Positions 1-64,000 of a stretch of DNA of 64,000 nucleotides are shown in pieces. The stretch is from Boudabousia marimammalium (GTDB lineage: Bacteria > Actinomycetota > Actinomycetes > Actinomycetales > Actinomycetaceae). Position numbers and translations under genes: made by a program. How positions within the stretch are numbered: position 1 is the stretch's first letter; the number at the start of each line of letters is the position of its first letter. The DNA lies in NCBI RefSeq assembly GCF_001936115.1, contig NZ_MPDM01000004.1:124001-188000 (forward strand). The letters are read 5' to 3'. The notes below the pieces were generated by a model. It was not told where the DNA came from, ran no database searches, and saw only the letters and a program-made list of their open reading frames with translations.

Positions 1-519
1 GAGCAGGGCCGCTCCCCTTCCTTACGCCTGCGCAGTGAAGTGAGTGAGTTTACTGTGCAGGACCAGTTCGCGGGTGCTTTCACCGGCCCGGTGGATGACG
101 TGGTGATTCGCCGCGGGGATGGCGTCATAGCGTACAACCTAGCTGTGGTCATTGATGATGCCTTCCAAGGAATTGATCAGGTCTGCCGCGGTGATGATTT
201 ACTTTCCTCTTCTCCGCGTCAGGCTTATCTGGCTAGCCTTTTGGGGCTGCCACCGGTGACTTACGCGCATGTCCCCCTCGTCCTGAACCCTGCCGGAGAG
301 CGCCTGGCGAAACGTGATGGCGCCGTCTCTATGCGTGACTTGGCAGGGCTGGGCTGGGGTGCAGACCAGGTTTTGGCGTGGATTGCGAGCAGTTTGGGTG
401 TCGAGGGTGCCGAGGGCGCCACAGGCTTGACTCTCCCTGAGGTGGCCCGTCAGATTTCTTGGGAAACGGTTAATAACGGTCCCGTGATTTTTGATCCGCC
501 CCAGTTAGCTCACGCATGA
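1..519 (+). CDS. gluQ: Glutamyl-Q tRNA(Asp) synthetase, C-terminal part (open at the left edge)
   Basis: GluQRS is a truncated glutamyl-tRNA synthetase that attaches glutamate to the queuosine of tRNA-Asp. The frame is open from base 1, so the N-terminus lies outside the window; the GTG at 40 is internal. Visible class I features are the block RRGDGVIAYNLAVVIDDAFQ, the following RGDDLL, and a degenerate KMSKS-type loop, LAKRDG, near the C-terminus. No anticodon-binding domain follows, which separates GluQRS from full-length GltX. A Nudix gene follows 13 bases downstream on the same strand. The family assignment is solid; the choice between GluQRS and a truncated GltX rests on the short C-terminus. 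Confidence 0.85.
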   Translation, partial: EQGRSPSLRLRSEVSEFTVQDQFAGAFTGPVDDVVIRRGDGVIAYNLAVVIDDAFQGIDQVCRGDDLLSSSPRQAYLASLLGLPPVTYAHVPLVLNPAGERLAKRDGAVSMRDLAGLGWGADQVLAWIASSLGVEGAEGATGLTLPEVARQISWETVNNGPVIFDPPQLAHA

Positions 520-532
520 TTGTAAAGTTGGT

Positions 533-1090
533 GTGACCGTGCCGAAGCAAAACAGCCATCAGAGCTTGGATTTAGTGTGGGAGGAAGCGGCGGTGGGCGG
601 TGCGGATTCTTTCCGCCTACGTTCGGCGGCCCTACTCATTCATGCTCAACAGATCTTATTGGTTCATAATTTGGTGCACGATTTCTACTACACGGTGGGC
701 GGCGCCGTCCGTCATGGGGAAAGTAGTTTGGAAGCGGTGGCGCGGGAGGTACGGGAAGAAACTGGGCTCACGCTTCGCCACTCTCGTTTAGTTTTCCTTT
801 ATGAAGTCTTTTATCAAGATCAGCTATCAGAGTCGGATTTGCGCTGCCATGAGATTAACTTGTTCTATTTGCATGAGTTGACCCAAGAGGAACGCACTCG
901 AGTAGACGCGAAGATTCATGAAACCAAGTCTGGGTCTGAGCGTGGATTGGATTTACCTTCCGGTGAGACCTTAGAATGGCTGGATTTTGCTGCTCTCTCA
1001 GATAAGGTAGTCTTCCCTAGTTTTCTTCCTGATCGTCTGCTCCGGCCTCTTCCTGAACAGTTTGAACATGTGGTGGAAGGAGCGAACTAA
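533..1090 (+). CDS. Nudix hydrolase
   Basis: This 185-residue protein hydrolyses some nucleoside diphosphate linked to another moiety; the substrate cannot be read from sequence. The Nudix box is clear at about residues 57-79: GGAVRHGESSLEAVAREV followed by REETG, with the expected glutamates for the divalent metal. A beta-rich Nudix fold surrounds it. The start is a GTG with a weak Shine-Dalgarno sequence, and a second in-frame GTG lies 6 bases later. It follows gluQ by 13 bases and is probably co-transcribed. A strong bidirectional terminator follows. Confidence 0.85.
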   Translation: MTVPKQNSHQSLDLVWEEAAVGGADSFRLRSAALLIHAQQILLVHNLVHDFYYTVGGAVRHGESSLEAVAREVREETGLTLRHSRLVFLYEVFYQDQLSESDLRCHEINLFYLHELTQEERTRVDAKIHETKSGSERGLDLPSGETLEWLDFAALSDKVVFPSFLPDRLLRPLPEQFEHVVEGAN

Positions 1091-1105
1091 AAGCAGCGCA
1101 CAGAT

Positions 1106-1149
1106 AAAACGCCGGCGGGAACACTGCTATGCATTCCCGCCGGCGTTTT
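1106..1149. terminator. Bidirectional intrinsic terminator between Nudix gene and infB
   Basis: A perfect 16-bp inverted repeat (1106-1121 pairs with 1134-1149, loop of 12) starts with AAAA and ends with TTTT. It can therefore stop transcription from the plus-strand gluQ-Nudix pair and from the minus-strand rimP-nusA-ylxR-infB operon. Confidence 0.9.
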
Positions 1150-1181
1150 ATTTGGCGTCTGCTCAGAGACTATGAGCTAGC

Positions 1182-4028
1182 TCAGTCGCGAGCCTTTTCA
1201 CGCATCTCCCAGGTCTCAATGATGTCGCCTTCCTTGATGTCCTTTGCGCCCAGACCGATACCACATTCGAAGCCCTCCCGGACCTCAGTGACATCGTCCT
1301 TTTCGCGACGCAAGGATTCTATCTTCAAGTTCTCCGCAACAACTACGCCATCGCGCACCAACCGAGCATGGCTGTTACGGCGAATGGTGCCACTACGAAC
1401 AATCGAGCCGGCAATGTTGCCGAACTTGGAGGAGCGGAATACCTGACGGATTTCCGCGGTACCTAGAGCGACTTCCTCATAGATTGGCTTGAGCATACCC
1501 TTCATCGCGTTCTCTACGTCTTCAATCGCAGAGTAGATGACAGAGTAGTACTTGATTTCTACGCCTTCGCGGTCAGCCATTTCACCGACACGCTCAGCGG
1601 GCCTAACGTTGAAGCCCAAAATGATGGCGTTATCCACGGTAGCCAGGTTGACATCGTTTTGGGTAATCGCGCCAACACCGCGGTGAATGATTCGCAACTG
1701 AACTTCTTCGCCCACATCAATCTTATTGAGGGAGTCTTCCAAAGCTTCCACAGCACCGGAGACGTCACCCTTAATAATCAGGTTCAAGGTGTCAACCTTG
1801 CCCTGCTTGAGAGCCTCATCGAAGTCTTCCAAGCTGATACGCTTGCGACGCTTCGCCAGCTGGGCAGCACGCTCAGCTGCGGCACGCTTGTCAGCAATCT
1901 GACGTGCGGTGCGATCATCTGGTGCAATCAGGAAGGAATCGCCTGCGCGTGGCACTGAGGTCAGACCCAGTACCTGCACGGGACGGGCCGGTCCTGCCTC
2001 TGTGACGGACTTGCCGTGCTCATCGAACATGGCGCGGACGCGGCCGTAGGCTTGTCCTGCCACCATGGCGTCACCGACTCGCAAGGTACCGCGCTCCACG
2101 AGGGCGGTCACAACCGAGCCTCGCCCCTTATCGAGGTTGGCTTCAATCGCTACGCCGCGGGCGTCACTGTCGGGGTTAGCCTTCAGTTCTAGCTCCGCGT
2201 CAGCGGTCAATAGGACTGCTTCCAGTAGCTTGTCGATATTCATGCGTTCCTTAGCAGAAACGTCAACAAACATTACGTCGCCACCGTATTCTTCAGCCAC
2301 CAAGTTGTATTCGGTTAGCTGTGCCCTGATCTTGTCAGGGTTCGAATCCGGCTTATCCACCTTGTTTACCGCAACCACAATCGGCACATTCGCCGACTGT
2401 GCGTGGTTGATAGCTTCCACGGTCTGGGGCATAACGCCGTCATCTGCCGCAACCACCAAAATGGCAATATCGGTGACCTTCGCACCACGGGCACGCATAG
2501 CTGTGAAGGCTTCGTGACCGGGCGTATCAATGAAGGTGATGGCGCGGGAGTCGCCCTCGTGGGCAACCCGCACCTGGTATGCACCAATATGCTGGGTGAT
2601 ACCACCGGATTCTCCGGCAACTACGTCGGTGTGACGGATTGCGTCCAGCAGTTTAGTTTTACCGTGGTCGACGTGACCCATGACGGTAACTACCGGAGGA
2701 CGGCTCTGCAACTCAGAGTCATCGGTTTCGAGCTCTTCAGCTTCGAGGTCGATGTCGAAGGATTCGAGGAGTTCACGATCCTCATCCTCTGGGGAAACAA
2801 TCTGCACATCGTAACCTAGTTCTATACCGAGGGCCTCGAAAGTTTCCTGGTCAAGGGACTGAGTGGCGGTAGCCATCTCACCGAGAGACATCAGTACGGT
2901 AACCAATGCTGCGGGGTTGACGTTAATCTTTTCCGCAAAATCAGCTAGCGAGGCACCAGAACGAATCCGCAACGGAGTGGATCCGTCGCCACGGGGAACC
3001 TTGACGCCGCCGATGAGCGGAGCATTTTGCTCTTCAAACTCTGCCTTGCGTGCGCGTTTCGACTTCTTGCCTCGACGCGGGCCACCACTGCGACCAAAAG
3101 CACCTTGCGTGGAGCCACGTCCACCGCGACCGGCAAAGCCGCCGCGAGGACCGCCACCGGGGCCGTTCTGTCCACCGCCGGGACCGCCACCGAAGCCACC
3201 ACGACCACGGCCGCCTCCGGGGCGGCCCTTACCTGCGGGGGCGTCACCGGCGCGTGCCTGCGGGGACTGTCCAGGCATCATATTCGGATTCGGACGAGGT
3301 CCAGATCCACGACGCTCTTCTCCGGCTGCAGCAGGATTGCCACCGCGTGCACCAGCGGGACGAGCACTAGGTCGACCCTGGCCCTGTCCGGGCCGTCCAC
3401 CGGGACGACCCTGGCCGGAACGGCCTCCGGGACGCGGCATACCCTGATTCTGGGCGAAAGGATTGTTGCCTGGGCGCGGGCCCGGACGGGGCCCGCCAGT
3501 GCCTCCGGGTCGAGGCATCCCCTGCGACTGCGCGAAGGGGTTATTACCTGGGCGAGGCGCAGCCTCACCGGGCGTGGGAGACTTCGGCTTTGACACTGGC
3601 TTAGGTGTTGCTTTAGGAGCCTTAGCAGGCTTCGGGGTCGCCGAAGGTGCGGCCGGAGCCGGCTTCTTCGGGGCGCTTTCAGCCTTATTTCCAGGCTTAC
3701 TCTCGGGCTTCTTCTCAGCCTTAGCCGCAGGTTTGGGGGTCTGCGCACTCGGCTTAGGAGCGCGCTTAGGTTTGGGAGCGGCTTTCGGTACTTCACCGGT
3801 GCCGGCTTCGGCCTGCTTAGCTGAGCTGGCAGGGGCCGGTTTCTTTTCGCTCTTCTTTGCATCTGAGCTCTTAGCCCCTACAATATCGCGCATCCGGCGC
3901 GCTACTGGGGCTTCAATGCTTGAGGACGCAGACTTGACGAATTCGCCATTGTCTTTTAATACTTGAAGCAGTTCTTTACTGCTAATTCCGAGCTCTTTCG
4001 CGAGCTCGTGGACACGCAACTTGGCCAC
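1182..4028 (-). CDS. infB: Translation initiation factor IF-2
   Basis: IF-2 is the GTPase that brings fMet-tRNA to the 30S subunit and promotes subunit joining. The 948-residue product has an N-terminal IF2_N domain (residues 1-50), a long low-complexity linker rich in Ala, Pro, Lys, Gly and Arg (about 55-330), a second IF2_N segment (about 345-400), the G domain (GHVDHGKT near 448, [15 protein letters not shown]) and the C-terminal beta-barrel and fMet-tRNA-binding domains. The linker holds a near-duplicate block containing NNPFAQ and QGMPRPGG (about residues 160-205). The start is GTG, 59 bases after ylxR. The genes that commonly follow infB, rbfA and truB, are absent: the operon ends at the hairpin at 1106-1149. 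Confidence 0.98.
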
Positions 4029-4087
4029 GTTTCTCCTGTTCTGGAATCCATCCCAAAACAGGATGGATGATTAATATTGCTGGCAGC

Positions 4088-4447
4088 TCATCGCTGGGTA
4101 CTCATCGGGTGCCCATCAGCTTCCAACCCGCTTTCATCTGCTACGCAGCGGCCCGCACTTTGCGAACCGGAAGGAGTTCCTAAAATCTCTTCAAAAACTC
4201 CGGCCCGAACTTCCAACTGTGATAGTCGAAATGCTCTCAAGAAGGCTCTTTGCTTCTCGGCCTTGGCGACACATTCAAGGCGAGGATGTATCCACGCTCC
4301 CCGACCCGGTAGTGTCCGCTTTCGATCTACGATTAGTACACCATCATGGACAACCAGTCTAAGCAGTCGGCTAACGCCATCTGCCTGCCGACAGCCCACA
4401 CACATCCGTGCGGGCATGCCACTAGCTAGGGCTATGTCACTACTCAT
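4088..4447 (-). CDS. ylxR: YlxR family RNA-binding protein (DUF448)
   Basis: A small basic protein of 119 residues encoded between nusA and infB, the usual position of YlxR. The family signature is visible: RMCVGCRQ near residues 14-21, then a PGRGAWIHP motif (about 47-55), then the C...A....AF.RAF helix. YlxR binds RNA and has been linked to RNase P and transcription in other bacteria; no more specific role can be read here. The last 35 residues look unstructured. An alternative start is the internal ATG at 4417. Confidence 0.85.
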   Translation of the reverse strand: MSSDIALASGMPARMCVGCRQADGVSRLLRLVVHDGVLIVDRKRTLPGRGAWIHPRLECVAKAEKQRAFLRAFRLSQLEVRAGVFEEILGTPSGSQSAGRCVADESGLEADGHPMSTQR

Positions 4448-4531
4448 ACTACTGCCTTCACCTTGAAAATGCCTATTTTCGAGGGAAAACTCACGTCTTC
4501 AGATTCGGCGTTTCGGATCAGCGACGCCAGC

Positions 4532-5542
4532 TCAGTTGCTTTCGGACTCTTCTGCCGACTGATCATCTGCACCCAGATTCTCAGTATCGGCGTGGATATC
4601 GATCTTCCAGCCGGTCAGACGGGCCGCTAGGCGAGCATTCTGTCCTTCTTTACCGATCGCCAAAGAAAGCTGGAAATCCGGCACGACGACGCGGGCAATC
4701 TGCTCCTTCGCGTCAACGATTTCGATGGAAGATACCTTGGCAGGAGAAAGCGCATTGGGAATATAAACGGCGGGATCTGTGGAGAAATCCACAATATCAA
4801 TCTTTTCACCGTTCAGTTCATTCATCACCGCACGCACACGCTGACCCATTGGGCCAATACATGAGCCCTTAGCGTTCACACCTTTCGTAGCGGAACGAAC
4901 CGCAATCTTAGAGCGGTGTCCGGCCTCACGGGCGACGGATTCAATAATCACGTCACCGTTTTCAATCTCAGGAACTTCGCGAGCGAAGACGCCCTTGACC
5001 AAGCCAGGGTGGGTGCGAGACAGCAGAATACGCGGGCCACGTTCAGTGCGAGCCACTTCCACCACATAGGCGCGTACCCAATCCCCGTGGCGCAGTTTCT
5101 CTCCTGGCACCTGCTCAGATTCGGGGAGAACAGCTTCAAAATCACCGATGTCTACCTTCAACACGCGCGGGTCACGCCCCTGCTGGATGATGCCAGAGAC
5201 GACTGTGCCTGCCTTGTCTTTGAAAGCACCGAGGACCTCATCATCCTCGGCCTCACGCAAACGCTGCACGATAACGGAGCGAGCCGTCGCGGTAGCGATC
5301 CGGCCGAAACCATTCGGGGTGTCGTCGAACTCGCCAATCACGGTGCCATCTTCATCAATTTCGCTTGCCATTACAGCGATTGCGCCGGTTTTTGGATCAA
5401 TCTCCACACGCGCGTCACGGATAGCGCCAGGCATATTGTGGTAAGCCTTCAAGAGAGCTACCTTGATGGCGTCCAGCAGAGTGTCCATGGAAACACCCTT
5501 CTCGGATTCAACCATCCGCAAGGCCTGCATATCGATTTCCAT
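4532..5542 (-). CDS. nusA: Transcription termination/antitermination protein NusA
   Basis: NusA binds RNA polymerase and nascent RNA and modulates pausing, termination and antitermination. The 336-residue product shows an N-terminal polymerase-binding domain (about 1-125), an S1 domain (about 130-200), and two KH domains (about 205-320; the second includes [21 protein letters not shown]). It lacks the C-terminal acidic repeats of enteric NusA, as is normal in actinobacteria. I chose the ATG at 5542 because GGAGG lies 7 bases upstream; a GTG at 5548 is in frame. It begins immediately after rimP, and the two are translationally coupled. Confidence 0.97.
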
Positions 5543-5544
5543 AA

Positions 5545-6009
5545 TCACTCCTCCGTTTGCGACAAATCGACCCGACTACGGGCCGACAGAATAGATTCTA
5601 ACGGTATCTGCCGTTCCTTGCCTGAAGCTTCGACAGTAATCTGGGTATCTGTTACCTCAATTAGTCGACCGGATACTCTACCTTCGGTTTTTGTCTTTAT
5701 TTTGACCAGTCGCCCAAGGGTTCTCCGGTAGTGCCGCGGAGTAATCAGTTCTCGTTCTGCTCCGGGTGTACCGACCTCCAGAGTGTAGGCGGTAGGAAGC
5801 GGATCTAATTCGTCCATCTCCTGAGAAATCAGGCGGCTGGCCGTCTCAACGAGAGTCCCAGGAACCGAGCCGGGTCCATCGATTTTATCGACATCAACAA
5901 TCACTAGCGGGTTCTTACCCTTGGTAATGGTAAGTTTCTCCACCATCAGTTCAAGCTCAGCAAGAGACTGGTTTAGGTGCTGAGTGATATCCTCCACACT
6001 CTTTTTCAA
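5545..6009 (-). CDS. rimP: Ribosome maturation factor RimP
   Basis: RimP assists 30S subunit maturation. The 154-residue product has the two-domain RimP pattern: an N-terminal alpha/beta domain with [24 protein letters not shown] split over about residues 38-63, the [20 protein letters not shown] signature (about 81-100), and a C-terminal SH3-like domain ([18 protein letters not shown]). The start is TTG, supported by GAGGAGG 7 bases upstream. It is the first gene of the minus-strand rimP-nusA-ylxR-infB operon and is divergent from the lipoprotein gene at 6062. Confidence 0.93.
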
Positions 6010-6061
6010 AATTCCCTCCTCGGTTCTGTACCAAATATTGTACCCGTGAGATAATCAAAGG

Positions 6062-7291
6062 GTGTTATCAAACTTAGTGCCGTTCAATATTTTCCCCTCT
6101 CCGCGTTCAGATCAGCGGGAGAATGACCCCTTGCCACCTCAGGGACGGCGAGGACGAGGACGCCTCGCCACCCTGCCGTTAATGACGGGTCTGACGGTAC
6201 TTGCATTGTCTTTATCCGGTTGCTCAACTCTTCGGTTTGAGACCAGTGGCGACCCGCTCACCCAGTTGGGACGCAATACGCAGATTCGTGAAGTAGTGGT
6301 GCGTACGGGCGTGCAATTGAATCAAAACTGTGCGGAGGTGACCTCTGCTTTGCCGCCAGAACAGGCCGGCCCAGCACAAAGGACCTGCGGGAATCTCTCT
6401 AGTGTGGTGCAGCAGCTGGGCGGAATCTGGGAAGGTAACTTGGAGAAGCCAGAGAATGAGCGGCTTCGTGACCCGCAACTGCCCAAGGACTCTCCAACGG
6501 CAGTAGCGATGAGCATGATGGAGGCGGCTGCAGCCGACCGTGATTTAGCTTTGGTGGCTTCGTATTCTCCGCTGGCAACGAACCTCAAGATTCAGCAGTG
6601 GCGCCTGCAGCTGATAGCCAGCCAGTTCGCTTCAGCAGCTGGCATCAACGCGGTTCCCCTCCCTGACTTGGGCAAAGGAAAGCCGGTTGATTACCAGACA
6701 CTACTGCCGGTTCACGATAAGGCGCGCGAACTGACTGAAGCTCAGCTTCCCATCTCCTCCCCCTACGTAACTTCCCCAGAGACTTCACCTGAAAGCCCTG
6801 CTGCGGGCTATCTAACCTACCTGCAGGTACGCGATGACGCCCGGGAGCTTGCCCGAGATACCGACCCCAAGCCTGAGCTGGTCAGCGTTGATGAACAAAT
6901 GCAGTTCCTGCATCAAAGCTGGTGGACGCTACAGACTTTGTTAGCCCGAAAAGATAAGCCGAGTGCTCAGGCTTTAGCTGCTTTAGATAAGCAGCTTAAA
7001 CTGCTGGAAGAGCGGATTGACAAACTGGAAGCTGAGGGCGCTCAGATGGAGCTCACGCTCTCTTATCCGCTCCCTGAAGCGTTAGCAGGGACTGAAGGTA
7101 CCGATGGGCAAATAGCCTATGTTCTGCGTTCCCTGGCAGCATTTGATCTCAAGCAGTTTGGGGCGACCCCAGTGAAGGAGATGGAACTGCGAACACAGAG
7201 AGCCGCAGATTTCGACCAAGCGATTGCGACTGCGGTAGCACTGGGGAAAGGAGCTGTGATTCTTGACTCACTAGCTCCAGCAGTCAAGTAA
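6062..7291 (+). CDS. Putative lipoprotein of unknown function next to rimP
   Basis: The 409-residue product has an arginine-rich stretch (RRGRGR) followed by a hydrophobic segment and a lipobox, LSLSGC (Cys near residue 54), so it is probably exported and lipid-anchored. The n-region is unusually long with the GTG start at 6062; no later start has a good signal peptide. The mature part is largely helical, with a predicted amphipathic stretch around residues 295-330. Actinobacteria often carry a DUF4439 ferritin-like gene divergent from rimP. This could be a distant member by position, but I cannot recognise the domain. Confidence 0.7.
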   Translation: MLSNLVPFNIFPSPRSDQRENDPLPPQGRRGRGRLATLPLMTGLTVLALSLSGCSTLRFETSGDPLTQLGRNTQIREVVVRTGVQLNQNCAEVTSALPPEQAGPAQRTCGNLSSVVQQLGGIWEGNLEKPENERLRDPQLPKDSPTAVAMSMMEAAAADRDLALVASYSPLATNLKIQQWRLQLIASQFASAAGINAVPLPDLGKGKPVDYQTLLPVHDKARELTEAQLPISSPYVTSPETSPESPAAGYLTYLQVRDDARELARDTDPKPELVSVDEQMQFLHQSWWTLQTLLARKDKPSAQALAALDKQLKLLEERIDKLEAEGAQMELTLSYPLPEALAGTEGTDGQIAYVLRSLAAFDLKQFGATPVKEMELRTQRAADFDQAIATAVALGKGAVILDSLAPAVK

Positions 7292-7318
7292 CTCCCCCGC
7301 ATAATCAGAAACACAAAT

Positions 7319-7346
7319 AAAGCCTCGGGCAACTGCCCGAGGCTTT
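7319..7346. terminator. Bidirectional intrinsic terminator at the left edge of the prophage
   Basis: A near-continuous inverted repeat (7319-7331 with 7334-7346) begins with AAA and ends with TTT. It terminates the lipoprotein gene on the plus strand. Before integration it would also have been the native terminator of tRNA-Asn on the minus strand. It now lies between host transcription and the integrase. Confidence 0.85.
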
Positions 7347-7351
7347 AATCT

Positions 7352-7390
7352 GCTCCCGCGGCAGGACTCGAACCTGCAACCGTCCGATTA
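7352..7390. repeat. attL core (39-bp direct repeat, remnant of tRNA-Asn 3' half)
   Basis: Identical to 24752-24790. It holds the original chromosomal 3' half of tRNA-Asn from the anticodon outwards, now detached from its 5' half. The flanks differ at once: T at 7351 against G at 24751, and T at 7391 against A at 24791. That fixes the core boundaries. Confidence 0.95.
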
Positions 7391-7435
7391 TCGGTCTAAA
7401 ACGCGCGTTTTGCGTTTGGCGGCTTAGACTTGACC

Positions 7436-8233
7436 ATGGTTAATACATGGAAAACTGTTCTTGGTCGGTACGTAGTTCACTTGCAATCTCTAGGACGGTC
7501 TAAGGGCACTATTCGCCTCCATGCTCATTACATCAAGCAGTTTGCCCGCCATGCTCCAGCTCCCGCGTTAATGACGGTGGAGGCCATCGAGCACACCCTC
7601 GCTAATCCTGAGTGGTCGCCTGAGACACGTAAAAGTGCTAGAAGCGTGGCAGTAGTGTTTTTCGGGTGGACGTTCAGACAAGGCATTACGAGAGATGTAG
7701 CGGGGCACTTAGATACTGTGAGGGTGCCTCAGGGTGTACCGCGTCCCGCGCCGGATAATATCACTGAGCGGGCTTTGAATCGTGCGCCGTTGCGTACTAG
7801 GCAGATGATTCTGTTAGCTAGGTACGGCGGCTTGCGCTGCTGTGAGATAGCGGTGGTGCACGGCGATGATTGGGACGGCCAAATGCTACTTGTCCATGGT
7901 AAGGGTGGTAAACGGCGGCTGGTGCCGATTTTGGACGAAAGACTCACTACTACGCTGGATTTACTGGAAGAGTTCCTATTTCCGGGAAAGATTGACGGCC
8001 ATCTTTCCGCGGATCGAGTGAATCGGATTATCTCTAACGCTTTGCCGGGTAAATGGACGGCTCATACTCTCAGACACCGTTATGCGACGGCCGCTTATGC
8101 TGGGACTAGAGACTTATTAGCGGTTGGCAAGTTGCTAGGGCACTCAAGGCCGGAGACTACCCAAAGATATGTGTTAGAGCCTCAAGACGCGCTATTAAAC
8201 GCGGCGAGAGCGGCGAGAGCGGCGAGCGCCTAG
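7436..8233 (+). CDS. int: Tyrosine recombinase (phage integrase)
   Basis: Catalyses site-specific integration and excision at tRNA-Asn. The 265-residue product has an N-terminal SAM-like DNA-binding domain (about 5-90) and a catalytic domain with the first Arg in YGGLRCCEI, Lys in GKGGKRR, HTLRHRYATAAY (H-x-x-R), the His of LLGHSRPETT and the tyrosine in TQRYV. The C-terminus is a run of Ala/Arg codons from a 9-bp microrepeat, ending ASA. I took the ATG at 7436; an in-frame TTG at 7430 is possible (GGCGG 7 bases upstream). In the excised circle it begins only 2-8 bases after the stop of the extended repressor frame. In the prophage it sits behind the host terminator at 7319-7346. Confidence 0.95.
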   Translation: MVNTWKTVLGRYVVHLQSLGRSKGTIRLHAHYIKQFARHAPAPALMTVEAIEHTLANPEWSPETRKSARSVAVVFFGWTFRQGITRDVAGHLDTVRVPQGVPRPAPDNITERALNRAPLRTRQMILLARYGGLRCCEIAVVHGDDWDGQMLLVHGKGGKRRLVPILDERLTTTLDLLEEFLFPGKIDGHLSADRVNRIISNALPGKWTAHTLRHRYATAAYAGTRDLLAVGKLLGHSRPETTQRYVLEPQDALLNAARAARAASA

Positions 8234-8234
8234 A

Positions 8235-8450
8235 CTAACTGATACCTGATTGCCGCTTGACGCGCGGGCGGTTGGCTTGCCATTCGTCGATTGTTTCGGG
8301 CAGCCACACTGACATGTCACGACCTTTTTGCGCAGATATCACGGCGTCAGGGGGTGGGAGCATGCCTTTTTGGATATACCCTGAGATAGTATTTACGGAC
8401 AAGCCGAGTCGTCGCGCTACTGCCGCTGCGGCTAGATATCTAGTTGGCAT
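8235..8450 (-). CDS. xis: Small helix-turn-helix protein, putative excisionase
   Basis: A 71-residue basic protein with a MerR/AlpA-type winged helix-turn-helix at the N-terminus: YLAAAAVARRLGLSVNTISG, then YIQKGMLPPPDAV, and a basic tail. It converges on int with one base between the stop codons, a common position for a directionality factor. Its start overlaps the end of the 51-residue membrane protein gene, so the two are co-translated. The assignment as excisionase is inferred from fold and place; a small transcription regulator is the alternative. Confidence 0.6.
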   Translation of the reverse strand: MPTRYLAAAAVARRLGLSVNTISGYIQKGMLPPPDAVISAQKGRDMSVWLPETIDEWQANRPRVKRQSGIS

Positions 8451-8595
8451 TCTTCTGTCCTACCACGAGGGCGGCAACCATAATCGCGGTCATGAGGGAT
8501 AGCGTACCTGCCGCGAGGTATGAGTCTTGCCTATAGGCGATAGCTGCGGCGAGAGCGGCCCCTGTTGCTGAGAGTCCTAGTGCGAGTTTTTTCAT
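8440..8595 (-). CDS. 51-residue hydrophobic membrane protein
   Basis: Starts MKKLALGLSATGAALAAAIA, then a short polar loop (YRQDSY) and a second hydrophobic segment, so it probably spans the membrane twice. The ATG is preceded by AGGAG at 7 bases. The 3' end overlaps the start of the helix-turn-helix gene by 11 bases. Function is unknown; position allows a role in lysogenic expression or lysis. Confidence 0.65.
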   Translation of the reverse strand: MKKLALGLSATGAALAAAIAYRQDSYLAAGTLSLMTAIMVAALVVGQKNAN

Positions 8596-8626
8596 GGCTA
8601 ACTCCTGTTGAAAAGTGCGGAGAGGA

Positions 8627-8654
8627 CCCCGACCCCTCGTGTGAGGGGTCGGGG
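8627..8654. terminator. GC-rich hairpin between the 31- and 51-residue genes
   Basis: A perfect 12-bp stem (8627-8638 with 8643-8654) with a four-base loop. There is no clear T-run on either side. On the minus strand it could partly terminate or stabilise the upstream mRNA end. Confidence 0.4.
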
Positions 8655-8668
8655 CTTCCCGGCTTCAG

Positions 8669-8764
8669 CTACTTCTTTGACATTTTGTCTTTGATGTAGT
8701 CAACAAGCTGTAAGCTTGCTAGAATGGAGCCAGGAAGAGCAATGATGATCGACAGAATCAACAT
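8669..8764 (-). CDS. 31-residue hydrophobic peptide, type I toxin-like
   Basis: The peptide starts with a hydrophobic segment (MLILSIIIALPGSILASL) and ends in a charged tail (YIKDKMSKK), the layout of Fst/Ldr/TisB-type membrane toxins. AAAGGA precedes the ATG by about 7 bases. A consensus minus-strand promoter lies at 8840-8868. On the opposite strand an extended -10 (8717-8725) and a T-tailed terminator (8783-8807) could produce an antisense RNA over its 5' end. It could instead be an ordinary small phage membrane protein; no homologue is recognised. Confidence 0.5.
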   Translation of the reverse strand: MLILSIIIALPGSILASLQLVDYIKDKMSKK

Positions 8765-8806
8765 TATCTTTCCTTTCCGTTACCCCCCGGCCTACCCGGG
8801 GGGTTT
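8732..8806 (+). ncRNA. Candidate antisense RNA to the 31-residue peptide gene
   Basis: Predicted from signals only. An extended -10 (TGC followed by TAGAAT, 8717-8725) would start RNA near 8732 on the plus strand, and the hairpin at 8783-8803 followed by TTTTATT would end it. The RNA of about 75 bases would be complementary to the peptide gene's start region and Shine-Dalgarno sequence. There is no good -35 hexamer. Confidence 0.3.
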
Positions 8807-8807
8807 T
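8783..8807 (+). terminator. Intrinsic terminator, plus strand
   Basis: An 8-bp GC stem (8783-8790 with 8796-8803), five-base loop, followed by TTTTATT on the plus strand only. No plus-strand coding gene precedes it closely, so it is either the end of int read-through or of an antisense RNA. Confidence 0.6.
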
Positions 8808-8839
8808 ATTGTTTCCGGGTTTCCCCTTCAACAGTTACT

Positions 8840-8868
8840 ATTATACCCACACTATAGATTGATAGCAA
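8840..8868 (-). promoter_or_regulatory. Consensus sigma-A promoter with flanking CTATAG repeats
   Basis: On the minus strand there is TTGCTA (8863-8868), a 17-base spacer, and TATAAT (8840-8845), with the expected start near 8833. Two CTATAG hexamers (8852-8857 and 8870-8875), 18 bases apart, bracket the -35 and look like an operator. It would drive the 31- and 51-residue genes and the putative excisionase independently of the late operon. Confidence 0.65.
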
Positions 8869-8888
8869 CCTATAGAGTGAGTGGCGTG

Positions 8889-9194
8889 TCACATGCCCGC
8901 TTTGCGTAGCCTAGCGGCATGATCTTCATTTATTCCGCCTTGACTGCTGATGTGATTGGCTAGGTCGCGGCGAATTTCTCCGATTTGATGGCCTTGTGCT
9001 CGTTGCATGTCCTCAATCCGATTTAGCGAATCTTTCACACTTGAGCCGTGATTAGGCTCAATAGAAGCAGTTACAGTACCTAGCTGATTCACCGCCTTAT
9101 TACTGTTATTCGCAGCACGGTTGGAAAGGACCACGGCCACGGCCGAGAGGAACATTCCGACGCCTGAGATTAATTCAGGGAGAGTACTAGACAT
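8889..9194 (-). CDS. Membrane-anchored phage protein, DUF2746-like
   Basis: A 101-residue protein with one N-terminal membrane segment (LISGVGMFLSAVAVVLSN, about residues 8-25) followed by a hydrophilic helical region. This matches the small membrane proteins near holins in actinophage lysis cassettes (DUF2746). The start at 9194 overlaps the holin stop by 8 bases; an upstream in-frame extension would overlap holin much further and is unlikely. It probably helps in membrane disruption. Confidence 0.6.
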   Translation of the reverse strand: MSSTLPELISGVGMFLSAVAVVLSNRAANNSNKAVNQLGTVTASIEPNHGSSVKDSLNRIEDMQRAQGHQIGEIRRDLANHISSQGGINEDHAARLRKAGM

Positions 9195-9435
9195 CACCGG
9201 ATAGATCACCATCCCTTGGTGTGTGAGCGGCGGCCGTAGCTGTACCAAGAACGGATGCGGCCAGCGCAATCCAGAGCGGCGCGGTCTGCTGATCTAGCAC
9301 ACCGTAGACGATCAGCAAAGGCACTACAGCAGTAATGACGGAATAGGCCCATCTACGAATGTTGGGGGTTAGCCAGGAGAGGGGCTGCGGTGATGGAGCG
9401 TGATTATGGCTCTGAGAGCGTTTTGGAAACTTCAT
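9187..9435 (-). CDS. Putative holin
   Basis: An 82-residue protein with a basic N-terminus (MKFPKRSQSHNH) and two hydrophobic segments (about residues 28-45 and 52-68) separated by a short turn, ending in a charged tail. It is encoded directly after the endolysin, and AGGAG stands 9 bases before its ATG. Position and topology suggest the holin that releases the endolysin. Confidence 0.7.
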   Translation of the reverse strand: MKFPKRSQSHNHAPSPQPLSWLTPNIRRWAYSVITAVVPLLIVYGVLDQQTAPLWIALAASVLGTATAAAHTPRDGDLSGDV

Positions 9436-9439
9436 AAGA

Positions 9440-10195
9440 TCATCTCCTGTTAATGATTCGTTGGACTTCGTTGCGGCGATTCCCAAGAATGGCGCTGCGA
9501 GCGGGGTCGTTCCCGAATACTCCTAGCTTGGTCAGGCGCACTAGCTCACTTGTGGAAGAGTCGCGGGCAAGCCGGTAAAGGTAAGTGACTCGCGCTTGGA
9601 CTGCGTCATATTGGGCTCCCAGCTTGGCGCGGCGCGTAGCGCCGTCCCCAAATTCCCCGGCCCACACCCGGAGAGCAAGGCTCTTCACATCTGCGGCAGG
9701 CGGTTTGAGTGCCGGCTTTGCGGCCGGCTTAACAGCTGGCTTAGGGTCTGGCAGCGAGATTTGATTCGAGCCATACCCTACAACGTAGCGCGGGGATCGG
9801 GTAGCGTATTTTACCTGGCCGCCAGATCTGCCGTTTACACTACCGGTGTTGCCATCTAAGGTGACGATTCGTCCGCGGTTCCAGCCTACGAAAATGCCGA
9901 CGTGGTCAATGCGTTTGCCGCCAAAACTGAAGTAGACAGAATCGCCACGTTTAAGGCCACTCGCGCCATTATGCCATCGACCTTTTTGTTTATACCAGTT
10001 AGCGCCGCTTGGCGTATAGGCATGCTTAGGGACTACAGTTCCGAGGATACCCGCGACTGAGGCCCAGTAGCTAAGTGCCATCGCGCACCAGTATCCATTC
10101 ATTCCATACCAGGTGTTGAATTTAGAATGGGTCGAGGATGAAGAATATCCAACGTCTGCTTTAGCGACGTTCAGCAGTTTATCTCCGGCGTTCAT
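9440..10195 (-). CDS. Endolysin with CHAP amidase/peptidase and two Cpl-7-like repeats
   Basis: Cleaves host peptidoglycan at the end of the lytic cycle. The N-terminal CHAP domain (about 1-135) has the catalytic Cys in YWCAMALSYW (residue 37) and the His in RIDHVGIFVGW. A proline/alanine/lysine linker (about 150-168) leads to two repeats of the CW_7 (Cpl-7) cell-wall-binding type: VWAGEFGDGATRRAKLGAQY, and a second with TKLGVFGNDPARSAILG. The ATG overlaps the preceding small gene as ATGA. Confidence 0.9.
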   Translation of the reverse strand: MNAGDKLLNVAKADVGYSSSSTHSKFNTWYGMNGYWCAMALSYWASVAGILGTVVPKHAYTPSGANWYKQKGRWHNGASGLKRGDSVYFSFGGKRIDHVGIFVGWNRGRIVTLDGNTGSVNGRSGGQVKYATRSPRYVVGYGSNQISLPDPKPAVKPAAKPALKPPAADVKSLALRVWAGEFGDGATRRAKLGAQYDAVQARVTYLYRLARDSSTSELVRLTKLGVFGNDPARSAILGNRRNEVQRIINRR

Positions 10196-10338
10196 TCTGC
10201 AGTCTCCTTATCATCTAGTTCAGGAAGGATGTCACTTAGTTCCTGGTCTTCAGGAAATTCAGTTCCTGCGTCTGAGTCTTCATTAACCAGTTCATCCTGA
10301 GCGGTGGGATCTTCCACCGTGAGGTTTTCTTGTTCCAT
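10192..10338 (-). CDS. Small acidic phage protein of unknown function
   Basis: A 48-residue, strongly acidic protein (MEQENLTVEDPT... with many Asp and Glu) that looks disordered. AAGGAG precedes the ATG by 9 bases, and its stop overlaps the endolysin start as ATGA. No family is recognised. Confidence 0.55.
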   Translation of the reverse strand: MEQENLTVEDPTAQDELVNEDSDAGTEFPEDQELSDILPELDDKETAE

Positions 10339-10351
10339 TACTTTCTTCTCC

Positions 10352-10699
10352 TTATTGATCGATAACAGTTGACGGGTCATAACAGATTGCGAAAATTTCG
10401 AGCGTCCCGGTGTAAGCTCGATGAGCTTTAACCTCAATCCGAGCCCCATTTGGTGTCACAGCGACAGGTGTAGCTGTGATATGAGAGCGGCCTACCGTAT
10501 GGGTGGTGACAGAAATGATGGGGGTTGAGGTGAATCCGGCTTTTGTCAGGTTCAAATCCCAATAATCTTCTTGACCGGCACTGTAGTTCACTGTGACTGG
10601 GCGCTTGAGGATTATGGGTTTAGCGACTTTTTCCAGCTCAGCAAAGTTTCCGTTTAACTGTTCAGCTTTTAAAATCGCGCCTGGTGAGAATGTGTGCAT
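10352..10699 (-). CDS. Phage tail-associated protein, fibre/receptor-binding type N-terminus
   Basis: The 115-residue protein begins with FSPGAILKAEQLNGNFAELE, which resembles the N-terminal motif of small actinophage and Gram-positive tail-fibre proteins (F..G..L.A..LN). The rest is beta-rich. It follows the minor tail protein by one base. A role in receptor binding is inferred from that motif and from its place between tail and lysis genes. Confidence 0.5.
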   Translation of the reverse strand: MHTFSPGAILKAEQLNGNFAELEKVAKPIILKRPVTVNYSAGQEDYWDLNLTKAGFTSTPIISVTTHTVGRSHITATPVAVTPNGARIEVKAHRAYTGTLEIFAICYDPSTVIDQ

Positions 10700-10700
10700 A

Positions 10701-12242
10701 TTATCTGATCCTTGTTAGTGTGAATGTCGTATGCCAAAAATCTGGACGAATAGTGTGAATGATTCCGGTGATGGTAGCGATTTGATTTTCGCCCCGAAAT
10801 TCTGTGTCAATCCGTGTCATAAGCTCCGTTGAAGCCAGCTCAGGGTTATTCAGGCTATCGATAGTCACTTCGCGGAGCTGCATAGCGTCAGCTGCCTTCT
10901 GTGCTAGACGCTGCGCTAAAGCGGCAGCACCTGCATAGAGGTTCGTTGTGACTTCTGTAGTCTTCATCCCCCAAGCTTTCCAACGTCCCTTTGGATCTAA
11001 CGCGGTGTAGGTTTCTTCGTAAGCGTTCCATTCGGCGTCTTCGTTAAGCAGCGCTTTGAGATTGGTTACTTTAATTGCCGTGGAAATTTCGCTTGACTGC
11101 CACGTGGCATCTGCTTCAATAAAGGATGGGTTCACACGGTCCGATAGCTTAAACAAAGGGTCGGTGGCGTTGGAATCCCCGGTGAAAATCACGGCATTAT
11201 CCGCTCGAATATACCACGGGCTCGAAAGCGAGTTAGCTACTAAATCCAGGTGCTGAACTAAGCTGGATTCGTAGACGGTCCGCGTCAGGAACAGATTATT
11301 AGGGTTGAAGCTCTCTTCTAAAAGGTAAGGAATCTCGTGAGGAGCCAGTAGGCGTCTTATTCTATCTTCAGGCAGTTCCTTTTCGTCAGTAACGTTGCCA
11401 TACCTGGCTATGCTGGCCAGCTCTGCGACTCTGTCATGGGCTGTGATAGTAACGGTGTTGTAGCCGGTTTCTTTAACCGGGGAAATCTGGACGGATTCTA
11501 TTTTCCCTGTAAACAAAACCTTTCGGAGCTTAAAGTTGACTATTCTTACTTCTACGCCTTTAGTAATTCTCATGCTACGAGGGTCACGAGCTTTCGGAAT
11601 AACGAAAGTGGCAGTTCCTATCTGCGCGGCGAGGGCAGCTCCTTCGACTTCAACTCCACGAGTGACTTTTACCTGACTCATGCCGTCCATTACCGGGACA
11701 AACTTCCATTCGGTCGCGCGATCTAGAAGCCGGTAGGTGTTGAGAATGGCGGATTCGCTGTCTAAGACGATGGTGTTAGCAGGGATTGGGGCTGCGTCTA
11801 AGGTCGCGTCATCAAGACGGCTGCTATTGAGAGCGAAGGCGTCGTATAGGTTGTAGATTTCCATTTCTACAGAGATTTGACTGGCCGGGGTACCTTCCTC
11901 AGCGGCGACGAAGCGCTTAACCTTGGAGGAAGGCGCGTGCCAATGCAGCGAATCAGCCCCTAATAACTCTATTGGGCTACCGTCGTAGTGAAGCGTGATG
12001 GTGTGTGAGCTATATCGTGGCAACTTAAATGTCATCTCGCCATGACGAAGCGTGATGGTCTTATTTGAGCTAGATGTTCCAACTCTCACTGTAAGCTCAT
12101 AGAGAGTGTAAGGAGTGAAGCCGACAGGGTTAAGCAGAATGGGCTGATCGCCATGAGCCGTGAGGTGCCACCAATCTCCAGATACGGTGACTGCAGCGTC
12201 GAAGTCTTCTGTCCTGATAGATTCTACTTGCTGGAATGACAT
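10701..12242 (-). CDS. Minor tail protein, baseplate hub type
   Basis: A 513-residue protein in the position right after the tape measure and before the fibre/lysis genes, where the distal tail and hub proteins lie. The middle part (about residues 225-300) has a Gp37/hub-like segment: KGVEVRIVNFKLRKVLFTGK, then VTITAHDRVAELASI. It overlaps the tape-measure stop by one base (TAATG). It may combine Dit-like (N-terminal) and Tal-like parts, since no other large tail gene is present. Confidence 0.7.
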   Translation of the reverse strand: MSFQQVESIRTEDFDAAVTVSGDWWHLTAHGDQPILLNPVGFTPYTLYELTVRVGTSSSNKTITLRHGEMTFKLPRYSSHTITLHYDGSPIELLGADSLHWHAPSSKVKRFVAAEEGTPASQISVEMEIYNLYDAFALNSSRLDDATLDAAPIPANTIVLDSESAILNTYRLLDRATEWKFVPVMDGMSQVKVTRGVEVEGAALAAQIGTATFVIPKARDPRSMRITKGVEVRIVNFKLRKVLFTGKIESVQISPVKETGYNTVTITAHDRVAELASIARYGNVTDEKELPEDRIRRLLAPHEIPYLLEESFNPNNLFLTRTVYESSLVQHLDLVANSLSSPWYIRADNAVIFTGDSNATDPLFKLSDRVNPSFIEADATWQSSEISTAIKVTNLKALLNEDAEWNAYEETYTALDPKGRWKAWGMKTTEVTTNLYAGAAALAQRLAQKAADAMQLREVTIDSLNNPELASTELMTRIDTEFRGENQIATITGIIHTIRPDFWHTTFTLTRIR

Positions 12243-14356
12243 TACCTTCCACCTACTTTCTCGTAAGCCTTGATAGCTCGAACGATTTCTTGACCGGTCT
12301 GGGCGTCGGCTCTCCACGTGGTAACGGTGATGTTATAAGTGACGTTTTTTGGAGAGTTTAGACGTGAGTGAGCATTACGGTGAAGCGCCGTGGGTTCTAG
12401 CTGCAGCTGCGCTTTAAGCATCGGGCCGCTGTAATCTGCGATGTCTTGGGTTAGACGGTTCAGCGCCTGCTTAACTTGTGGGCTTGTTTTGGTAAAGCCA
12501 GCAACTAAAGACTTCATAATCATCTCGCCGGCAGGGGTGAGCAGGCGCTTGTCTTTATCGGCTGGCCCTTTCCAGCTAGGCAGCATGTCAGTGAGTTTGC
12601 CTAGAGTGCTCCTCACGTATCCAAACATGTTCTTGATACCATTGATGAAGCCTTGGATAACGCTTTTACCTACACCATAGAGAAGATTTCCAATATTGCC
12701 TATCCCTGACATGATTTTGCTGGGAAGCTGGCGAACTACCCCGACGATGCCTTGCAAGCCGGATGCTGCAGCGTATTTGAAGGCATTCCATGCAGCGGTG
12801 AGAATGCGGCCGACTTGGGCCCAGTCTCCATTCCAGACAGCTTTAATCATGTTGAGCACGGTTCGGATAACTACTAGAACAACGTTGATATAGGTGCTGA
12901 CCACAGTCTTTATTCCGGCCCAGACTTTGCTCAGCACAGGCGCGACATACGTCTGATAAAAGTTGACTACGACTTCAGCAGCGGCTTTCATACCGGCCCA
13001 CGCGGCTTGGACCCCGTTTCTGACTGTCTCACTGTTGTTGTAGAGCAGGACAAAGCCAGCGACTAGCGCGGCGATGGCAGCGATTACTAATCCGATAGGA
13101 TTAGCTGTTAACGCTACGTTGAGCAGGTGTTGAGCTATGGCTGCGGCCTTTGTGACTCCGTTCCAGATAGTCATGAGAGTACTGGCTTTACCCATAATCA
13201 GCGCGTAACCTGCTTGGGCTACAGCGACGGCTGCTAACGCCGTCTTGTAGGCTTTCCAAGCAGCTACTATGGCAATCACTGGGATGGCGAGTTTCTTGAT
13301 AGTCTCTCGGTTGTCTATTAGCAGTTTTGTAAAGTCTGCGACGGTTGGAACTACCGAGGTAGCTATAAAGGTGCCAAAGTCTTTCAAAGCGGGCAAGAGC
13401 GTTCCTTGAAGGAAGTCTGCTAGCTCTTTAACTACTGGAGAGAGATTAGTCTTAATCCATGCTCCTGCGGCCTGTAGTGCAGGTAGGCCGGTGCTGGTCA
13501 TCCAGGTGCTGAAGCTTTCCCAAGCTGGCTGAAGTCTCAAGATGGCGTTGTCAATGAAAGCTTGGACTTTGGGGATTAGCTCTTCAAACTTAGGGCCCAA
13601 ATAGTCAAGTAGTGGCATCGTCTTCAAGCCAAAGTATTCAACCATCTGGCTACCCATAACTTTTATACGATCAGTCCAGTTCGCGGTTGCTTTTGCTGTT
13701 CCCCCTACTTGCTTCTCAATCGCGGCTAATACGAGCGATTGTGCTTCTCCCATCTTGTTAGATTCGACTAGCGTTGCGATTCTCTGTTTCTCTTGCTCAG
13801 TGAAGGTCACGCCAGATTTTGAAAGGCTTGCTAGTCCTTTGACAGGGTCATTAAGTGCTTTACCTAACTGGACGGCGTTAGCTTCAGCTGTTCCAAAGCC
13901 TGCTGCAGCTAGATCAATGGCTGCTTGCGTGGCACGGTCGAAGTTGCCGCCTACCTTATCAGCAGTCTTAGCTAGCTCCCCGAAGGTAAGCAGCTTAGCT
14001 TGAGTTTGTTTAATAACGTTCTGGTCCACGCCGTAAGCTCTAGCTTGCGCGTCAGCGTATTTCACCAGGCGATTAGCTACAGCGTCTGTCCTGCCGGCGA
14101 ATAAGTTCATAGACTCGGTGATGTTCTTAATCCGAGTATTTGACGTTCCTGCTTCTTCGCCGGCATGGATCAGAGCGGCTGTGGTTCCAGCTACTGCTGC
14201 GGCGACTACTGTAGCGCCTATCTTTAACTGGTGAGCGGCTTTTTTGCCGCGCGCGGCAAGACCTGACAGGCCAGATTGCTTACCAAGGTTTCCCATGGCG
14301 CGCTTAAACTGCTTCGTTTCAGCTAATACAGAGACGATGACTTTCTGGCCGGCCAT
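12242..14356 (-). CDS. Tail tape measure protein
   Basis: The 704-residue product sets tail length. It has a basic alpha-helical N-terminus, a conserved tape-measure region (about 70-230, with TRIKNITESMNL and KALNDPVKGLASLSKSGVTF), several long hydrophobic segments (about 365-400 and 425-450, with NPIGLVIAAIAALVAGF), and a C-terminal region with MLPSWKGPADKDKRLLTPAG, typical of this family. The short length fits a short-tailed siphovirus in a 17-kb genome. It starts 3 bases after the stop of the frameshifted chaperone. Confidence 0.92.
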   Translation of the reverse strand: MAGQKVIVSVLAETKQFKRAMGNLGKQSGLSGLAARGKKAAHQLKIGATVVAAAVAGTTAALIHAGEEAGTSNTRIKNITESMNLFAGRTDAVANRLVKYADAQARAYGVDQNVIKQTQAKLLTFGELAKTADKVGGNFDRATQAAIDLAAAGFGTAEANAVQLGKALNDPVKGLASLSKSGVTFTEQEKQRIATLVESNKMGEAQSLVLAAIEKQVGGTAKATANWTDRIKVMGSQMVEYFGLKTMPLLDYLGPKFEELIPKVQAFIDNAILRLQPAWESFSTWMTSTGLPALQAAGAWIKTNLSPVVKELADFLQGTLLPALKDFGTFIATSVVPTVADFTKLLIDNRETIKKLAIPVIAIVAAWKAYKTALAAVAVAQAGYALIMGKASTLMTIWNGVTKAAAIAQHLLNVALTANPIGLVIAAIAALVAGFVLLYNNSETVRNGVQAAWAGMKAAAEVVVNFYQTYVAPVLSKVWAGIKTVVSTYINVVLVVIRTVLNMIKAVWNGDWAQVGRILTAAWNAFKYAAASGLQGIVGVVRQLPSKIMSGIGNIGNLLYGVGKSVIQGFINGIKNMFGYVRSTLGKLTDMLPSWKGPADKDKRLLTPAGEMIMKSLVAGFTKTSPQVKQALNRLTQDIADYSGPMLKAQLQLEPTALHRNAHSRLNSPKNVTYNITVTTWRADAQTGQEIVRAIKAYEKVGGR

Positions 14357-14359
14357 GTC

Positions 14360-14829
14360 TTACTCCTCGTTAATCTCGTTTATTACAGTTAGGAAAGTGT
14401 CGTGCTCTCGCAGGGTTAATGCAGCGTATTCACCTGGCGGGATACCGGTAGCGAGAACAAATTCAGCTTTTGCCCGCGCGTGGCGGGTCCTTATTTTCCC
14501 AGGACTGATTTGTCCTCAATGGGGGGTAGAGACTCCATCAGTGCGGCTGCGGCTGCGGAACGCTTAGGTGCGGGGACTTTATCGGCGGCGGCAATGATTC
14601 GCTCGACGTCTTTCATTTGTAAAGTGCGCGCGTCCTCTACAGAGAGGGTGTGTCCTAGACGGCTTGCGGCAGTGATGGCAGTTAGCGCCATCTGCTGGGC
14701 AGTGTTGAGGTCTTCAGGGTCAAGGTCGCCTAGGAACTCGGCGATAGTCTCGACTTCACCGATGGTTATATTCGCTTCGAATTCGTCGAGAGCGGTAACT
14801 TCTTCGGTTTCTTGTGCTTTCTTGTTCAT
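14360..14829 (-). CDS. Tail assembly chaperone, -1 frameshift product (gpGT-like)
   Basis: A -1 slip on GGGAAAA at 14494-14500 (zero frame G GGA AAA, then TAA) continues into an otherwise startless frame for 44 more residues, beginning IRTRHARAKAEFVLATGIPP and ending at the TAA at 14360-14362. The total is 156 residues. The extension resembles the C-terminal domain of known actinophage chaperone fusions. It ends 3 bases before the tape measure start. Confidence 0.8.
14491..14829 (-). CDS. Tail assembly chaperone, zero-frame product (gpG-like)
   Basis: A 112-residue acidic protein in front of the tape measure, where the G/T chaperone pair lies in siphoviruses. It ends ...DKSVLGK at a TAA right after a slippery heptamer. 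It probably keeps the tape measure soluble before tail polymerisation, as established for lambda gpG/gpGT. Its start overlaps the preceding gene as ATGA. Confidence 0.8.
   Translation of the reverse strand: MNKKAQETEEVTALDEFEANITIGEVETIAEFLGDLDPEDLNTAQQMALTAITAASRLGHTLSVEDARTLQMKDVERIIAAADKVPAPKRSAAAAALMESLPPIEDKSVLGK
14494..14500 (-). promoter_or_regulatory. Programmed -1 frameshift site GGGAAAA
   Basis: A canonical X XXY YYZ heptamer placed so that the next zero-frame codon is the stop TAA. The overlapping downstream frame codes for a conserved-looking chaperone extension with no start codon of its own. Confidence 0.85.
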
Positions 14830-15230
14830 TTCAAATCTGCCTTTTCTAGTAGGTCGCTAATACCTTGATTCAGCTGGTCAAGGATTTGTGTCTGTGCTGC
14901 CTGCATAGCTGTTAGGTAGAACGGCTGCGGGCGAATGTGGTGCGCGGGCCAGCCATAGTGGATTACACCGGCGTAGGGCACTCTGGCGCCGCCTGCTCTG
15001 ACTACAGCTTTTGTTTTGCCGCGGCCTGCGCGTAAGCTGCGGGCAAGTTTCCCGCTCTTTCCTCGGGGGACCGCGGGGCGGGCCCGCTCGATTACGCTTT
15101 CACCGATTTGGTGCATGAGGTCTTTCATGTCACCAGCGGCGGCTCCTGCTTGTTCGAGTTGTCTGAGGGTGCGGTTAAGACCGGTGACCTTCAGTCGAAC
15201 CGCACCCTCAGTCAGTCTTTGCTCGGTCAC
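14826..15230 (-). CDS. HK97 gp10-like tail completion protein
   Basis: A 134-residue basic protein with the HK97-gp10 pattern: VRLKVTGLNRTLRQLEQAG at the start, ERARPAVPRGKSGKLARSLR in the middle, then YAGVIHYGWPAHHIRPQPF near the C-terminus. Such proteins usually act in head-tail joining or tail completion. Here the gene lies after the major tail protein, whereas in most siphoviruses it comes before the tail terminator. Confidence 0.75.
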   Translation of the reverse strand: MTEQRLTEGAVRLKVTGLNRTLRQLEQAGAAAGDMKDLMHQIGESVIERARPAVPRGKSGKLARSLRAGRGKTKAVVRAGGARVPYAGVIHYGWPAHHIRPQPFYLTAMQAAQTQILDQLNQGISDLLEKADLK

Positions 15231-15640
15231 TGAGTAACCTTTGCCGGCTTGCCAGTGAGTGCCATTTCCACTTCGAACTCGTAGGCTTTCTTGCCTGCCG
15301 CTCCACCGATTCGCGAAACGTCAGGTAGGGTGCCTGTGCCTTTGAAGTGAGGTTGGGTAGCCGTCGCTGTAGCGTTGCCGTGGGGTGCTACCTCGTAGGC
15401 CGCTTCTTCGCCGGCATGGTCGAAAAGGTACATCATTAGGCTTGACGGGTCAGTTGACTGTACGGCCTTGATTTTCAGCGCCCAGTCGTTAGAGCCGCCA
15501 TTGGCCACGTCTGCGAATGTTTGTAGATCAGAATCTGCGGGTGAAGATTCCAGTGTCCACTCCACAGTGTTGTCGTAGAAGTCGGTGGTGCCGATTTTTA
15601 GTTTCAGACCGGTACCGAAAATGCGTTTAGGGGCTGCCAT
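15227..15640 (-). CDS. Major tail tube protein
   Basis: A 137-residue protein following the tail terminator. It has the small tail-tube profile, including GLKLKIGTTDFYDNTVEWTL and a beta-rich remainder ending KAYEFEVEMALTGKPAKVTQ. Its stop overlaps the gp10-like start by 4 bases. Assignment is mainly from position and size. Confidence 0.7.
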   Translation of the reverse strand: MAAPKRIFGTGLKLKIGTTDFYDNTVEWTLESSPADSDLQTFADVANGGSNDWALKIKAVQSTDPSSLMMYLFDHAGEEAAYEVAPHGNATATATQPHFKGTGTLPDVSRIGGAAGKKAYEFEVEMALTGKPAKVTQ

Positions 15641-15662
15641 TATTGTTCTCCTTAAAAGTCAG

Positions 15663-16049
15663 TTATTCGGAATTTCCGAACAACTCGAGGTTGTAGGTGA
15701 CGATGATGTCGATAGCGGGGTATGCCTGGTTATCGGAAATCACTAGTGTGTATGGGGCGCTAATGCCTTCGATTTCCGCGATTTCGTCCATTTCCGTGAG
15801 TTTTTCGAAACATTCCCATGCCAGCTTGTCAAGAGCGTTGTGGGCAGTTTCTGAAGCTCGGTGGATGATGCGGATGCGGAATCGCCAAGCGTAGGGGTGC
15901 GCGAAACTCTCTGGCTCTGATTCCATCCCGTCGGAATGGACGATTATCGCGGGCACATTAGGCCGGCGCGGGTCTGTCGTATAGACAGTGGCCGGTAGGT
16001 TGCTAAGTGCTGCCGCGATTGTTTCCCGCGCGGTAGTGATTGGGTTCAT
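15663..16049 (-). CDS. Tail terminator protein
   Basis: A 128-residue protein in the slot between connector and tail tube. The sequence fits the tail-terminator fold, with an N-terminal helix (ARETIAAALSNLPATVY), an edge strand (PAIIVHSDG) and a C-terminal strand before YNLELFG. It caps the tail tube and ends polymerisation. It overlaps the connector stop by 4 bases. Confidence 0.65.
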   Translation of the reverse strand: MNPITTARETIAAALSNLPATVYTTDPRRPNVPAIIVHSDGMESEPESFAHPYAWRFRIRIIHRASETAHNALDKLAWECFEKLTEMDEIAEIEGISAPYTLVISDNQAYPAIDIIVTYNLELFGNSE

Positions 16050-16357
16050 GCAATACCAGCTCCGATAAAGGGGGCTAAAGTCGCATAGACCGGGGTGAGC
16101 GGATCACGAGCGAGCCGTACTGTTGCTCCCATGTCAGACATTGGTGCAAGCACTCCACCGGGTGCGTCTTTTCTGTGATAGAGGTCGGATGCCACGGTGA
16201 GTACAGCGTGCTTGTAAACAGGAGCAGGGATGTCTGATTCTCCAATGTGCTTTTTCAAAAGCTCGGTAGCGGTTTGGAGCGCGTCTTGGACTCCGGGGGA
16301 CGATTCCCCCGGAGCGCCAATCCACGCAGCGAACTCTGCTGCTTGAATATCTTCCAT
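16046..16357 (-). CDS. Head-tail connector protein (gp6-like)
   Basis: A 103-residue, mostly helical protein starting MEDIQAAEFAAWIGAP, encoded right after the capsid gene as is usual for the adaptor that joins portal and tail. I chose the ATG at 16357, 2 bases after the capsid stop; the longer frame to 16477 would lie inside the capsid gene. Confidence 0.65.
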   Translation of the reverse strand: MEDIQAAEFAAWIGAPGESSPGVQDALQTATELLKKHIGESDIPAPVYKHAVLTVASDLYHRKDAPGGVLAPMSDMGATVRLARDPLTPVYATLAPFIGAGIA

Positions 16358-16359
16358 GA

Positions 16360-17916
16360 TTACTGGGTAATCTTGATGGCTTTGAACGCGGCTGGCACTG
16401 GCACGTAGTGAGCGGCATAACCGTAGACGGAGAATACGCCGGTAAGGTCGGCCACGTTCTCGTCTTGGAGACGCCACGGGGCTCCAGCGGATTCCTTTAC
16501 TCGGATAGCAGAGCGAGATACGGCGGCTGCCTTCTTGCCGGTTAGCGATGGAGTCCAGATAACGGGCACGCCCGCTAGCTCAGCTTTCGGTACTGAGATA
16601 GTCAGGGTGCCTAGCTTGTCAGTAGGTGATTCCGTGATCTGGAGTGCTGACTTGTGCTCCTTCAATGCGAACAGGCTCATAAAGACTTCGCGTGATACCA
16701 GCAGTGCGTCCAGGTTGTAGGGAGTATCGTCGAAAGACTCAACTGCGGTGAGCATGGTGTCAACCCAGGTAACGGGCGTAGCCTGGGCAAGGTTATCGAT
16801 GGTAGCCATCGGGTTCGTGACAGCGGTAGTGTAAGTGGATGCGACTAGTGCCTTTGTCGCCTTCTCGATTGCTAGAGCGTAGCGGCGTGCCATACGCTCG
16901 AAGTTGTCAGAGACGAGTGATTCGCTGGCACGCTGGATGGCCTGCTTGCTCATCGTGGTGTAACCGCCATAGGTTTCAACAGAGACTGATTTGATGGTGT
17001 CTTTGACTAGCTTGCCGTGAGGGAGGGTGTCGCCTTCTTTGGTCTGCTTAGCCACTGCCAGCTCGTCTTCGTGTTCCTGGACGTATTCGAAGGTCATTCC
17101 GGTAGCTGGTAGATCAGCAGAATGGGTGAACAGGTTTGTAAGCTTCTGTTTCTTTTCCATGTCTGCCTGTAGACGTTCTACCCAGATGGGCCGGGCGATA
17201 GAGATTTCCGAGGTTGTACCCTCGAAATCTCGGAGCGCTTCAGTGGCTCGTTCTTCACCTGCTGCGACTGCTCGCACGTAGGCGCCGAAAGAGCGGAATT
17301 GTGAGAGCGGGTGCTTCTCTTCCTGCCCGGAAGCAGAATTGGCGGCAAGCTGTTCCATCTGCAGCGCCAGCTTGTCAAGAGCAGAGCGCTGTGTCTCTAG
17401 CTCTTTTTGAATCTTTGGATCATCCATGGGGGCATTCCTTTCATTGGGTTCTTTTGCCTTGGAGCGGATATTGGTAACAGTTGTGTCTGGATAAGCGGGT
17501 ACTGGCACCAGAGAGACTTCACGAACTATCACGTCAGACATGTGTGTGATGTGAAGGTTGTCGTCTTCGTCGTATTCTTCGGTGTATTTGCCAGCCTCGA
17601 AGCCGATTGAACACTTGGAGAGCACTTCATCTTTGAGTAGCGTTAGTGTTTCGGCTGCGCGCTGGGTGGTCGAGAGTTTCCCGGTAATCCATAGGCCATC
17701 TTCTCGTGATTCCCATGAGGTGATACGCCCAATAGGTTCGTCATGGCAGTAAAGAATCGGGGCTGAGTCTGCGACAGTCACAGAACCCGGCGCAAATCGC
17801 TCGTATAACCATGGGTAAAGTCGTGTCTCAGAATCGAAAGGGACAGCTAGCGCGTCAAACTCTCGTGATTCGTCTTTAGGGGCTGCCGTTGCTGCAGCGC
17901 GGTATTCAAGACTCAT
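16360..17916 (-). CDS. Fused prohead protease and major capsid protein (HK97 fold)
   Basis: One 518-residue frame holds two usual head genes. Residues 1-155 are an S78-type prohead protease: catalytic His58 in YCHDEPIGR, Ser103 in KCSIGFE, and the VSLVPVPAYPDT strand. Residues 164-518 are a HK97-type capsid: a helical delta/scaffold region (164-235) and the capsid fold (about 240-510, with VETYGGYTTMSKQAIQRAS). An internal ATG at 17427 (Met164) has AAAGGA 8 bases upstream, so capsid could also be made alone as 355 residues. The 5' end overlaps portal by 11 bases. Confidence 0.92.
   Translation of the reverse strand: MSLEYRAAATAAPKDESREFDALAVPFDSETRLYPWLYERFAPGSVTVADSAPILYCHDEPIGRITSWESREDGLWITGKLSTTQRAAETLTLLKDEVLSKCSIGFEAGKYTEEYDEDDNLHITHMSDVIVREVSLVPVPAYPDTTVTNIRSKAKEPNERNAPMDDPKIQKELETQRSALDKLALQMEQLAANSASGQEEKHPLSQFRSFGAYVRAVAAGEERATEALRDFEGTTSEISIARPIWVERLQADMEKKQKLTNLFTHSADLPATGMTFEYVQEHEDELAVAKQTKEGDTLPHGKLVKDTIKSVSVETYGGYTTMSKQAIQRASESLVSDNFERMARRYALAIEKATKALVASTYTTAVTNPMATIDNLAQATPVTWVDTMLTAVESFDDTPYNLDALLVSREVFMSLFALKEHKSALQITESPTDKLGTLTISVPKAELAGVPVIWTPSLTGKKAAAVSRSAIRVKESAGAPWRLQDENVADLTGVFSVYGYAAHYVPVPAAFKAIKITQ
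17425..17441 (-). promoter_or_regulatory. Internal ribosome binding site and ATG for capsid alone
   Basis: AAAGGA (17436-17441) lies 8 bases before the in-frame ATG at 17427, exactly at the junction between the protease and the capsid delta region. This would allow excess capsid without protease. Confidence 0.5.
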
Positions 17917-19015
17917 TGGGTGTGTCTCCTAGTGCTGGTAGTTTTTCGATTTCGCGAACTTCTGCAACGGTGAGAAACTGAGCTCGCAGGCCAATCTCGT
18001 GCGCTTCATACCTGGTCTTGGTATCAGTTCGTAAAAAGCCATCAATGTTTGCTCTGGCCACCGTGCCACGCGGCAGCAGACTCGTGTAGGCGTCTTCAAT
18101 CTCGGTGAGGTATGCCATGAGGGTGAATCTCACGAAAGCAATGTCTTGCTGTTCCTGGTTGGAGTAGGTGCCGCCTTGATCTAGGGCAATCATCATGAGG
18201 TGGGCTGGGATACCAAACATCCGGGCGATTTCTACCGTGTTAGCGTTCTGCGCTTCTATCCACTGCATTTCTTCAGGAGTGAGCAGTACCGGCGTGTACT
18301 TCATTCCTGCACCGAGTACTAGCGGGCCACGGTTATATCCTGCTGCCTTAGTGATTCGTTCTTTGTATTCTTTCGCCTGGTCTGGGTTCAACACTTGGTC
18401 AGTTGAGAAGATAGCGGGAGGAATACTACCTTTGTCCAGCCAGTTATCAGCGTATTCACGAAGTTCCAACGCTCCTTGCACCGTGTTAGAACATGCCTGT
18501 AATGGGCCGATTCCTCGCTGTTGACCAGGCTGGCTGGCTAGTTTTAGATGGCGAATGTCAAACTTGGTTAGCTTCTGGCCGCGCCATGAGTAGCCTGTTA
18601 CTTCACCGGCTTTATCGGTCAAGATTCCCACTTCTAGGGGGTTTAACACGTCTAAGGCTGTGGGCACGTTGTCGGAGCGGCGGCGTGTAATCAGCCAGAA
18701 AGCTTCACCGCGCTGGGCTAGAGAGTTTGCGGTCAGCTTGTTAAATCGGCTACGGCTCACGCCTGCCCGGGGTTCGTCGATAAGTGCGAATGTAGGAATA
18801 GTTTCCCCATTACGCCAACAATCAAAGTCGATTTGTCCGACAGCGGTTTGTAAGAGCATGATTGCTCGAAAGACTGAGGATAGAGAGAGTGGTTGGTCGA
18901 TGCTGCGGCTGCGGCGGGCAGGAAAGATTGGGGCTGGGCTGTGGCCGTCAGCGTCGTATGCTGCACGCTGCTCTACGAGTCCTAACCTCGTTGCTAAAGT
19001 CGCTAATCTGCTCAT
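17906..19015 (-). CDS. Portal protein (HK97 type)
   Basis: The 369-residue product forms the dodecameric DNA channel at the capsid vertex. Family motifs include SVFRAIMLLQTAVGQ near the N-terminus, GEAFWLITRRR, RHLKLASQPGQQRGIGPLQAC (split about residues 158-177), and IARMFGIPAHLMMI with a following QEQQDIAFVRFTLMAYLTEIE. It is shorter than many portals but complete at both ends. It lies between terminase and capsid as expected. Confidence 0.92.
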   Translation of the reverse strand: MSRLATLATRLGLVEQRAAYDADGHSPAPIFPARRSRSIDQPLSLSSVFRAIMLLQTAVGQIDFDCWRNGETIPTFALIDEPRAGVSRSRFNKLTANSLAQRGEAFWLITRRRSDNVPTALDVLNPLEVGILTDKAGEVTGYSWRGQKLTKFDIRHLKLASQPGQQRGIGPLQACSNTVQGALELREYADNWLDKGSIPPAIFSTDQVLNPDQAKEYKERITKAAGYNRGPLVLGAGMKYTPVLLTPEEMQWIEAQNANTVEIARMFGIPAHLMMIALDQGGTYSNQEQQDIAFVRFTLMAYLTEIEDAYTSLLPRGTVARANIDGFLRTDTKTRYEAHEIGLRAQFLTVAEVREIEKLPALGDTPNES

Positions 19016-19054
19016 GGCTCAAGGGTGTGGCAGCCCTTGGACGATTCGAAGTCA

Positions 19055-19279
19055 TTAAGGTCTGCGGCGGCGTGTCACGCGCTGTCTCCAAGCATCTCTG
19101 ACTGCGTAAACGCCTGGATGTCTTTCTGCTTCGTGCCTGGCTAACTCTTTCATGGCTTCGTTGCTTTTCCGATACGGTAGTGAGCGCCATTCACAGCGGT
19201 AGCAGATAGCTATCGTGGTTGCTCCTTCGTCGAGCGCGTACCCTTTCGGGTGGGTGGGCTCTGGCCTGCGGCTTACCAT
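19055..19279 (-). CDS. Small protein with a CxxC...H...H zinc-finger-like motif
   Basis: A 74-residue basic protein starting MVSRRPEPTHPKGY. It has ICYRCEW followed by LARHEAERHPG, a possible zinc-binding Cys2-His2 arrangement, and an arginine-rich tail. The ATG at 19279 overlaps the large terminase stop by 7 bases. Function is unknown; the place between terminase and portal suggests packaging or head assembly. Confidence 0.6.
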   Translation of the reverse strand: MVSRRPEPTHPKGYALDEGATTIAICYRCEWRSLPYRKSNEAMKELARHEAERHPGVYAVRDAWRQRVTRRRRP

Positions 19280-20715
19280 GCTTGCACACCTATTTCTTTC
19301 TTTGTAGCGGCGGCCCACATAGCGATAGCTAGAGCACGTAGAGACTGAATCGGGCCATCTGATTTCTCGATGCTGAAGGCCATAGTCCCGCCTATGGATC
19401 TAATAGCGACGGCTTGGAGGTCACGCACGACGCTATCGCTACCGTTGTGCATGATGTTGCCTTTTTTGGCTTTGTCGAAAATCATCTGGCAGGCTGTAGC
19501 GTAATCGCGGCTGGTGAGAGTTTCAAAAGAGATTCCTGCATCACTTACGGCCTGGTTAAGTGTGCGGTTGGGTCCTGAATCATCAGAGTAGAATCTTGTG
19601 GATCCAGATGCATGCAGCTTGGCCAGTGCCGGGATGACCCAGTTTGTTCCTGGTGTTACTTTCATGATTTCGCCGTAGATCACCGTGCCATCAGGGGTGG
19701 TTACTGGCCATGCTGCAGCTAGGCTAGCTGCGCCGCCATCGGCAGCGACATCCCACGCGAAGGTTACCTTATCGAAGGCGGGCATTTCTGGCCGTGGATC
19801 AGCCGTAAGGCCAGCCCAGATTCCTAGGTCGATAAGGCTGTCGCGTTCATTCATTGCCGGCAGATTCAGATAGGAGCGCCGCCAGCTTCCAAGATTTTCT
19901 GATTGACCTAGAGCCAGAATCTTCTCATAAGTCTGCGTGTGCCCAATGGCTGGATGAAAAGCAAGAGTCTCGCGCCCGTATGGGTCTTTGTCTGCTGCTA
20001 CTTCGTCAGCGCTCCATTCGAAGTATGCTATTCGAGAGTTAGGATCATCCACTGATGCGCGGCCCTCGTCAATGAGTTTATTCAAGTATGCTGACCTGCC
20101 TGTCCCGCGCGTTGAGACAATCCAAAGCTGCGAATCCAGCACAGTGAGCTGGGTAGGGTTGATAGCAACTTTCAGGGCCTCACCTGCTATCTCGTCAAAT
20201 GCCCACGCTTCATCAATATGTGCCAGGTGAACGGTGTCGCCGTGAACGCTTTTAGGGGTTGGGGCGAATGGGGAAACTGTGGACTCTCTGGGCAGGTATT
20301 CCAGCACTTCGGAGCCCTGACCTTGGAGTGCGTGGAAATAGCTTTCATTCTCTTTGCGGTCTGCTCCTAGGGCTTTAACCATCTTCTTCCACGATTTACG
20401 AGCGTCTTTACCAGTCTGAGCCGTCATTACGATGGTGTGGTCGTTATAAGAGAGCAGCCTATCAATCATGACAGCGCGTGAGAGGTGGGACTTACCTGCC
20501 TGCCGTGGCACCGTGACCACCACCGTCTGATACTGGTATGCGCCGGGGTTATTGACATCTAGCTCCATAGCCACGTCAGCTACGTAACGCTGCCATGGCA
20601 TCAACGCTCCACCGAGCAAAGCGCGGGCCACCGCATCGACACATTCCCCGCGCGTTGGTCGTGAGAAGTTACGCTTGGTTGCGTATTTAGCTCCTGCTGC
20701 TTCACTGCTGGGCAT
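19273..20715 (-). CDS. terL: Terminase large subunit
   Basis: The packaging motor, 480 residues. The ATPase domain has a Walker A variant, VPRQAGKS (about residues 68-75), a Walker B with catalytic Glu, LAHIDEAW (about 163-170), and a coupling motif, STRGTG. The C-terminal RNase H-like nuclease domain includes FAWDVAADGGAASL with its first acidic residue and FYSDDSGPN. It overlaps the small subunit by 14 bases. The HNH gene upstream suggests cohesive-end packaging. Confidence 0.93.
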   Translation of the reverse strand: MPSSEAAGAKYATKRNFSRPTRGECVDAVARALLGGALMPWQRYVADVAMELDVNNPGAYQYQTVVVTVPRQAGKSHLSRAVMIDRLLSYNDHTIVMTAQTGKDARKSWKKMVKALGADRKENESYFHALQGQGSEVLEYLPRESTVSPFAPTPKSVHGDTVHLAHIDEAWAFDEIAGEALKVAINPTQLTVLDSQLWIVSTRGTGRSAYLNKLIDEGRASVDDPNSRIAYFEWSADEVAADKDPYGRETLAFHPAIGHTQTYEKILALGQSENLGSWRRSYLNLPAMNERDSLIDLGIWAGLTADPRPEMPAFDKVTFAWDVAADGGAASLAAAWPVTTPDGTVIYGEIMKVTPGTNWVIPALAKLHASGSTRFYSDDSGPNRTLNQAVSDAGISFETLTSRDYATACQMIFDKAKKGNIMHNGSDSVVRDLQAVAIRSIGGTMAFSIEKSDGPIQSLRALAIAMWAAATKKEIGVQAW

Positions 20716-21052
20716 TTGTCATGACCTGTTGGAAAGCAGCGTGGGATAGGTTCTCTAAGGTGATAGCTAGAGCATCTAAAGTCTTATTGCCCTGGGCTAG
20801 CGGTTGCGGCATGTCAGCTAGCATGTCATTGAGCTGCTTAGCAAGGTTGGTTGTAGCGATAGTTTTCTTGCCCTGGGCTAGTCCCTCTCCTACCGCGCGT
20901 GATAGCTCGACGATCATAGCGCAACGTAGCTCATGATGGGCCTGAATCAGTCCTTGACCACGTAGAGTCTCAAGATAGTTACGCGCGTGCTTCTCCATGG
21001 GGGTGGCATCAGGCTTAGCCGCTTCTAACTCAAATAGTTCTAACTGTTCCAT
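20702..21052 (-). CDS. terS: Putative terminase small subunit
   Basis: A 116-residue helical protein starting MEQLELFELE, encoded directly upstream of the large subunit and overlapping it. The sequence fits an actinophage P27-like small terminase only loosely; the call rests on position and size. GAAG and an A-rich stretch precede the ATG. Confidence 0.65.
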   Translation of the reverse strand: MEQLELFELEAAKPDATPMEKHARNYLETLRGQGLIQAHHELRCAMIVELSRAVGEGLAQGKKTIATTNLAKQLNDMLADMPQPLAQGNKTLDALAITLENLSHAAFQQVMTNAQQ

Positions 21053-21155
21053 AGCGTTTCACTTCTTTTTTTTATTGGTATCGTGCCGTTTCCGGCCCGT
21101 TTTATATGGGTTCGGGGGGATAAAAAGACGGGGGGCGGGGTCATCTGTTGATTGT
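21053..21155. other. Gene-free gap between HNH nuclease and terS; candidate cos and late-promoter region
   Basis: The only sizeable gap in the right half of the phage. On the plus strand it has two G-runs (GGGGGG and GACGGGGGGCGGGG), a GTTTCCGGCCCGTTTTA stretch and an A/T-rich end. HNH-associated cos phages normally have the cohesive-end site here. A TATAAA on the minus strand could be a -10 for the late operon, with no clear -35. Both readings are inferred from position. Confidence 0.3.
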
Positions 21156-21458
21156 CTATGAGAAAAAACCAGCCCAGTTGCCATTTGTCTCGGCCGGTCT
21201 AATCACAGAGGGCGGGCGATTCTGCCGGCGACTATTACATTCGTTGTGTGCTGGTCGTAGGTTTGTTAAGGCGTCACTGCCGCCATCAGACCTAGCTATC
21301 ACGTGATCTATTGTTAGACCGTATCGGCTGCGTCTTGACAGCGCGGGGTCGATGCGGTCCCCACAGAGCCAGCATGTCCAGCCGTAAGTGGCTGTGACTA
21401 GCTCCGCTAGTTTCTTGATAGTTGCTGCGTTAGCCCAGCTAGCTGATTTAGAAGGCAA
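21156..21458 (-). CDS. HNH endonuclease
   Basis: A 100-residue protein with the HNH fold: CWLCGDRID and the NECNSRR end provide the zinc-binding Cys residues, and LTIDHVIARSDGG holds the catalytic His. In small siphoviruses an HNH protein next to the terminase takes part in cos cleavage during packaging. It overlaps the upstream gene by 11 bases. Confidence 0.88.
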   Translation of the reverse strand: MPSKSASWANAATIKKLAELVTATYGWTCWLCGDRIDPALSRRSRYGLTIDHVIARSDGGSDALTNLRPAHNECNSRRQNRPPSVIRPAETNGNWAGFFS

Positions 21459-22386
21459 GTGCGAGTTCCTTTCTCCTTTCTTCTTCAGCTTTAGCGCGGG
21501 CTTTAGCGCGGGCTTTAGCGGCTGCTGATTGTTCGCTCATCCAAGCTAGAGCCCTTTCCTTTGAAGTAGCTAGATGCGGATAGCGGGCTTTGAGCATGGC
21601 TGCATGGTCTTGCAGTGATTGTTCTTCTTCTGCTTTCTGGCGTGCCAGGCGTTCTTCTAGCTCTCGTTTACGTTCTTCTTCTTGTTTGCGTTTGAGTTCT
21701 TCTCTGTGTTCTTGGCTCTTTCTCCAGTAAGAGCAGGTGGTGCAGTCACAGTTGCTGCGATAACGATGTTCCATCATGGTAAATAGCTCCTTTAGTGGTA
21801 TTTCTTCAGCGGAATCTTCAATCACGGTACGGTCGACTACCCCGCTAAGGCGGGTAGTCCCTTTACCTTGGTAAGGAAGGCTAGAATCTAGTTCCGCATG
21901 GGAATGACCGACGTATTTGTAGTCTTGTTTTTTGATTCCCACGGTCGGTTCAACCGCGTTAGTGGTCTTCCGGACGCCTGCAAGTCTCATAGCGAATCTG
22001 GCTCTGCGTAGCGCTATGGCAGCGTCGTGCTGGATAGTCGCAAAGTTGATTAACTCAACTATCTTGGATTTCACTATCTGAATGAACGAAGTAGATGGTT
22101 TACCTCGAAGAATGCCGCCCCTGCGCCATGCTATGAGTCCTAGCTGTTCCATCTCCTGAAGCAGGCGGCGCACCCATCTCTCTGATAGGCCAGCCTTATC
22201 AGCAATCTGGGTGGCTGTGATTCTGCCTTCTGCTCTACCGTAGGGGAACGAGTTAGCCAGGACTGTGAGCACGGTTCTTTGGCCCTGCCACTTCCCGCCT
22301 GCTAGTTCTCCCCAGCCACGCTTAGACAGCTGATTCAGTAGCGCGTCACAACGCCATGCAGCCGTAGGCTTTCTACGATTTGCCAT
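21448..22386 (-). CDS. Winged-helix replication-type protein
   Basis: A 312-residue protein. The N-terminal 100 residues are a winged helix of the phage replisome-organiser/initiator type: LTVLANSFPYGRAEGRITAT, then KAGLSERWVRRLLQEMEQLG and LIAWRRGG. A Cys cluster follows (CDCTTC, about residue 216), then a very charged coiled coil (about 228-260) and an Ala/Lys/Arg/Glu C-terminus. No helicase or polymerase gene is present in the phage, so this is its only visible replication candidate. It might instead be a regulator. Confidence 0.6.
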   Translation of the reverse strand: MANRRKPTAAWRCDALLNQLSKRGWGELAGGKWQGQRTVLTVLANSFPYGRAEGRITATQIADKAGLSERWVRRLLQEMEQLGLIAWRRGGILRGKPSTSFIQIVKSKIVELINFATIQHDAAIALRRARFAMRLAGVRKTTNAVEPTVGIKKQDYKYVGHSHAELDSSLPYQGKGTTRLSGVVDRTVIEDSAEEIPLKELFTMMEHRYRSNCDCTTCSYWRKSQEHREELKRKQEEERKRELEERLARQKAEEEQSLQDHAAMLKARYPHLATSKERALAWMSEQSAAAKARAKARAKAEEERRKELALAF

Positions 22387-22552
22387 GACGATTCTCCCTA
22401 ATCAGGTCATTGAGAGCACTGGTAGAAGCGACATAGGCAGCGCCATTAATGGCTAGCCAGACTAACTCACCAAATGCCGCTGCCACGATCAGACCGATAA
22501 ATGACAGCAAAGCACAGAGCCAGATGATGATTCCAGTAACGTTTGGGCGCAT
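22373..22552 (-). CDS. 59-residue membrane protein
   Basis: Starts MRPNVTGIIIWLCALLSFIG, with a hydrophobic first half of one long or two short membrane segments and a polar tail. Its ATG overlaps the TAA of the upstream frame (TAATG), and its own stop overlaps the winged-helix gene start by 14 bases. Translational coupling supports it as real. Function unknown. Confidence 0.6.
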   Translation of the reverse strand: MRPNVTGIIIWLCALLSFIGLIVAAAFGELVWLAINGAAYVASTSALNDLIRENRHGKS

Positions 22553-22818
22553 TATTCTGTGTTCCCTTCATTCAAGACTTTCCAATCCAGCAGCAGATTC
22601 TTCAGCTCGGTATTCAAACGAGTAATCTCGTTACCGAGAAGTACTGCTTTGTCTTTCAACAGTGGATTAAAGTAAGTTCCTTGAGCTATAAACCGAGCCA
22701 GTTCATGGCGGGCATGGCGCGTTTCTAAAGAGCAGACTCATAGTATCTGACAAAGGTCATCCACTTCTTTAGCAAGTGCTAACTCAGATGCGTAAGGCCG
22801 GCGCTGACGCTCATTCAT
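22552..22818 (-). pseudogene. Early phage gene interrupted by an in-frame TGA
   Basis: One frame runs from the ATG at 22818 (overlapping the previous stop as ATGA) for 26 codons, MNERQRRPYASELALAKEVD onwards, meets TGA at 22738-22740, and continues in the same frame for 61 codons to a TAA that couples to the next gene. The second half is well-formed helical coding sequence (ARHELARFIAQGTYFNPLLK) but has no good start codon of its own. The simplest reading is a Trp-to-stop change. Stop-codon readthrough or a sequencing error are alternatives. Confidence 0.55.
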
Positions 22819-23150
22819 TTCTGCGTTTCCATCCTGCGCACGTTGTCAGGGCCCGTAATAAAGAGCTCTCCCTGCCGTGGATCATGGTCAAATAGCTCAC
22901 CAGCTGCGTTCGTGAACATGAGTTTTGATTCACTGTTCAAAGCAGGAAGCTTCACGCTGATTTTGTCTTGGAACAAAAGAGTGCCAGAAACATCACCGGG
23001 TTTAACTTTCAACTGGTAAGTAATAACACCTTCGTTACCCGTCTCCACCACGCGGGCAGTAACGTTAGCTAGTTCCTCAGTCAGTTTCTCGTGACTAGCT
23101 CCCTCACCAATCTGGCAAAGCAGGGCAATAAACTCAGTTTCAGTGGTCAT
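22815..23150 (-). CDS. Early phage protein of unknown function
   Basis: A 111-residue protein starting MTTETEFIALLCQIGEGASH. I chose the ATG at 23150, because AAAGGA lies 12 bases upstream and directly abuts the other ATG at 23162. The C-terminal half is beta-rich. Its stop overlaps the start of the interrupted gene as ATGA. No family is recognised. Confidence 0.6.
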   Translation of the reverse strand: MTTETEFIALLCQIGEGASHEKLTEELANVTARVVETGNEGVITYQLKVKPGDVSGTLLFQDKISVKLPALNSESKLMFTNAAGELFDHDPRQGELFITGPDNVRRMETQK

Positions 23151-23154
23151 TTTG

Positions 23155-23580
23155 TTAAACATTCCTTTTAGATAGTTGGGACACATAGTTAAGAAAGCCC
23201 TCTGCACGTTTACGATTCTGAGGGTGCCGCAACTTAGCTAATGCTTTTGATTCAACCTGCCTGACGCGCTCCTTTGTGACTCCGAAAACTTCACCAATGA
23301 ACTTCAGAGTTTGCGGCGGGTACCCAAGCAGTCCGTAACGCATAGCAAGCACCATGGCCTCACGCTCAGTCAGACAATCAATAAACCCTCTAATCTCAGG
23401 ATCTAAAATCTTAGGGCACGTGATTGCCAGACGATTCTCCAAGCCGTCAACGGCATAGCGCAGACCTTTAATCAGACCAAGCGCCAAATCAGGACGCTCA
23501 GCTTGCACCCGCTTTTCAACAAGGTTAATCTTCCGTCTAATCGCGGAAAACTGATTAGATTCAAAAGTTACTCCTGGCAT
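23155..23580 (-). CDS. Sigma-70 region 4-only protein, putative phage transcription regulator
   Basis: A 141-residue protein whose C-terminal half is a textbook sigma region 4: LTEREAMVLAMRYGLLGYPP, then IGEVFGVTKERVRQVESKALAKLRHP split over the helix-turn-helix. The N-terminal 70 residues have no recognisable region 2, so it should not recognise a -10 alone. Such proteins may act as late activators or redirect polymerase, as sigma-like late regulators do in some Gram-positive phages. Its ATG overlaps the preceding stop as TGATG. It precedes the replication and packaging genes. Confidence 0.8.
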   Translation of the reverse strand: MPGVTFESNQFSAIRRKINLVEKRVQAERPDLALGLIKGLRYAVDGLENRLAITCPKILDPEIRGFIDCLTEREAMVLAMRYGLLGYPPQTLKFIGEVFGVTKERVRQVESKALAKLRHPQNRKRAEGFLNYVSQLSKRNV

Positions 23581-23687
23581 CAGTAAGCACCCACAATCGC
23601 GTTGCCGAGTTCAGCGAACACAAAGCCAGTCAACAGGCCAAGCAAAGCCATAGCGGCGATAAAAGTTAAAGTCTCAAAGATTCTCAT
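23580..23687 (-). CDS. 35-residue membrane peptide
   Basis: Starts MRIFETLTFIAAMALLGLLT, with one hydrophobic membrane segment. AAGGA precedes the ATG by 7 bases, and the stop is fused to the start of the region-4 protein gene (TGATG), so it is probably translated and coupled. Function unknown. Confidence 0.55.
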   Translation of the reverse strand: MRIFETLTFIAAMALLGLLTGFVFAELGNAIVGAY

Positions 23688-24139
23688 TTTGATGTCCTTG
23701 AATCACCAAGGGCGGTACAATCACCGCATGGGCACTTTTGTAGATTTGCATTCAAAGATGTACGCATTATGGTTTCCACGAAACGAAGTAAAAGACGTGT
23801 ATTACGCGCTGATGTACGGCCGTGGCATTTTTGCTTTTGACATTCCCCGTGGTGCTGGCGGCCATTACGGGATTGATATTTTGAATCTGAAAGCGATTCG
23901 CCGGTGGACGCTGTGGGACTTTGATACTTGGCCCTCGACGCCAGAGCAGAGATTACTTGTTGTGGAGCTCGTATGGAATGACCATGACGGCTCTCTGGAG
24001 ATTCAGATGATTGAAGATGTTGAAGCGGCAAAAGCTGAATTCCTGTATGAGGATTAGCAGATTCTAAAACCTGAACGCTTACAACATTAGGCTCACCGCA
24101 AGCTTCACAAGTTGCAGTTATTACTAATTTTTTGCTCAT
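23684..24139 (-). CDS. Doubtful minus-strand frame coupled to the cro-like gene
   Basis: The ATG at 24139 overlaps the cro-like stop as ATGA, and the first 26 codons (MSKKLVITATCEACGEPNVV...) look like the start of a small CxxC protein. The remaining 125 codons lie opposite the moron-like gene and have a Ser/Arg/His-rich antisense composition. Either a short gene was cut by insertion of the plus-strand gene, or the whole frame is real and antisense. I favour the first. Confidence 0.25.
   Translation of the reverse strand: MSKKLVITATCEACGEPNVVSVQVLESANPHTGIQLLPLQHLQSSESPESRHGHSIRAPQQVISALASRAKYQSPTASTGESLSDSKYQSRNGRQHHGECQKQKCHGRTSARNTRLLLRFVETIMRTSLNANLQKCPCGDCTALGDSRTSK
23716..23721 (+). 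promoter_or_regulatory. -10 element of the moron-like gene
   Basis: TACAAT ends six bases before the ATG at 23728, so transcription would begin at or next to the start codon. The region at -35 (TGTCCT, 17-base spacing) is weak. Confidence 0.5.
23728..24057 (+). CDS. Moron-like protein of unknown function, opposite strand to the early operon
   Basis: A 109-residue protein starting MGTFVDLHSKMYALWFPRNE, rich in aromatic residues and with a normal composition, so this strand is probably the coding one. TACAAT lies at 23716-23721, six bases before the ATG, with no Shine-Dalgarno sequence: a leaderless promoter pattern, although the -35 is poor. The gene stands alone in the opposite direction inside the minus-strand early operon. 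That is the usual arrangement of morons, which are expressed from the prophage and often alter the host or exclude other phages. No homologue recognised. Confidence 0.65.
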   Translation: MGTFVDLHSKMYALWFPRNEVKDVYYALMYGRGIFAFDIPRGAGGHYGIDILNLKAIRRWTLWDFDTWPSTPEQRLLVVELVWNDHDGSLEIQMIEDVEAAKAEFLYED

Positions 24140-24354
24140 TCATCGTCTCCTTCGTCGATTAGCGGAGTGCTGAGCGCTCCGAGTTCAGCAAGTTTTTCTA
24201 CGTCGCCTAATGTCCACGAAATTTGTCCTTTTAAGCGGCGCGAGATTTGGGGCTGAGAAATGCCCAAAGACTGGCCAAGTGCCACCTGACGCACGCCAGT
24301 TGATTCAAGCCAGTCATTAACTCGGCTTGTAACGAGAGTGTTAATTTTGCCCAT
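24136..24354 (-). CDS. cro: Cro-like helix-turn-helix regulator
   Basis: A 72-residue protein, MGKINTLVTSRVNDWLESTG at the start, with a lambda-type helix-turn-helix: ALGQSLGISQPQISRRLKGQ, then WTLGDVEKLAELG. The domain is clearly related to the divergent repressor (same SQ/TQ..(I/V)SRR.(N/K)G...WTL pattern). I chose the ATG at 24354 because TATATT lies six bases before it (leaderless); a GTG at 24417 is in frame. It heads the minus-strand early operon, like Cro in other phages. Confidence 0.8.
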   Translation of the reverse strand: MGKINTLVTSRVNDWLESTGVRQVALGQSLGISQPQISRRLKGQISWTLGDVEKLAELGALSTPLIDEGDDE

Positions 24355-24452
24355 GCGCTCAATATATGCGTTTTGCGCAAGTTTTATGCGGGCGACACGC
24401 GGCGTGTCACGCTTCACTTGCCTAAGTTATGCGCGTGGCGCATACTGTAGGC
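24355..24452. promoter_or_regulatory. Immunity switch: divergent promoters and operator-like palindromes
   Basis: The 98 bases between cro and the repressor hold both promoters and three inverted repeats. Repressor promoter (plus): TTGCCT 24418-24423, 17-base spacer, CATACT 24441-24446. Cro promoter (minus): -10 TATATT at 24361-24366, weak -35. Palindromes: TTGCGCAA at 24373-24380; GACACGC-G-GCGTGTC at 24394-24408; TATGCGC-GTG-GCGCATA at 24428-24444, which covers the repressor -10. The last would fit autorepression. Confidence 0.7.
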
Positions 24453-24791
24453 ATGACTACATTAACTATTGCAAACACTGAAACGCCTACAATTTCAAGC
24501 ATTGTTGCCGCCAATATCCGCGCCGAAGCTGCACGGGCTGGAATAAATCAGGTCAAACTAGGCAGAATGTTAAATATGACACAATCGCAAGTTAGTAGGC
24601 GTTGGAACGGGTCATTAGTGTGGACTTTAGATGAGATGGGGGCAGTCGCACAGTTGTTAGGCGTTAGCGTGGCAGATTTAGTAACTCCACCGCGTGGAAA
24701 TAGCGGCAGATACACTAATCCCCCGGCACCTTACGGCACCGGGGGTGATTGGCTCCCGCGGCAGGACTCGAACCTGCAACCGTCCGATTAA
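24453..24791 (+). CDS. rep: Phage repressor whose C-terminus is encoded by the attachment site
   Basis: The 112-residue prophage form starts MTTLTIANTETPTISSIVAA and has a helix-turn-helix at about residues 38-60 (KLGRMLNMTQSQVSRRWNGS). The frame then enters attR, where it reads antisense tRNA-Asn (WLPRQDSNLQPSD) and stops at TAA 24789-24791, whose last A is the first host base. In the circular phage genome the base after the core is T, so TAA becomes TAT and the frame continues for 12 codons (YRSKTRVLRLAA) to a TAG at 7425-7427, just before int. The ATG at 24453 lies six bases after CATACT and has no Shine-Dalgarno. Confidence 0.85.
   Translation: MTTLTIANTETPTISSIVAANIRAEAARAGINQVKLGRMLNMTQSQVSRRWNGSLVWTLDEMGAVAQLLGVSVADLVTPPRGNSGRYTNPPAPYGTGGDWLPRQDSNLQPSD
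24720..24745. terminator. GC-rich hairpin inside the 3' end of rep, beside tRNA-Asn
   Basis: A 7-bp stem CCCCCGG/CCGGGGG (24720-24726 with 24739-24745) with a 12-base loop containing a GGCACC direct repeat. It lies 4 bases beyond the CCA end of tRNA-Asn on the minus strand and may replace the native terminator left at attL. No T-run follows, so termination is uncertain. Confidence 0.35.
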
Positions 24792-24824
24792 CAGTCGGAT
24801 GCTCTACCATTGAGCTACGCGGGA
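24750..24824 (-). tRNA. tRNA-Asn (GTT), rebuilt by the prophage
   Basis: A full cloverleaf: acceptor TCCCGCG/CGCGGGA, anticodon loop CTGTTAA with GTT at 24790-24792, T arm GTTCGAGTC, discriminator G, and encoded CCA. The 3' half, from the last anticodon base outward, is the phage-borne copy of the 39-bp core; the 5' half is host DNA. The original 3' end at attL continues GCA instead of GCCA, so the encoded CCA came with the phage. Confidence 0.95.
24752..24790. repeat. attR core (39-bp direct repeat)
   Basis: Perfect copy of 7352-7390. It serves at once as tRNA-Asn 3' half (minus strand) and as the last codons of the repressor (plus strand). Confidence 0.95.
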
Positions 24825-24883
24825 TTACGAGAAGAAACTTTAGCATGATAATTCACGCCTGCACAACTCGAAAAAACACCCGC

Positions 24884-25420
24884 TCATTCAGCGTCTTGAA
24901 TCCCCGCCAAATCGCGCAATTCTCGCTCAAAATCATCCAGCACAGAGTCCTCTACCCTAACTTTTTCACTAGAGGTAGATATCACAATAAAGAGTTCTCC
25001 AGCTTCATCGCGGCGGATTGTGCCAGTAATCGAACCACCCTCGACCTGACGCTGACGAACCATCACTAGAGAGTGCTCCAGATGATCCTGTGCCGTGTCC
25101 ATGAACTCACGAGGGTCCCTATCCAACAGTTGTAATGCGACTGGTTCAACCGAGCGGTTAGTCCACCACAGCTTCAGTTCTCGCTGCTTACCCGCGAAGG
25201 TCATGCGTTCAATCATGTACCAGGGCACAGATTCTTCCAAAACCTCACCCACCAGATGTACGCCGGCAGAGTTCACGACTACCCATTTCCCAGCTGCCGT
25301 CGTTTGGGCGGATTGCGCCTGTCCTTCGGGCACTAGCGCAGCTAAAGCCGCTGGCATTTGACTGTTTTTGGGCTCGCTTCCAGCTACATTTTTCGATGAT
25401 GAGCGACCAAACCAGCCCAT
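24884..25420 (-). CDS. Conserved-looking hypothetical protein between tRNA-Asn and tRNA-Met
   Basis: A 178-residue soluble protein starting MGWFGRSSSKN. After a disordered N-terminus (1-42) there is a beta-rich core (KWVVVNSAGVHLVGEVLEES, WYMIERMTFAG) and a C-terminal region with helix (DSVLDDFERELRDLAG). No family is recognised. It is the first host gene right of the prophage. Confidence 0.65.
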   Translation of the reverse strand: MGWFGRSSSKNVAGSEPKNSQMPAALAALVPEGQAQSAQTTAAGKWVVVNSAGVHLVGEVLEESVPWYMIERMTFAGKQRELKLWWTNRSVEPVALQLLDRDPREFMDTAQDHLEHSLVMVRQRQVEGGSITGTIRRDEAGELFIVISTSSEKVRVEDSVLDDFERELRDLAGIQDAE

Positions 25421-25445
25421 AGCGCCTCCTTAAGATAGCAAAAGT

Positions 25446-25518
25446 GCCCCGACTGGGGCTTGAACCCAGGACCGACGGATTATGAGTCCGCTGCTCTGAC
25501 CGACTGAGCTATCGGGGC
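25446..25518 (-). tRNA. tRNA with CAT anticodon, probably elongator tRNA-Met
   Basis: Cloverleaf with acceptor GCCCCGA/TCGGGGC, discriminator A, D arm GCTCAGTCGGTCAGAGC, anticodon loop CTCATAA and T arm GGGTTCAAGCCCC. G1-C72 pairs, so it is not the initiator. It could be tRNA-Ile2, in which C34 becomes lysidine; sequence by eye cannot separate the two. CCA is not encoded. Confidence 0.9.
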
Positions 25519-25560
25519 GACGCGTATAGAGTAACGAATTTTCTTCCGCAAAGCGAACTA

Positions 25561-27498
25561 TCAGTTACCTAGTTGTCGTCGGACCTGTTCCAGTTCCATC
25601 AGATGAGTGAAGAGTTTGCGTCCTTCCTCGTCATCTCCGGAAGCCCGCTGCAAGGCGCCCCGCAGATCCGCAATCTGGCGGGTCAACCACATCCGGTAAA
25701 TGCTCTTAATCACACTAACCGCGAAGCGTTTCTCCCCCTCAACCGAGTCCGAAGGCAGCGACTTCACCATTAGGCTAGTTAAAGCTCCATCCAAGGTCCC
25801 GCCTGAGGCCTCACGAATCTCTTCATTCCAGCGTTTCACCGCATGGGATTCATCGCTTTCAATCAGGAGTTCTTGGAAACGGCGTACTCCCCCGACGGAG
25901 CGAATCAAGTCGTGGACCGCCCGCAAAGTGGGCACCGTGAAAACATCGCTAGCGTAGCTATCGAAATCTGCTTCCACCGCGGCGGCCGGCCTTTGCAAGA
26001 TGGCCGCCATGGCTTCCCCCTCGGCACGGATTACAGGATCTTGCAAGGTCTTGCCACGACGCGGGGAGGGACGGGCCGAGGGCGTCTGCGGTGAGCCGCC
26101 AGCGAACTGCTGGGGGCTGCTGCCCTGCCTTGAACGTGAACGGTAGGAGCGGACAGCTTTGAGTACCTCATCTTCCGGTAAGGAAACCCAGCCGGCCAGC
26201 TCACGGGCATAACCAGAACGCAAGGCTGCGTCACGTATGCCCGCCACGATCTGAGCTGCGGCCCGCATGCCGGTGGCGCGCCCTTCCACAGTGTTCAAAT
26301 CTAGGCCGCTCAAGGCGGTCCGAATCACGAAAGCAAATAGCGGCTCACGCTGGTTAACTAGATTAACGACCGCCTGATTGCCCTGTTGGAGGCGCAGATC
26401 GCAAGGATCTAGGCCGCTCTTTTCGATTGCCACATAGGTTTGCGCGGCAAAGTTCTGGTCTTCCGCGAAAGCCCGCAGGGCGGCCTTTTGTCCGGCGGCG
26501 TCACCGTCGAAAGTGAAGATTACTTCACCGCCACGCACCTGCCCGTCAGAAAGGACCACGCCGGAAGCTGAGTCCATGCTTTCACCAATCAGCCGGCGCA
26601 AAATCTTGGCGTGCTCAGACCCGAATGCCGTGCCACAGGTAGCTACCGCGGTGGGAACGCCAGCGAGGTGGGCTGCCATCACGTCGGTGTAGCCTTCCAC
26701 CACCACGACCTGTTTCAGTTTTGAAATATCTCCTTTAGCTAGGTCAAGCCCGTACAGTACCTTCGATTTTTTGTAGATCGCTGTCTCTGGAGTGTTTAAG
26801 TATTTAGGCTGGTCTTTCGCGTCGGTTAAGATGCGGGCACCAAATCCCACTGTCGCGCCTGTGATATCGCGGATTGGCCACATCAGACGCCCTCGGAAAC
26901 GGTCATAGGTGCCGCGTGAGCCCTGCGAAACTAAACCAGATGCCACCAGTTCAGCTTCTGTGAAGCCCCGCCCCCGCAGATGCCGAGACAGCGCATCCCA
27001 ACTATCGGGAGAGTAACCGATTCCAAATCTGGCTGCCGCGTCCCGGTCAAAACCGCGACTGGCAAGGAACTCACGACCGGCCCGTGCCTGCGGGGTGGCC
27101 AGCTGCTCTTGGAAGAACTGCTCCGCCAGACGATGAGCCTCAATCAGGCGTTGCCGACGTCCCGGCTCTTCGGTACGGCGCGGCCCCTGACCTTCTTCAT
27201 AGTGCAAAGTAATGCCGGTCTTATCAGCTAAATACTCTACTGCTTCAGTGAAAGAAAGATGATGCAGCTTTTGCACGAAAGAGATTACGTCTCCGCCTTC
27301 GCCGCAACCAAAACAATGCCACACATTCAGTTCGGTCCGAACATGGAAAGATGGGGTCTTCTCATCATGGAAAGGGCAAAGGCCCTTCTCGGAGTTCATA
27401 CCGGCAGGACGCAAGGAAACATGTTCACCCACAATATCGCGGATACTAGCGGCCTCACGGACCGCCGCAATATCTTCGCGCTTTATCAAACCTGCCAT
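25561..27498 (-). CDS. dnaG: DNA primase
   Basis: Makes RNA primers at the replication fork. The 645-residue product has the CHC2 zinc finger (Cys41, His44, Cys62, Cys65 in CPFH...HCFGCG), the RNA polymerase/Toprim core with VVVEGYTDVMAAHLAG and FTFDGDAAGQKAALRAF, and a C-terminal DnaB-binding region ending MELEQVRRQL. The first 30 codons overlap nothing. It follows dgt on the minus strand with 30 bases between, as in many actinobacteria. Confidence 0.98.
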   Translation of the reverse strand: MAGLIKREDIAAVREAASIRDIVGEHVSLRPAGMNSEKGLCPFHDEKTPSFHVRTELNVWHCFGCGEGGDVISFVQKLHHLSFTEAVEYLADKTGITLHYEEGQGPRRTEEPGRRQRLIEAHRLAEQFFQEQLATPQARAGREFLASRGFDRDAAARFGIGYSPDSWDALSRHLRGRGFTEAELVASGLVSQGSRGTYDRFRGRLMWPIRDITGATVGFGARILTDAKDQPKYLNTPETAIYKKSKVLYGLDLAKGDISKLKQVVVVEGYTDVMAAHLAGVPTAVATCGTAFGSEHAKILRRLIGESMDSASGVVLSDGQVRGGEVIFTFDGDAAGQKAALRAFAEDQNFAAQTYVAIEKSGLDPCDLRLQQGNQAVVNLVNQREPLFAFVIRTALSGLDLNTVEGRATGMRAAAQIVAGIRDAALRSGYARELAGWVSLPEDEVLKAVRSYRSRSRQGSSPQQFAGGSPQTPSARPSPRRGKTLQDPVIRAEGEAMAAILQRPAAAVEADFDSYASDVFTVPTLRAVHDLIRSVGGVRRFQELLIESDESHAVKRWNEEIREASGGTLDGALTSLMVKSLPSDSVEGEKRFAVSVIKSIYRMWLTRQIADLRGALQRASGDDEEGRKLFTHLMELEQVRRQLGN

Positions 27499-27528
27499 GA
27501 CAATAGTTTATCTGGTGAGTCAAGCCGA

Positions 27529-28779
27529 CTATTGGCTTGACAGCATTCCGCAAAGGCTGGCGTGCCATTGATTAGCGGAGTTATCCGTCATGGAAGCAAT
27601 CTGGTCAACTACCACACGCATCCGCTGTGCATCGTTTTCAGCCATCCGCCAACGGGCGGCAAAGAGCGGCTCCATCCGGTCCGGACCCGCCTCCCAGAAG
27701 GCATCCGCTAAATCATAGATGAGGGTACGCTGCTGCAGGTAGATAGGCTCAGTTTCCCTTGGCATCATGACGAAATGTGTGGCCAGGCCCTTCAGCACGG
27801 TAATCTCCGCCTGCGTCTGCGCGGGGACCTCAATCCGACCGGCGTAGCGACCCAGCGGATCCGTGCCATGAATCTCTTGGGTAAGCTCTACTGCGGCAGT
27901 CACGAAACGTCCAATCAGCTGAGAGCTCATATCTTTCAGCCGTGCGAGAGCACCATAAGTGCCGTCAAAATCATGCACCCACCAAGGCTCCCCGGTAAGA
28001 CGACGCAAGGCGGCATCGAGATCGTCAGCAGAGAAACGCGCACCGTACCAAGCTTGTGTAGAAGCAAAAATATCAGCGCGGAGATTTTCCCAAGCTGATG
28101 GATTCGGGTTCAAATAGCCGGTCTGGACAGCGTCCTCAACGTCATGGACGGAGTATCCAATGTCATCGGAGAGATCCATAATCTGGGCTTCAATAGATTT
28201 TACCCCGGGGATCGCACCTTCTCTTGCCCATTCGAAGACATCCCGAATATCGTCATAGTAGCCGAACTTATGGCTACCCTTTGGGCATTCTCCTGCAGCC
28301 CAAGGATACTTAATGGTGGCATCCAGACCGGCCCTGGTCAGATTCAAACCGGCGGGGCTACCATCTGCTGCGACAGCTTTCGGTTCGAGGAGCACCAAAA
28401 GCCGTAGGGTTTGCGCGTTTCCTTCAAAGCCGCCGCAGTCTTTAGCCACCTCAGCTAGGGCACGCTCCCCATTGTGACCAAATGGCGGATGCCCTAAATC
28501 GTGGCTCAAGCAGGCGGCATCAACAATATCGGGGTCACAGCCAAGCATTTTCCCCAGTCCCCTACCCACCTGCGAGACTTCCAAGGAGTGCGTCAAACGA
28601 GTGCGAATATAGTCATCAGAAGAGGGACCCAGCACCTGCGTTTTCGCCCCCAAACGACGCAATGCCGCCGAATGTAAGACGCGTGCCCGGTCTCTTTCAA
28701 AAGCTGAACGCAGCGGCGATTTGGGCAACTCAAAATGTGCTCTCATCTGATCGGCTTCAGAATATTCGTAGCGCCGCAT
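27529..28779 (-). CDS. dgt: Deoxyguanosinetriphosphate triphosphohydrolase-like protein
   Basis: A 416-residue HD-domain enzyme of the dGTPase family, hydrolysing dNTPs to nucleoside and triphosphate. The N-terminus has RAHFELPKSPLRSAFERDRA and RVLHSAALRRLGAKTQV; the metal site is in CLSHDLGHPPFGHNGE (about residues 90-106), with the final Asp in IMDLSDDIGYSVHDVEDA. It precedes dnaG in the same direction and is probably in the same transcript. Confidence 0.93.
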   Translation of the reverse strand: MRRYEYSEADQMRAHFELPKSPLRSAFERDRARVLHSAALRRLGAKTQVLGPSSDDYIRTRLTHSLEVSQVGRGLGKMLGCDPDIVDAACLSHDLGHPPFGHNGERALAEVAKDCGGFEGNAQTLRLLVLLEPKAVAADGSPAGLNLTRAGLDATIKYPWAAGECPKGSHKFGYYDDIRDVFEWAREGAIPGVKSIEAQIMDLSDDIGYSVHDVEDAVQTGYLNPNPSAWENLRADIFASTQAWYGARFSADDLDAALRRLTGEPWWVHDFDGTYGALARLKDMSSQLIGRFVTAAVELTQEIHGTDPLGRYAGRIEVPAQTQAEITVLKGLATHFVMMPRETEPIYLQQRTLIYDLADAFWEAGPDRMEPLFAARWRMAENDAQRMRVVVDQIASMTDNSANQWHASLCGMLSSQ

Positions 28780-28901
28780 TAATCTCCTCCAAGGACCTGC
28801 AAACTAGCTAGCTGTCTGAGATAGCCTTAACAGATCAAAATCCGTAAAACAACTAGCTCCAATTATGGCATCTTTGTAGAAAATTAGGGACAATAGAACA
28901 C

Positions 28902-30113
28902 GTGAATGAGACAATCCGTTCGACAGAACCGCCACCAATCACTTCCACCTTGGTGCATGCGCCCCTCAGGCACTCCGCGGCATGGTGGAAAAGTGGCATA
29001 ATTGCGGATATTCCTGGCCATATGGGAGCTGCAGAACTGGATTGGCTGAGCGGCAGCCTCCGCGACTATGCGAAAGTTGGTTGCACCGCCATTTTGGTGC
29101 GCCCCTCACAGCTTGATTTTGATGCAGATTCGACTCCTTTAACCAATCTGATTGAAAAAGCTAAAAACACCGGGATGCGTACCATTGTCCGGGTTTCCGG
29201 TGGCGGAGAGTTCATCAACGGGGTTTTCACTGAGTCCCCCTCGGCCTTCCGGTATTTCGAAAAGGGTCCCGAAAAAACCTTGGAACGCGCTAGATTTGCC
29301 CTCCAACATGGCGCTGACGGCATCGACCTAGGCTTCCTGATTGCCCCCGAAATGGATCCTTCCCATGAGTCATCCCTGAATCAGCTTGACTCTCTAGTGA
29401 AGGCGATTCACAAGTTCGCCTATAATCATCACCCTGGCTCGATTGTTGGCGGCTTTGCACTGATTCAGCCGGAGAGCACTTACCAGCACTACTTAGATTC
29501 CTATCTGTTCCATCATCTGCGGGACAACCGATTGCTGGACGTAGCATGGGATGCGAAGTCGATTCGTGACCGGATTACGCGCACTTTGGACAGCCGAAAC
29601 GAGTTGGGACAGGTCAGTGTGTGGCGCACCTCCTCCACCTTCACCGACACTGTTCCGCAGGAGATGACTAAAGCCTGGTACCAGCATGATTCGGGCCGGC
29701 GCCGCCGCGCGTTGACGATGCTGGCAATGGCGTTACCCGGCGTGGTTTACTTCCGCGGCAACCGCATTCTTGATTTGCCGTGGCTTCTCGCTGAGCCCAG
29801 TGTCAAAGCCATGACTGCCGACGATATCGCCCATTACCGCACCATGATGACCGCGGCCGCGCGTTTGCGTCTAGCTCGCGGACTGGGGGTTGGTTCCCTA
29901 GCTTGGGTCGAGGGCGCACCTTGGGCTAACCGTGACGTAATGGTGCAAGTTGGTACCCACACTCTGACCGTATTGAACACTTCAGATGAGGTGATTACGG
30001 TCCCCAGTGGGATGCGTCCCCTGCTCTCTTCTGAACATCTCGTCTTGGATCATACGGATCCTGATTCGCAGCTGGTACGTCCGGGCGAATGCGCTTGGTT
30101 TGACGCCCCTTAG
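28902..30113 (+). CDS. Degenerate GH13 (alpha-amylase family) homologue
   Basis: A 403-residue protein resembling a shortened alpha-glucosidase. It keeps the barrel entry (AAWWKSGIIADIPGHMGAAE), the helix-strand ALQHGADGIDLGF, and the C-terminal block RRRALTMLAMALPGVVYFRG. The nucleophile region usually reads DGFR(I/L)D but here reads DGIDLG, so the catalytic Asp is missing; the DxxxNH and NHD blocks are also absent. It is probably non-catalytic or has a changed function. The GTG start has no strong Shine-Dalgarno. The stop overlaps dusB by 4 bases (convergent). Confidence 0.7.
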   Translation: MNETIRSTEPPPITSTLVHAPLRHSAAWWKSGIIADIPGHMGAAELDWLSGSLRDYAKVGCTAILVRPSQLDFDADSTPLTNLIEKAKNTGMRTIVRVSGGGEFINGVFTESPSAFRYFEKGPEKTLERARFALQHGADGIDLGFLIAPEMDPSHESSLNQLDSLVKAIHKFAYNHHPGSIVGGFALIQPESTYQHYLDSYLFHHLRDNRLLDVAWDAKSIRDRITRTLDSRNELGQVSVWRTSSTFTDTVPQEMTKAWYQHDSGRRRRALTMLAMALPGVVYFRGNRILDLPWLLAEPSVKAMTADDIAHYRTMMTAAARLRLARGLGVGSLAWVEGAPWANRDVMVQVGTHTLTVLNTSDEVITVPSGMRPLLSSEHLVLDHTDPDSQLVRPGECAWFDAP

Positions 30114-31318
30114 CCTCCTGAGGCATCAATTTCAGCGTCAGCTAATTGCAGTTTTTGTGTTTCGTTAAGTTCCGGGGAGTCCAGCCATCCTTCGGGCAGA
30201 TGGGGACGTTTCTCTCCGCCGGCGCGGCCGCGCTTACCTTGGGCCGCCTCCGGATAGGCTTGGGTGAGGTCGAGGGCGTCCAAGCGGTCTTGTAGTTCCT
30301 GCTTGGTCGACACCAAATGGAGAGCATGGCGTTGTGGCCCACCGATTGCGTAGCCACGCAGATACCAACTGATATGTTTACGCATTTCCCGCATCGCCCG
30401 GTTCTCTGAACCGAACTCTGCGATCATCAGATCCGCGTGCTCCAAAATCATCTCTGCGACTGTCTGCAAATCCGGTTTAACCCGCTGCTTAGAGCCTGCC
30501 AAAGCCGCAGTTAGGTCGGTGAAAATCCAGGGCCTGCCCTGGCATCCTCGACCCACTACGATGCCTGCGCAGCCGGTATCTTCCATCATGTTGACAGCAT
30601 CATCTGCCTCAAAGACGTCACCGTTGCCCAGTACCGGAATGTCCAGCATTTCCACGAGGCGACCAATCTGATCCCAGTGTGCCTGCCCTGAATAGTGTTG
30701 CGCGGCAGTACGGGCGTGCAAAGCGACCGCGTCAATTCCAGCATCTTGCGCAAGCAGCGCAGCGCGTTCAAAAGTCATATGGTCATCATCAATGCCGGTG
30801 CGCATCTTCACCGTCACCGGCACCCCGTAGGGTTTCGCGGCGGCCACAACTTCTTGCACGATAGCAGCGAAAAGTTCATGCTTCCAAGGGAGCGCAGCGC
30901 CTCCACCCTTGCGAGTGACTTTGGGTACCGGACAGCCGAAGTTCATGTCAATATGGTCAGCTAGATCCCGTTCGCAAAGCATTTGAGCGGCCTGACGCAT
31001 AGTGGCGGGGTCCACGCCATAAAGCTGGATGGAGCGCACCCGTTCAGTCGGGTCAGGCGTAATCATCCGCATGGTCTCAGGGGTTTCTTCCACTAGAGCA
31101 CGCGAAGTAATCATCTCGGAGACATAAAGACCGGCAGGCGCGTCGATTCCCTTCTGTGCCTTCGGCAAGTCAGCGGCCAGCTCAGCGCTCAGGCCGGCTT
31201 CGCCAGCTTCCCGGCAGAGACGACGGAAAGGCGCGTTAGTTACTCCCGCCATGGGAGCTAAAATCACTGGCACCCACAGTTGTAAACGACCAATTGAAAG
31301 TGGCGACAAAATAGACAC
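30110..31318 (-). CDS. dusB: tRNA-dihydrouridine synthase
   Basis: Reduces uridines in tRNA D-loops using FMN. The 402-residue TIM-barrel product has LAPMAGVTNAPFRRLCREAG at the N-terminus, MNFGCPVPKVTRKGGGAALP with the catalytic Cys, VTVKMRTGIDD, VALHARTAAQHYSG and the FMN-phosphate motif VGRGCQGRPWIF. The length is slightly above average because of a C-terminal extension. It follows the YibE/F gene with 48 bases between. Confidence 0.95.
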   Translation of the reverse strand: MSILSPLSIGRLQLWVPVILAPMAGVTNAPFRRLCREAGEAGLSAELAADLPKAQKGIDAPAGLYVSEMITSRALVEETPETMRMITPDPTERVRSIQLYGVDPATMRQAAQMLCERDLADHIDMNFGCPVPKVTRKGGGAALPWKHELFAAIVQEVVAAAKPYGVPVTVKMRTGIDDDHMTFERAALLAQDAGIDAVALHARTAAQHYSGQAHWDQIGRLVEMLDIPVLGNGDVFEADDAVNMMEDTGCAGIVVGRGCQGRPWIFTDLTAALAGSKQRVKPDLQTVAEMILEHADLMIAEFGSENRAMREMRKHISWYLRGYAIGGPQRHALHLVSTKQELQDRLDALDLTQAYPEAAQGKRGRAGGEKRPHLPEGWLDSPELNETQKLQLADAEIDASGG

Positions 31319-31366
31319 TGAACCTTTCTCAGCTTGATTATCCCAGCACGGGGAGGAAACTGCCCG

Positions 31367-32725
31367 CTAATTGTCTGTATCTGAAGCAGAATACGCAACT
31401 GGAGCCAAAGCCGCACCCAAGAGGGTGGTAAGCGGAATCGCCAGCACCAAACCAATCGAGGCGACCAGGGTGCGAGCAAGTTCCTCTGCGACCTGGCCGG
31501 AACTCAGAATCCCCCACCAGGGGCGGTCCACTAACATGACCAGCATCAGTAGTGGCAATGCGGTACCTGCATAGGCGAAAGCAAGGGTGTAAACGGTGGA
31601 AGCAATATGGTCACGGCCAATACGCATCGCCGACAGGAATACCGACCAGACGCTGGCCTCCGGATTTGACTGGTGTAACTCCCATACGGCAGAAGCTTGA
31701 GTAATGGTGACATCATTGAGCGCACCGATGCCCGCAATCATAATGCCGCAGGTCATGAGTGCAGAAAGGGAAACTTGCGGGAGCGCAGCAGAGAGGTTTT
31801 GAATATCGTCTCCACTGCCTATCAGTACCAGAGCGCTGGTTGCCCAAAGCGCCCCCAGAGTTGTCACTGCCAAACCAAAATAGGTGCCCAGTAAGGCGGT
31901 CGTCGTTTTAATGGAAACCCCGTGCGCAATATAGACCGAGGCGAGAATCATCGCTGAAACCCCCACCAAGGTCACCAACAGTGGGGATTGTCCAGACATC
32001 AAAGCGGGAACCATAAACAATACGATTGTGGCTACGGAAACTGCCAATCCAATCATTGCCAGCAAGCCACGCTTCAGGGCTACCGCTAGAACCAGCACCA
32101 GATAGATGATTATCAAAGCTATCAAAGGGGTGCTTCTTTCCCCATCAAGGTACACGTAGAAGTCTTTCTGGCCCAGATTGATACTCTGATCCGTACCGGT
32201 GCCCGGTAGCACGTTCTCTGTCTTAATAACTTTGACGCGGTGGCCTATTTGCAGACCGGAGCTAACTTCCGGAGGGATATGCACCCAGACAGCCTTTTGT
32301 TCCTTCTCTGTCCTAGTGCAAACCAGATTCTCTGCTTGCGCTTGTTCCAGCTGCCTGGTGGCACAAGCTGAGCTATCTACGACTTGGACAATCTCAACCT
32401 GCTGGCCGGCCTCAATGAATGGCTGCGAACCAATCTGTGGCACATTCGAGGGCCACAGCCAAACCAGACCAAAGAGGGTTACCAGAATCAAGGGCACCAC
32501 AACTGCGGTAAGCAGAACTCTAATCCGCCTGCGCCCCTGCGGGCTTAAGACCAGGGGCTGATTATGGTCATGTGAATGCGAGCTGTCCTTCCGGCCGGAG
32601 TTAGCACTAGGGGAATCCCCCTCGGCCTGACTGGAAAGCGATAGTTTTCGGCGACTAGGCATTCCGGGGCCGAGGGCGGGTTGTGTCCCCTCGCCCTCGG
32701 CCCCGGAATCTAGACGCGCGTTCAT
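31367..32725 (-). CDS. YibE/F family multipass membrane protein
   Basis: A 452-residue membrane protein. A basic cytoplasmic N-terminus (about 1-70) is followed by one membrane segment (about 80-102), an extracytoplasmic domain (about 105-215, with VYLDGERSTP before the next segment) and about seven more membrane segments. The family motif region (LNDVTITQASAVWELHQSNP, DHIASTVYTLAFAYAG) is clear. Function of the family is not known. I used the ATG at 32725 because the longer frame overlaps glyS. Confidence 0.85.
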   Translation of the reverse strand: MNARLDSGAEGEGTQPALGPGMPSRRKLSLSSQAEGDSPSANSGRKDSSHSHDHNQPLVLSPQGRRRIRVLLTAVVVPLILVTLFGLVWLWPSNVPQIGSQPFIEAGQQVEIVQVVDSSACATRQLEQAQAENLVCTRTEKEQKAVWVHIPPEVSSGLQIGHRVKVIKTENVLPGTGTDQSINLGQKDFYVYLDGERSTPLIALIIIYLVLVLAVALKRGLLAMIGLAVSVATIVLFMVPALMSGQSPLLVTLVGVSAMILASVYIAHGVSIKTTTALLGTYFGLAVTTLGALWATSALVLIGSGDDIQNLSAALPQVSLSALMTCGIMIAGIGALNDVTITQASAVWELHQSNPEASVWSVFLSAMRIGRDHIASTVYTLAFAYAGTALPLLMLVMLVDRPWWGILSSGQVAEELARTLVASIGLVLAIPLTTLLGAALAPVAYSASDTDN

Positions 32726-32744
32726 AGTTTCACTGGGTGAATAA

Positions 32745-34139
32745 TCAAGCGCCAAGCAAGCGGGTTGCCAGCCAGTTCTGCACCTCGGCGAGAGGCACCC
32801 GGACCTGCTCCATGGTGTCACGGTCACGGATGGTGACAGCCTGATCTTCCAGGGAGTCGAAATCGTAGGTGATGCAGTACGGGGTGCCAATCTCGTCTTG
32901 CCGACGGTAACGACGACCAACTGCGCCGGCATCGTCATAGTCGACGTTCCAGAACTGACGCAGCTGCTGCGCTAGTTCCTTCGCTGGCTCAGTCAGTTCA
33001 GCCTTGCGGGAAAGCGGCAAAACCGCGACCTTCACCGGGGACAGGCGCGGGTCCAGTTTCAGCACGATGCGCTTATCCACACCGCCCTTGGTGTTGGGGG
33101 CCTCATCTTCAGTGTAGGCTTCCACCAAGAAAGCCATCAGGGAGCGGGTAAGACCAGCGGAAGGCTCAATCACGTAGGGCACAAAACGCTCGCCTTGCGC
33201 CTGATCGAAGTATTCCAGCTTCGAGCCCGAGTGTTCCGCGTGAGTGGAAAGATCGAAGTCGGTACGGTTTGCGATGCCTTCCAGTTCACCCCATTCAGAG
33301 CCTTGGAAACCGAAAGTGTATTCAATGTCAACGGTGCGTTTTGAGTAGTGTGAGAGCTTCTCCTGCGGATGCTCATAGATGCGCAGGTGCTCCGGGTCGA
33401 TGCCCAGGTCGGTGTACCATGCCATCCTTTGATCAATCCAGTACTGGTGCCATTCCTCATCGGTGCCGGGCTTGACGAAGAATTCCATCTCCATCTGCTC
33501 AAACTCACGGGTGCGGAAAATAAAGTTACCGGGGGTAATCTCATTACGGAAGGACTTACCAATCTGGCCAATTCCGAAAGGTACCTTCATACGAGCAGTG
33601 GTCTGCACGTTCGCGTAGTTCACGAAAATGCCCTGGGCAGTTTCGGGACGTAGGAAGTGCAGTCCGGACTCGTCATCGACCGGACCTAGGTAGGTCTTAA
33701 GGAGGCCGGAGAATGCCCGCGGCTCAGTCCATTGACCGCGCGTACCACAGTTCGGGCAGGCCACATTTTCCATCTCAACAGTGTCGGGGTTGTCAATATT
33801 GTGCTTTGCCGCATAGGCTTCTTGCAGGGTATCTTGCCGTTGCCGCTTGTGGCAGCTTAGGCACTCGATCAAAGGATCCGTGAAGGCTTTGAGGTGGCCG
33901 GAAGCCTCCCACACCTGCGGGGGCAAAATTACGGAAGAATCAAGACCGACAACATTATCGCGTGAGCGGACCATGTATGCCCACCACTGTCGCTTAATGT
34001 TTTCTTTCAGTTCAGCGCCCAAAGGACCGTAATCCCAGGCAGAGCGTGTGCCTCCATAAATTTCGCCCGAAGGGTAGACGAAGCCACGGCGTTTTGCCAA
34101 GCTAATGACGCTATCTAGACGCGAGCTGCTCTGTGCCAC
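32745..34139 (-). CDS. glyS: Glycyl-tRNA synthetase, single-chain type
   Basis: A 464-residue class II synthetase of the eukaryotic/Gram-positive alpha2 type. Visible are [20 protein letters not shown] near the N-terminus, [36 protein letters not shown] (motif 2), motif 3 with [14 protein letters not shown], and a C-terminal anticodon-binding domain. A zinc ribbon CLSCH...CPNCG lies between. I took the GTG at 34139 because AAGGAG precedes it by 7 bases; the longer frame to 34172 has no such site. It is divergent from the fur/zur gene. No T-box leader is visible. Confidence 0.97.
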
Positions 34140-34319
34140 TCTCGTTCTCCTTAATATTCTGGTTGAAAACACATCTGGCTGACGTGTCGATTGCTAGTTT
34201 ATCCTGTCTTGTCTACTAGTCCCACTCTGGCACGGTATCTGTTCGTGCTTCGTGAGGATTGCCATGATTTGAGGTAAAATCTAGGGAACAATAAAGCCAT
34301 CAGTAAAGGATTGGTTGCC

Positions 34320-34715
34320 ATGCAAAGAATGACTCGCCAGCGCGCCGCCATTGAGCAACTGCTATCAGAGCTCGATGAGTTCCGTTCCGCACAGCAGCTT
34401 CATGACGACTTGCGCAAGTCAGGAAACACGATTGGTTTGGCCACGGTTTACCGGACCCTGCAGCAAATGGCTGAGGCTAAGGAAGTAGATGTTGTCCGGG
34501 GAGCTGACGGCGAAGCTCTCTACCGCCGGTGCACCGGCTGGGAGCATCATCATCATTTGATTTGCCGTGAATGCAATAAGGCCGTGGAGATTTCTTCCAA
34601 GATCGTGGAACGCTGGGTACATGAGGTCGCCAATCAGCATGATTTCACTGAAGTGCAGCACGCCGCTGACATGATTGGCCTATGCAAGGAATGCGCGGCT
34701 AAGAAGAAAGCCTAG
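34320..34715 (+). CDS. zur: Fur family metalloregulator, probably Zur
   Basis: A 131-residue repressor: winged helix (LATVYRTLQQMAEAKEVDVV) and dimerisation domain with HHHHLICRECNKAVEI and GLCKECAAKK, which give the two CxxC structural zinc pairs. The gene next to glyS in actinobacteria is normally Zur (FurB), which represses zinc uptake. I infer Zur from this place; Fur cannot be excluded. The ATG at 34320 has AAAGGA 9 bases upstream; a TTG at 34311 is in frame. The stop overlaps uppS convergently by 4 bases. Confidence 0.85.
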   Translation: MQRMTRQRAAIEQLLSELDEFRSAQQLHDDLRKSGNTIGLATVYRTLQQMAEAKEVDVVRGADGEALYRRCTGWEHHHHLICRECNKAVEISSKIVERWVHEVANQHDFTEVQHAADMIGLCKECAAKKKA

Positions 34716-35506
34716 CTGCCTTCCAAGTTTTGCACCTGATCTACTGCGCCCCCAAAGCGTCTCTCCCGGTGCGTGTAATCATCAAGGACCCGCCAGAGGT
34801 TTTCCCGTCCGAAATCTGGCCAGGCTTCGGGAACGAAAACACATTCCGCGTAGGCAATCTGCCACAGCATATAGTTGGAGATTCTTTGCTCTCCAGAAGT
34901 GCGAATAAGTAGATCCACTTCGGGCAAGTCAGGCAGGTAAAGATACTTGGCGAGGGTCTTTTCCGTAATCCGATCGGGGTTGATTTCTCCGCGCACGGCA
35001 GCTTGAGCGAGGCCCCGAGCCGCGTCAACTAGTTCAGCTTGTCCCCCGTAGTTCAGGTTCATGACGAGGGTGAGTCCAGTGTTGTCTTTCGTCAGGGCTG
35101 CAGCCCGCTCCAGCTCACTAATAACCGATTTCCACAAGCGTTGGCGACGCCCGCTCCAGCGCACCCGAACATTCCAAGCATCCAGTTCATCACAGCGGCT
35201 CCGGAGCACCCGCCGGGAGTATCCCATCAAGAATTTCACTTCCGCGGGAGATCGCTTCCAGTTCTCAGTGGAGAAGGCGTAAACCGAAAGGACTTTGACA
35301 CCAGCTTCAATAGCGCCAGCGATTGTGTCCATCAGGGCGTCCTCACCGGCTTCATGTCCGGCAGTGCGAGGAAGCCCCCGCTGGTTAGCCCACCGGCCAT
35401 TACCATCCATAATGATGGCAATATGCTGAGGAATACTGAGCCTGTCCCCCTCGCCAATTTCAGGAAGCGAAATATTCTCTCTCGGGTCTGGAACTCGCTT
35501 GGACAT
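34712..35506 (-). CDS. uppS: Isoprenyl transferase (undecaprenyl diphosphate synthase)
   Basis: Builds the polyprenyl diphosphate carrier for cell-wall synthesis. The 264-residue product has the cis-prenyltransferase motifs HIAIIMDGNGRWANQRGLPR with the catalytic Asp, TAGHEAG, VYAFSTENWKRS, and DLLIRTSGEQRISNYMLWQ near the C-terminus. It is encoded one base from recO, and the pair is a conserved actinobacterial arrangement. Confidence 0.96.
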   Translation of the reverse strand: MSKRVPDPRENISLPEIGEGDRLSIPQHIAIIMDGNGRWANQRGLPRTAGHEAGEDALMDTIAGAIEAGVKVLSVYAFSTENWKRSPAEVKFLMGYSRRVLRSRCDELDAWNVRVRWSGRRQRLWKSVISELERAAALTKDNTGLTLVMNLNYGGQAELVDAARGLAQAAVRGEINPDRITEKTLAKYLYLPDLPEVDLLIRTSGEQRISNYMLWQIAYAECVFVPEAWPDFGRENLWRVLDDYTHRERRFGGAVDQVQNLEGS

Positions 35507-35507
35507 T

Positions 35508-36236
35508 TCAGCCCCTCTCTCTCACTGCAACGGAACGGATTTTACGTTCCACATGCCACTGCGTGTATTTGGTCGCCAGAAGCGCCAGATCATGTGCGAT
35601 GGCTGGAGGGGCAAGGTCTGCTTCCTCCCAGTTACCTTTGGTTAGTTGAGCCCCCAGTTTAATCACTTCGCTACCCGGATTGAAAGCATTAGGGCTGAGA
35701 CAATCTTCGCAGACGACGCCGCCAGATTCGACGCTAAAAAACGGTTCCGTAATCATGTTTGAACAAACCGCGCAAACTGTCCAACTAGGTGACCAACCTG
35801 CAATCGTCATCAGTCGTAACAGATATGAGGCAACCACCAGATCGGGGGCGTGCCGCCGTCTGGAGAGAGCATTCAATGCCCCCACTAGGAGCTCATAGAT
35901 GCGCGGATTTGGTTCATCATCTTCCGCCACCTTTTCAGTGGTTTCCACCATTACCGCGCCCGCCGTGTAGAGATCATAATCGCGGGTAATAAGCTGATGA
36001 TACGGGTAAATCACGCTGACTTGCGTTACTGTGTCTAGGCTCCGTCCCTCATAACACTGCAGATCAACCACGCTGAATGGTTCCAGCCGTGAGCCAAAGC
36101 GCGAACTGGTCCGTCGCACTCCTTTCGCGACGGCACGAATTACGCCTTTCTCTGGACTGAGCATAGTAATAATCCGGTCTGCTTCGCCAATCGGATGGGT
36201 CCGCAGGACAACCGCATGCGCACGATAGAGCCGCAT
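35508..36236 (-). CDS. recO: DNA repair protein RecO
   Basis: Recombination mediator of the RecFOR pathway. The 242-residue product has an N-terminal OB fold (RAHAVVLRTHPIGEADRIIT, then SPEKGVIRAVAKGVRR) and a helical C-terminus with a zinc-binding CAVC...CEDC. It lies between era and uppS with 1- and 8-base gaps, so the three are likely one transcript. Confidence 0.95.
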   Translation of the reverse strand: MRLYRAHAVVLRTHPIGEADRIITMLSPEKGVIRAVAKGVRRTSSRFGSRLEPFSVVDLQCYEGRSLDTVTQVSVIYPYHQLITRDYDLYTAGAVMVETTEKVAEDDEPNPRIYELLVGALNALSRRRHAPDLVVASYLLRLMTIAGWSPSWTVCAVCSNMITEPFFSVESGGVVCEDCLSPNAFNPGSEVIKLGAQLTKGNWEEADLAPPAIAHDLALLATKYTQWHVERKIRSVAVRERG

Positions 36237-36244
36237 GAGAGCTC

Positions 36245-37216
36245 CTAGAAGCCTAAGCGACCCAGCATTTTCGGGTCGCGCTGCCAGTCTTTTGCGGTGC
36301 GCACATGCATGTCAAGGAAGACTCGGCGTCCCAGCAGTTCTGAAATCTGCTTGCGGGCTGCTTCCCCGACGCTTCGCAGACGCTTGCCTCCAGCCCCAAT
36401 AATGATGCCTTTTTGACTATCACGTTCCACGAAAAGGTTCACATGAATATCAACCATCACGGGTTCTTTCCCTGCCCGCTGCGCAGCATTATGGGGTTCG
36501 CGTTCAATGATTTCTTCGACCTGCACAGCGAGAGAGTGCGGTAGTTCCTCACGCACGCCTTCCAGGGCGGCTTCACGGATCAGCTCCGCAATCATGACGC
36601 GCTCTGGCTCGTCAGTGATTTCGTTTTCCGGGTAGAGCGGCGGAGACACCGGCAGATGCGACATGACGATGTCTGCTAGCCTGTCGACCTGATGTCCGGT
36701 CAGGCCAGAAACCGGCACAATCTCAGCCCAATCACCCAGCTGGTCAATATCCAGCAGATGCTTCATCAGTCTTTCAGGGGAGACTTTATCCGTTTTGGTA
36801 GCAATCGCAATGACGGGAGCGCGTGCCTCTTTCAGCTCGGCCGCAATGTATTCATCGCCCGGGCCAATCTTTTGGTCTGATGGCAAGCAGAACATGATGA
36901 CATCCACGTCCGCTAGGTTCTCTCTCACCATATCGTTCAGACGCTTACCGAGGAGGGTGCGGGGGCGATGGTATCCGGGAGTATCAACTAGCACGATTTG
37001 GCCTTGCGGACGGTGAACAATACCGCGCACCGCATGTCTGGTTGTCTCTGGACGGTCAGACATGATCGCGATCTTTTGCCCCACCATGGCGTTAGTGAGG
37101 GTGGATTTTCCCACATTGGGTCGTCCCACAATGCAGGCGAAACCGGCCCGATAATTCTCTGGGACGTCGCTACGGATGAGACCGGAAAGGCTCTCAGAGT
37201 GGTTTTCTTCGGTCAT
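36245..37216 (-). CDS. era: GTPase Era
   Basis: Binds 16S rRNA in 30S assembly. The 323-residue product has G1 GRPNVGKST, G3 DTPGYH, G4 TKTD (about residue 139), and a C-terminal KH domain with FVERDSQKGIIIGAGGKRLR. The N-terminal 20 residues are a short extension. A 61-base gap separates it from the upstream corC-like gene. Confidence 0.97.
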   Translation of the reverse strand: MTEENHSESLSGLIRSDVPENYRAGFACIVGRPNVGKSTLTNAMVGQKIAIMSDRPETTRHAVRGIVHRPQGQIVLVDTPGYHRPRTLLGKRLNDMVRENLADVDVIMFCLPSDQKIGPGDEYIAAELKEARAPVIAIATKTDKVSPERLMKHLLDIDQLGDWAEIVPVSGLTGHQVDRLADIVMSHLPVSPPLYPENEITDEPERVMIAELIREAALEGVREELPHSLAVQVEEIIEREPHNAAQRAGKEPVMVDIHVNLFVERDSQKGIIIGAGGKRLRSVGEAARKQISELLGRRVFLDMHVRTAKDWQRDPKMLGRLGF

Positions 37217-37277
37217 TAAATATATCTCCTCGTCATTGGTTGACAGTGCCCCGACCTAGCGGGCACCTGTTCACAGC

Positions 37278-38606
37278 CTACTCTGATTCGGCAGGCAATG
37301 CGCGGACATGATAGTACGCGACTTGTTTTCTGCGTCCCATGGCTTCTTGGGCGATAAACTCTAGGTTCTTCACCACGACCTTCGCACCAGGCAAAGGCAC
37401 CTTGTTCAAAACTTTTGCGACCAGGCCGCCGACTGAGTCGACGTCCTCGTCCTCGAGCTCAATCTCGAAAATCTCCCCCAGGTCGTCAATCGGATAACGG
37501 GAAGGGACCTGCCAGACGCCCTCGGCTACCTGGGCGGGCTCTTCCTCAATCTCACGATCATGTTCGTCAGTGAGCTCCCCCACCACCTCTTCAAGGAGGT
37601 CTTCCAAAGTCACCAAGCCCGCAATCCCGCCCCATTCATCCACCAAGATGGCCATATGGAAAGAATCTCGCTGCATGAGACGAAGCACGTCATCGGCATA
37701 TAGGATTTCAGGCAGGAAATGGGCCTGACGCATCACCTTCGTGACCGGGAGGGTAGCGGTTTCTGGATGCGCCATCAGGTTCCGGGTAACGTCCTTGAAA
37801 TAGACTAGGCCCCGAATATCATCTGAATCCTCACCGATCACCGGCAAGCGGGAGAAACCAGAGCGGACAAAAAGCTTCATGGCGTCACGAAGATTAGCCG
37901 TTGCATCAATCACAATCATGTCGGGACGCGGTAACATTACCTCCCGTACCAAGGTTTGCCCCAGCTCAAAAACAGAGCGAAGCATCTTCCGGTCTTCATC
38001 TTCAAACAGTTCAGCTTCGCCGACCTGATCGACCATTTCACGCAGGTCATCAGCCATCTCACGGCGAGCTTCCGCTTCTGTCTGAGTTGAAGCAGGACGC
38101 AGGCGTCGCAGTGAACGGGTCACCGGTTCAAATAGACTATTCAGCTTCACCGCGAAAGCAGTCAGTGAACGCAAGAACAGCATGACGCCGCCCGGCCACC
38201 GGTAGGAGAACTGCCGCGGCACAACAGAAACCGCAACCGAAAGCAACAGCCAGTTACCCAGCAGCGCAATCAGAGCAATCAGCCACCAGACCCAGCCGCT
38301 TTGCACCAGTACTAGGGTCAAGAACACGGTTGCCACAGACTGCATAGCTAAACGAAGCGAACGCACCGACCGGTCGGTGCGGGCGCGATCAGAAACCTGC
38401 GCCAGAACCAGCTTAGCTCCTTCACGTTCATCGTCCACCAAGTCCTCAGCACTGGCTTTAGACAAATGCTCCAAGGCGGTTTCCACAGCATTTAACAGGC
38501 CTGCCACTAAGAAGGCAAGCAGGGAAACAACGGTCAGAATGATGACCGGGATATTCTGTTCAGAAGCAACCGGGGCAGCCTGTAAAAGCAAAGGCAAAAC
38601 AGTCAT
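37278..38606 (-). CDS. CorC/HlyC family transporter-associated protein
   Basis: A 442-residue protein: CNNM-type membrane domain with four hydrophobic segments (about 5-150), two CBS domains (about 205-330; VREVMLPRPDMIVIDATANL, and LVDEWGGIAGLVTLEDLLEE) and a C-terminal CorC_HlyC domain (ending HVRALPAESE). The family is linked to magnesium/cobalt handling; haemolysin names are historical. Its start overlaps the ybeY stop by one base, so ybeY-corC is coupled as in other actinobacteria. Confidence 0.92.
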   Translation of the reverse strand: MTVLPLLLQAAPVASEQNIPVIILTVVSLLAFLVAGLLNAVETALEHLSKASAEDLVDDEREGAKLVLAQVSDRARTDRSVRSLRLAMQSVATVFLTLVLVQSGWVWWLIALIALLGNWLLLSVAVSVVPRQFSYRWPGGVMLFLRSLTAFAVKLNSLFEPVTRSLRRLRPASTQTEAEARREMADDLREMVDQVGEAELFEDEDRKMLRSVFELGQTLVREVMLPRPDMIVIDATANLRDAMKLFVRSGFSRLPVIGEDSDDIRGLVYFKDVTRNLMAHPETATLPVTKVMRQAHFLPEILYADDVLRLMQRDSFHMAILVDEWGGIAGLVTLEDLLEEVVGELTDEHDREIEEEPAQVAEGVWQVPSRYPIDDLGEIFEIELEDEDVDSVGGLVAKVLNKVPLPGAKVVVKNLEFIAQEAMGRRKQVAYYHVRALPAESE

Positions 38607-39064
38607 TAACTGTTCCTTGAAGCTAAGAACTCAAGCAACAGACGACGCTGCAGACCAAACATCTCTTTCTGTTCCTCCGGTTCCGCATGATCATAACCCA
38701 GTAAATGCAAAATCCCATGAACCGTTAGCAGGAGCATTTCTTCGACCGCAGCGTGGCCAGCCTCCAAGGCTTGCTGCCGAGCAACCTGCGGGCAAATCAC
38801 CAAGTCCCCCAAAATACCTTCAGAAACTGGAGCAGCTTGCGTGCCGGGACGTAGTTCATCCATCGGGAAGCTCATCACGTCGGTCGGGCCGGGCAAGTCA
38901 AGCCAACGAATATGCAGCTCTTCCATCGGGTCAGGATCAATAAACATGATAGACAGTTCCACCTGGCTGGAAACATGCATCTGATCTAGCACGTAGCGGG
39001 CACACTCAACGAACTCAGTCTCGTCGATCTGCTCCTCAGTCTCATTCGACACTTCAATGCTCAT
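38606..39064 (-). CDS. ybeY: Endoribonuclease YbeY (16S rRNA maturation)
   Basis: A 152-residue metal-dependent RNase. The family motif [16 protein letters not shown] (about residues 115-130) gives the three zinc-binding histidines. [10 protein letters not shown] is also conserved. It is coupled to phoH upstream and the corC-like gene downstream by one-base overlaps. Confidence 0.96.
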
Positions 39065-40125
39065 CAGTTTCTTCTCCTTCGTGAGCTCCGATTGGCGGAA
39101 TGCTCTTGATTGTATCCGCGGGCCGCATCCCAGCGCTCATAGGCGTCAATGATTTTGGAGACCAGCTCATGCCTGACCACATCTTGGCTGGTCAGGTGGA
39201 CAAACTCAACATCCTCGACCCCCTGCAAAATACCTTCGATTACACGCAAACCTGACTGTACGCCGCCGGGTAAATCAACCTGGGACACGTCACCAGTCAC
39301 CACCGCAGTGGAGTTAAAGCCCAGGCGGGTGAGGAACATCTTCATCTGCTGCGGGGTCGTATTTTGAGCTTCATCCAAGATAATGAAAGCATCATTGAGG
39401 GTGCGTCCACGCATGTACGCCAAAGGCGCCACTTCAATCGTGCCCGCCGCCATCAGTTTCGGGAGCGCCTCTTCATCCAGCATGTCATGAAGAGCGTCGT
39501 AGAGGGGACGCAGATACGGGTCAATCTTGTCCGTCAAAGTACCTGGGAGGAAGCCCAAAGACTCCCCTGCTTCCACAGCGGGACGGGTCAAAACAATCCG
39601 CCTAACCGAACCCGACAAGAGGGCGCGAACAGCTTTCGCCATGGCCAAATAGGTTTTACCGGTACCGGCTGGCCCAATGCCGAAAACCACAGTGTTGTCG
39701 TCAATAGCATCCACATAGCGTTTTTGGCCATCAGATTTTGGGCGAATCTTTTTGCCCCGGACACTGAGCACATCCAGGTCGGTAGCTTGAGCTGCAGTAC
39801 TGGCCGCCGCCCTAGTGAGCAAAGAAACCGCATGGGAAACCGACTGGGCATCTAGTGGCGAACCCGTCGCCGCAACCGCGATCAGCTCCTCAATCAGGTC
39901 GACAACCATTTCCACTTGATGGACCGGTCCAGAGATTGAAATCTCGCCGCCGCGGGTTACGATCCTCAGCTGCGGGAAGCCGCGTTCGATGACCCGCATG
40001 ACATTATCATTGACCCCATACACTAGGACCGGATCAACCTGCTGCGGAATCGTCAGATTCCTGGTCGATAGTAGCGATGTGGTTACTGGGGTTGAGTCCA
40101 GCTCAACCGAATCATTGTCGTTCAT
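39064..40125 (-). CDS. phoH: PhoH family ATPase
   Basis: A 353-residue protein with a KH-like N-terminal part and a PhoH ATPase domain: [19 protein letters not shown] (Walker A), [17 protein letters not shown], and [20 protein letters not shown] (Walker B). It always travels with ybeY, which suggests a role in RNA processing. A C-terminal basic tail (SSRRRRN) is unconserved. Confidence 0.95.
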
Positions 40126-40237
40126 TCAATCTTTCTTAAATACCGTGGGTGTTGCGATCAGTTACCCCTGCCTCTAGTTTAACGTGTCCTGGAGTCCGAT
40201 GGGGCTCAGCGACGGAAGTCGCCCTGCCGACTGAGGA

Positions 40238-41002
40238 TTAATCCCACAGGCCGAGCTGCTGGGTAATCACCGAGAGCGCAACCACGCCGGCGGTACCAGA
40301 ACGCAAGACGGTCGGCCCCAAACGCACGGCGATTGCACCAGCTTGAGTCAGTTCCTCATATTCGGCCGGGCTAATCCCGCCCTCGGGGCCAACCAGAATC
40401 CAGATTTCACCGGCCTGTGAAAGCTCACGCAAATGGCTACTAAAGCGTGCCTCATCAGCCTCATGCAAAAGCCAGACTTGACCGCCGCGACTAGACGCCT
40501 CGGCAACCAGTTTCGCCAGTTGCTTCGTGGTAGCTACCGACTGAACGGCAGGTACCTGGGCGCGCCGCGACTGCTTGGCGGCCGCCCTCACTGCGTCTTG
40601 CCATTTGCTAACGCCCTTTTCTGCTTTCGGCCCTAGCCAGCGCACAATGCTACGGTCTGACTGCCAGGGCACTACCTGATTGACCCCAATTTCGGTGGCC
40701 TGAGCAATAGCTGACTCATCCCTTCCGCCTTTCGCTAAGGCTTGCACTAGGACGAGGGCGGGCTCAGTAACATCTCGACTGGCTGGACCAGTAATCTGCA
40801 CGGTAACAGTCTTAGAGTCCACCGATTTCACTTCGGCGGGAGCTCTCCAGCCCTGCCCATCGACCAGATCAAGGGCCTCCCCCGCCTGCAGCCGCATTAC
40901 CTGAATATGCTTCGCTTCGCCACCGCTGACCGTGAGGGAATCCCCCTCGGCCAGTTGCTCTACCGAAGTCTCAGGATCTGCAATGAAAACCGGATTAGTC
41001 AT
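40238..41002 (-). CDS. rsmE: 16S rRNA (uracil1498-N3)-methyltransferase
   Basis: A 254-residue SPOUT-family enzyme. The N-terminal PUA-like domain holds LTVSGGEAKHIQVMRLQAGE; the knotted C-terminal domain has WILVGPEGGISPAEYEELTQ and the SAM-binding VRLGPTVLRSGTAGVVALSV. Its start abuts the dnaJ stop by one base, so hrcA-dnaJ-rsmE is an operon. Confidence 0.95.
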   Translation of the reverse strand: MTNPVFIADPETSVEQLAEGDSLTVSGGEAKHIQVMRLQAGEALDLVDGQGWRAPAEVKSVDSKTVTVQITGPASRDVTEPALVLVQALAKGGRDESAIAQATEIGVNQVVPWQSDRSIVRWLGPKAEKGVSKWQDAVRAAAKQSRRAQVPAVQSVATTKQLAKLVAEASSRGGQVWLLHEADEARFSSHLRELSQAGEIWILVGPEGGISPAEYEELTQAGAIAVRLGPTVLRSGTAGVVALSVITQQLGLWD

Positions 41003-42099
41003 TAGTTCCCTGTCAGCTTGTCCCGGAGCTTATCAAAAACTCCACCAGAAGAAGCCTGCTCTGAGTAGGCTTCGTCGCGTAGCTGCGCCAGCTGTTCCAT
41101 CAGTTCACGCTGCTCACGGTTTAGCTTCTTCGGGATTTCCACATCTATGCGCACGTGCATATCGCCGCGACCACGCCGACGCAAATGGGTGACCCCCAAA
41201 CCTTCCAAGGTGATTTCATCACCTGGCTGAGTGCCAGCTTCCACCGTGATTTCTTTCTCCCCATCCAGAGTTGAGATGGGAAGCGCAGTGCCGAGGGCGG
41301 CAGTGGTCATCGGCACCGTAATCTTCGTGAAAACATCATCACCTTGGCGGCTCAGAGTCGGATGCGGAATCTCATGGAATTCGATGTAGAGATCTCCGTT
41401 AGGACCGCCGGCCGGCCCTGCCTCGCCCTCGCCCGTCATCCGGAAACGGGTGCCGTGGTCAACGCCGGGAGGAACCTCCACGGGGATAGTGCGGCGCGCT
41501 CGCACCCGGCCATCCCCCGCACACTCAGTGCACGGGGTAGGAATGATAGTGCCATACCCGGAGCAGCGCGGACAGGAAACATTCGTCATGACTGCACCCA
41601 GCAAGGACCGCGTCATCCGCTGCACGTAACCATTGCCGTGACATTCCGGGCAGGTTTCTAGGCTGGTACCAGGCTCACAGCAGGAACCGTCACAGCGCGA
41701 ACACCGCACCGCGGTGTCAAGGGAAACTTCCTTCTGCGCCCCGAAAGTTACCTCTTCCAAAGTCACATCCATGACCGTCAGAGTGTCTTGTCCCCGCCGT
41801 GCTCGCGGAACGGGACCACGCATGGACCCGCCACCGGTGGCGGCAGAGAAGAAAGTCTCAAAGAGGTCTTCGAAGCCGAAGCCTCCGCCACCGTTGCCGC
41901 TACCGCCCAAGTCGTATTGTTGACGTTTTTGCGGGTCAGAAAGCACCTCATAGGCGACGGTTACTTTCTTGAACTCCTCTTCAGATTCTGGACCTGCCAC
42001 ATCTGGATGCAATTTTCGCGCAAGCTTACGGTAGGCGCGCTTGATTTCTTCTGCAGAGGCCTCCTTGGAGACACCCAGAATTTCATAGTAATCAGACAA
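41002..42099 (-). CDS. dnaJ: Chaperone protein DnaJ
   Basis: Co-chaperone of DnaK, 365 residues. J domain with HPD ([12 protein letters not shown], about residue 33), a Gly-rich stretch, four zinc-finger repeats and the C-terminal substrate-binding domains. The zinc repeats read [24 protein letters not shown] and CTECAGDG; the first has Cys for the usual last Gly. It belongs to the DnaJ2 type that follows hrcA in actinobacteria and is likely under HrcA/CIRCE control. Confidence 0.96.
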
Positions 42100-42107
42100 A
42101 ATAATCC

Positions 42108-43151
42108 TTATCGTACGGTTGGTTCAAGAATCTTCGATAGATAGCTGGCCACGGTTCGCACCGCAGACATTGAACGAGCATAGTCCATCCGGGTCGGGCC
42201 AATCACACCCAGTTGCGCACGCGACTGAGCACCGCCATAAGAGGATGCAATCACCGCCACCTCGCGAAGCGCCTCATGATGGTTCTCCGACCCGATAGTG
42301 ACATGGATACCTTCCGGCGCATGCTGCGACTCCTCAAAGAGACGCAAAAGCGCAACTTGCTCTTCCAGGGCTTCAATAATCGGGCTCAGCTCCCCCCGAA
42401 AATCCGGACCGGAACGGGCCAGGTGAGACATTCCCGAAACTACCAGTTTCTGCGTATAAACCGGTTGCAGGGTTTGCGCCAGGGCGTCAATAATTGCGGA
42501 GACCACACCCACCTGCTCCGTCGGGGTTGCCCGCACCAAATCCTCCAAAGAGGCGGCGAAAGCACCAGATTCCAAACCCACACACAAAGCGTTGAGTTTA
42601 ATCCGGAGCGTCTCCAGCACGTAGCTATCGAAGGGCTCAGCAATATCAATCGTGTGCTGCTCCACCATGCCAGAATCGGCGATCACCACAATCAGGATAC
42701 GCATGGGAGAAAGCGGCACCAACTCAATATGCCGCAAGGTCGCGCGAGCCACCGAAGGTACCTGCGCCACCGCAGTATGGTGAGTAATCTGCGACAGCAA
42801 CTGCACGGACCGACGCATCACGTCCCCCACACTGAGCGGCTCAGTGAGGAAGGTTTGAATCGCATTGCGTTGCGCCTCACTGAGCGGCTGCAAGGTCGCA
42901 ATATGGTTCACGAACTCCCGGTAGCCTTTCTCCGTGGGGACACGCCCCGCTGAAGTATGCGGCTGATAGATATAACCCTCTTTTTCCAGATCAGCCATAT
43001 CATTTCGCACAGTGGCAGGCGAAACCCCTAAACGGTGTTTTTCTACTAGGGCTTTCGACCCGACCGGCTCATGCGTGGCAATATAGTCCGCGACCAGTGC
43101 GCACAGCACGTTATGGCGTCTCGGCGCTAACGCTTTTCCTTCAGCCATCAC
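42108..43151 (-). CDS. hrcA: Heat-inducible transcription repressor HrcA
   Basis: A 347-residue repressor of heat-shock operons. The N-terminal winged helix ([36 protein letters not shown]) and the HrcA effector domain ([18 protein letters not shown]) are clear. GGAGG lies about 7 bases before its ATG. A CIRCE element lies 55-81 bases upstream of the ATG, so it regulates its own operon with dnaJ and rsmE. Confidence 0.96.
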
Positions 43152-43205
43152 ACACCTCCTGCGAGTCGTCTGGGGAACTCTAGAGTCACTATTCCTCTCA
43201 TAAAC

Positions 43206-43232
43206 TTAGCACTCTCACCCCCAGAGTGCTTG
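43206..43232. promoter_or_regulatory. CIRCE operator of the hrcA operon
   Basis: TTAGCACTC (43206-43214), nine bases, GAGTGCTTG (43224-43232). The left arm matches the consensus fully; the right arm has TG for AA at its end. HrcA binding here would repress hrcA-dnaJ-rsmE. Confidence 0.9.
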
Positions 43233-43360
43233 CTGTGTAATCCTCAAGTGAACACGGCGGGAATCAGGTCACATTTGCCCAGCCCCGACGCCCTCGTCCC
43301 CCCTCGGCACGCCGAGGATGAACCTCGCCTCATCGACGCCAACACATTAGCCTTATACGC

Positions 43361-44251
43361 ATGGACAGATACGGAAAAGATGTGCTGGCCAGCAACCCGC
43401 ATGTGCATGGGGAATTTGCTACCGAGAAGCGATCTCGCCCCATCCCCGTGACACGTGGAATGGTCCTAGAAGAAGTCGAGACAGGCTGGTGCGGCGCCGC
43501 TATTCGAGTGGAAAAATCCGGCGGAATGCAGATTGTTTCTCTGGAGGACCGCCGTGGCCGGGTACGTTCCTTTGAACTGGGTCCAGGTTTCCTCTTGGAG
43601 GGCGAACCCGTGATTTTGCTGCCTCCGCAGCGCCAAGCCAAACCCCCGCAGAAAGTTAATGCGGCAGGCAACAAACGCACAAACTCAGGTTCCGTCGCCG
43701 TCCCACTCGGGCCAGCTAAAGTGGCTCGTCCCTCCAGGATCTGGGTAGAGGGCCGCCACGATGCAGAGCTGGTTGAGCATGTCTGGGGTGATGACCTTCG
43801 GGTCGAGGGCGTAGTCGTGGAACTACTGGACGGCGCCGATAATTTGGCGGATATTTTAGAAAAGTTCCAACCCAACGCCCAGCAACGCGCCGGAATTCTT
43901 CTTGATCATCTCGTTTCCGGTTCAAAAGAAACCAAAATCGCGCAAGACATTATGCGCCGGTGGGGTGAGGATGCTGTCATGATTAGCGGTCACCCCTATA
44001 TTGATGTTTGGCACGCGATTAAGCCCAGCCGGCTGGGGTTAAGCGCATGGCCGCAGATTCCCCGGGGCACCGATTTCAAGGTCGGTACGCTGGCTGCTCT
44101 AGGCTGGCCTCACGAGGACTACTCTGATGTGGCCCACGCCTGGCAGCGAATGCTACGGCAGGTGCGTGATTTTTGGGATTTGGAGCCGGCCTTCCTAGGG
44201 CGCGTTGAAGAACTCATCGATTTTGTTGCCCCACCCCCGCAAGATACTTGA
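43361..44251 (+). CDS. DUF3097 family protein
   Basis: A 296-residue protein starting MDRYGKDVLASNPHVHGEFA, the typical opening of this actinobacterial family found next to hrcA and hemW. Further conserved parts are RIWVEGRHDAELVEHVWGDD and GVVVELLDGADNLADILEKF, followed by GHPYIDVWHAIKPSRLG. The WVEGRHDAELV block resembles a Toprim-like core. The biochemical function is unknown. Confidence 0.88.
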   Translation: MDRYGKDVLASNPHVHGEFATEKRSRPIPVTRGMVLEEVETGWCGAAIRVEKSGGMQIVSLEDRRGRVRSFELGPGFLLEGEPVILLPPQRQAKPPQKVNAAGNKRTNSGSVAVPLGPAKVARPSRIWVEGRHDAELVEHVWGDDLRVEGVVVELLDGADNLADILEKFQPNAQQRAGILLDHLVSGSKETKIAQDIMRRWGEDAVMISGHPYIDVWHAIKPSRLGLSAWPQIPRGTDFKVGTLAALGWPHEDYSDVAHAWQRMLRQVRDFWDLEPAFLGRVEELIDFVAPPPQDT

Positions 44252-44291
44252 TTTTTAGGTAATCCCAGCTAACTTTCTGGAGGAAATCATC

Positions 44292-44600
44292 ATGATGTTT
44301 CAGTTCTCTATCGCACCCACAATGACCCCTAATGTGGAGGCGGAAATGGCCGAAATTATTGCTGACGCTGTTGCGGTCATTCGCGCCTCTGGCCTGCCGA
44401 ATGAAACTAACGCTATGTCCACCACCATTGAGGGCGAATGGGATGAATGTATGGCGGTAATCAAGGAGGCCTGCGAAGCGGTCGCTAAGCATTCACCGCG
44501 CGTCAGCCTGTTCTTGAAGGCTGATATTCGCGAAGGCATGACCAATGGTTTAGAAACCAAGATGGTTGCCTTGGAGGCAGCCCTGAAAGCAAAAGGCTAA
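44292..44600 (+). CDS. Thiamine-binding protein (YqgV/MTH1187 family)
   Basis: A 102-residue ferredoxin-like protein with the MTH1187/UPF0045 pattern: FSIAPTMTPNVEAEMAEIIA, SGLPNETNAMSTTIEGEWDE, and RVSLFLKADIREG. Members bind thiamine. GGAGG stands 8 bases before the ATG at 44292; the next codon is also ATG. It is convergent with the hexosaminidase gene. Confidence 0.85.
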   Translation: MMFQFSIAPTMTPNVEAEMAEIIADAVAVIRASGLPNETNAMSTTIEGEWDECMAVIKEACEAVAKHSPRVSLFLKADIREGMTNGLETKMVALEAALKAKG

Positions 44601-44612
44601 ACGCCAAGCCAC

Positions 44613-46166
44613 CTAGAGGCGGGCGCTGAAGTCCTCCCAGTCCCGGTCAGCTTGCGGCGTCCAAGCCACTTCAGCAATCGCCGCCAGGCGCGGGTACATC
44701 AGATAGAAAGCGTCATCTAGGCCGCGTACCGTCTCACCCCAAAGGGGAGCTTCTACGCCCTGCAGGTGGGCTTGAACTGCTGGTGGGAAATCCTCATCGG
44801 GATTCCAGTTGTAGCTAGTTTCGGTTGGCAAACCTTCCGGACAGGCCCAGGTAAGCCCGCGCGGATCATCTAGGCTCAGTTTTTGATCTAGGTAGGCGTG
44901 GTGAGCATTGGAGTTAATCAGACTACAACCGGTTTCGAGGACGCGCTGATTCAGTTTCTCGAGCAGTTCCTCCCCGTACTGAGTGGTCCAGAACTGTACG
45001 GTATCGCTGGGACCAAGATCCATCAATGCTCCCTCTTCCCAGAGGATTACCTGACTGAAACCAGTTTCTCGAGCAATCTGCAAAACCCGATTCATGGCCT
45101 TCAGGTAGCCTTCCATCCCTAGTTTTACAATCATGTGCATCGCTTCATCTCCGCCTAAATGCAAGGGAGTGTCCCCCACTAGGCGATACATTTGGCGGAA
45201 CAGATGGCGGGCGAAGGCCCAGGTAGCTTCGTTGTTGAAATCAAGGTAGGAGTGCCCCACCTGCCAGCTAGTCCAAGCAGGAACAGTACTCTCCCCTACC
45301 TCATTCACCTGCGCTTGGACGGAGGCGCCGGCGGTTGCCAGCTGCGGTAGAGCATGCATGACAACATGGTTATGCCCGGGGAACTCAACCTCTGGGATGA
45401 TTTCAATATGGCGCCGACGCGCATAATCACGCAGCTCCAAGAACTCTGCTTGCGTATAGTAGCCGGTGTGCCCCTGCGCTACCCCGCTAAAGTCGTTATG
45501 GTAGTCAACCACCACCCCTAGAGCCTCTTCAGGCTTATCAAATCCGGGGTCCTCTCCGGACTGGCAGGCGGTCGTACTGCCAATCCTGTGCAAAGCCGTG
45601 TAGTCGGTGTCGTCTCCGTCTTCACGTCCTTCATTGGTGATTTCAATCCGCCAGCCCTGGTCGTCGATAATGTGCAGGTGCAAAATATTGAGTTTGTGGG
45701 CGGCTCCCGCGTCGATAATGTCACGAATTTGCGCGACCGTTAAAAAGCTACGGGCCACGTCCACCATCTGACCGCGGTAGGAATAGCGCGGCTGATCAAT
45801 AACCTTGAGCAAAGGAATTTCTGCCCGGTATTGCAACGCCAGCTGTAGCAAGCTAATCACTGCATAGAAGGCCCCGGCGGCGTCACCGGCTACAACCTGC
45901 ACCGAGTCCGGAGTGATTTCCAGCCGGTAGGCTTCTGCTGGCAGAGAGCCATCTGTTGAGGTGTTAACCGTGGTTTCACGTTCGGGAATGCAGAATAAGG
46001 GAATAACCTCTAAGGCTGAGAGAACTTCAGCGGCGTATTCTCCCTCGGGAACTAGCGTGCCAAGGCTCAAAGTAGCGCCCTCGTCCATAATCTCAAAATG
46101 CGCGGGCTTGGGCACTAAACCGCGATGGTTAATCACTGAAAAATAAGGAACCGCACTGTCACTCAT
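44613..46166 (-). CDS. Beta-N-acetylhexosaminidase (GH20)
   Basis: A 517-residue enzyme releasing terminal GlcNAc/GalNAc, with an N-terminal GH20b domain (about 1-120) and the catalytic barrel: HLHIIDDQGWRIEI, EVEFPGHNHVVMHALP, the catalytic pair in HLGGDEAMHM, and the WNPDEDFP block. No signal peptide is visible, so it is probably cytoplasmic, acting on imported glycans or cell-wall fragments. I chose the ATG at 46166: CATAAT lies six bases upstream (leaderless). A TTG at 46184 is in frame. Confidence 0.9.
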   Translation of the reverse strand: MSDSAVPYFSVINHRGLVPKPAHFEIMDEGATLSLGTLVPEGEYAAEVLSALEVIPLFCIPERETTVNTSTDGSLPAEAYRLEITPDSVQVVAGDAAGAFYAVISLLQLALQYRAEIPLLKVIDQPRYSYRGQMVDVARSFLTVAQIRDIIDAGAAHKLNILHLHIIDDQGWRIEITNEGREDGDDTDYTALHRIGSTTACQSGEDPGFDKPEEALGVVVDYHNDFSGVAQGHTGYYTQAEFLELRDYARRRHIEIIPEVEFPGHNHVVMHALPQLATAGASVQAQVNEVGESTVPAWTSWQVGHSYLDFNNEATWAFARHLFRQMYRLVGDTPLHLGGDEAMHMIVKLGMEGYLKAMNRVLQIARETGFSQVILWEEGALMDLGPSDTVQFWTTQYGEELLEKLNQRVLETGCSLINSNAHHAYLDQKLSLDDPRGLTWACPEGLPTETSYNWNPDEDFPPAVQAHLQGVEAPLWGETVRGLDDAFYLMYPRLAAIAEVAWTPQADRDWEDFSARL

Positions 46167-46220
46167 CTTTCCATTATGGCACAAGGCTGCAGGTTCTTCG
46201 CGGGCTCAGATAACGCCGGG

Positions 46221-47486
46221 TTAAAGCAGCTGACCGGTCACGTAGTCGGCCATCAAACGCCCTCGTAGAGTTAAAACCAGCCGCCCCACCCTGACTGCTT
46301 TCGCATCCAAGAAGCCAGCTTCCACCAGCTCTTGTACTCGCTGATTCAGAGCTACCCCATCCTCGGTTCGTTCCGGAAGCGAAGCCAGCAAAAGACCTTC
46401 CCGAGTGCGAATCGCTAGCATCACCTGCTCCAGGTGGCGTGCGTCGGCGTCAATAACTTCCGAACCCGCACTGGGAGAGATCCCGCCTTCCACTCTTTGC
46501 GCGTAGGCTGCCGGATGTTTCAGATTCCACCAGCGGGTGCCGCGCATGTGCCCGTGCGCTCCGGGCCCGAAACCCCACCAGTCGTGATCACGCCAGTAGG
46601 CTAGATTGTGTTGGGAAGCATGCCGGAAAAGTCCCTGCCCTGGGTCGTCGCCGTTTTCAATCCGTGCCCAGTTGGAGATTTCATACCATCCGTATCCGGC
46701 CTCCGTTAAAAGCTGATTAACCATCTCATATTTGGTGGCCTGATCGTCGTCGCTGGGATTCGGTAGCTCTCCGCGTTTGACCTGCGCATGCATTTTAGTT
46801 CCCGGCTCAATGATCAGAGAGTAGGCGCTGATATGGTCGGGCTGATAAGTGATTGCCGCCTTGACGCTGGCTTCCCAGTCGGCAAGACTCTCCCCTGGGG
46901 TGCCGTAGATGAGGTCCACGGATACGTCTAGTCCGGCTTCACGCGCCCATTCCACGACCTGCGGGACCCGGGCGGGGTCATGGCTCCGATCTAGGGTTTT
47001 CAGCACGCTGGGCACTACCGATTGCATGCCGAAAGAAACCCGGGTGAAACCCGCCTCAGCTAGGCTGTGCAGGTAGGTTTCGTCGACCGAGTCGGGGTTT
47101 GCTTCAGTCGTTACTTCCGCCCCGGCTTCCAGCCCGTAGTTTTCTTTCAAGGTGCCGAGGACGTGGCCGAGGGCGCTGGCCAACAGTAGGGTTGGGGTGC
47201 CGCCACCAAAGAAAACGCTACGCAGTTTCCGATCCGGATAGCTGCTGCGCTGCAGAACCTGACGAGACCAGATGATTTCCTGCTGCAATGTCTGCGCGTA
47301 GGTGGCTCGGTCTGCGCCCGGCCCGAACTGTGCAGTGTAGGTGTTGAAATCGCAGTAGCCGCAACGAATCGTACAAAACGGCACATGCAGGTAGGCGCTG
47401 AGCGGGGGTAGCTCCTGCCCCGGGGCGGGGGCGGGCAGGCGCCCATCTGGCGGGAGGGGCAGACCAGCCGGTTGAGCTGGGCTCAT
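46221..47486 (-). CDS. hemW: Radical SAM haem chaperone/coproporphyrinogen III oxidase-like protein
   Basis: A 421-residue radical SAM protein: LHVPFCTIRCGYCDFNTYTA holds the three-Cys cluster ligand motif CxxxCxxC followed by DF, which marks HemW rather than HemN. FFGGGTPTLL and EANPDS follow, with a C-terminal HemN_C domain. HemW is thought to deliver haem to respiratory enzymes. It overlaps trmB by 4 bases. Confidence 0.93.
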   Translation of the reverse strand: MSPAQPAGLPLPPDGRLPAPAPGQELPPLSAYLHVPFCTIRCGYCDFNTYTAQFGPGADRATYAQTLQQEIIWSRQVLQRSSYPDRKLRSVFFGGGTPTLLLASALGHVLGTLKENYGLEAGAEVTTEANPDSVDETYLHSLAEAGFTRVSFGMQSVVPSVLKTLDRSHDPARVPQVVEWAREAGLDVSVDLIYGTPGESLADWEASVKAAITYQPDHISAYSLIIEPGTKMHAQVKRGELPNPSDDDQATKYEMVNQLLTEAGYGWYEISNWARIENGDDPGQGLFRHASQHNLAYWRDHDWWGFGPGAHGHMRGTRWWNLKHPAAYAQRVEGGISPSAGSEVIDADARHLEQVMLAIRTREGLLLASLPERTEDGVALNQRVQELVEAGFLDAKAVRVGRLVLTLRGRLMADYVTGQLL

Positions 47487-48310
47487 GGCAACCTGATAGC
47501 GGTCAGGTCGCGGACGCGTCTTCCTGCGTCCAGTCCGCGCTGTTCAAAGCGGGTCATGACGCGGCCGGAGAAACGCGGAGCGAATCCGCCCAGGTCCCCT
47601 TCCGGGTCGAGCGGGTCGGGGCGCTCACCTTCATGCGGATTAGCGCAAAGCGTCATCGAGTTGACCACGTCTCGCATATGCCAAGCGTAGTCATCCCAGT
47701 CGGTCGCTAGCCGCCAGACGCCTCCTTCAACCAGTCGGCTGGCCACGGTTTGGGCAAACTTGGGTTGCACTAGGCGGCGTTTGTGGTGCCGGGATTTGCG
47801 CCACGGGTCAGGGAAAAAAGTCCAGACTTCCGCTAGGCTGCCTTCCCCAATTAGATAGTCGAAAACCTGCACTGCATCGGCTTCAATCAGACGCAGATTG
47901 GTGACGTTTTCCTCTACTGCCTTCGAGATGGTTTTCGCAATGCCGGGACGCCAAACTTCCAGGCCGATAAAGTCACGTTCGGGCCAGCGGGCAGCGGCCG
48001 CGACAATCTGGTCACCGGACCCACAACCGATCTCCACGGTGACAGGAGCGGTCCTCCCGAAAAGATCCGTGTAGTCAAGGCTGGGGCCTTCCTGCACGGA
48101 GGTGTGCCCAACCGCACGCTCCACATCCACCATATATTGCGCGGAGTGAGTTTCCCAAGTGTTCTCAAGGGATTTAGCCATGCGGGTGCCACGGCGCACG
48201 AAGGATTTAGTGCGGGAGCGGTAGCGCCCGTCAGGCAGGGTTTCCGGTTTTGCGCCAGGCAGGTCAACATCTGAAACAACGCCTTGGGAGCGTGCTCCGC
48301 GTTTACTCAT
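47483..48310 (-). CDS. trmB: tRNA (guanine-N7-)-methyltransferase
   Basis: A 275-residue SAM-dependent enzyme that makes m7G46 in tRNA. The SAM site is [20 protein letters not shown]; the family motifs [10 protein letters not shown] and [20 protein letters not shown] follow. There is a basic N-terminal extension. It overlaps lepA and hemW by 4 bases on each side, making a lepA-trmB-hemW operon. Confidence 0.95.
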
Positions 48311-50172
48311 GCCTTTTCCTTTCCGGTGGGAGCATCGGAGGTAAGTGCCGCAATGAAGGCCTCTTGCGGCACGTCAACCCGACCGATTGCCTTCATCCGT
48401 TTCTTACCTTCCTTCTGCTTTTCAAGTAGCTTGCGTTTACGGCTGATGTCGCCGCCGTAGCATTTCGCCAGCATGTCTTTACGCAGAGCACGGATGGTTT
48501 CGCGGGCGATAATGCGTGAGCCAATCGCTGCCTGGATTGGCACTTCAAACTGCTGCCTGGGGATGAGCTCTTTCAAACGGGAGCACATGCGCAGGCCATA
48601 AGCGTACGCGGCATCCTTATGCACAATCGCGCTGAAAGCGTCGACGCCTTCACCGTTGAGCAGGATATCCACCTTAACTAGGTCAGCGCTTTGCTCGCCC
48701 TCGGGCTCGTAATCCATAGAGGCGTAGCCTCGGGTCTTGGATTTGAGCTGGTCGAAGAAGTCAAAAACGATTTCGGCCAGCGGCAGGGTGTACTGCATCT
48801 CCACCCGATCGGTTGTAATATAGTCCATGCCCAGCATGTTTCCGCGCCGCTCTTGGCATAGCTCCATGACTTGGCCGACGTATTCCGAGGGCGTCAAAAT
48901 GGTGCAGTGAACCATCGGTTCGCGGATTTCTTTGACCTTGCCGGAGGGGAACTCTGACGGGTTCGTAACCGTGACTTCACTGCGGTCTTCCATGGTGACC
49001 TGGTAGATTACCGAGGGTGCCGTAGCAATCAGATCAAGGTTGAATTCGCGCTCTAGGCGTTCTCTCACAATTTCTAGGTGAAGCAAACCGAGGAAGCCGC
49101 AACGGAAACCAAAGCCCAGCGCGGCGGAAGTCTCCGGCTCATAGGTCAAAGCGGCATCGTTGAGCTTTAGCTTGTCTAGGGCTTCGCGCAGGACCGGGAA
49201 ATCAGAGCCATCAATCGGATAGATTCCAGAGAACACCATGGGCTTCGGATCTTGATATCCTGCAAGCGCTTCGGTGGCTGGCTTCATCGCCGAAGTGACG
49301 GTATCGCCTACCTTTGACTGGCGAACATCTTTCACGCCGGTAATCAGGTAGCCTACTTCACCTACGCCTAAGCCCTGAGAAGGCTTGGGTTCGGGTGAGC
49401 TGACCCCGATTTCGAGGAGCTCATGCACCGCTTCAGTGGAGAGCATTTCAATGCGTTCACGCGGCTTCAACATGCCGTCAACTACACGCACATAGGTGAC
49501 AACACCGCGGTAGGTGTCATAGACCGAGTCAAAAATCATGGCTCGCGCGGGAGCATCCGGATCTCCCACCGGGGAGGGTATCTCCCGCACTAGGCGGTCC
49601 AGCAACTCCGGCACGCCCTCGCCGGTTTTTCCGGAAACCCGCAAGCAGTCATCCGGTTCTCCCCCAATCAAGCTGGCGACTTCTTCCGCATACTTTTCGG
49701 GCTGCGCGGCCGGCAAGTCGATCTTGTTGAGGACCGGGATAATCACCATGTCGTTTTCCATGGCCATGTAGAGGTTCGCTAGGGTCTGGGCCTCAATTCC
49801 TTGAGCTGCATCCACCAGCAGTAGAGCACCTTCACAGGCGGCCAGCGAGCGGGAAACCTCATAGGAGAAATCGACGTGTCCGGGGGTGTCGATCATGTTG
49901 AGCGCATAGGCTTTCCCGTCCACTTCCCAAGGCATTCGAACAGCCTGGGATTTAATGGTGATGCCGCGTTCGCGTTCAATGTCCATCCGGTCCAGGTACT
50001 GGGCGCGCATATCGCGGGCCTGCACCACACCGGTTGCCTGCAGCATTCGGTCAGCAAGCGTGGATTTACCGTGATCAATATGGGCGATAATTGAGAAATT
50101 GCGGATTAGCTCCGGCGGCGTAGCTGCCGGCTGAATACTTTGGAGCATTTTGTCGCTGGGGATAGGTGCCAA
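48307..50172 (-). CDS. lepA: Elongation factor 4 (LepA)
   Basis: A 621-residue ribosomal GTPase: [19 protein letters not shown] (G1), [14 protein letters not shown] (G2), [12 protein letters not shown] (G3), NKIDLP (G4), the EF-G-like domains, and the LepA-specific C-terminal domain with [19 protein letters not shown]. It acts in translation initiation/elongation fidelity. It is the first gene of the lepA-trmB-hemW operon. The 220 bases upstream hold the symporter terminator and nothing else I recognise. Confidence 0.98.
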
Positions 50173-50332
50173 CGTAACCTCTTCTCAAATTGTGACTGTC
50201 ATTGAACAGGATTCGTCATATTATCTCATGTTCCCCGCCTGCTTGCGCCTTACGCGTCGCTTCGAGGCTAGTTTTGGGGCTGGTTGTGCCCAAGTCCATA
50301 TTGTTTATTGGGGTTTGACAGCTTTAGACATA

Positions 50333-50379
50333 AAAACTGCCTCGCCGCAAGGAGAGATTCCCCGCGGCGAGGCAGTTTT
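50333..50379 (-). terminator. Intrinsic terminator of the symporter gene
   Basis: Perfect 16-bp stem (50333-50348 with 50364-50379), 15-base loop, AAAA at one end and TTTT at the other. It lies 13 bases past the symporter stop on the minus strand and can work in both directions. Confidence 0.88.
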
Positions 50380-50392
50380 GAGGAGAAAACTA

Positions 50393-51619
50393 TCAGACGA
50401 CTAGGTCGTCAGCGTCTAGTTCAGCTTCATGCTCCAGCTTGACGCCGGCTTCGAGACGACCAGCAGCGATCTTGTTTACAATCATGGCAATAGCGCCATC
50501 ACCGGTCACATTGGTTGCGGTACCGACGGAGTCCAGTGCAATGTAGGTGGCGAACATGAGACCGACCTGCACATCGTTGAAGCCCAGCATAGTGGTGAGC
50601 AGTCCAGCTGCGGCGGCGATAGCACCACCGGGAACACCCGGAGCCGCAATCATGAAAACACCCAGCATCAGGATGAAACCAATGTAGCCAGACAAGGACA
50701 TGTCACTGCCGGTAATCCACAGGATTGCCATTGAGAAGCCGGTAATCTTAATCATCGAACCGGAGAGGTGAATGGTGGCACACAAAGGCACCACGAAGGA
50801 GGCAATGGAGTCACTAACGCGGTTGCGCTTCACACAGCCGAGGGTGACTGGGATGGTTGCCGCCGAGGATGACGTACCCAGCGCCGTGAAGTAGGCATCA
50901 CGCATATTCCAGAGCGCCTTAAAGGGGTTGCGAGCGGTAAATGCGCCAGCAATTCCGTATTGTACGATTAGCATGACGAAGGTCAAGGTCATGGTCCAGA
51001 CCACTACGGCCAGGAAGGTCTTAATAACAACCCACGCCTCACCGGAATAGGTCAGGTTCATGAAGATACCCATGACGTGCAGAGGTAGCAGAGGAATGAT
51101 GATGGTTTCGATCATCCGAATCACAATGGTACGGAACTCGTTGAGACCGCGCGCCACCGACTGTGTTTTCACCAAAGTCACGCCGATGCCGAGCAGGAAA
51201 GCCAGCAGCAGCGCAGTCATCACGCCAAAGACTGGAGGCATTTCGATTTCAAAGTACGGGGCCAAGGCAACATCGTCAGGGTTCTTCACGGAACCCAAAC
51301 CGCTACCGCTGGAGAGCATGAAGGGGAACAATGCAGAGCCTGTCAGGTAGGTAAGCAGACCCGCCGCAAATGTAGATGTGTAGGCGATACCGGCAGTGAT
51401 TACTAACCACTTACCTGCGCCTTTACCCAGCTCACCGATTGCTGGTGCAACCAGTCCAACAATAATTAACGGAATTGCGAATCCTAGGAATTGCCCGAAC
51501 AGCTTCGAGAACGTAACGAAAATACGTACGAACCAGTCTGGCATCACTAGGCCAAGTAGAACGCCGGCGACGATGGCTAGGAATACCCATACCACCAGCG
51601 AAATCTTTGGCATCTTCAT
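50393..51619 (-). CDS. Dicarboxylate/amino acid:cation symporter
   Basis: A 408-residue multipass protein of the DAACS (GltP/SstT/DctA) family. It has about eight membrane segments and two re-entrant loops; motifs are ALGTSSSAATIPVTLGCVKR (serine-rich hairpin 1) and the C-terminal ALDSVGTATNVTGDGAIAMI. The substrate (glutamate, aspartate, serine/threonine or a dicarboxylate) is not decidable by eye. A 14-bp arm palindrome lies about 90 bases upstream. Confidence 0.93.
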   Translation of the reverse strand: MKMPKISLVVWVFLAIVAGVLLGLVMPDWFVRIFVTFSKLFGQFLGFAIPLIIVGLVAPAIGELGKGAGKWLVITAGIAYTSTFAAGLLTYLTGSALFPFMLSSGSGLGSVKNPDDVALAPYFEIEMPPVFGVMTALLLAFLLGIGVTLVKTQSVARGLNEFRTIVIRMIETIIIPLLPLHVMGIFMNLTYSGEAWVVIKTFLAVVVWTMTLTFVMLIVQYGIAGAFTARNPFKALWNMRDAYFTALGTSSSAATIPVTLGCVKRNRVSDSIASFVVPLCATIHLSGSMIKITGFSMAILWITGSDMSLSGYIGFILMLGVFMIAAPGVPGGAIAAAAGLLTTMLGFNDVQVGLMFATYIALDSVGTATNVTGDGAIAMIVNKIAAGRLEAGVKLEHEAELDADDLVV

Positions 51620-51709
51620 AAGTCAGCCCTACCTTGTAGAATAAATTACCCGATGCGCTCTTCACATCGGTAATAATACTGTAATGCACATTAAAGACTT
51701 TTTAATACC

Positions 51710-51729
51710 ATGTCACCAAATCGTGACAT
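51710..51729. promoter_or_regulatory. Palindromic operator candidate upstream of the symporter gene
   Basis: ATGTCAC-CAAATC-GTGACAT, a perfect inverted repeat with 7-bp arms and a 6-bp centre. It lies in the 324-base gene-free interval between the symporter and rpsT. Arm spacing is like that of CRP-family sites, but the arms differ from TGTGA/TCACA. Confidence 0.5.
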
Positions 51730-51780
51730 TACAGCATAAAGAACAGAGATGAGACTCACGCATTTCAGTTACTACTCACA

Positions 51781-51809
51781 CTGACTTACCTCCTCGTATC
51801 TGGTAAAGT
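51781..51809 (+). promoter_or_regulatory. rpsT promoter and leader
   Basis: CTGACT (51781-51786), a 17-base spacer and TAAAGT (51804-51809). The RNA would have a leader of about 125 bases, with a short hairpin-forming pair GACCT/AGGTC near its start. No known S20 leader motif is recognised. Confidence 0.55.
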
Positions 51810-51943
51810 AACGGCTTGGACCTTTCTCAGGTCGGGAGAGGTCCGGTCGTTTATCTACCACGAGTGTCCCCACGCTCCAGTCCCGATAGCGACACTGCCC
51901 TCAACCGACCCTGTAAGAACGAACGCACGAAAGAGTGTGACTA

Positions 51944-52204
51944 GTGGCTAACATTAAGTCTCAGAAGAAACGAATCAAGACGAACGAGAAGCGCCGTCAG
52001 CGCAACCAGTCCGTCCGTTCGGAGTTGCGTACCTTGGTACGTCGTACTCGCGAAGCAATTGAAGCTGGCGATAAGGAAGCAGCAGAGTCCGCTCTGCAGG
52101 TTGCCTGCCGCAAGCTCGACAAGGCTGCGTCTAAAGGCGTGATCCACAAGAATCAGGCTGCTAACCGCAAGTCCAAGCTAGCATCCAAGGTGGCGGCTCT
52201 CTGA
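51944..52204 (+). CDS. rpsT: 30S ribosomal protein S20
   Basis: An 86-residue basic protein, [20 protein letters not shown] at the start, with the S20 helical hairpin pattern and the C-terminal [20 protein letters not shown]. The start is GTG with AAAGAG upstream. It is followed by a good terminator. Confidence 0.98.
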
Positions 52205-52233
52205 GCCACCCACTTTTCTAAAGCTGAGTAAAA

Positions 52234-52258
52234 GGCCCCGTCAATGACGGGGTCTTTT
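52234..52258 (+). terminator. Intrinsic terminator of rpsT
   Basis: A 10-bp stem (52234-52243 with 52245-52254, one G-T pair, very tight loop) followed by TTTT. Confidence 0.8.
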
Positions 52259-52294
52259 CTTGTCTTCGCTCAAACGCTATGCCATGATTACCTC

Positions 52295-52669
52295 ATGCTA
52301 TTTAACCTCTTCAAACGCCGACCTCAGGGCCCCGATTTCTCCGATATCAAATCTCTCGAGGATGCCCGCACAGCTGCTAAATCTGGCCGGCTTCGCGCCA
52401 TCTTTATTGTGCCGCAGCTACTGGGAGGGGTAGAGAATCCAGCAAATGTACTCTATGTGCCAGATTCGGTCGCCGGTTTGAAGGACCGCGCCGACGATGC
52501 TGTATTTGCAGCCGCCCAAGCAGGGAAAGTAGCACGTTATGAGTGTACCCCGCAGTATGAGGGGGACTCTTTCGTGCCGGTGGCTTTACAGATTGAGGCC
52601 TTAGACTCCGCGGGGAATGCTGTTGTCTCTCACCGGATTGGCATCTGGGGCACAGGCAGGGAAGAGTAG
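52295..52669 (+). CDS. Small protein of unknown function
   Basis: A 124-residue protein starting MLFNLFKRRPQGPDFSDIKS, probably soluble, with an alternating strand/helix pattern. Promoter signals are good: TTGTCT (52260-52265), 17-base spacer, CATGAT (52283-52288), then six bases to the ATG, so the mRNA should be leaderless. No family is recognised. It is convergent with holA by one base. Confidence 0.65.
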   Translation: MLFNLFKRRPQGPDFSDIKSLEDARTAAKSGRLRAIFIVPQLLGGVENPANVLYVPDSVAGLKDRADDAVFAAAQAGKVARYECTPQYEGDSFVPVALQIEALDSAGNAVVSHRIGIWGTGREE

Positions 52670-53680
52670 TTAAAGACTACCGGCACGGTATCTGCAACAG
52701 CTGATGACGCATTTTTCTACCGCGTGCATGGGATCTTTGGCGGCACCTTTTACTTCCGCGTCTGCTTGTGCTACCGCTAAGATCGCTCCCGCGAGGGCAT
52801 GGTCGTTCCAGTAGCGTAGTTGGGGCCGAATAAACTTAAGTGCCCAAGGGTTGAATCCTAGCTCTTGCGCACTATGAGTGTTAGCATCAACCAGTTTTGC
52901 TAGCGCAATCTGCCGGAATTTAGTGGCCAGGGCGGCCACAATCACCACCGGGTTGATGCCGCTTTCTTGCGCGTGACGCAGCGATACCAAGGCTTTACCC
53001 ATTTGCCCTGCAACCACCGCATCGGCAACATCAAAACCTGTGGTTTCAACGCGTCCTTGATAATACTGCTTCACTACTGCTTCAGTGATTTCTCCAGTGG
53101 TATCAGAAAGTAACTGATCGGTAGCTGCGGCAAGTCCGCGCAGATCCTCACCCAAAGCACGCACTAGGGCGGCAGCAGCAGCGGGAGCGATGCTACGCTT
53201 GTGCCGCTTCAGATCAGCTACCACCAGATTCATTCTGGCTTCATCTGATTTAACCGCATCGCAGTGAACGACCGGGAATTTGGCGTTACCAATCAGTTTC
53301 CAAGTATTTTTCCCTCTTTGGCCGCTACCAACAATAATGGCAATGGTGACGTCCTCGGCCGGATTATGCAAATACTGCTCCAGGTCTTTAAATAGAGAAT
53401 GATCTGCGACGCCAGCATTCTCGATCTTGATGAGTTTTGGCTCTGCAAACAAAGAAGGTGAAGCTAGGGTGTGAAGCTGACCAGCTGTATAGGTGGTGCC
53501 GTCTACCGTTTCAATCTCGATAGAGGATGCGCTTTTCCGGACCTGGTCACGAACCCTTTCCCAAGCACGGTCTTGGAACAGTCCTTCAGTGCCAAGGATC
53601 AACACAATTGGGGCAGGCTTTACCCGGTCCCAAGTGGTGGAACCAGGGTAAGTATTCTTCGCTTTGCTTGCTTTCGCCAT
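52670..53680 (-). CDS. holA: DNA polymerase III subunit delta
   Basis: A 336-residue clamp-loader subunit. The N-terminal part has VILILGTEGLFQDRAWERVR, a domain with a degenerate nucleotide site, then the conserved ALVRALGEDLRGLAAATDQL and a C-terminal collar domain (ALKFIRPQLRYWNDHALAGA). It follows comEC on the minus strand as in most actinobacteria. Confidence 0.94.
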   Translation of the reverse strand: MAKASKAKNTYPGSTTWDRVKPAPIVLILGTEGLFQDRAWERVRDQVRKSASSIEIETVDGTTYTAGQLHTLASPSLFAEPKLIKIENAGVADHSLFKDLEQYLHNPAEDVTIAIIVGSGQRGKNTWKLIGNAKFPVVHCDAVKSDEARMNLVVADLKRHKRSIAPAAAAALVRALGEDLRGLAAATDQLLSDTTGEITEAVVKQYYQGRVETTGFDVADAVVAGQMGKALVSLRHAQESGINPVVIVAALATKFRQIALAKLVDANTHSAQELGFNPWALKFIRPQLRYWNDHALAGAILAVAQADAEVKGAAKDPMHAVEKCVISCCRYRAGSL

Positions 53681-53740
53681 AGGACAAGATTGCCATGTTC
53701 GCGGGACATTGTAAAAATTGGCTCCGCAGATGCCGAAGTT

Positions 53741-55309
53741 TTAGGCCGCGAATCTTCCCAAGAATAAGGCGATATGTGGGCGTTGGAGGGCAACAATCGC
53801 CACTAGGCTGCCAGCTAGAATCAAACCAGTTCTGCCCTCTGGCCAAGGAAGATTAGCTCCCGGAAGCGAAGAAATAATCTCAGCTACCGTCAGCACGTAA
53901 TCCCCCATTACCCGAAGCACTATTACAAGCGCAGGTACGGCTACGGGAAAGAAAAGTTGTAAAGCTGCTAGTACCAGCCCTCCAGTGACAATCGGGGCGA
54001 CCGCAGGCGCGACCAATAGATTCGCGATTGGCCCCCACACATTCAGCTTTCCCACTGCGGAACTTAGGAGGGGAAACACCGCTGTTGCCGCCACCAAAGC
54101 CACCGCTAGATTAGCCGTCGCCCATTCGCAGATAGCTTTCAGCCACGGAATTGGAACCCGCCCCACCGCAAGCTCAGATAGTAGCTGCTGAAGCCCCCTA
54201 GCATAAAGAGAAATCCCGATAGTCGCCGACACCGAAAGTTGAAAACCTAGAGAAGTAGCTAGCTCAGGATGCAGCAAGAGCACACATATCACAGTCAACG
54301 CCATTAGCGTCACCACGTTACGGCCCCGCCCTAGGGAGATCCCAAGGAAGGTCAAGCTTGCCATCACGGTGGCCCGAATTACGGAAGGCGCAGGGCCGAC
54401 AGCAAAAGCATAGAAAACCACTAGACAGAGAGTCGCCATCGTTCTTCTCCGTCTAGCCTGCACTATGTCACGGCCAGAGAAGGCCACTAGCAGTGTGCCA
54501 AAGAAGATTGTCACGCACATTATATGGGTGCCCGAGACCGCGGTGAGATGGGAAAGATTCGCAGCCTGTAGGTGGCGCTCGGCAAGTGGGCTGAAGCCTC
54601 CCCTATCCCCTATGGTCATCCCAAGGATGATAGCTTCCGCCGAAGATGTTCCTGACTTTCCCCTAGGCAAGGCGTCGGACAGCGCAGAGCGTAGGAAGCT
54701 GGGGCCTCTCGCCCACCAAGCCGGGTTTTGAGTGCTTTCGACTCGCGCGAATGAAAATAGGAGCCGAGGGCGCCCCGGCCGGGACACCGGCGAGACAGTC
54801 ACAGGTCCGGAGACTAAATCACCGAAACGGATTTCACAATCATCGCATTTTAGATTTACTAAGATGCGGCCAGCAGGCTGCGGGTTATGCCTGCCACTAG
54901 TGGATTGGACGACGCCCTCGGCCTCGAAACCCCCACTGGAGAAAGCTGCCGGTTGTGGATGCGAAATAATTCGCACCACTGCCTCCTGGGGAGGATCCTC
55001 CAGCATCTGCTGGGCTACTCTCTCAACCGTTCCCCGCACGAAAGCGCCGCTGAGGAAAGCTAGGGCTACCAGGACAACCACCAGAAGTACCCCAAAACCT
55101 GTCTTCCCCAGGAGGGAGATGCTTCTCCCCGAAACTGCGAGCGTAAACCTGAAAGCGCCTAATCCGAAGAGCAGCCCTATCCCCGGTAAGAGGCCATATC
55201 TGAAAAGGGCGCTAGGGTCTGCGCTGGTGAGGCACCCACCCCAAACCGCCAGCGCGATAGCGGCCTGCATCCAGACTGCCCTAGAGCTGCCCTGCCAGAA
55301 CTCGTCCAC
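53741..55309 (-). CDS. comEC: ComEC/Rec2-type competence membrane protein, without beta-lactamase-like domain
   Basis: A 522-residue polytopic protein. It has N-terminal membrane segments, a DUF4131-type soluble part (about 95-225) and the Competence domain (HLTAVSGTHIMCVTIFFGTL, then PSVIRATVMASLTFLGISLG). The C-terminal metallo-beta-lactamase domain of full-length ComEC is absent: the frame ends soon after the last membrane segments. It would form the DNA channel for uptake. It overlaps neither neighbour; comEA is one base upstream. Confidence 0.88.
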   Translation of the reverse strand: MDEFWQGSSRAVWMQAAIALAVWGGCLTSADPSALFRYGLLPGIGLLFGLGAFRFTLAVSGRSISLLGKTGFGVLLVVVLVALAFLSGAFVRGTVERVAQQMLEDPPQEAVVRIISHPQPAAFSSGGFEAEGVVQSTSGRHNPQPAGRILVNLKCDDCEIRFGDLVSGPVTVSPVSRPGRPRLLFSFARVESTQNPAWWARGPSFLRSALSDALPRGKSGTSSAEAIILGMTIGDRGGFSPLAERHLQAANLSHLTAVSGTHIMCVTIFFGTLLVAFSGRDIVQARRRRTMATLCLVVFYAFAVGPAPSVIRATVMASLTFLGISLGRGRNVVTLMALTVICVLLLHPELATSLGFQLSVSATIGISLYARGLQQLLSELAVGRVPIPWLKAICEWATANLAVALVAATAVFPLLSSAVGKLNVWGPIANLLVAPAVAPIVTGGLVLAALQLFFPVAVPALVIVLRVMGDYVLTVAEIISSLPGANLPWPEGRTGLILAGSLVAIVALQRPHIALFLGRFAA

Positions 55310-55310
55310 T

Positions 55311-56114
55311 TTATAACGTCACCCGCCCCTCCAGTTGAGAAAGTAATGAGGCACCAATCCCTGACACTTTCGCTAGGTCGGAGACCTCCCGGAAAGGGCC
55401 GTGCTGCTCCCTGTACTCCACAATCCGTTGCGCCAGTACCGGGCCAATCCGCGGCAGCGTCTGAAGCTGAGCGGCAGTAGCAGAGTTCAAGCGGACCACT
55501 TCTCCCGCTGCATTTCCGAGCCCGTTTCCCAAGCCATCCCCGGGGCCAGAAACCCCACTGGAAACCGGCGGATTACTCTCCCCTTGCGCGGGCACATGTA
55601 GGTGTGCTTCGTCGCTCAACTTAGCCGCTAAGTTTACGGCGTTCCCATCAGCCTGCGCGCTCAAACCGCCGGCTGCAGCTATCGCCTGATGAACCCGTGC
55701 AGATTCGGGCAGCTGATAGACCCCCGGCTGGTTCACCGCACCGGAAACATAGACTTCAATCTGGATTATCTCCACTGTTGCAGGTTCAAGGGAACTTTGC
55801 TCCAAAACTCCCGGCTGCACCCCACTGCCCTCAGTTTGCAGCTGGTAGCTCCCCTCAACGACCGCGGATTCAACTGCTTGCGGCCAGAAGCTCCCACCGA
55901 CTTGCGAGACCTTGAAAACTGCTATCAGGCCTAAGATGAACACGGTAACCAACGCTGTACGCGGAGACCACAGGGCATCAGCTAGCCATGCGGGAACGCG
56001 ATCTTTGAAGCGCTTTGATTCGGGTCCGGCTGCTAGCTCCAGTGGGCTGGTCTGATAGACCGCTTGAGTGAGTTTCTCTTGGCGGCGCTTTTGCTGGGCA
56101 GTTTGCTTAGACAC
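55311..56114 (-). CDS. comEA: ComEA family DNA-binding protein
   Basis: A 267-residue protein: cytoplasmic N-terminus, one membrane anchor (about 50-72), an SLBB domain (IEVYVSGAVNQPGVYQLPES) and two helix-hairpin-helix motifs at the C-terminus (TLPRIGPVLAQRIVEYREQH, VSGIGASLLSQLEG). It binds incoming DNA for ComEC. The GTG at 56114 is chosen because TACAGT lies six bases upstream (leaderless); a longer frame to 56384 overlaps the proC promoter and is unlikely. Confidence 0.88.
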   Translation of the reverse strand: MSKQTAQQKRRQEKLTQAVYQTSPLELAAGPESKRFKDRVPAWLADALWSPRTALVTVFILGLIAVFKVSQVGGSFWPQAVESAVVEGSYQLQTEGSGVQPGVLEQSSLEPATVEIIQIEVYVSGAVNQPGVYQLPESARVHQAIAAAGGLSAQADGNAVNLAAKLSDEAHLHVPAQGESNPPVSSGVSGPGDGLGNGLGNAAGEVVRLNSATAAQLQTLPRIGPVLAQRIVEYREQHGPFREVSDLAKVSGIGASLLSQLEGRVTL

Positions 56115-56261
56115 CCTCGTACTGTAAAAGAACCGGAGCCCTAGATGGAGCCCGGGACTGCCAGGTTGTGGATATCTATCCTGTGGAAAACTGGGATTCC
56201 TTACATCACTTTGGCTACGGCTATGATTAAGACAGTAGTCGCACAAGTTTGGGGAGAAAAC

Positions 56262-57095
56262 ATGATCAGTGCTGCAAATCGCTTCGAATATGGTTTTATT
56301 GGCGCAGGCAATATGGTTTCGGCCATTGTGCAGGGAATGAGCGCCGCCGGGGTGGAAGGCGAATCCCTCGCCATCACCGATCACTCTGGCAAGCGCGCTC
56401 CGGTCCTCGCCAAAGCCGTGGATGCAACCTATCTACCTGATACGGCAGAGTTAATCCGGCGTTCAAAAACTGTGATTTTGGGGATGAAACCACACCAGCA
56501 GAATCAGCTACTGAGGACCTATCGGGAAGAGATAGCGCAAAGCCAGCCTCTAGTCATTTCAATTGCGGCTGGCCGAAGCATCGCCCAGCTTGAAGCGCAG
56601 CTCCCGGAAGGGACAGCTGTGGTTCGTGTGATGCCGAATGTGGCAGCTCAAGTGGGACTGTCTACGACCGCTCTTTGTGGGGGCACGCATACCAGCGCAG
56701 AGCAGATTCGCACGGCCACCGCCTTGTGTGAGGCCATCGGCAGCGCCCAGGTTGTTGCGGAAGAGCTTTTTCCGGTATTTACAGCTTTAGCTGGCTGTTC
56801 ACCGGCCTGGTTCGCGGCCACAGTAGATGCGCTAGCGCAAGCTGGCGTCGCCGAGGGGCTCACCAAGACCGCCGCCTTGACAGCGGCTGCGAGCGCTATG
56901 GAGGGAACTGGAAAACTTATCCAAGCAGCTTTAGCTGGGGGCAACACCGCGGCAGATATCGTTGATCAAGTATGCTCTCCACGAGGAACTACCGTGGCTG
57001 GTTTACTAGCGGCCGAGGATGCCGGATTGAGACGCGTTTGGCACTCAGCAGTGCGCGCGGCAGTGGCGCGGGATGCCCATTTGTCGGCGAACTAG
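56262..57095 (+). CDS. proC: Pyrroline-5-carboxylate reductase
   Basis: Last step of proline synthesis. The 277-residue product has the Rossmann motif FIGAGNMVSAIVQGM at its N-terminus, VMPNVAAQVG, and the C-terminal helical signature with GLTKTAALTAAASAMEGTGK and CSPRGTTVAGL. The ATG at 56262 has GGGGAG 5 bases upstream; the frame is open to 56145 without a better start. Confidence 0.95.
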   Translation: MISAANRFEYGFIGAGNMVSAIVQGMSAAGVEGESLAITDHSGKRAPVLAKAVDATYLPDTAELIRRSKTVILGMKPHQQNQLLRTYREEIAQSQPLVISIAAGRSIAQLEAQLPEGTAVVRVMPNVAAQVGLSTTALCGGTHTSAEQIRTATALCEAIGSAQVVAEELFPVFTALAGCSPAWFAATVDALAQAGVAEGLTKTAALTAAASAMEGTGKLIQAALAGGNTAADIVDQVCSPRGTTVAGLLAAEDAGLRRVWHSAVRAAVARDAHLSAN

Positions 57096-57169
57096 CTTAG
57101 AATAATATGTTAGGCGCCAATCGGTGCGAATAGAATTTAATGATGACTACCTTTGGGGAGTTTTAGAAC

Positions 57170-59836
57170 ATGCCAACTGAGCGTATCCAACCATTGCCTA
57201 GCTCTTCCGTCACCGCAAATGCCCCCGACCGGGTATCCACTGACGGTTTAGAGGCAAAATGGGGTGAGTATTGGACTGAGCAGGGCACTTACAGCTTTGA
57301 ACGGGACGCAGAAAAGACCGAAATCTTCTCGATTGACACTCCGCCGCCGACTGTTTCTGGTTCACTCCACGTAGGTCACGTATTCTCTTACACTCATACT
57401 GACGTTTTGGCCCGTTTCCAGCGAATGAACGGCAAATCTGTGTTCTACCCGATGGGTTGGGACGACAATGGTTTGCCGACTGAGCGCCGCGTCCAAAACT
57501 ACTACGGCGTACGCTGTGATCCTTCGCTCCCCTATGAGCCTGATTTTGAGCCTCCCCATGTCGGTGGTGAAGGCAAGTCCATTAAGGCAGCCGACCAGAA
57601 GCCGATTTCACGTAAGAACTTCATTGAGCTCTGTCAGCGTTTGACCGCCGAGGATGAGCAGCAGTTCGAAGCCCTGTGGCGACATTTAGGTTTGTCCGTG
57701 GACTGGTCACACACCTATCAGACCATTGGCCAGCGCGCACAGAAGATTGCTCAGGCCGCTTTCTTACGTAACCTAGCTCGCGGCGAAGCCTATCAGGCAG
57801 CCGCTCCGGGATTGTGGGATGTCACTTTCCAGACGGCGGTTGCGCAGGCTGAGCTGGAGGCGCGCGAATATCCGGGCCACTACCATGCTTTGGCTTTCCA
57901 CACTCCGGAAGGCGAAGACGTAGTGATTGAAACTACCCGCCCTGAACTGTTGCCGGCGTGTGTAGCTTTGATCGCGCACCCTGATGATGAGCGCTACCAG
58001 CATCTATTCAACACCACGGTCACCTCCCCCGGTTTCGGCGTTGAGGTTCCAGTCTTGGCTCACCCTGCAGCGGAAATCGACAAGGGCGCAGGTATCGCCA
58101 TGTGCTGTACTTTCGGTGACTTGACTGACGTGCAGTGGTGGCGTGAGCTGGCTTTGCCGATGCGTTCTGTGCTACGTAAAGATGGCCGCCTAGTTAACGA
58201 CACCCCGGATTGGATTGAGTCCGAGGATGGCCGCACCCTCTACGCCGAATGCGCCGGCAAGACCGCCTTCTCTGCCCGTAAAGCCATCGTGGAAAAGCTT
58301 CAGGAAACCGGTGAAATGCACGGCGACCCGAAGCCTACGCAGCGGATGACTAACTTCTTCGAGAAGGGCGATAAGCCCCTCGAGATTGTCACCTCCCGCC
58401 AGTGGTATATCCGCAATGGGGGCCGAGAGTTTACCCGCAATGGTTCCTCCACTGATTTGCGTGAAGAACTAATTGGTCGTGGTAAGGATTTGGAGTTCCA
58501 CCCTGATTTCATGCGTGTTCGTTATGAGAACTGGGTTCGTGGTCTGAACACCGACTGGCTGGTGAGCCGCCAGCGTTTCTTCGGCGTGGCACTGCCGGTC
58601 TGGTACCGCATCAGCGATTCGGGTGAGGTGAACTACGAGGACGTCTTGGTCCCGACTGAGGATATGCTGCCGATTGACCCGACCGTTGATTGCCCTCCCG
58701 GATTCACTGAAGAGCAGCGGAACCAGCCGGGCGGTTTTGCTCCGGAAGTTGACATTATGGACACTTGGGCGACTTCTTCTTTGACCCCGCAGATTGCTGC
58801 CGGCTGGTTGCATGATGATGAAATGTTCAACAAGCTTTACCCAATGTCGATTCGGCCGCAGGGTCAGGATATTATTCGTACCTGGCTGTTCTCCACCGCC
58901 GTGCGTGCGCATCTTGAGTTCGGCGGCTTGCCGTGGTCTCATGCCGCTATTTCTGGCTGGATTTTGGACCCCGACCGGAAGAAGATGTCGAAGTCTAAGG
59001 GAAATGTTGTAACCCCGATGGGTCTGTTAGAAAAGCATGGCTCTGACGCGGTTCGCTACTGGGCTGCTTCCGCCCGTCTCGGCACCGATGCTGCTTTCGA
59101 TGAGTCGCAGATGAAGATTGGCCGTCGCCTCGCTATTAAGCTGTTGAATGCTTCCAAGTTCGCTTTAACAATGGCGGGTGAGGGGGATCTCCTCCTCGAC
59201 ACTGCATCGGTGACCGAGGCGGTTGACCGTGCCATGCTGTGCCGTTTGCGTGGGGTGATTACGCAAGCCACTGATGCTTTCGAGAAGTTCGATCACACTC
59301 GCGCCCTCGAAGTCACTGAAACCTTCTTCTGGCACTTTACCGATGATTATTTGGAGCTAGTTAAGGAGCGCGCCTACAACCGTGACGGTTCCCGTCCGCA
59401 GGGCGCGGTTGATTCCGCCCGCGCCACCTTGAACCTTGTGGTTAACGCCGTGGTCCGTTTGTTGGCTCCTTTCCTCCCCTACTCCGCCGAGGAAGTCTGG
59501 TCTTGGTACCGTGAGGGCTCCGTGCATTTAGCACAGTGGCCTACCGTCGCTGAGTTCTCTCAAGTCGAGGGAGATGAGCACCTGCTGGAAGTCGCCAGCC
59601 AGACTTTGAGCGCTCTGCGTAAGATCAAGTCCGAAGCCAAGGTCTCCCCGAAGACCCCGATTCTGGCTGCAAACCTTGAAGTGCCCACCGGTTTCGCTGA
59701 TAAGGTGGAGACCGTACGTGACGACTTGGAAAAGTCGGCCGTAGTTACCGGAGAGCTGACCGTCACTGAGACTGAGGTTGAGTCTGTGGTAACAGTATCC
59801 AGCGAACTGGGAGAACCCCCGGTCCGACGAAAGTGA
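57170..59836 (+). CDS. valS: Valyl-tRNA synthetase
   Basis: An 888-residue class I synthetase. The HIGH-type motif is in PPPTVSGSLHVGHVFSYTHT, with GWDDNGLPTERRVQNYYGVR following; the editing domain is about 210-340; KMSKS is in DPDRKKMSKSKGNVV (about 605). The actinobacterial type with the DPSLPYEPDF insertion is clear. GGGGAG stands 10 bases before the ATG. No T-box or other leader structure is visible in the 74-base gap to proC. Confidence 0.98.
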   Translation: MPTERIQPLPSSSVTANAPDRVSTDGLEAKWGEYWTEQGTYSFERDAEKTEIFSIDTPPPTVSGSLHVGHVFSYTHTDVLARFQRMNGKSVFYPMGWDDNGLPTERRVQNYYGVRCDPSLPYEPDFEPPHVGGEGKSIKAADQKPISRKNFIELCQRLTAEDEQQFEALWRHLGLSVDWSHTYQTIGQRAQKIAQAAFLRNLARGEAYQAAAPGLWDVTFQTAVAQAELEAREYPGHYHALAFHTPEGEDVVIETTRPELLPACVALIAHPDDERYQHLFNTTVTSPGFGVEVPVLAHPAAEIDKGAGIAMCCTFGDLTDVQWWRELALPMRSVLRKDGRLVNDTPDWIESEDGRTLYAECAGKTAFSARKAIVEKLQETGEMHGDPKPTQRMTNFFEKGDKPLEIVTSRQWYIRNGGREFTRNGSSTDLREELIGRGKDLEFHPDFMRVRYENWVRGLNTDWLVSRQRFFGVALPVWYRISDSGEVNYEDVLVPTEDMLPIDPTVDCPPGFTEEQRNQPGGFAPEVDIMDTWATSSLTPQIAAGWLHDDEMFNKLYPMSIRPQGQDIIRTWLFSTAVRAHLEFGGLPWSHAAISGWILDPDRKKMSKSKGNVVTPMGLLEKHGSDAVRYWAASARLGTDAAFDESQMKIGRRLAIKLLNASKFALTMAGEGDLLLDTASVTEAVDRAMLCRLRGVITQATDAFEKFDHTRALEVTETFFWHFTDDYLELVKERAYNRDGSRPQGAVDSARATLNLVVNAVVRLLAPFLPYSAEEVWSWYREGSVHLAQWPTVAEFSQVEGDEHLLEVASQTLSALRKIKSEAKVSPKTPILAANLEVPTGFADKVETVRDDLEKSAVVTGELTVTETEVESVVTVSSELGEPPVRRK

Positions 59837-59842
59837 AGCCCT

Positions 59843-61753
59843 ATGTTCAAACTCAATGAGACCGACGACCCGATTGCTGAACCAGAGGATGCGCTTAGCA
59901 CAGATGGTGAAGCATCGAACGCTACCCCAGGCACTGAGGTAGTTGAATGGCATGGTCCCGTCATGGTGAAGACCGATGGAACCGCTACCATTCCTACTCT
60001 CCTTGCGCAGCGTGTGGAGAGGGATCCTGATGGCACCTTGATTGAGGTTAAGAACTCAATCGGTCGCGGTTGGAGAAAGATTTCCGCTAAGGAGTTCGCA
60101 CAAGATGTCATGTCCACGGCCCGCGGTCTTGTCGGTCTGGGCATGCAGGCAGGTGAGAGCATCGCTATCATGGCGCACACCTCTTATGAGTGGACCTTGC
60201 TGGATTTCGCTTCATGGGCTGCCGGTCTGGTAGTTGTCCCGATTTATGAGACCTCCTCCGCGGAACAGATTAAGTACATTGTGGAGAACACTGAGGTGAA
60301 GCTGGTAATCACTGAGAACTCCACTATGCGCCGCCTCGTGAAAGCTTCCGTACCGGAGGGGACGTTAAGGCATATTTATTGCCTTGAGGACTCCGCGATT
60401 GTGCGAATTAAGGAAGCCGGCCTGAAGGTTGCAGAAGCAGTTATTGAGGAGCGCACCTCAGCTCTGACTGGCGACACATTAGCTACCGTCATTTATACTT
60501 CTGGCACAACGGGCCGTCCTAAGGGCGCTGAACTAACGCATGGGAACTTCTCAGTCCTCGCTCTCAATGGTCACGAGTGGATGCCAGAAATCGCGAAGAC
60601 GAAAGATTCACGACTGTTAATCTTCCTTCCTCTCGCTCACGTTTATGCCCGCTTCTTGACTATCTTCCAGATCAGCGGTGGCGGCGTTTTGGCGCATACT
60701 CCAAACGTCAAGAACCTGCTGGATGATTTAGCTTCGTTCAAACCGACATATTTGCTGGTGGTTCCGCGTGTCCTGGAGAAAATCTATAACTCTGCGGACC
60801 AGAAAGCCGGTCAGGGTTCTAAGCAGAAGATTTTCCGCTGGGCTGCCAAAGTAGCTATCGAGTATTCTCAGGCTATTGACACGGAGGAAGGTCCTTCCAA
60901 GCAGTTGAAGGCTAAGCGTCTGTTAGCTGATCGTCTAGTTTTCTCCACTTTACGTGACTTGGTTGGGGGAAACGTCAAGTACGTGGTTTCCGGTGGCGGC
61001 CCCTTGGGCTTTAGACTGGGCCATTTCTATCGTGGCGTCGGCTTCACCATTTTGGAAGGATACGGCCTGACCGAGTGCCTTATCGCTTCCGTTAACACTG
61101 TCAGGCTTTCTAAGATTGGTACGATTGGCCCGCCGATTTCCACTCTCGGTTTCCGTATTAGTGACGAGGGCGAGATTCAGATTTCTGGACCGTCTGTCAC
61201 TAAGCGCTATCATAATAATCCTGAAGCTACAGCAGAGGCTTTCACTGAGGATGGCTGGTTCCGCACCGGCGATATCGGTAGTGTTGACTTCGATGGCTAT
61301 GTCCGAATTACTGGGCGGGCCAAGGAAATCATTGTTACCGCTGGCGGGAAGAACGTCTCCCCTGCACCACTTGAGGACGCACTTCGCGGTCATCCTCTGA
61401 TCAGCCAAGTAGTGGTGGTGGGCGATAAGCGTCCATTCATTGCTGCGCTGATTACATTGGACGCGGAAATGTTGCCAGGCTGGTTGCGCAACCACAACCT
61501 CCCCAACTTAGATCCGGGCCGGGCGGCACGTCACCCTGATGTGCTAGCCGCTTTGGATCGAGCTGTGGCGCGCGCCAACACTCAAGTCTCAAGGGCTGAG
61601 TCGATTCGTAAGATTCGAGTTCTGACTACTGATTTCACTGAGGACAACGGTTTACTTACCCCTTCTTTGAAAGTGAAGCGTGAGCGCGTCCTAGCCACCT
61701 TCAAACAGGAGATTGATGATCTCTATGGAGGGCCCGTTACTCGCGGTCACTAG
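59843..61753 (+). CDS. Long-chain fatty acid-CoA ligase (AMP-forming)
   Basis: A 636-residue ANL-family enzyme of the actinobacterial FadD15-like type. The ATP motif is VIYTSGTTGRPKGAELTHGN, with the A5 motif GYGLTECLIASVN and the A7/A8 region GWFRTGDIGSVDFDGYVRIT, GRAKEIIVTAGGKNVSP. It starts six bases after valS and is probably co-transcribed. Substrate is inferred from the family. Confidence 0.9.
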   Translation: MFKLNETDDPIAEPEDALSTDGEASNATPGTEVVEWHGPVMVKTDGTATIPTLLAQRVERDPDGTLIEVKNSIGRGWRKISAKEFAQDVMSTARGLVGLGMQAGESIAIMAHTSYEWTLLDFASWAAGLVVVPIYETSSAEQIKYIVENTEVKLVITENSTMRRLVKASVPEGTLRHIYCLEDSAIVRIKEAGLKVAEAVIEERTSALTGDTLATVIYTSGTTGRPKGAELTHGNFSVLALNGHEWMPEIAKTKDSRLLIFLPLAHVYARFLTIFQISGGGVLAHTPNVKNLLDDLASFKPTYLLVVPRVLEKIYNSADQKAGQGSKQKIFRWAAKVAIEYSQAIDTEEGPSKQLKAKRLLADRLVFSTLRDLVGGNVKYVVSGGGPLGFRLGHFYRGVGFTILEGYGLTECLIASVNTVRLSKIGTIGPPISTLGFRISDEGEIQISGPSVTKRYHNNPEATAEAFTEDGWFRTGDIGSVDFDGYVRITGRAKEIIVTAGGKNVSPAPLEDALRGHPLISQVVVVGDKRPFIAALITLDAEMLPGWLRNHNLPNLDPGRAARHPDVLAALDRAVARANTQVSRAESIRKIRVLTTDFTEDNGLLTPSLKVKRERVLATFKQEIDDLYGGPVTRGH

Positions 61754-61882
61754 TTAGCAGCTATTTGTCTTCCATCTTGCCGTCGTCTCAGGATGTTGAG
61801 GTGGCGGCAAACTTATTGGTAGAGAGTGGGCACTGGCTCCTTTTCAAAACCAGTTTTGGTTAACTGGGAGACAGCAATTTAG

Positions 61883-62188
61883 CTACTGTCCGCGAATCTC
61901 AAGATGGTGGCGGATTACTTCAGCAATGATGAAGGCAAGGAACTTTTCCGCAAATTCGGGATCTAGGCCAGCTTCATCAGCGAGTCCGCGCAGACGAGCA
62001 ATCTGTCTTTCTTCACGGGCTGGATCTGAGGGTGGCAGGTTGTATTCTGCTTTGATTCTGCCCACCTGCTGAGTGCACCGAAATCTTTCAGCTAGGGTGT
62101 GCACTAAAACCGCATCTAGGTTATCGATGGTCTGACGGGCAGTAGTTAGCTCTTCCGGAGTGGACTGTTCATCCGCTGGAGTATTCAC
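61883..62188 (-). CDS. Chorismate mutase (AroQ type)
   Basis: A 101-residue all-helical monofunctional chorismate mutase, making prephenate for Phe/Tyr. The catalytic layout is visible: LTTARQTIDNLDAVLVHTLA, ERFRCTQQVGRIKAEYNLPP, and DPAREERQIARLR. Its start lies 6 bases after clpX. The 128 bases towards the ligase gene contain only a weak hairpin. Confidence 0.9.
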   Translation of the reverse strand: MNTPADEQSTPEELTTARQTIDNLDAVLVHTLAERFRCTQQVGRIKAEYNLPPSDPAREERQIARLRGLADEAGLDPEFAEKFLAFIIAEVIRHHLEIRGQ

Positions 62189-62194
62189 TGGAAC

Positions 62195-63460
62195 TCACGC
62201 ACTCTTTTTGGCTGCAACCGGAAGCTCTGACAGAGGAATCAGCTCCGGATCTGCGCCTTGAGTGACTACCTCTTTGGTGATGATTACCTGGCCGATATGG
62301 TTGAGCGAAGGTAGTTCAAACATGGTTTCTGAGAGGGTCTCCTCCAATACGGAAGAGAGTGCCCGCGCCCCGGTCTTTTGCTCTGTAGCCTTGCGGGCAA
62401 GAGCCAAAATGGCTTCGTCAGTAAACTTCAACTCGACCCCATCGAGGGCAAAGAGGTGCTGATACTGCCTGACCAGAGCGTTCTTCGGCTCTGTCAGGAC
62501 CTTTGCAAGGTCCTCCTCGGAGAGAGCCTCAACCGTGGCAACCACGGGAAGGCGCCCAATAAACTCAGGAATCATTCCGAACTTGTGAAGGTCTTCGGTG
62601 GTTACTTGAGAGAACAGATCACCGTGCTCAGCGGTAGATTTCAAATCGGAGCCGAAACCTGTGGAACGCTGCCCTAGGCGCGCCTTAACGATTGCGTCAA
62701 TACCAGCAAAAGCACCGGCAGCAATGAAAAGAATCCCGGCAGTATTAATCTCAATGAACTCTTGGTGCGGGTGTTTACGCCCTGGCTGCGGCGGCACCGA
62801 CGCAGTGGTGCCTTCAATAATCTTCAACAGGGCCTGTTGAACACCTTCACCAGAGACATCACGGGTAATCGATGCGTTCTCAGCTTTTCGGGCAATCTTA
62901 TCGATTTCATCAATGTAGATGATTCCGCGTTCAGCTTTCTTGACGTCACCATCAGCAGCTTGAATCAGTTTAAGCAGGATATTTTCAACATCCTCGCCCA
63001 CGTATCCGGCTTCTGTCAAAGCAGTAGCATCAACAATAACGAAGGGGACCTCCATATGTCTAGCTAAGGTTCGTGCCAGATGGGTCTTGCCCACACCCGT
63101 AGGACCAAGCATCAAAATATTGGACTTGGTTAGCTCCATATCGGTATCTTTGCCCAGATCGGCGGCACCGACACGCTTGTAGTGGTTGTAGACCGCGATG
63201 GCGAGCGCTTTCTTGGCCCGCGATTGGCCAATCACGTAGTTATCTAGGAAACTATAGATTTCCTTCGGCTTAGGTAGCTCACGTAAATTGACAGGTGCTT
63301 CAGAGTTTGAGGATTCTTCCGCAATGATCTCATTGCAAAGCTCAACGCATTCGTTACAGATGTAAACGCCCGGTCCACCAATCAGCTTACGGACCTGCTT
63401 CTGGGTTTTGCCACAGAATGAGCACTTTAACAGCTCAGACGTTTCGGTAAACCGTGTCAT
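62195..63460 (-). CDS. clpX: ATP-dependent Clp protease ATP-binding subunit ClpX
   Basis: The AAA+ unfoldase of ClpXP, which recognises ssrA tags among others. The 421-residue product has the N-terminal C4 zinc domain (CSFCGKTQ...CNECVELC), Walker [14 protein letters not shown], Walker [16 protein letters not shown], the IGF loop-type motif and a D2 small domain. It is downstream of clpP in the same direction with a 100-base gap. Confidence 0.98.
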
Positions 63461-63560
63461 CGAGTCTCCTGACGTTGATAAGCACCAAAGCGTGCTTGTC
63501 CTGCGCTTCTAGACTACGCGGCCAATCGCGGTTGGTCCACACGAAACACTGGAACTACTG

Positions 63561-64000
63561 CTATTGTGCCACCTTACGGGACTCCAGCACTTGGTCAATC
63601 AGACCGTATTCGAGAGCCTGCTGCGCGGTAAGAATCTTGTCGCGATCAATGTCCCGACGAACCTGCTCCACTGGCCGCTTCGAATGGAAGGCCAAAGTAT
63701 CTTCCAGCCATGCACGCATACGATCCATCTCGTCTGCGACAATTTCAATATCCGAGGCCTGTCCTTGCATACCTTCCATGGCCGGCTGATGAATCAGCAT
63801 ACGCGCGTTAGGCAAAGCCAAGCGCTTACCCGGCGAACCAGCAGCGAGGAGCACTGCTGCCGCTGAAGCAGCCTGACCCAAGCAGACAGTTTGGATCTCT
63901 GGACGAATATACTGCATCGTGTCATAGATGGCTGTAAGAGCAGTAAAAGAGCCGCCAGGGCTGTTAATGTACATGGTAATCATGGCGTCTGGGTCCTGGG
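63561..64000 (-). CDS. clpP: ATP-dependent Clp protease proteolytic subunit, 3' part (open at right edge)
   Basis: The frame is open past 64000, so the N-terminus is missing; the ATG at 63983 is internal ([13 protein letters not shown]). The catalytic triad is present: Ser in [14 protein letters not shown], His in LIHQPAMEG, and Asp in RRDIDRDK. It is probably the second of the two clpP genes that actinobacteria have in tandem before clpX. Confidence 0.95.

What the first reader, a model, noticed from the sequence alone, without database searches (positions are those of the whole stretch)
7391..7436. In the circular phage, rep and int form one coupled unit that integration splits
After excision the extended rep frame ends at 7425-7427, and int starts at TTG 7430 or ATG 7436, 2 to 8 bases later on the same strand. 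Int has no promoter of its own that I can see at attL. In the prophage it is cut off from the rep promoter and sits behind a strong bidirectional host terminator (7319-7346). Integrase would thus be made only in the infecting form, giving a built-in decision loop.
Basis: partly seen in the sequence, partly recalled or inferred. Interest (0 to 1): 0.75.

Follow-up and report, generated by a model that had tools for sequence, protein, structure and literature searches.

The report
Prophage switch: integration splits repressor-integrase operon
A small (17.4 kb) prophage in an Actinomycetaceae bacterium carries the already known "integration-dependent immunity" switch, in which inserting the phage into a tRNA gene trims a degradation tag off its repressor and at the same time cuts the integrase gene away from the repressor's promoter; it is a clear new example of a known system.

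Summary
A 39-bp core (7352-7390 = 24752-24790) bounds a 17,400-bp prophage in a host tRNA-Asn. Joining the phage ends extends rep (24453-) from 112 to 124 aa, through the core to TAG 7425-7427, ending ...VLRLAA. The only in-frame int starts are TTG 7430 and ATG 7436. In the prophage, the first host base after the core turns TAT into TAA. This is the anatomy of mycobacteriophage BPs-type integration-dependent immunity, whose published description already has rep and int cotranscribed from Prep with attP inside rep. Four relatives rebuilt here (including Mobiluncus porci) show the same layout. So the coupling and its splitting are real but known; this is a new member in a family where I found no published case. 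"Integrase only in the infecting form" is partly supported. No int promoter is seen at attL, and published RNA-seq of an integration-dependent M. abscessus prophage found only the repressor expressed. But related prophages excise spontaneously, so some Int must be made, and the terminator has a T-tract only on the minus strand. A palindrome and a 10-mer shared with the cro-rep control region, between core and int, are unproven leads.

The parts
6062..7291 (+). host gene (putative lipoprotein) reading toward int
   Evidence: ORF; homologue left of the unoccupied tRNA-Asn in congener G002 (L042)
7318..7347 (.). host hairpin/terminator between the host gene and attL; T-tract only on the minus strand
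7352..7390 (.). attL common core (39 bp, 3' part of tRNA-Asn on the minus strand)
7391..7427 (+). 3' end of the viral-form rep (12 extra codons, YRSKTRVLRLAA, stop TAG 7425-7427)
   Evidence: relatives
7398..7411 (.). perfect palindrome AAAACGCGCGTTTT; 10-mer GCGTTTTGCG at 7405 recurs once in the window, in the cro-rep region (24368)
   Evidence: function unproven
7430..8233 (+). int, tyrosine integrase without arm-binding domain (TTG 7430 or ATG 7436)
   Evidence: PF00589 5.8e-16; PHROG integrase 1e-23
8200..8230 (+). Ala-rich Int C-terminus (...AARAARAASA) encoded by a 9-bp repeat GCGGCGAGA
24136..24354 (-). cro-like HTH gene, divergent from rep
   Evidence: BetR 4.8e-7; PHROG repressor 6.5e-7
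24355..24452 (.). cro-rep control region with palindromes 24394-24408 and 24428-24444 and a candidate leaderless Prep (TTGCCT 24418-24423, 17 bp, CATACT 24441-24446, ATG 24453 at about +1)
   Evidence: palindromes; promoter by eye, below the 9/12 scan threshold
24453..24791 (+). rep, prophage form (112 aa); stop TAA made by the first host base after the core
24720..24745 (-). phage-borne hairpin that may replace the tRNA's lost terminator (11-bp stem on the minus strand)
   Evidence: -24.7 kcal/mol, z -4.7
24752..24790 (.). attR common core
24750..24824 (-). restored host tRNA-Asn(GTT) across attR
   Evidence: ARAGORN

Best explanation
This is an integration-dependent immunity cassette of the mycobacteriophage BPs type. 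In the circular phage, rep and int lie on one strand 2-8 nt apart and are inferred to be read as one mRNA from Prep beside cro. The viral Rep (124 aa) ends in an ssrA-like tag (RLAA) and is inferred to be degraded, while Int is made by read-through, probably helped by re-initiation after the rep stop. Int recombines attP, inside rep, with the host tRNA-Asn. The first host base then makes a stop codon (TAT to TAA), so a shorter, untagged, inferred stable Rep shuts off the lytic promoter. The same event moves int about 17 kb from Prep and behind a host terminator, so the enzyme that could reverse the reaction is inferred to be mostly off. Shown from sequence: the joins, frames, stop, tag, tRNA and spacing. 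Inferred: transcription, proteolysis, repression and int silence.
For: Exact junction and frames; tRNA-Asn restored; unoccupied site in a congener with a homologous gene on each side of an intact tRNA-Asn. Rep and Cro are HTH proteins in divergent order, and Int is a tyrosine recombinase. The nearest phage integrases are from Gordonia phages SallySpecial, Rahul, McGonagall and Wizard; in the 13 free phages with a recognised core it lies inside rep, and most of these reps end in -AA or -VA. McGonagall, GMA5 and Wizard are published as integration-dependent (PMC5559632). Four other prophages rebuilt here show the same host-made stop and longer viral rep, ending LAA, VAA, RAA, and one untagged HEK in Mobiluncus porci. 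Frames end in -AA in 22/47 loci vs 11.6% expected. int begins within about -12 to +14 nt of the rep stop in roughly half of the 29 relatives tabulated. Mechanism: PMC4557955, PMC9262239. Int silent in such a lysogen: PMC8092301.
Against: No transcript or protein data exist for this phage. Int ends -ASA, not -AA. In Mobiluncus porci the viral rep has no -AA tag, and a Schaalia relative shows no tagged frame and no second core copy. Prep was placed by eye and falls below the scan threshold. Spontaneous excision in related systems (PMC9934374) means int cannot be fully silent in lysogens.
Confidence: 0.87

Rival explanations
1. Rep-int is split as described, but int is still expressed in the lysogen, by read-through of the host gene 6062-7291 past an imperfect terminator or from a weak promoter at attL, so integration does not turn int off.
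For: The host gene points at int; the hairpin has no T-tract in that direction; related integration-dependent prophages excise spontaneously in culture (PMC9934374).
Against: Strong hairpin in between; no promoter-like site at the scan threshold; RNA-seq of prophiGD21-1 shows the repressor as the only expressed prophage gene (PMC8092301).
Confidence: 0.25
2. The extension of rep past the core is an accident of an ORF running through tRNA sequence; the 112-aa form is the designed protein, and int is regulated independently.
For: The peptide of the core (PRQDSNLQPSD) is what translated antisense tRNA sequence gives; a random any-of-three-frames -AA ending occurs 11.6% of the time.
Against: -AA endings in 22/47 loci; attP lies in rep in many free phages; host-made stop in five of five rebuilt prophages; demonstrated function in BPs (PMC4557955).
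Confidence: 0.05
3. The prophage is a decayed remnant, so the arrangement has no present function.
For: No induction data; very small genome.
Against: 17.4 kb is normal for small actinobacteriophages (Gordonia cluster CW 17.1-17.7 kb, PMC5559632; nearest terminases from 14.8-15.6 kb Arthrobacter phages). Open frames for terminase, portal, protease-capsid fusion, tape measure, endolysin, int, rep and cro are present without internal stops, and both att cores are identical.
Confidence: 0.08

Closest known systems
Integration-dependent immunity of mycobacteriophages BPs, Brujita and Charlie (clusters G, I, N, P; Broussard et al. 2013, described in PMC4557955 and PMC9262239)
   Same: rep and int same strand, cotranscribed from Prep; attP inside rep; host base at the junction makes the rep stop; viral Rep carries an ssrA-like C-terminus; attB in a tRNA gene; Int without arm-type sites; divergent cro-like gene.
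   Different: Actinomycetaceae host, tRNA-Asn rather than tRNA-Arg, 12-residue extension (33 in BPs), Int ends -ASA; nothing tested experimentally here.
Small-genome Gordonia phages (McGonagall, Jeanie, GMA5, GRU3; PMC5559632; also SallySpecial and Rahul)
   Same: Genome size 16-17.7 kb, Int 39-42% identical, core inside rep, -AA tags on Rep, int downstream on the same strand.
   Different: Cluster CW uses tRNA-Lys; gaps between rep and int range from 14 to over 300 nt.
Bifidobacterium prophages Bb423phi2 and 689b-1 (PMC6109161)
   Same: Small prophages in a tRNA gene with int at attL, rep at attR and a viral rep with an ssrA-like extension.
   Different: tRNA-Met; 18-residue extension; different host order.
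M. abscessus prophages MabB, MabC, MabK, MabN (PMC8092301)
   Same: attP in rep; stop made at the junction (by the first bacterial base in MabC/K/N/O); lysogen RNA-seq of a MabB prophage shows only the repressor.
   Different: 40-76 kb prophages; several lack ssrA-like tags.

Membership tests
Integration-dependent immunity (BPs type) | attP common core lies within the rep reading frame | tested here: met
   Rep frame 24453-24790|7391-7427 spans the 39-bp core
Integration-dependent immunity (BPs type) | integration gives a shorter Rep by a stop at the host junction | tested here: met
   TAT (phage) becomes TAA with the first host base; 124 to 112 aa
Integration-dependent immunity (BPs type) | viral Rep ends in an ssrA-like tag | tested here: met
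   ...VLRLAA; motif only, degradation not tested
Integration-dependent immunity (BPs type) | int directly downstream of rep on the same strand | tested here: met
   2 or 8 nt after the rep stop
Integration-dependent immunity (BPs type) | rep and int cotranscribed from Prep | not testable with these tools
   needs RNA; candidate Prep by eye only
Integration-dependent immunity (BPs type) | attB overlaps a host tRNA gene that is restored | tested here: met
   tRNA-Asn 24750-24824 intact at attR; unoccupied site in congener G002
Integration-dependent immunity (BPs type) | Int carries a C-terminal degradation tag | tested here: inconclusive
   Int ends AARAASA; 31 of 79 relatives end -AA, 48 of 79 end in -A
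Integration-dependent immunity (BPs type) | armless tyrosine integrase, no evident recombination directionality factor | tested here: inconclusive
   Int is 265 aa with no room for an arm-binding domain; a 71-aa HTH ORF at 8235-8450 weakly matches excisionases (1.6e-6)
Integration-dependent immunity (BPs type) | divergent rep and cro-like genes with an operator region | tested here: met
   cro-like 24136-24354 minus, rep plus, palindromes between
Integration-dependent immunity (BPs type) | prophage Rep gives immunity, viral Rep does not | not testable with these tools
   needs immunity and half-life assays

The most novel reading that the evidence does not exclude
The 46 bp between core and int hold a second lock on int: an operator-like site (palindrome 7398-7411, with GCGTTTTGCG shared only with the cro-rep control region) and an RNA hairpin over the weak int start region. 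Rep or Cro could then block read-through into int in the lysogen, and int would be translated only when ribosomes finish the viral rep. This would make int silence active, not just a result of separation.
Probability: 0.1. Interest if true: 0.5.

Novelty: new member of a known kind. Interest (0 to 1): 0.3.

Why it matters
It extends a well-studied genetic switch to Actinomycetaceae (this host, a Mobiluncus porci prophage with the same tRNA-Asn target, and another family member), and shows that the host-made stop codon and a tight rep-int junction recur in separately sampled prophages of the order. The open question it makes testable is how Int is made for excision when integration removes its promoter.

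Tried and rejected
An Int-promoter scan at attL found nothing on the + strand. The wide Int alignment A1 was too divergent for collection scans; a narrower one worked. One search read minus-strand loci in the wrong orientation and was redone. The Mobiluncus -TVAA frame seen at attL turned out not to be the rep frame once attP was rebuilt, so any-of-three-frame counts overstate single cases and must be read against the 11.6% null. The hairpin over the int start is weak statistically (18/200 shuffles for 7391-7436, 4/200 for 7388-7460). The 10-mer shared between P' arm and cro-rep region (2/200 shuffles) has no counterpart in 11 relatives, so it is kept only as a lead. Close relatives of rep were found in viral contigs only as this same prophage. 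The original Mol Cell 2013 paper is not held.

Full report
What is there. The window holds a 17.4-kb prophage between two identical 39-bp cores, 7352-7390 and 24752-24790, 17,400 bp apart. The core is the 3' part of a tRNA-Asn on the minus strand, and the intact tRNA is restored at attR (24750-24824). In a congener (G002, L042) homologues of the left and right flanking genes lie on either side of an unoccupied tRNA-Asn, which supports the assigned attB. Two hosts of related prophages in the same family can be named by matching contig lengths and positions: Schaalia sp. ORNL0103 (G012) and Mobiluncus porci (G022), so the host is taken to be Actinomycetaceae.

The junction. Rep (ATG 24453) is a short HTH protein (PHROG transcriptional repressor 1e-14; BetR 8e-7) with a divergent cro-like gene (24136-24354). 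In the prophage it stops at TAA 24789-24791, whose last A is the first host base after the core. Joining the phage ends replaces TAA by TAT and extends Rep by 12 residues, YRSKTRVLRLAA, to TAG 7425-7427. Int, a tyrosine recombinase of 265-267 aa, has only two in-frame starts, TTG 7430 and ATG 7436.

Is it more than chance? In free phages with related integrases (Gordonia McGonagall, SallySpecial, Rahul, Wizard, GMA5, Bakery, Santhid, Eyre; mycobacteriophages Typha, CLED96, Babsiella, Malithi, Butters) the reversed tRNA T-loop motif falls inside annotated rep, with int downstream on the same strand, and most of these reps end in -AA or -VA. Among 79 non-redundant integrase loci, 47 have such a core within 600 bp upstream; 22 of these have a frame ending in -AA against 11.6% at random positions in the same DNA (P about 2e-9, uncorrected for phylogeny). 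31 of 79 integrases themselves end in -AA. Four more prophages were rebuilt at attP: G039, G010, G048 and Mobiluncus porci. In every one, the host base(s) right after the core make the rep stop, and the phage form is longer, ending LAA, VAA, RAA and (Mobiluncus) HEK. The int start lies within roughly -12 to +14 nt of the rep stop in about half of the 29 tabulated relatives and further away in the rest, so tight spacing is common but not required.

What it is. This is the integration-dependent immunity system described for BPs and relatives: rep and int cotranscribed from Prep, attP in rep, ssrA-like tag on viral Rep, tag lost on integration, tRNA attB, and a stop formed by the host base at the junction (PMC4557955; PMC9262239). 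It is already reported in Gordonia phages including 17-kb ones (PMC5559632), in Bifidobacterium prophages (PMC6109161) and in M. abscessus (PMC8092301). No held paper combines the phrase "integration-dependent immunity" with Actinomyces; other Actinomycetaceae genera were not searched for in papers.

Is int made only in the infecting form? Supporting: no promoter-like site upstream of int at attL, a strong hairpin before it, a weak Shine-Dalgarno for either start (-4.1 kcal/mol against a median of -5.7 for the phage's other genes), and RNA-seq of M. [quoted passage not shown] Limiting: the hairpin carries a T-tract only on the minus strand, so host read-through is possible; and MabB and MabN prophages excise spontaneously in culture (PMC9934374), so Int must be made in some lysogenic cells. 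[quoted passage not shown] Cutting int from its promoter would then act as a latch against reversal. This last step is inference.

Further features, not proven. A candidate leaderless Prep (TTGCCT, 17 bp, CATACT, ATG) was placed by eye and overlaps the palindrome 24428-24444. The P' arm carries a perfect palindrome AAAACGCGCGTTTT (7398-7411) and a 10-mer that recurs only in the cro-rep region (2 of 200 shuffles), absent from 11 relatives. A hairpin covers the int start region, of marginal significance. The phage supplies a strong minus-strand hairpin at 24720-24745, which may terminate the tRNA transcript that integration separated from its own terminator.

Verdict. This is a new member of a known kind.

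Noticed in passing
8235-8450 (-): 71-aa HTH ORF convergent with int, matching a PHROG DNA-binding family (5.7e-20) and weakly excisionases (1.6e-6): a possible directionality factor, which systems of this kind are said to lack.
   Followed up: partly
8200-8230: The Int C-terminus (AARAARAASA) is encoded by a 9-bp in-frame repeat GCGGCGAGA; length variation could tune a degradation signal.
   Followed up: no
24720-24745: Strong hairpin on the minus strand just downstream of the restored tRNA-Asn; it looks like a phage-supplied replacement terminator lying inside rep.
   Followed up: partly
7398-7414 and 24368-24377: The 10-mer GCGTTTTGCG occurs only twice in the 64-kb window, beside int and in the cro-rep control region.
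   Followed up: yes
L170, L171 (Mobiluncus porci): Related prophage in the same tRNA-Asn; its viral rep extension lacks an -AA tag but is strongly hydrophobic (LLVLLILV), perhaps another kind of degradation signal.
   Followed up: partly
23155-23580 (-): Phage-encoded protein with sigma-70 region 4 (2e-17): possible late-gene regulator of this small phage.
   Followed up: no
16360-17916 (-): Prohead protease and major capsid protein appear fused in one reading frame.
   Followed up: no

What the first reader, a model, noticed from the sequence alone, without database searches (positions are those of the whole stretch)
24453..24791. Repressor gene spans attP: integration removes an ssrA-like LAA tag (integration-dependent immunity)
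In the prophage the repressor ends at TAA 24789-24791. The first two bases of this stop (TA) are the last of the 39-bp core, and the third A is host DNA. In the excised circle the core is followed by T (7391), so TAA becomes TAT, and the frame goes on for 12 codons, YRSKTRVLRLAA, to TAG at 7425-7427. The viral form therefore gains a tail ending LAA, the C-terminal signal of ssrA tags recognised by ClpX. Established knowledge: in mycobacteriophages BPs, Brujita and Charlie, attP lies inside the repressor gene, the viral form carries a degradation tag, and only the integrated, truncated form is stable. Gene order here is the same: cro and rep divergent, int directly after rep. I infer that the phage uses the same switch, in a different actinobacterial family and in a 17-kb genome.
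Basis: partly seen in the sequence, partly recalled or inferred. Interest (0 to 1): 0.95.

Follow-up and report, generated by a model that had tools for sequence, protein, structure and literature searches.

The report
Phage repressor stabilised by chromosomal integration
A small virus dormant in this bacterium appears to carry a master off-switch protein that bears a self-destruct tag while the virus is free and loses it when the virus inserts into a host tRNA gene; the trick is known from related viruses of other actinobacteria, so this is a new example and not a new mechanism.

Summary
A 17.4-kb prophage lies in tRNA-Asn between 39-bp cores (7352-7390, 24752-24790). The repressor frame (24453-24791, 112 aa) runs through the right core and stops at TAA, whose third base is host DNA. 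In the excised circle the frame continues for 12 codons, YRSKTRVLRLAA, to TAG 7425-7427, just before int. The host tmRNA tag also ends in LAA, and clpX is present. Same-genus genomes carry an uninterrupted tRNA-Asn. The tag is not a chance ending: among 23 attPs rebuilt from prophages of the same family, 10 viral repressors end AA or VA (baseline about 2-4%), using different frames across different tRNAs. Related viral contigs and five sequenced actinophages with unrecombined rep-int junctions also end AA.

The system is integration-dependent immunity, described for mycobacteriophages (BPs, Brujita, Charlie), 17-kb Gordonia phages and small Bifidobacterium prophages. This is a new member in another host family. 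Degradation and immunity were not tested. Two regularities may be new: the lysogenic stop codon is usually the antisense of the host tRNA's anticodon loop, and the repressor ORF also encodes a hairpin that could replace the tRNA's terminator. About half of related prophages lack the tag, so attP inside rep does not by itself prove the switch.

The parts
24453..24791 (+). rep, immunity repressor, prophage form of 112 aa (Cro/CI-type HTH, BetR/HTH_3), ending NLQPSD*
   Evidence: Pfam BetR 8e-7 and HTH_3 above cut-off; PHROG transcriptional repressor phrog_4583 1e-14
24752..24790 (+). 39-bp attachment core at attR, inside rep and inside tRNA-Asn
7352..7390 (+). 39-bp attachment core at attL
7391..7427 (+). 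severed 3' end of the viral rep gene: encodes (Y)RSKTRVLRLAA and TAG 7425-7427
   Evidence: in silico attP
7436..8233 (+). int, tyrosine integrase of 265 aa (possible TTG start 7430); short, with no separate arm-binding domain detected
   Evidence: Pfam Phage_integrase 6e-16; PHROG integrase; alignment A1
24136..24417 (-). cro-like divergent HTH gene (GTG start as listed; inferred start ATG 24354)
24428..24444 (+). perfect 17-bp palindrome TATGCGCGTGGCGCATA, probable operator overlapping the inferred rep -10 element; imperfect copy at 24365-24381
24418..24446 (+). inferred rep promoter TTGCCT-17-CATACT, 6 nt before ATG 24453, so the rep mRNA may be leaderless
   Evidence: sequence; below the threshold of the promoter scan
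24720..24745 (-). hairpin inside the rep ORF, directly downstream of the restored tRNA-Asn: candidate replacement terminator
   Evidence: -27.3 kcal/mol for 50 nt, z -4.1
24750..24824 (-). tRNA-Asn(GUU), integration target; its anticodon loop read antisense supplies the lysogenic stop TAA
7318..7347 (-). host's own terminator of tRNA-Asn, displaced by 17.4 kb on integration
62195..63460 (-). clpX of the host, by chance in the same window
   Evidence: TIGR00382, 609 bits

Best explanation
Integration-dependent immunity. In the virion and the excised circle, rep and int form one rightward unit from a promoter between cro and rep; Rep is made with a 12-residue tail ending RLAA and is destroyed by host ClpXP (or a similar protease), so cro and the lytic genes are expressed. 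When Int recombines attP with the tRNA-Asn gene, the last 12 codons of rep and the int gene are cut away from the promoter. The host base A, from the antisense of the tRNA anticodon, completes a TAA stop, and the 112-residue Rep ending PSD is stable and holds lysogeny and immunity. Shown by sequence: the two reading frames, the junctions, the empty site in relatives, and the recurrence of AA/VA ends in relatives. Inferred: proteolysis of the long form, activity of the short form, promoter and operator roles.
For: Frames and junctions. Empty attB in the genus. Host tmRNA tag AEHNRTDFALAA and clpX. Ten of 23 rebuilt attPs in the family give Rep ending LAA, LVA, IAA, GAA or AAA, against about 2-4% baseline. 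Their prophage forms end otherwise (PSD, PTD, PFD, PAD, SGL, SDP, LCH). All three frames through the tRNA core are used among tagged ones (DSNxxP, FEPxTSG, TRTSNRP), so the end is kept although the path differs. Unrecombined rep-int junctions: IMG/VR contigs L139 ...VRPAA (Int 52% identical) and L144 ...HVRAA (50%), L189 ...FSLAA, L162 ...ILAA, L165 ...LTAA, L184 ...LPAA; phages SallySpecial MSAA, Rahul LHAA, McGonagall LVAA, Jambalaya PAAA, Charlie DSAA. Where the Rep stop lies well upstream of int (G209, G204, G058, G182c, L139, L144) the tag is still kept, which argues against the tail being only a coupling device.
Against: No induced circle, protein stability or immunity test. Thirteen of 23 related prophages lack an AA/VA end, including G020, which shares tRNA-Asn, prophage size and the same core geometry. 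Int here ends ASA, not AA as in most close relatives, so the second half of the known switch (a tagged integrase) is not met. IMG/VR L033 is identical to the window over 10,795 bp and is not independent support.
Confidence: 0.85

Rival explanations
1. The tail exists mainly to couple translation of int to rep: its TAG lies 8 nt before the int ATG, and the AA end is incidental.
For: No clear Shine-Dalgarno before int; the spacing is nearly the same in G074 (stop ends +37, int at +46). In several untagged relatives the rep frame overlaps the int start.
Against: In tagged relatives with the Rep stop well before int (G058, G182, G182c, G204, G209, L139, L144) the AA/VA end persists; AA/VA ends are 10 of 23 against 2-4% expected. 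Both roles can coexist.
Confidence: 0.08
2. Accidental: integration into a tRNA merely trims an unconstrained repressor tail, and both forms are equally stable, as appears to be the case in the tRNA-Met group of this family.
For: In the group G085, G124, G152, G178, G174, G174b the ~83-codon extension shows no codon-position bias and no tag, so attP within a rep frame can be incidental.
Against: The window has a 12-codon tail ending LAA, identical to the end of the host tmRNA tag; close relatives by integrase (L139, L144, G204, G209, G074) are tagged.
Confidence: 0.05
3. The tail inactivates viral Rep by another route (misfolding, blocked oligomerisation) and not by ClpXP.
For: PMC8092301 notes integration-dependent systems without ssrA-like tags in M. 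abscessus prophages, which presumably use other signals.
Against: LAA end here; BPs long and short forms bind DNA similarly (PMC4557955), so loss of activity there is by degradation.
Confidence: 0.05

Closest known systems
Integration-dependent immunity of mycobacteriophages BPs, Brujita, Charlie (Broussard et al. 2013; PMC4557955)
   Same: attP inside rep, divergent cro-like gene, int directly downstream of rep, viral form longer and tagged; Charlie Rep ends DSAA through the frame SNQRPADY, as here DSNLQPSDY
   Different: Tail of 12 residues instead of 33 (BPs); 17-kb genome; Int here ends ASA and not in an AA tag
Gordonia cluster CW phages McGonagall and Jeanie (17.1 kb; PMC5559632), and SallySpecial and Rahul (16 kb)
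   Same: Very small genome, same order of HTH genes, rep, attP, int and structural genes; Int about 40% identical; Rep ends VAA, SAA, HAA; hairpin before the core
   Different: Host family; tRNA-Lys target in CW; tail sequences unrelated
Bifidobacterium prophages Bb423phi2 and 689b-1 (PMC6109161)
   Same: Small prophages of the CW kind; in silico attP gives 18 extra residues with an ssrA-like end
   Different: tRNA-Met target; different host family
M. abscessus prophages MabB, MabC, MabK, MabN, MabO (PMC8092301, PMC9934374)
   Same: Stop codon made by the first host base at the junction in several; some tagged and others not; rep read in different frames through shared cores
   Different: Prophages of other clusters and another host family

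Membership tests
Integration-dependent immunity system | attP core lies inside the repressor ORF | tested here: met
   boundaries supported by the empty site in the genus
Integration-dependent immunity system | Repressor with HTH domain, divergent cro-like gene, tyrosine integrase directly downstream on the same strand in the circle | tested here: met
[quoted passage not shown]
   RLAA against PSD; host tag ...ALAA
Integration-dependent immunity system | Stop codon of the prophage form supplied at or near the junction by host DNA | tested here: met
   A24791 is host
Integration-dependent immunity system | Viral form degraded, prophage form stable and immunity-conferring | not testable with these tools
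   needs bench work
Integration-dependent immunity system | Integrase also carries an AA degradation tag (common, not universal) | tested here: not met
   Int ends AASA; close relatives end AAA or GAA; PMC8092301 reports systems without it, so it is not essential
Arm-less simple tyrosine integrase (Brujita type) | Short integrase without N-terminal arm-binding domain | tested here: inconclusive
   265 aa; only SAM-like core-binding and catalytic domains matched, the former weakly; arm sites not tested

The most novel reading that the evidence does not exclude
The repressor frame is matched to the target tRNA so that the host's anticodon loop, read antisense, supplies the lysogenic stop codon (TAA from GUU/CUU, TAG from UCU or ACG, TGA from CAU; 20 of 22 junctions). 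Stable repressor would then form only after entry into a suitable tRNA gene. The same stretch of the rep ORF also carries a hairpin that could replace the tRNA's terminator, so one stretch serves as repressor end, attP, tRNA half and terminator.
Probability: 0.3. Interest if true: 0.5.

Novelty: new member of a known kind. Interest (0 to 1): 0.4.

Why it matters
It extends integration-dependent immunity to another actinobacterial family, with ten tagged examples here, and shows that the tag end is kept across unrelated tails and different reading frames. It also warns that attP inside a repressor frame does not by itself prove the switch: a related tRNA-Met group has the geometry but neither tag nor coding constraint. 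For anyone studying immunity of such prophages, the repressor form to test is the truncated prophage form.

Tried and rejected
Considered that the long untagged tails of the tRNA-Met group (Leu/Pro/Ala-rich, ~83 codons) are a different inactivating domain: rejected because substitutions fall about equally on all three codon positions. Considered a repressor-integrase fusion in G126 (one open frame of 459 codons through attP): left as probable chance, since only some 55 codons between core and int need to be open and no second example was found. Fifteen family loci gave no core: truncated integrase, contig end, or other attachment sites. Considered L033 as a second isolate: rejected, identical to the window. 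No held paper combines integration-dependent immunity with Actinomyces. No structure was predicted, since the 124-residue form is not contiguous in the window.

Full report
Observation. The window holds a 17,400-bp prophage between two exact 39-bp cores, 7352-7390 and 24752-24790, which are the only two copies in the 1.84-Mb genome. The right core is the 3' half of tRNA-Asn(GUU), 24750-24824 minus. In the same-genus genomes G019 and G049 the orthologues of both flanking host genes lie beside an uninterrupted tRNA-Asn, so the site is empty there (G073 matched on the right side only). The repressor frame 24453-24791 (112 aa) enters the right core and ends at T24789 A24790 | A24791, the last base being host. 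Joining 24790 to 7391, as excision must, turns TAA into TAT and adds YRSKTRVLRLAA up to TAG 7425-7427; the integrase ATG is at 7436.

The proteins. Rep is a small Cro/CI-type HTH protein (BetR, HTH_3; PHROG 'transcriptional repressor'). The divergent 24136-24417 gene is of the same kind. Int is a 265-aa tyrosine recombinase. Between cro and rep lies a perfect 17-bp palindrome (24428-24444) over a weak promoter match whose -10 element is 6 nt before the rep ATG, suggesting a leaderless mRNA (inference, and below the threshold of the promoter scan).

Is the LAA end chance? The host tmRNA tag is AEHNRTDFALAA and clpX lies at 62195-63460. I searched the host family for related integrases, took the surrounding DNA and rebuilt attP in 23 prophages. 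In ten the viral Rep ends AA or VA: RLAA (window), VLVA, VLVA, RIAA, TIAA, PAAA, GAA, TLAA, GLAA, GLVA. In none of these ten does the prophage form do so. Open frames in the same DNA end so in 2.2% of cases (4.1% for long ones), and the off-frame tails at the same junctions in 2 of 45, one of which is the integrase frame itself (Fisher p = 4e-4 without the window). Relatedness among the prophages is not corrected for. The tagged tails differ in sequence and length (8-45 residues) and run through the tRNA core in all three frames.

Unrecombined junctions. In uncultivated viral contigs with a closely related integrase and an intact rep-int junction, L139 (52%) and L144 (50%), Rep ends VRPAA and HVRAA; L189, L162, L165 and L184 end SLAA, ILAA, LTAA and LPAA. 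Sequenced actinophages with related integrases or repressors end AA too (SallySpecial, Rahul, McGonagall, Jambalaya, Charlie). Rahul crosses its core in a different frame from SallySpecial and still ends AA.

Where it fails. Thirteen of the 23 lack the end. Six of them, in tRNA-Met, have ~83-codon extensions whose substitutions fall about equally on the three codon positions; there the open frame is probably incidental. In G020, a relative of tagged G074, the tail ends WRHEK, but the next frame reads LVKADGGVAGFADSRSWMSTVAA, as if a one-base shift had removed the tag. G126 has rep and int in one open frame; I take this as chance.

Two regularities. (a) In 20 of 22 junctions with a recognised tRNA the lysogenic stop lies in the antisense of the anticodon loop: TAA for Asn(GUU) and Lys(CUU), TAG for Arg(UCU) and Arg(ACG), TGA for Met(CAU); the rep frame differs with the tRNA accordingly, and phage DNA departs from host DNA at or just before that codon. 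Part of this is forced, because a frame stopped inside the core cannot span it, and the junctions are not phylogenetically independent. PMC8092301 already notes stops made by the first host base. (b) Just beyond the tRNA 3' end, inside the rep ORF, the window has an 11-bp hairpin (24720-24745; z -4.1) where the host had its terminator (7318-7347); many but not all relatives, and the Gordonia phages, have one as well. It may replace the terminator lost on integration.

Mechanism. Most likely: the free phage makes a Rep that ClpXP destroys; integration removes the tail, makes a stable Rep, and detaches int from its promoter. Shown: sequence, junctions, recurrence. Inferred: degradation, immunity, promoter use.

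Comparison. This is integration-dependent immunity, known from mycobacteriophages (PMC4557955), 17-kb Gordonia phages (PMC5559632), Bifidobacterium prophages (PMC6109161) and M. abscessus prophages (PMC8092301, PMC9934374). I found no report for Actinomyces-type hosts in the held library; the host genome itself is unnamed here, and its family was judged only from the kinship the genome search gives. It is a new member of a known kind. One frequent but not essential feature, an AA-tagged integrase, is not met (Int ends AASA).

Noticed in passing
window 8201-8233: The 3' end of int carries about three copies of the 9-bp unit GCGGCGAGA, giving Int the end ARAARAARAASA where close relatives end AAA or GAA; the repeat may have changed an integrase degradation tag.
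   Followed up: partly
window 8235-8450 (-): Small HTH gene convergent with int, similar to phrog_66 'excisionase and transcriptional regulator' and phrog_597: possible directionality factor.
   Followed up: no
window 23155-23580 (-): Phage-encoded protein with a sigma-70 region 4 domain (Pfam 2e-17) next to the immunity region; possible late-gene regulator.
   Followed up: no
L055/L056 (G020 prophage, oriented region, just after attL core end 640): The rep frame past the core is untagged, but the +1 frame ends STVAA: a natural tag loss by frameshift, or a damaged prophage.
   Followed up: partly
L073/L066 (G126 prophage): In the rebuilt circle rep and int form one open frame of 459 codons; chance is likely, but a viral repressor-integrase fusion split by integration is not excluded.
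   Followed up: partly
L068, L084, L088, L078, L061, L067 (tRNA-Met prophages): Between the core and int, short repeats of the kind CCAGCATTGCC recur about every 10-20 bp; perhaps arm-type integrase sites.
   Followed up: no
L108/L128 (G204) and L059/L060 (G058): The match between attL and attR extends well beyond the tRNA into rep coding sequence, so the host side of attL carries a rep-like remnant, perhaps of an earlier prophage at the same site.
   Followed up: no
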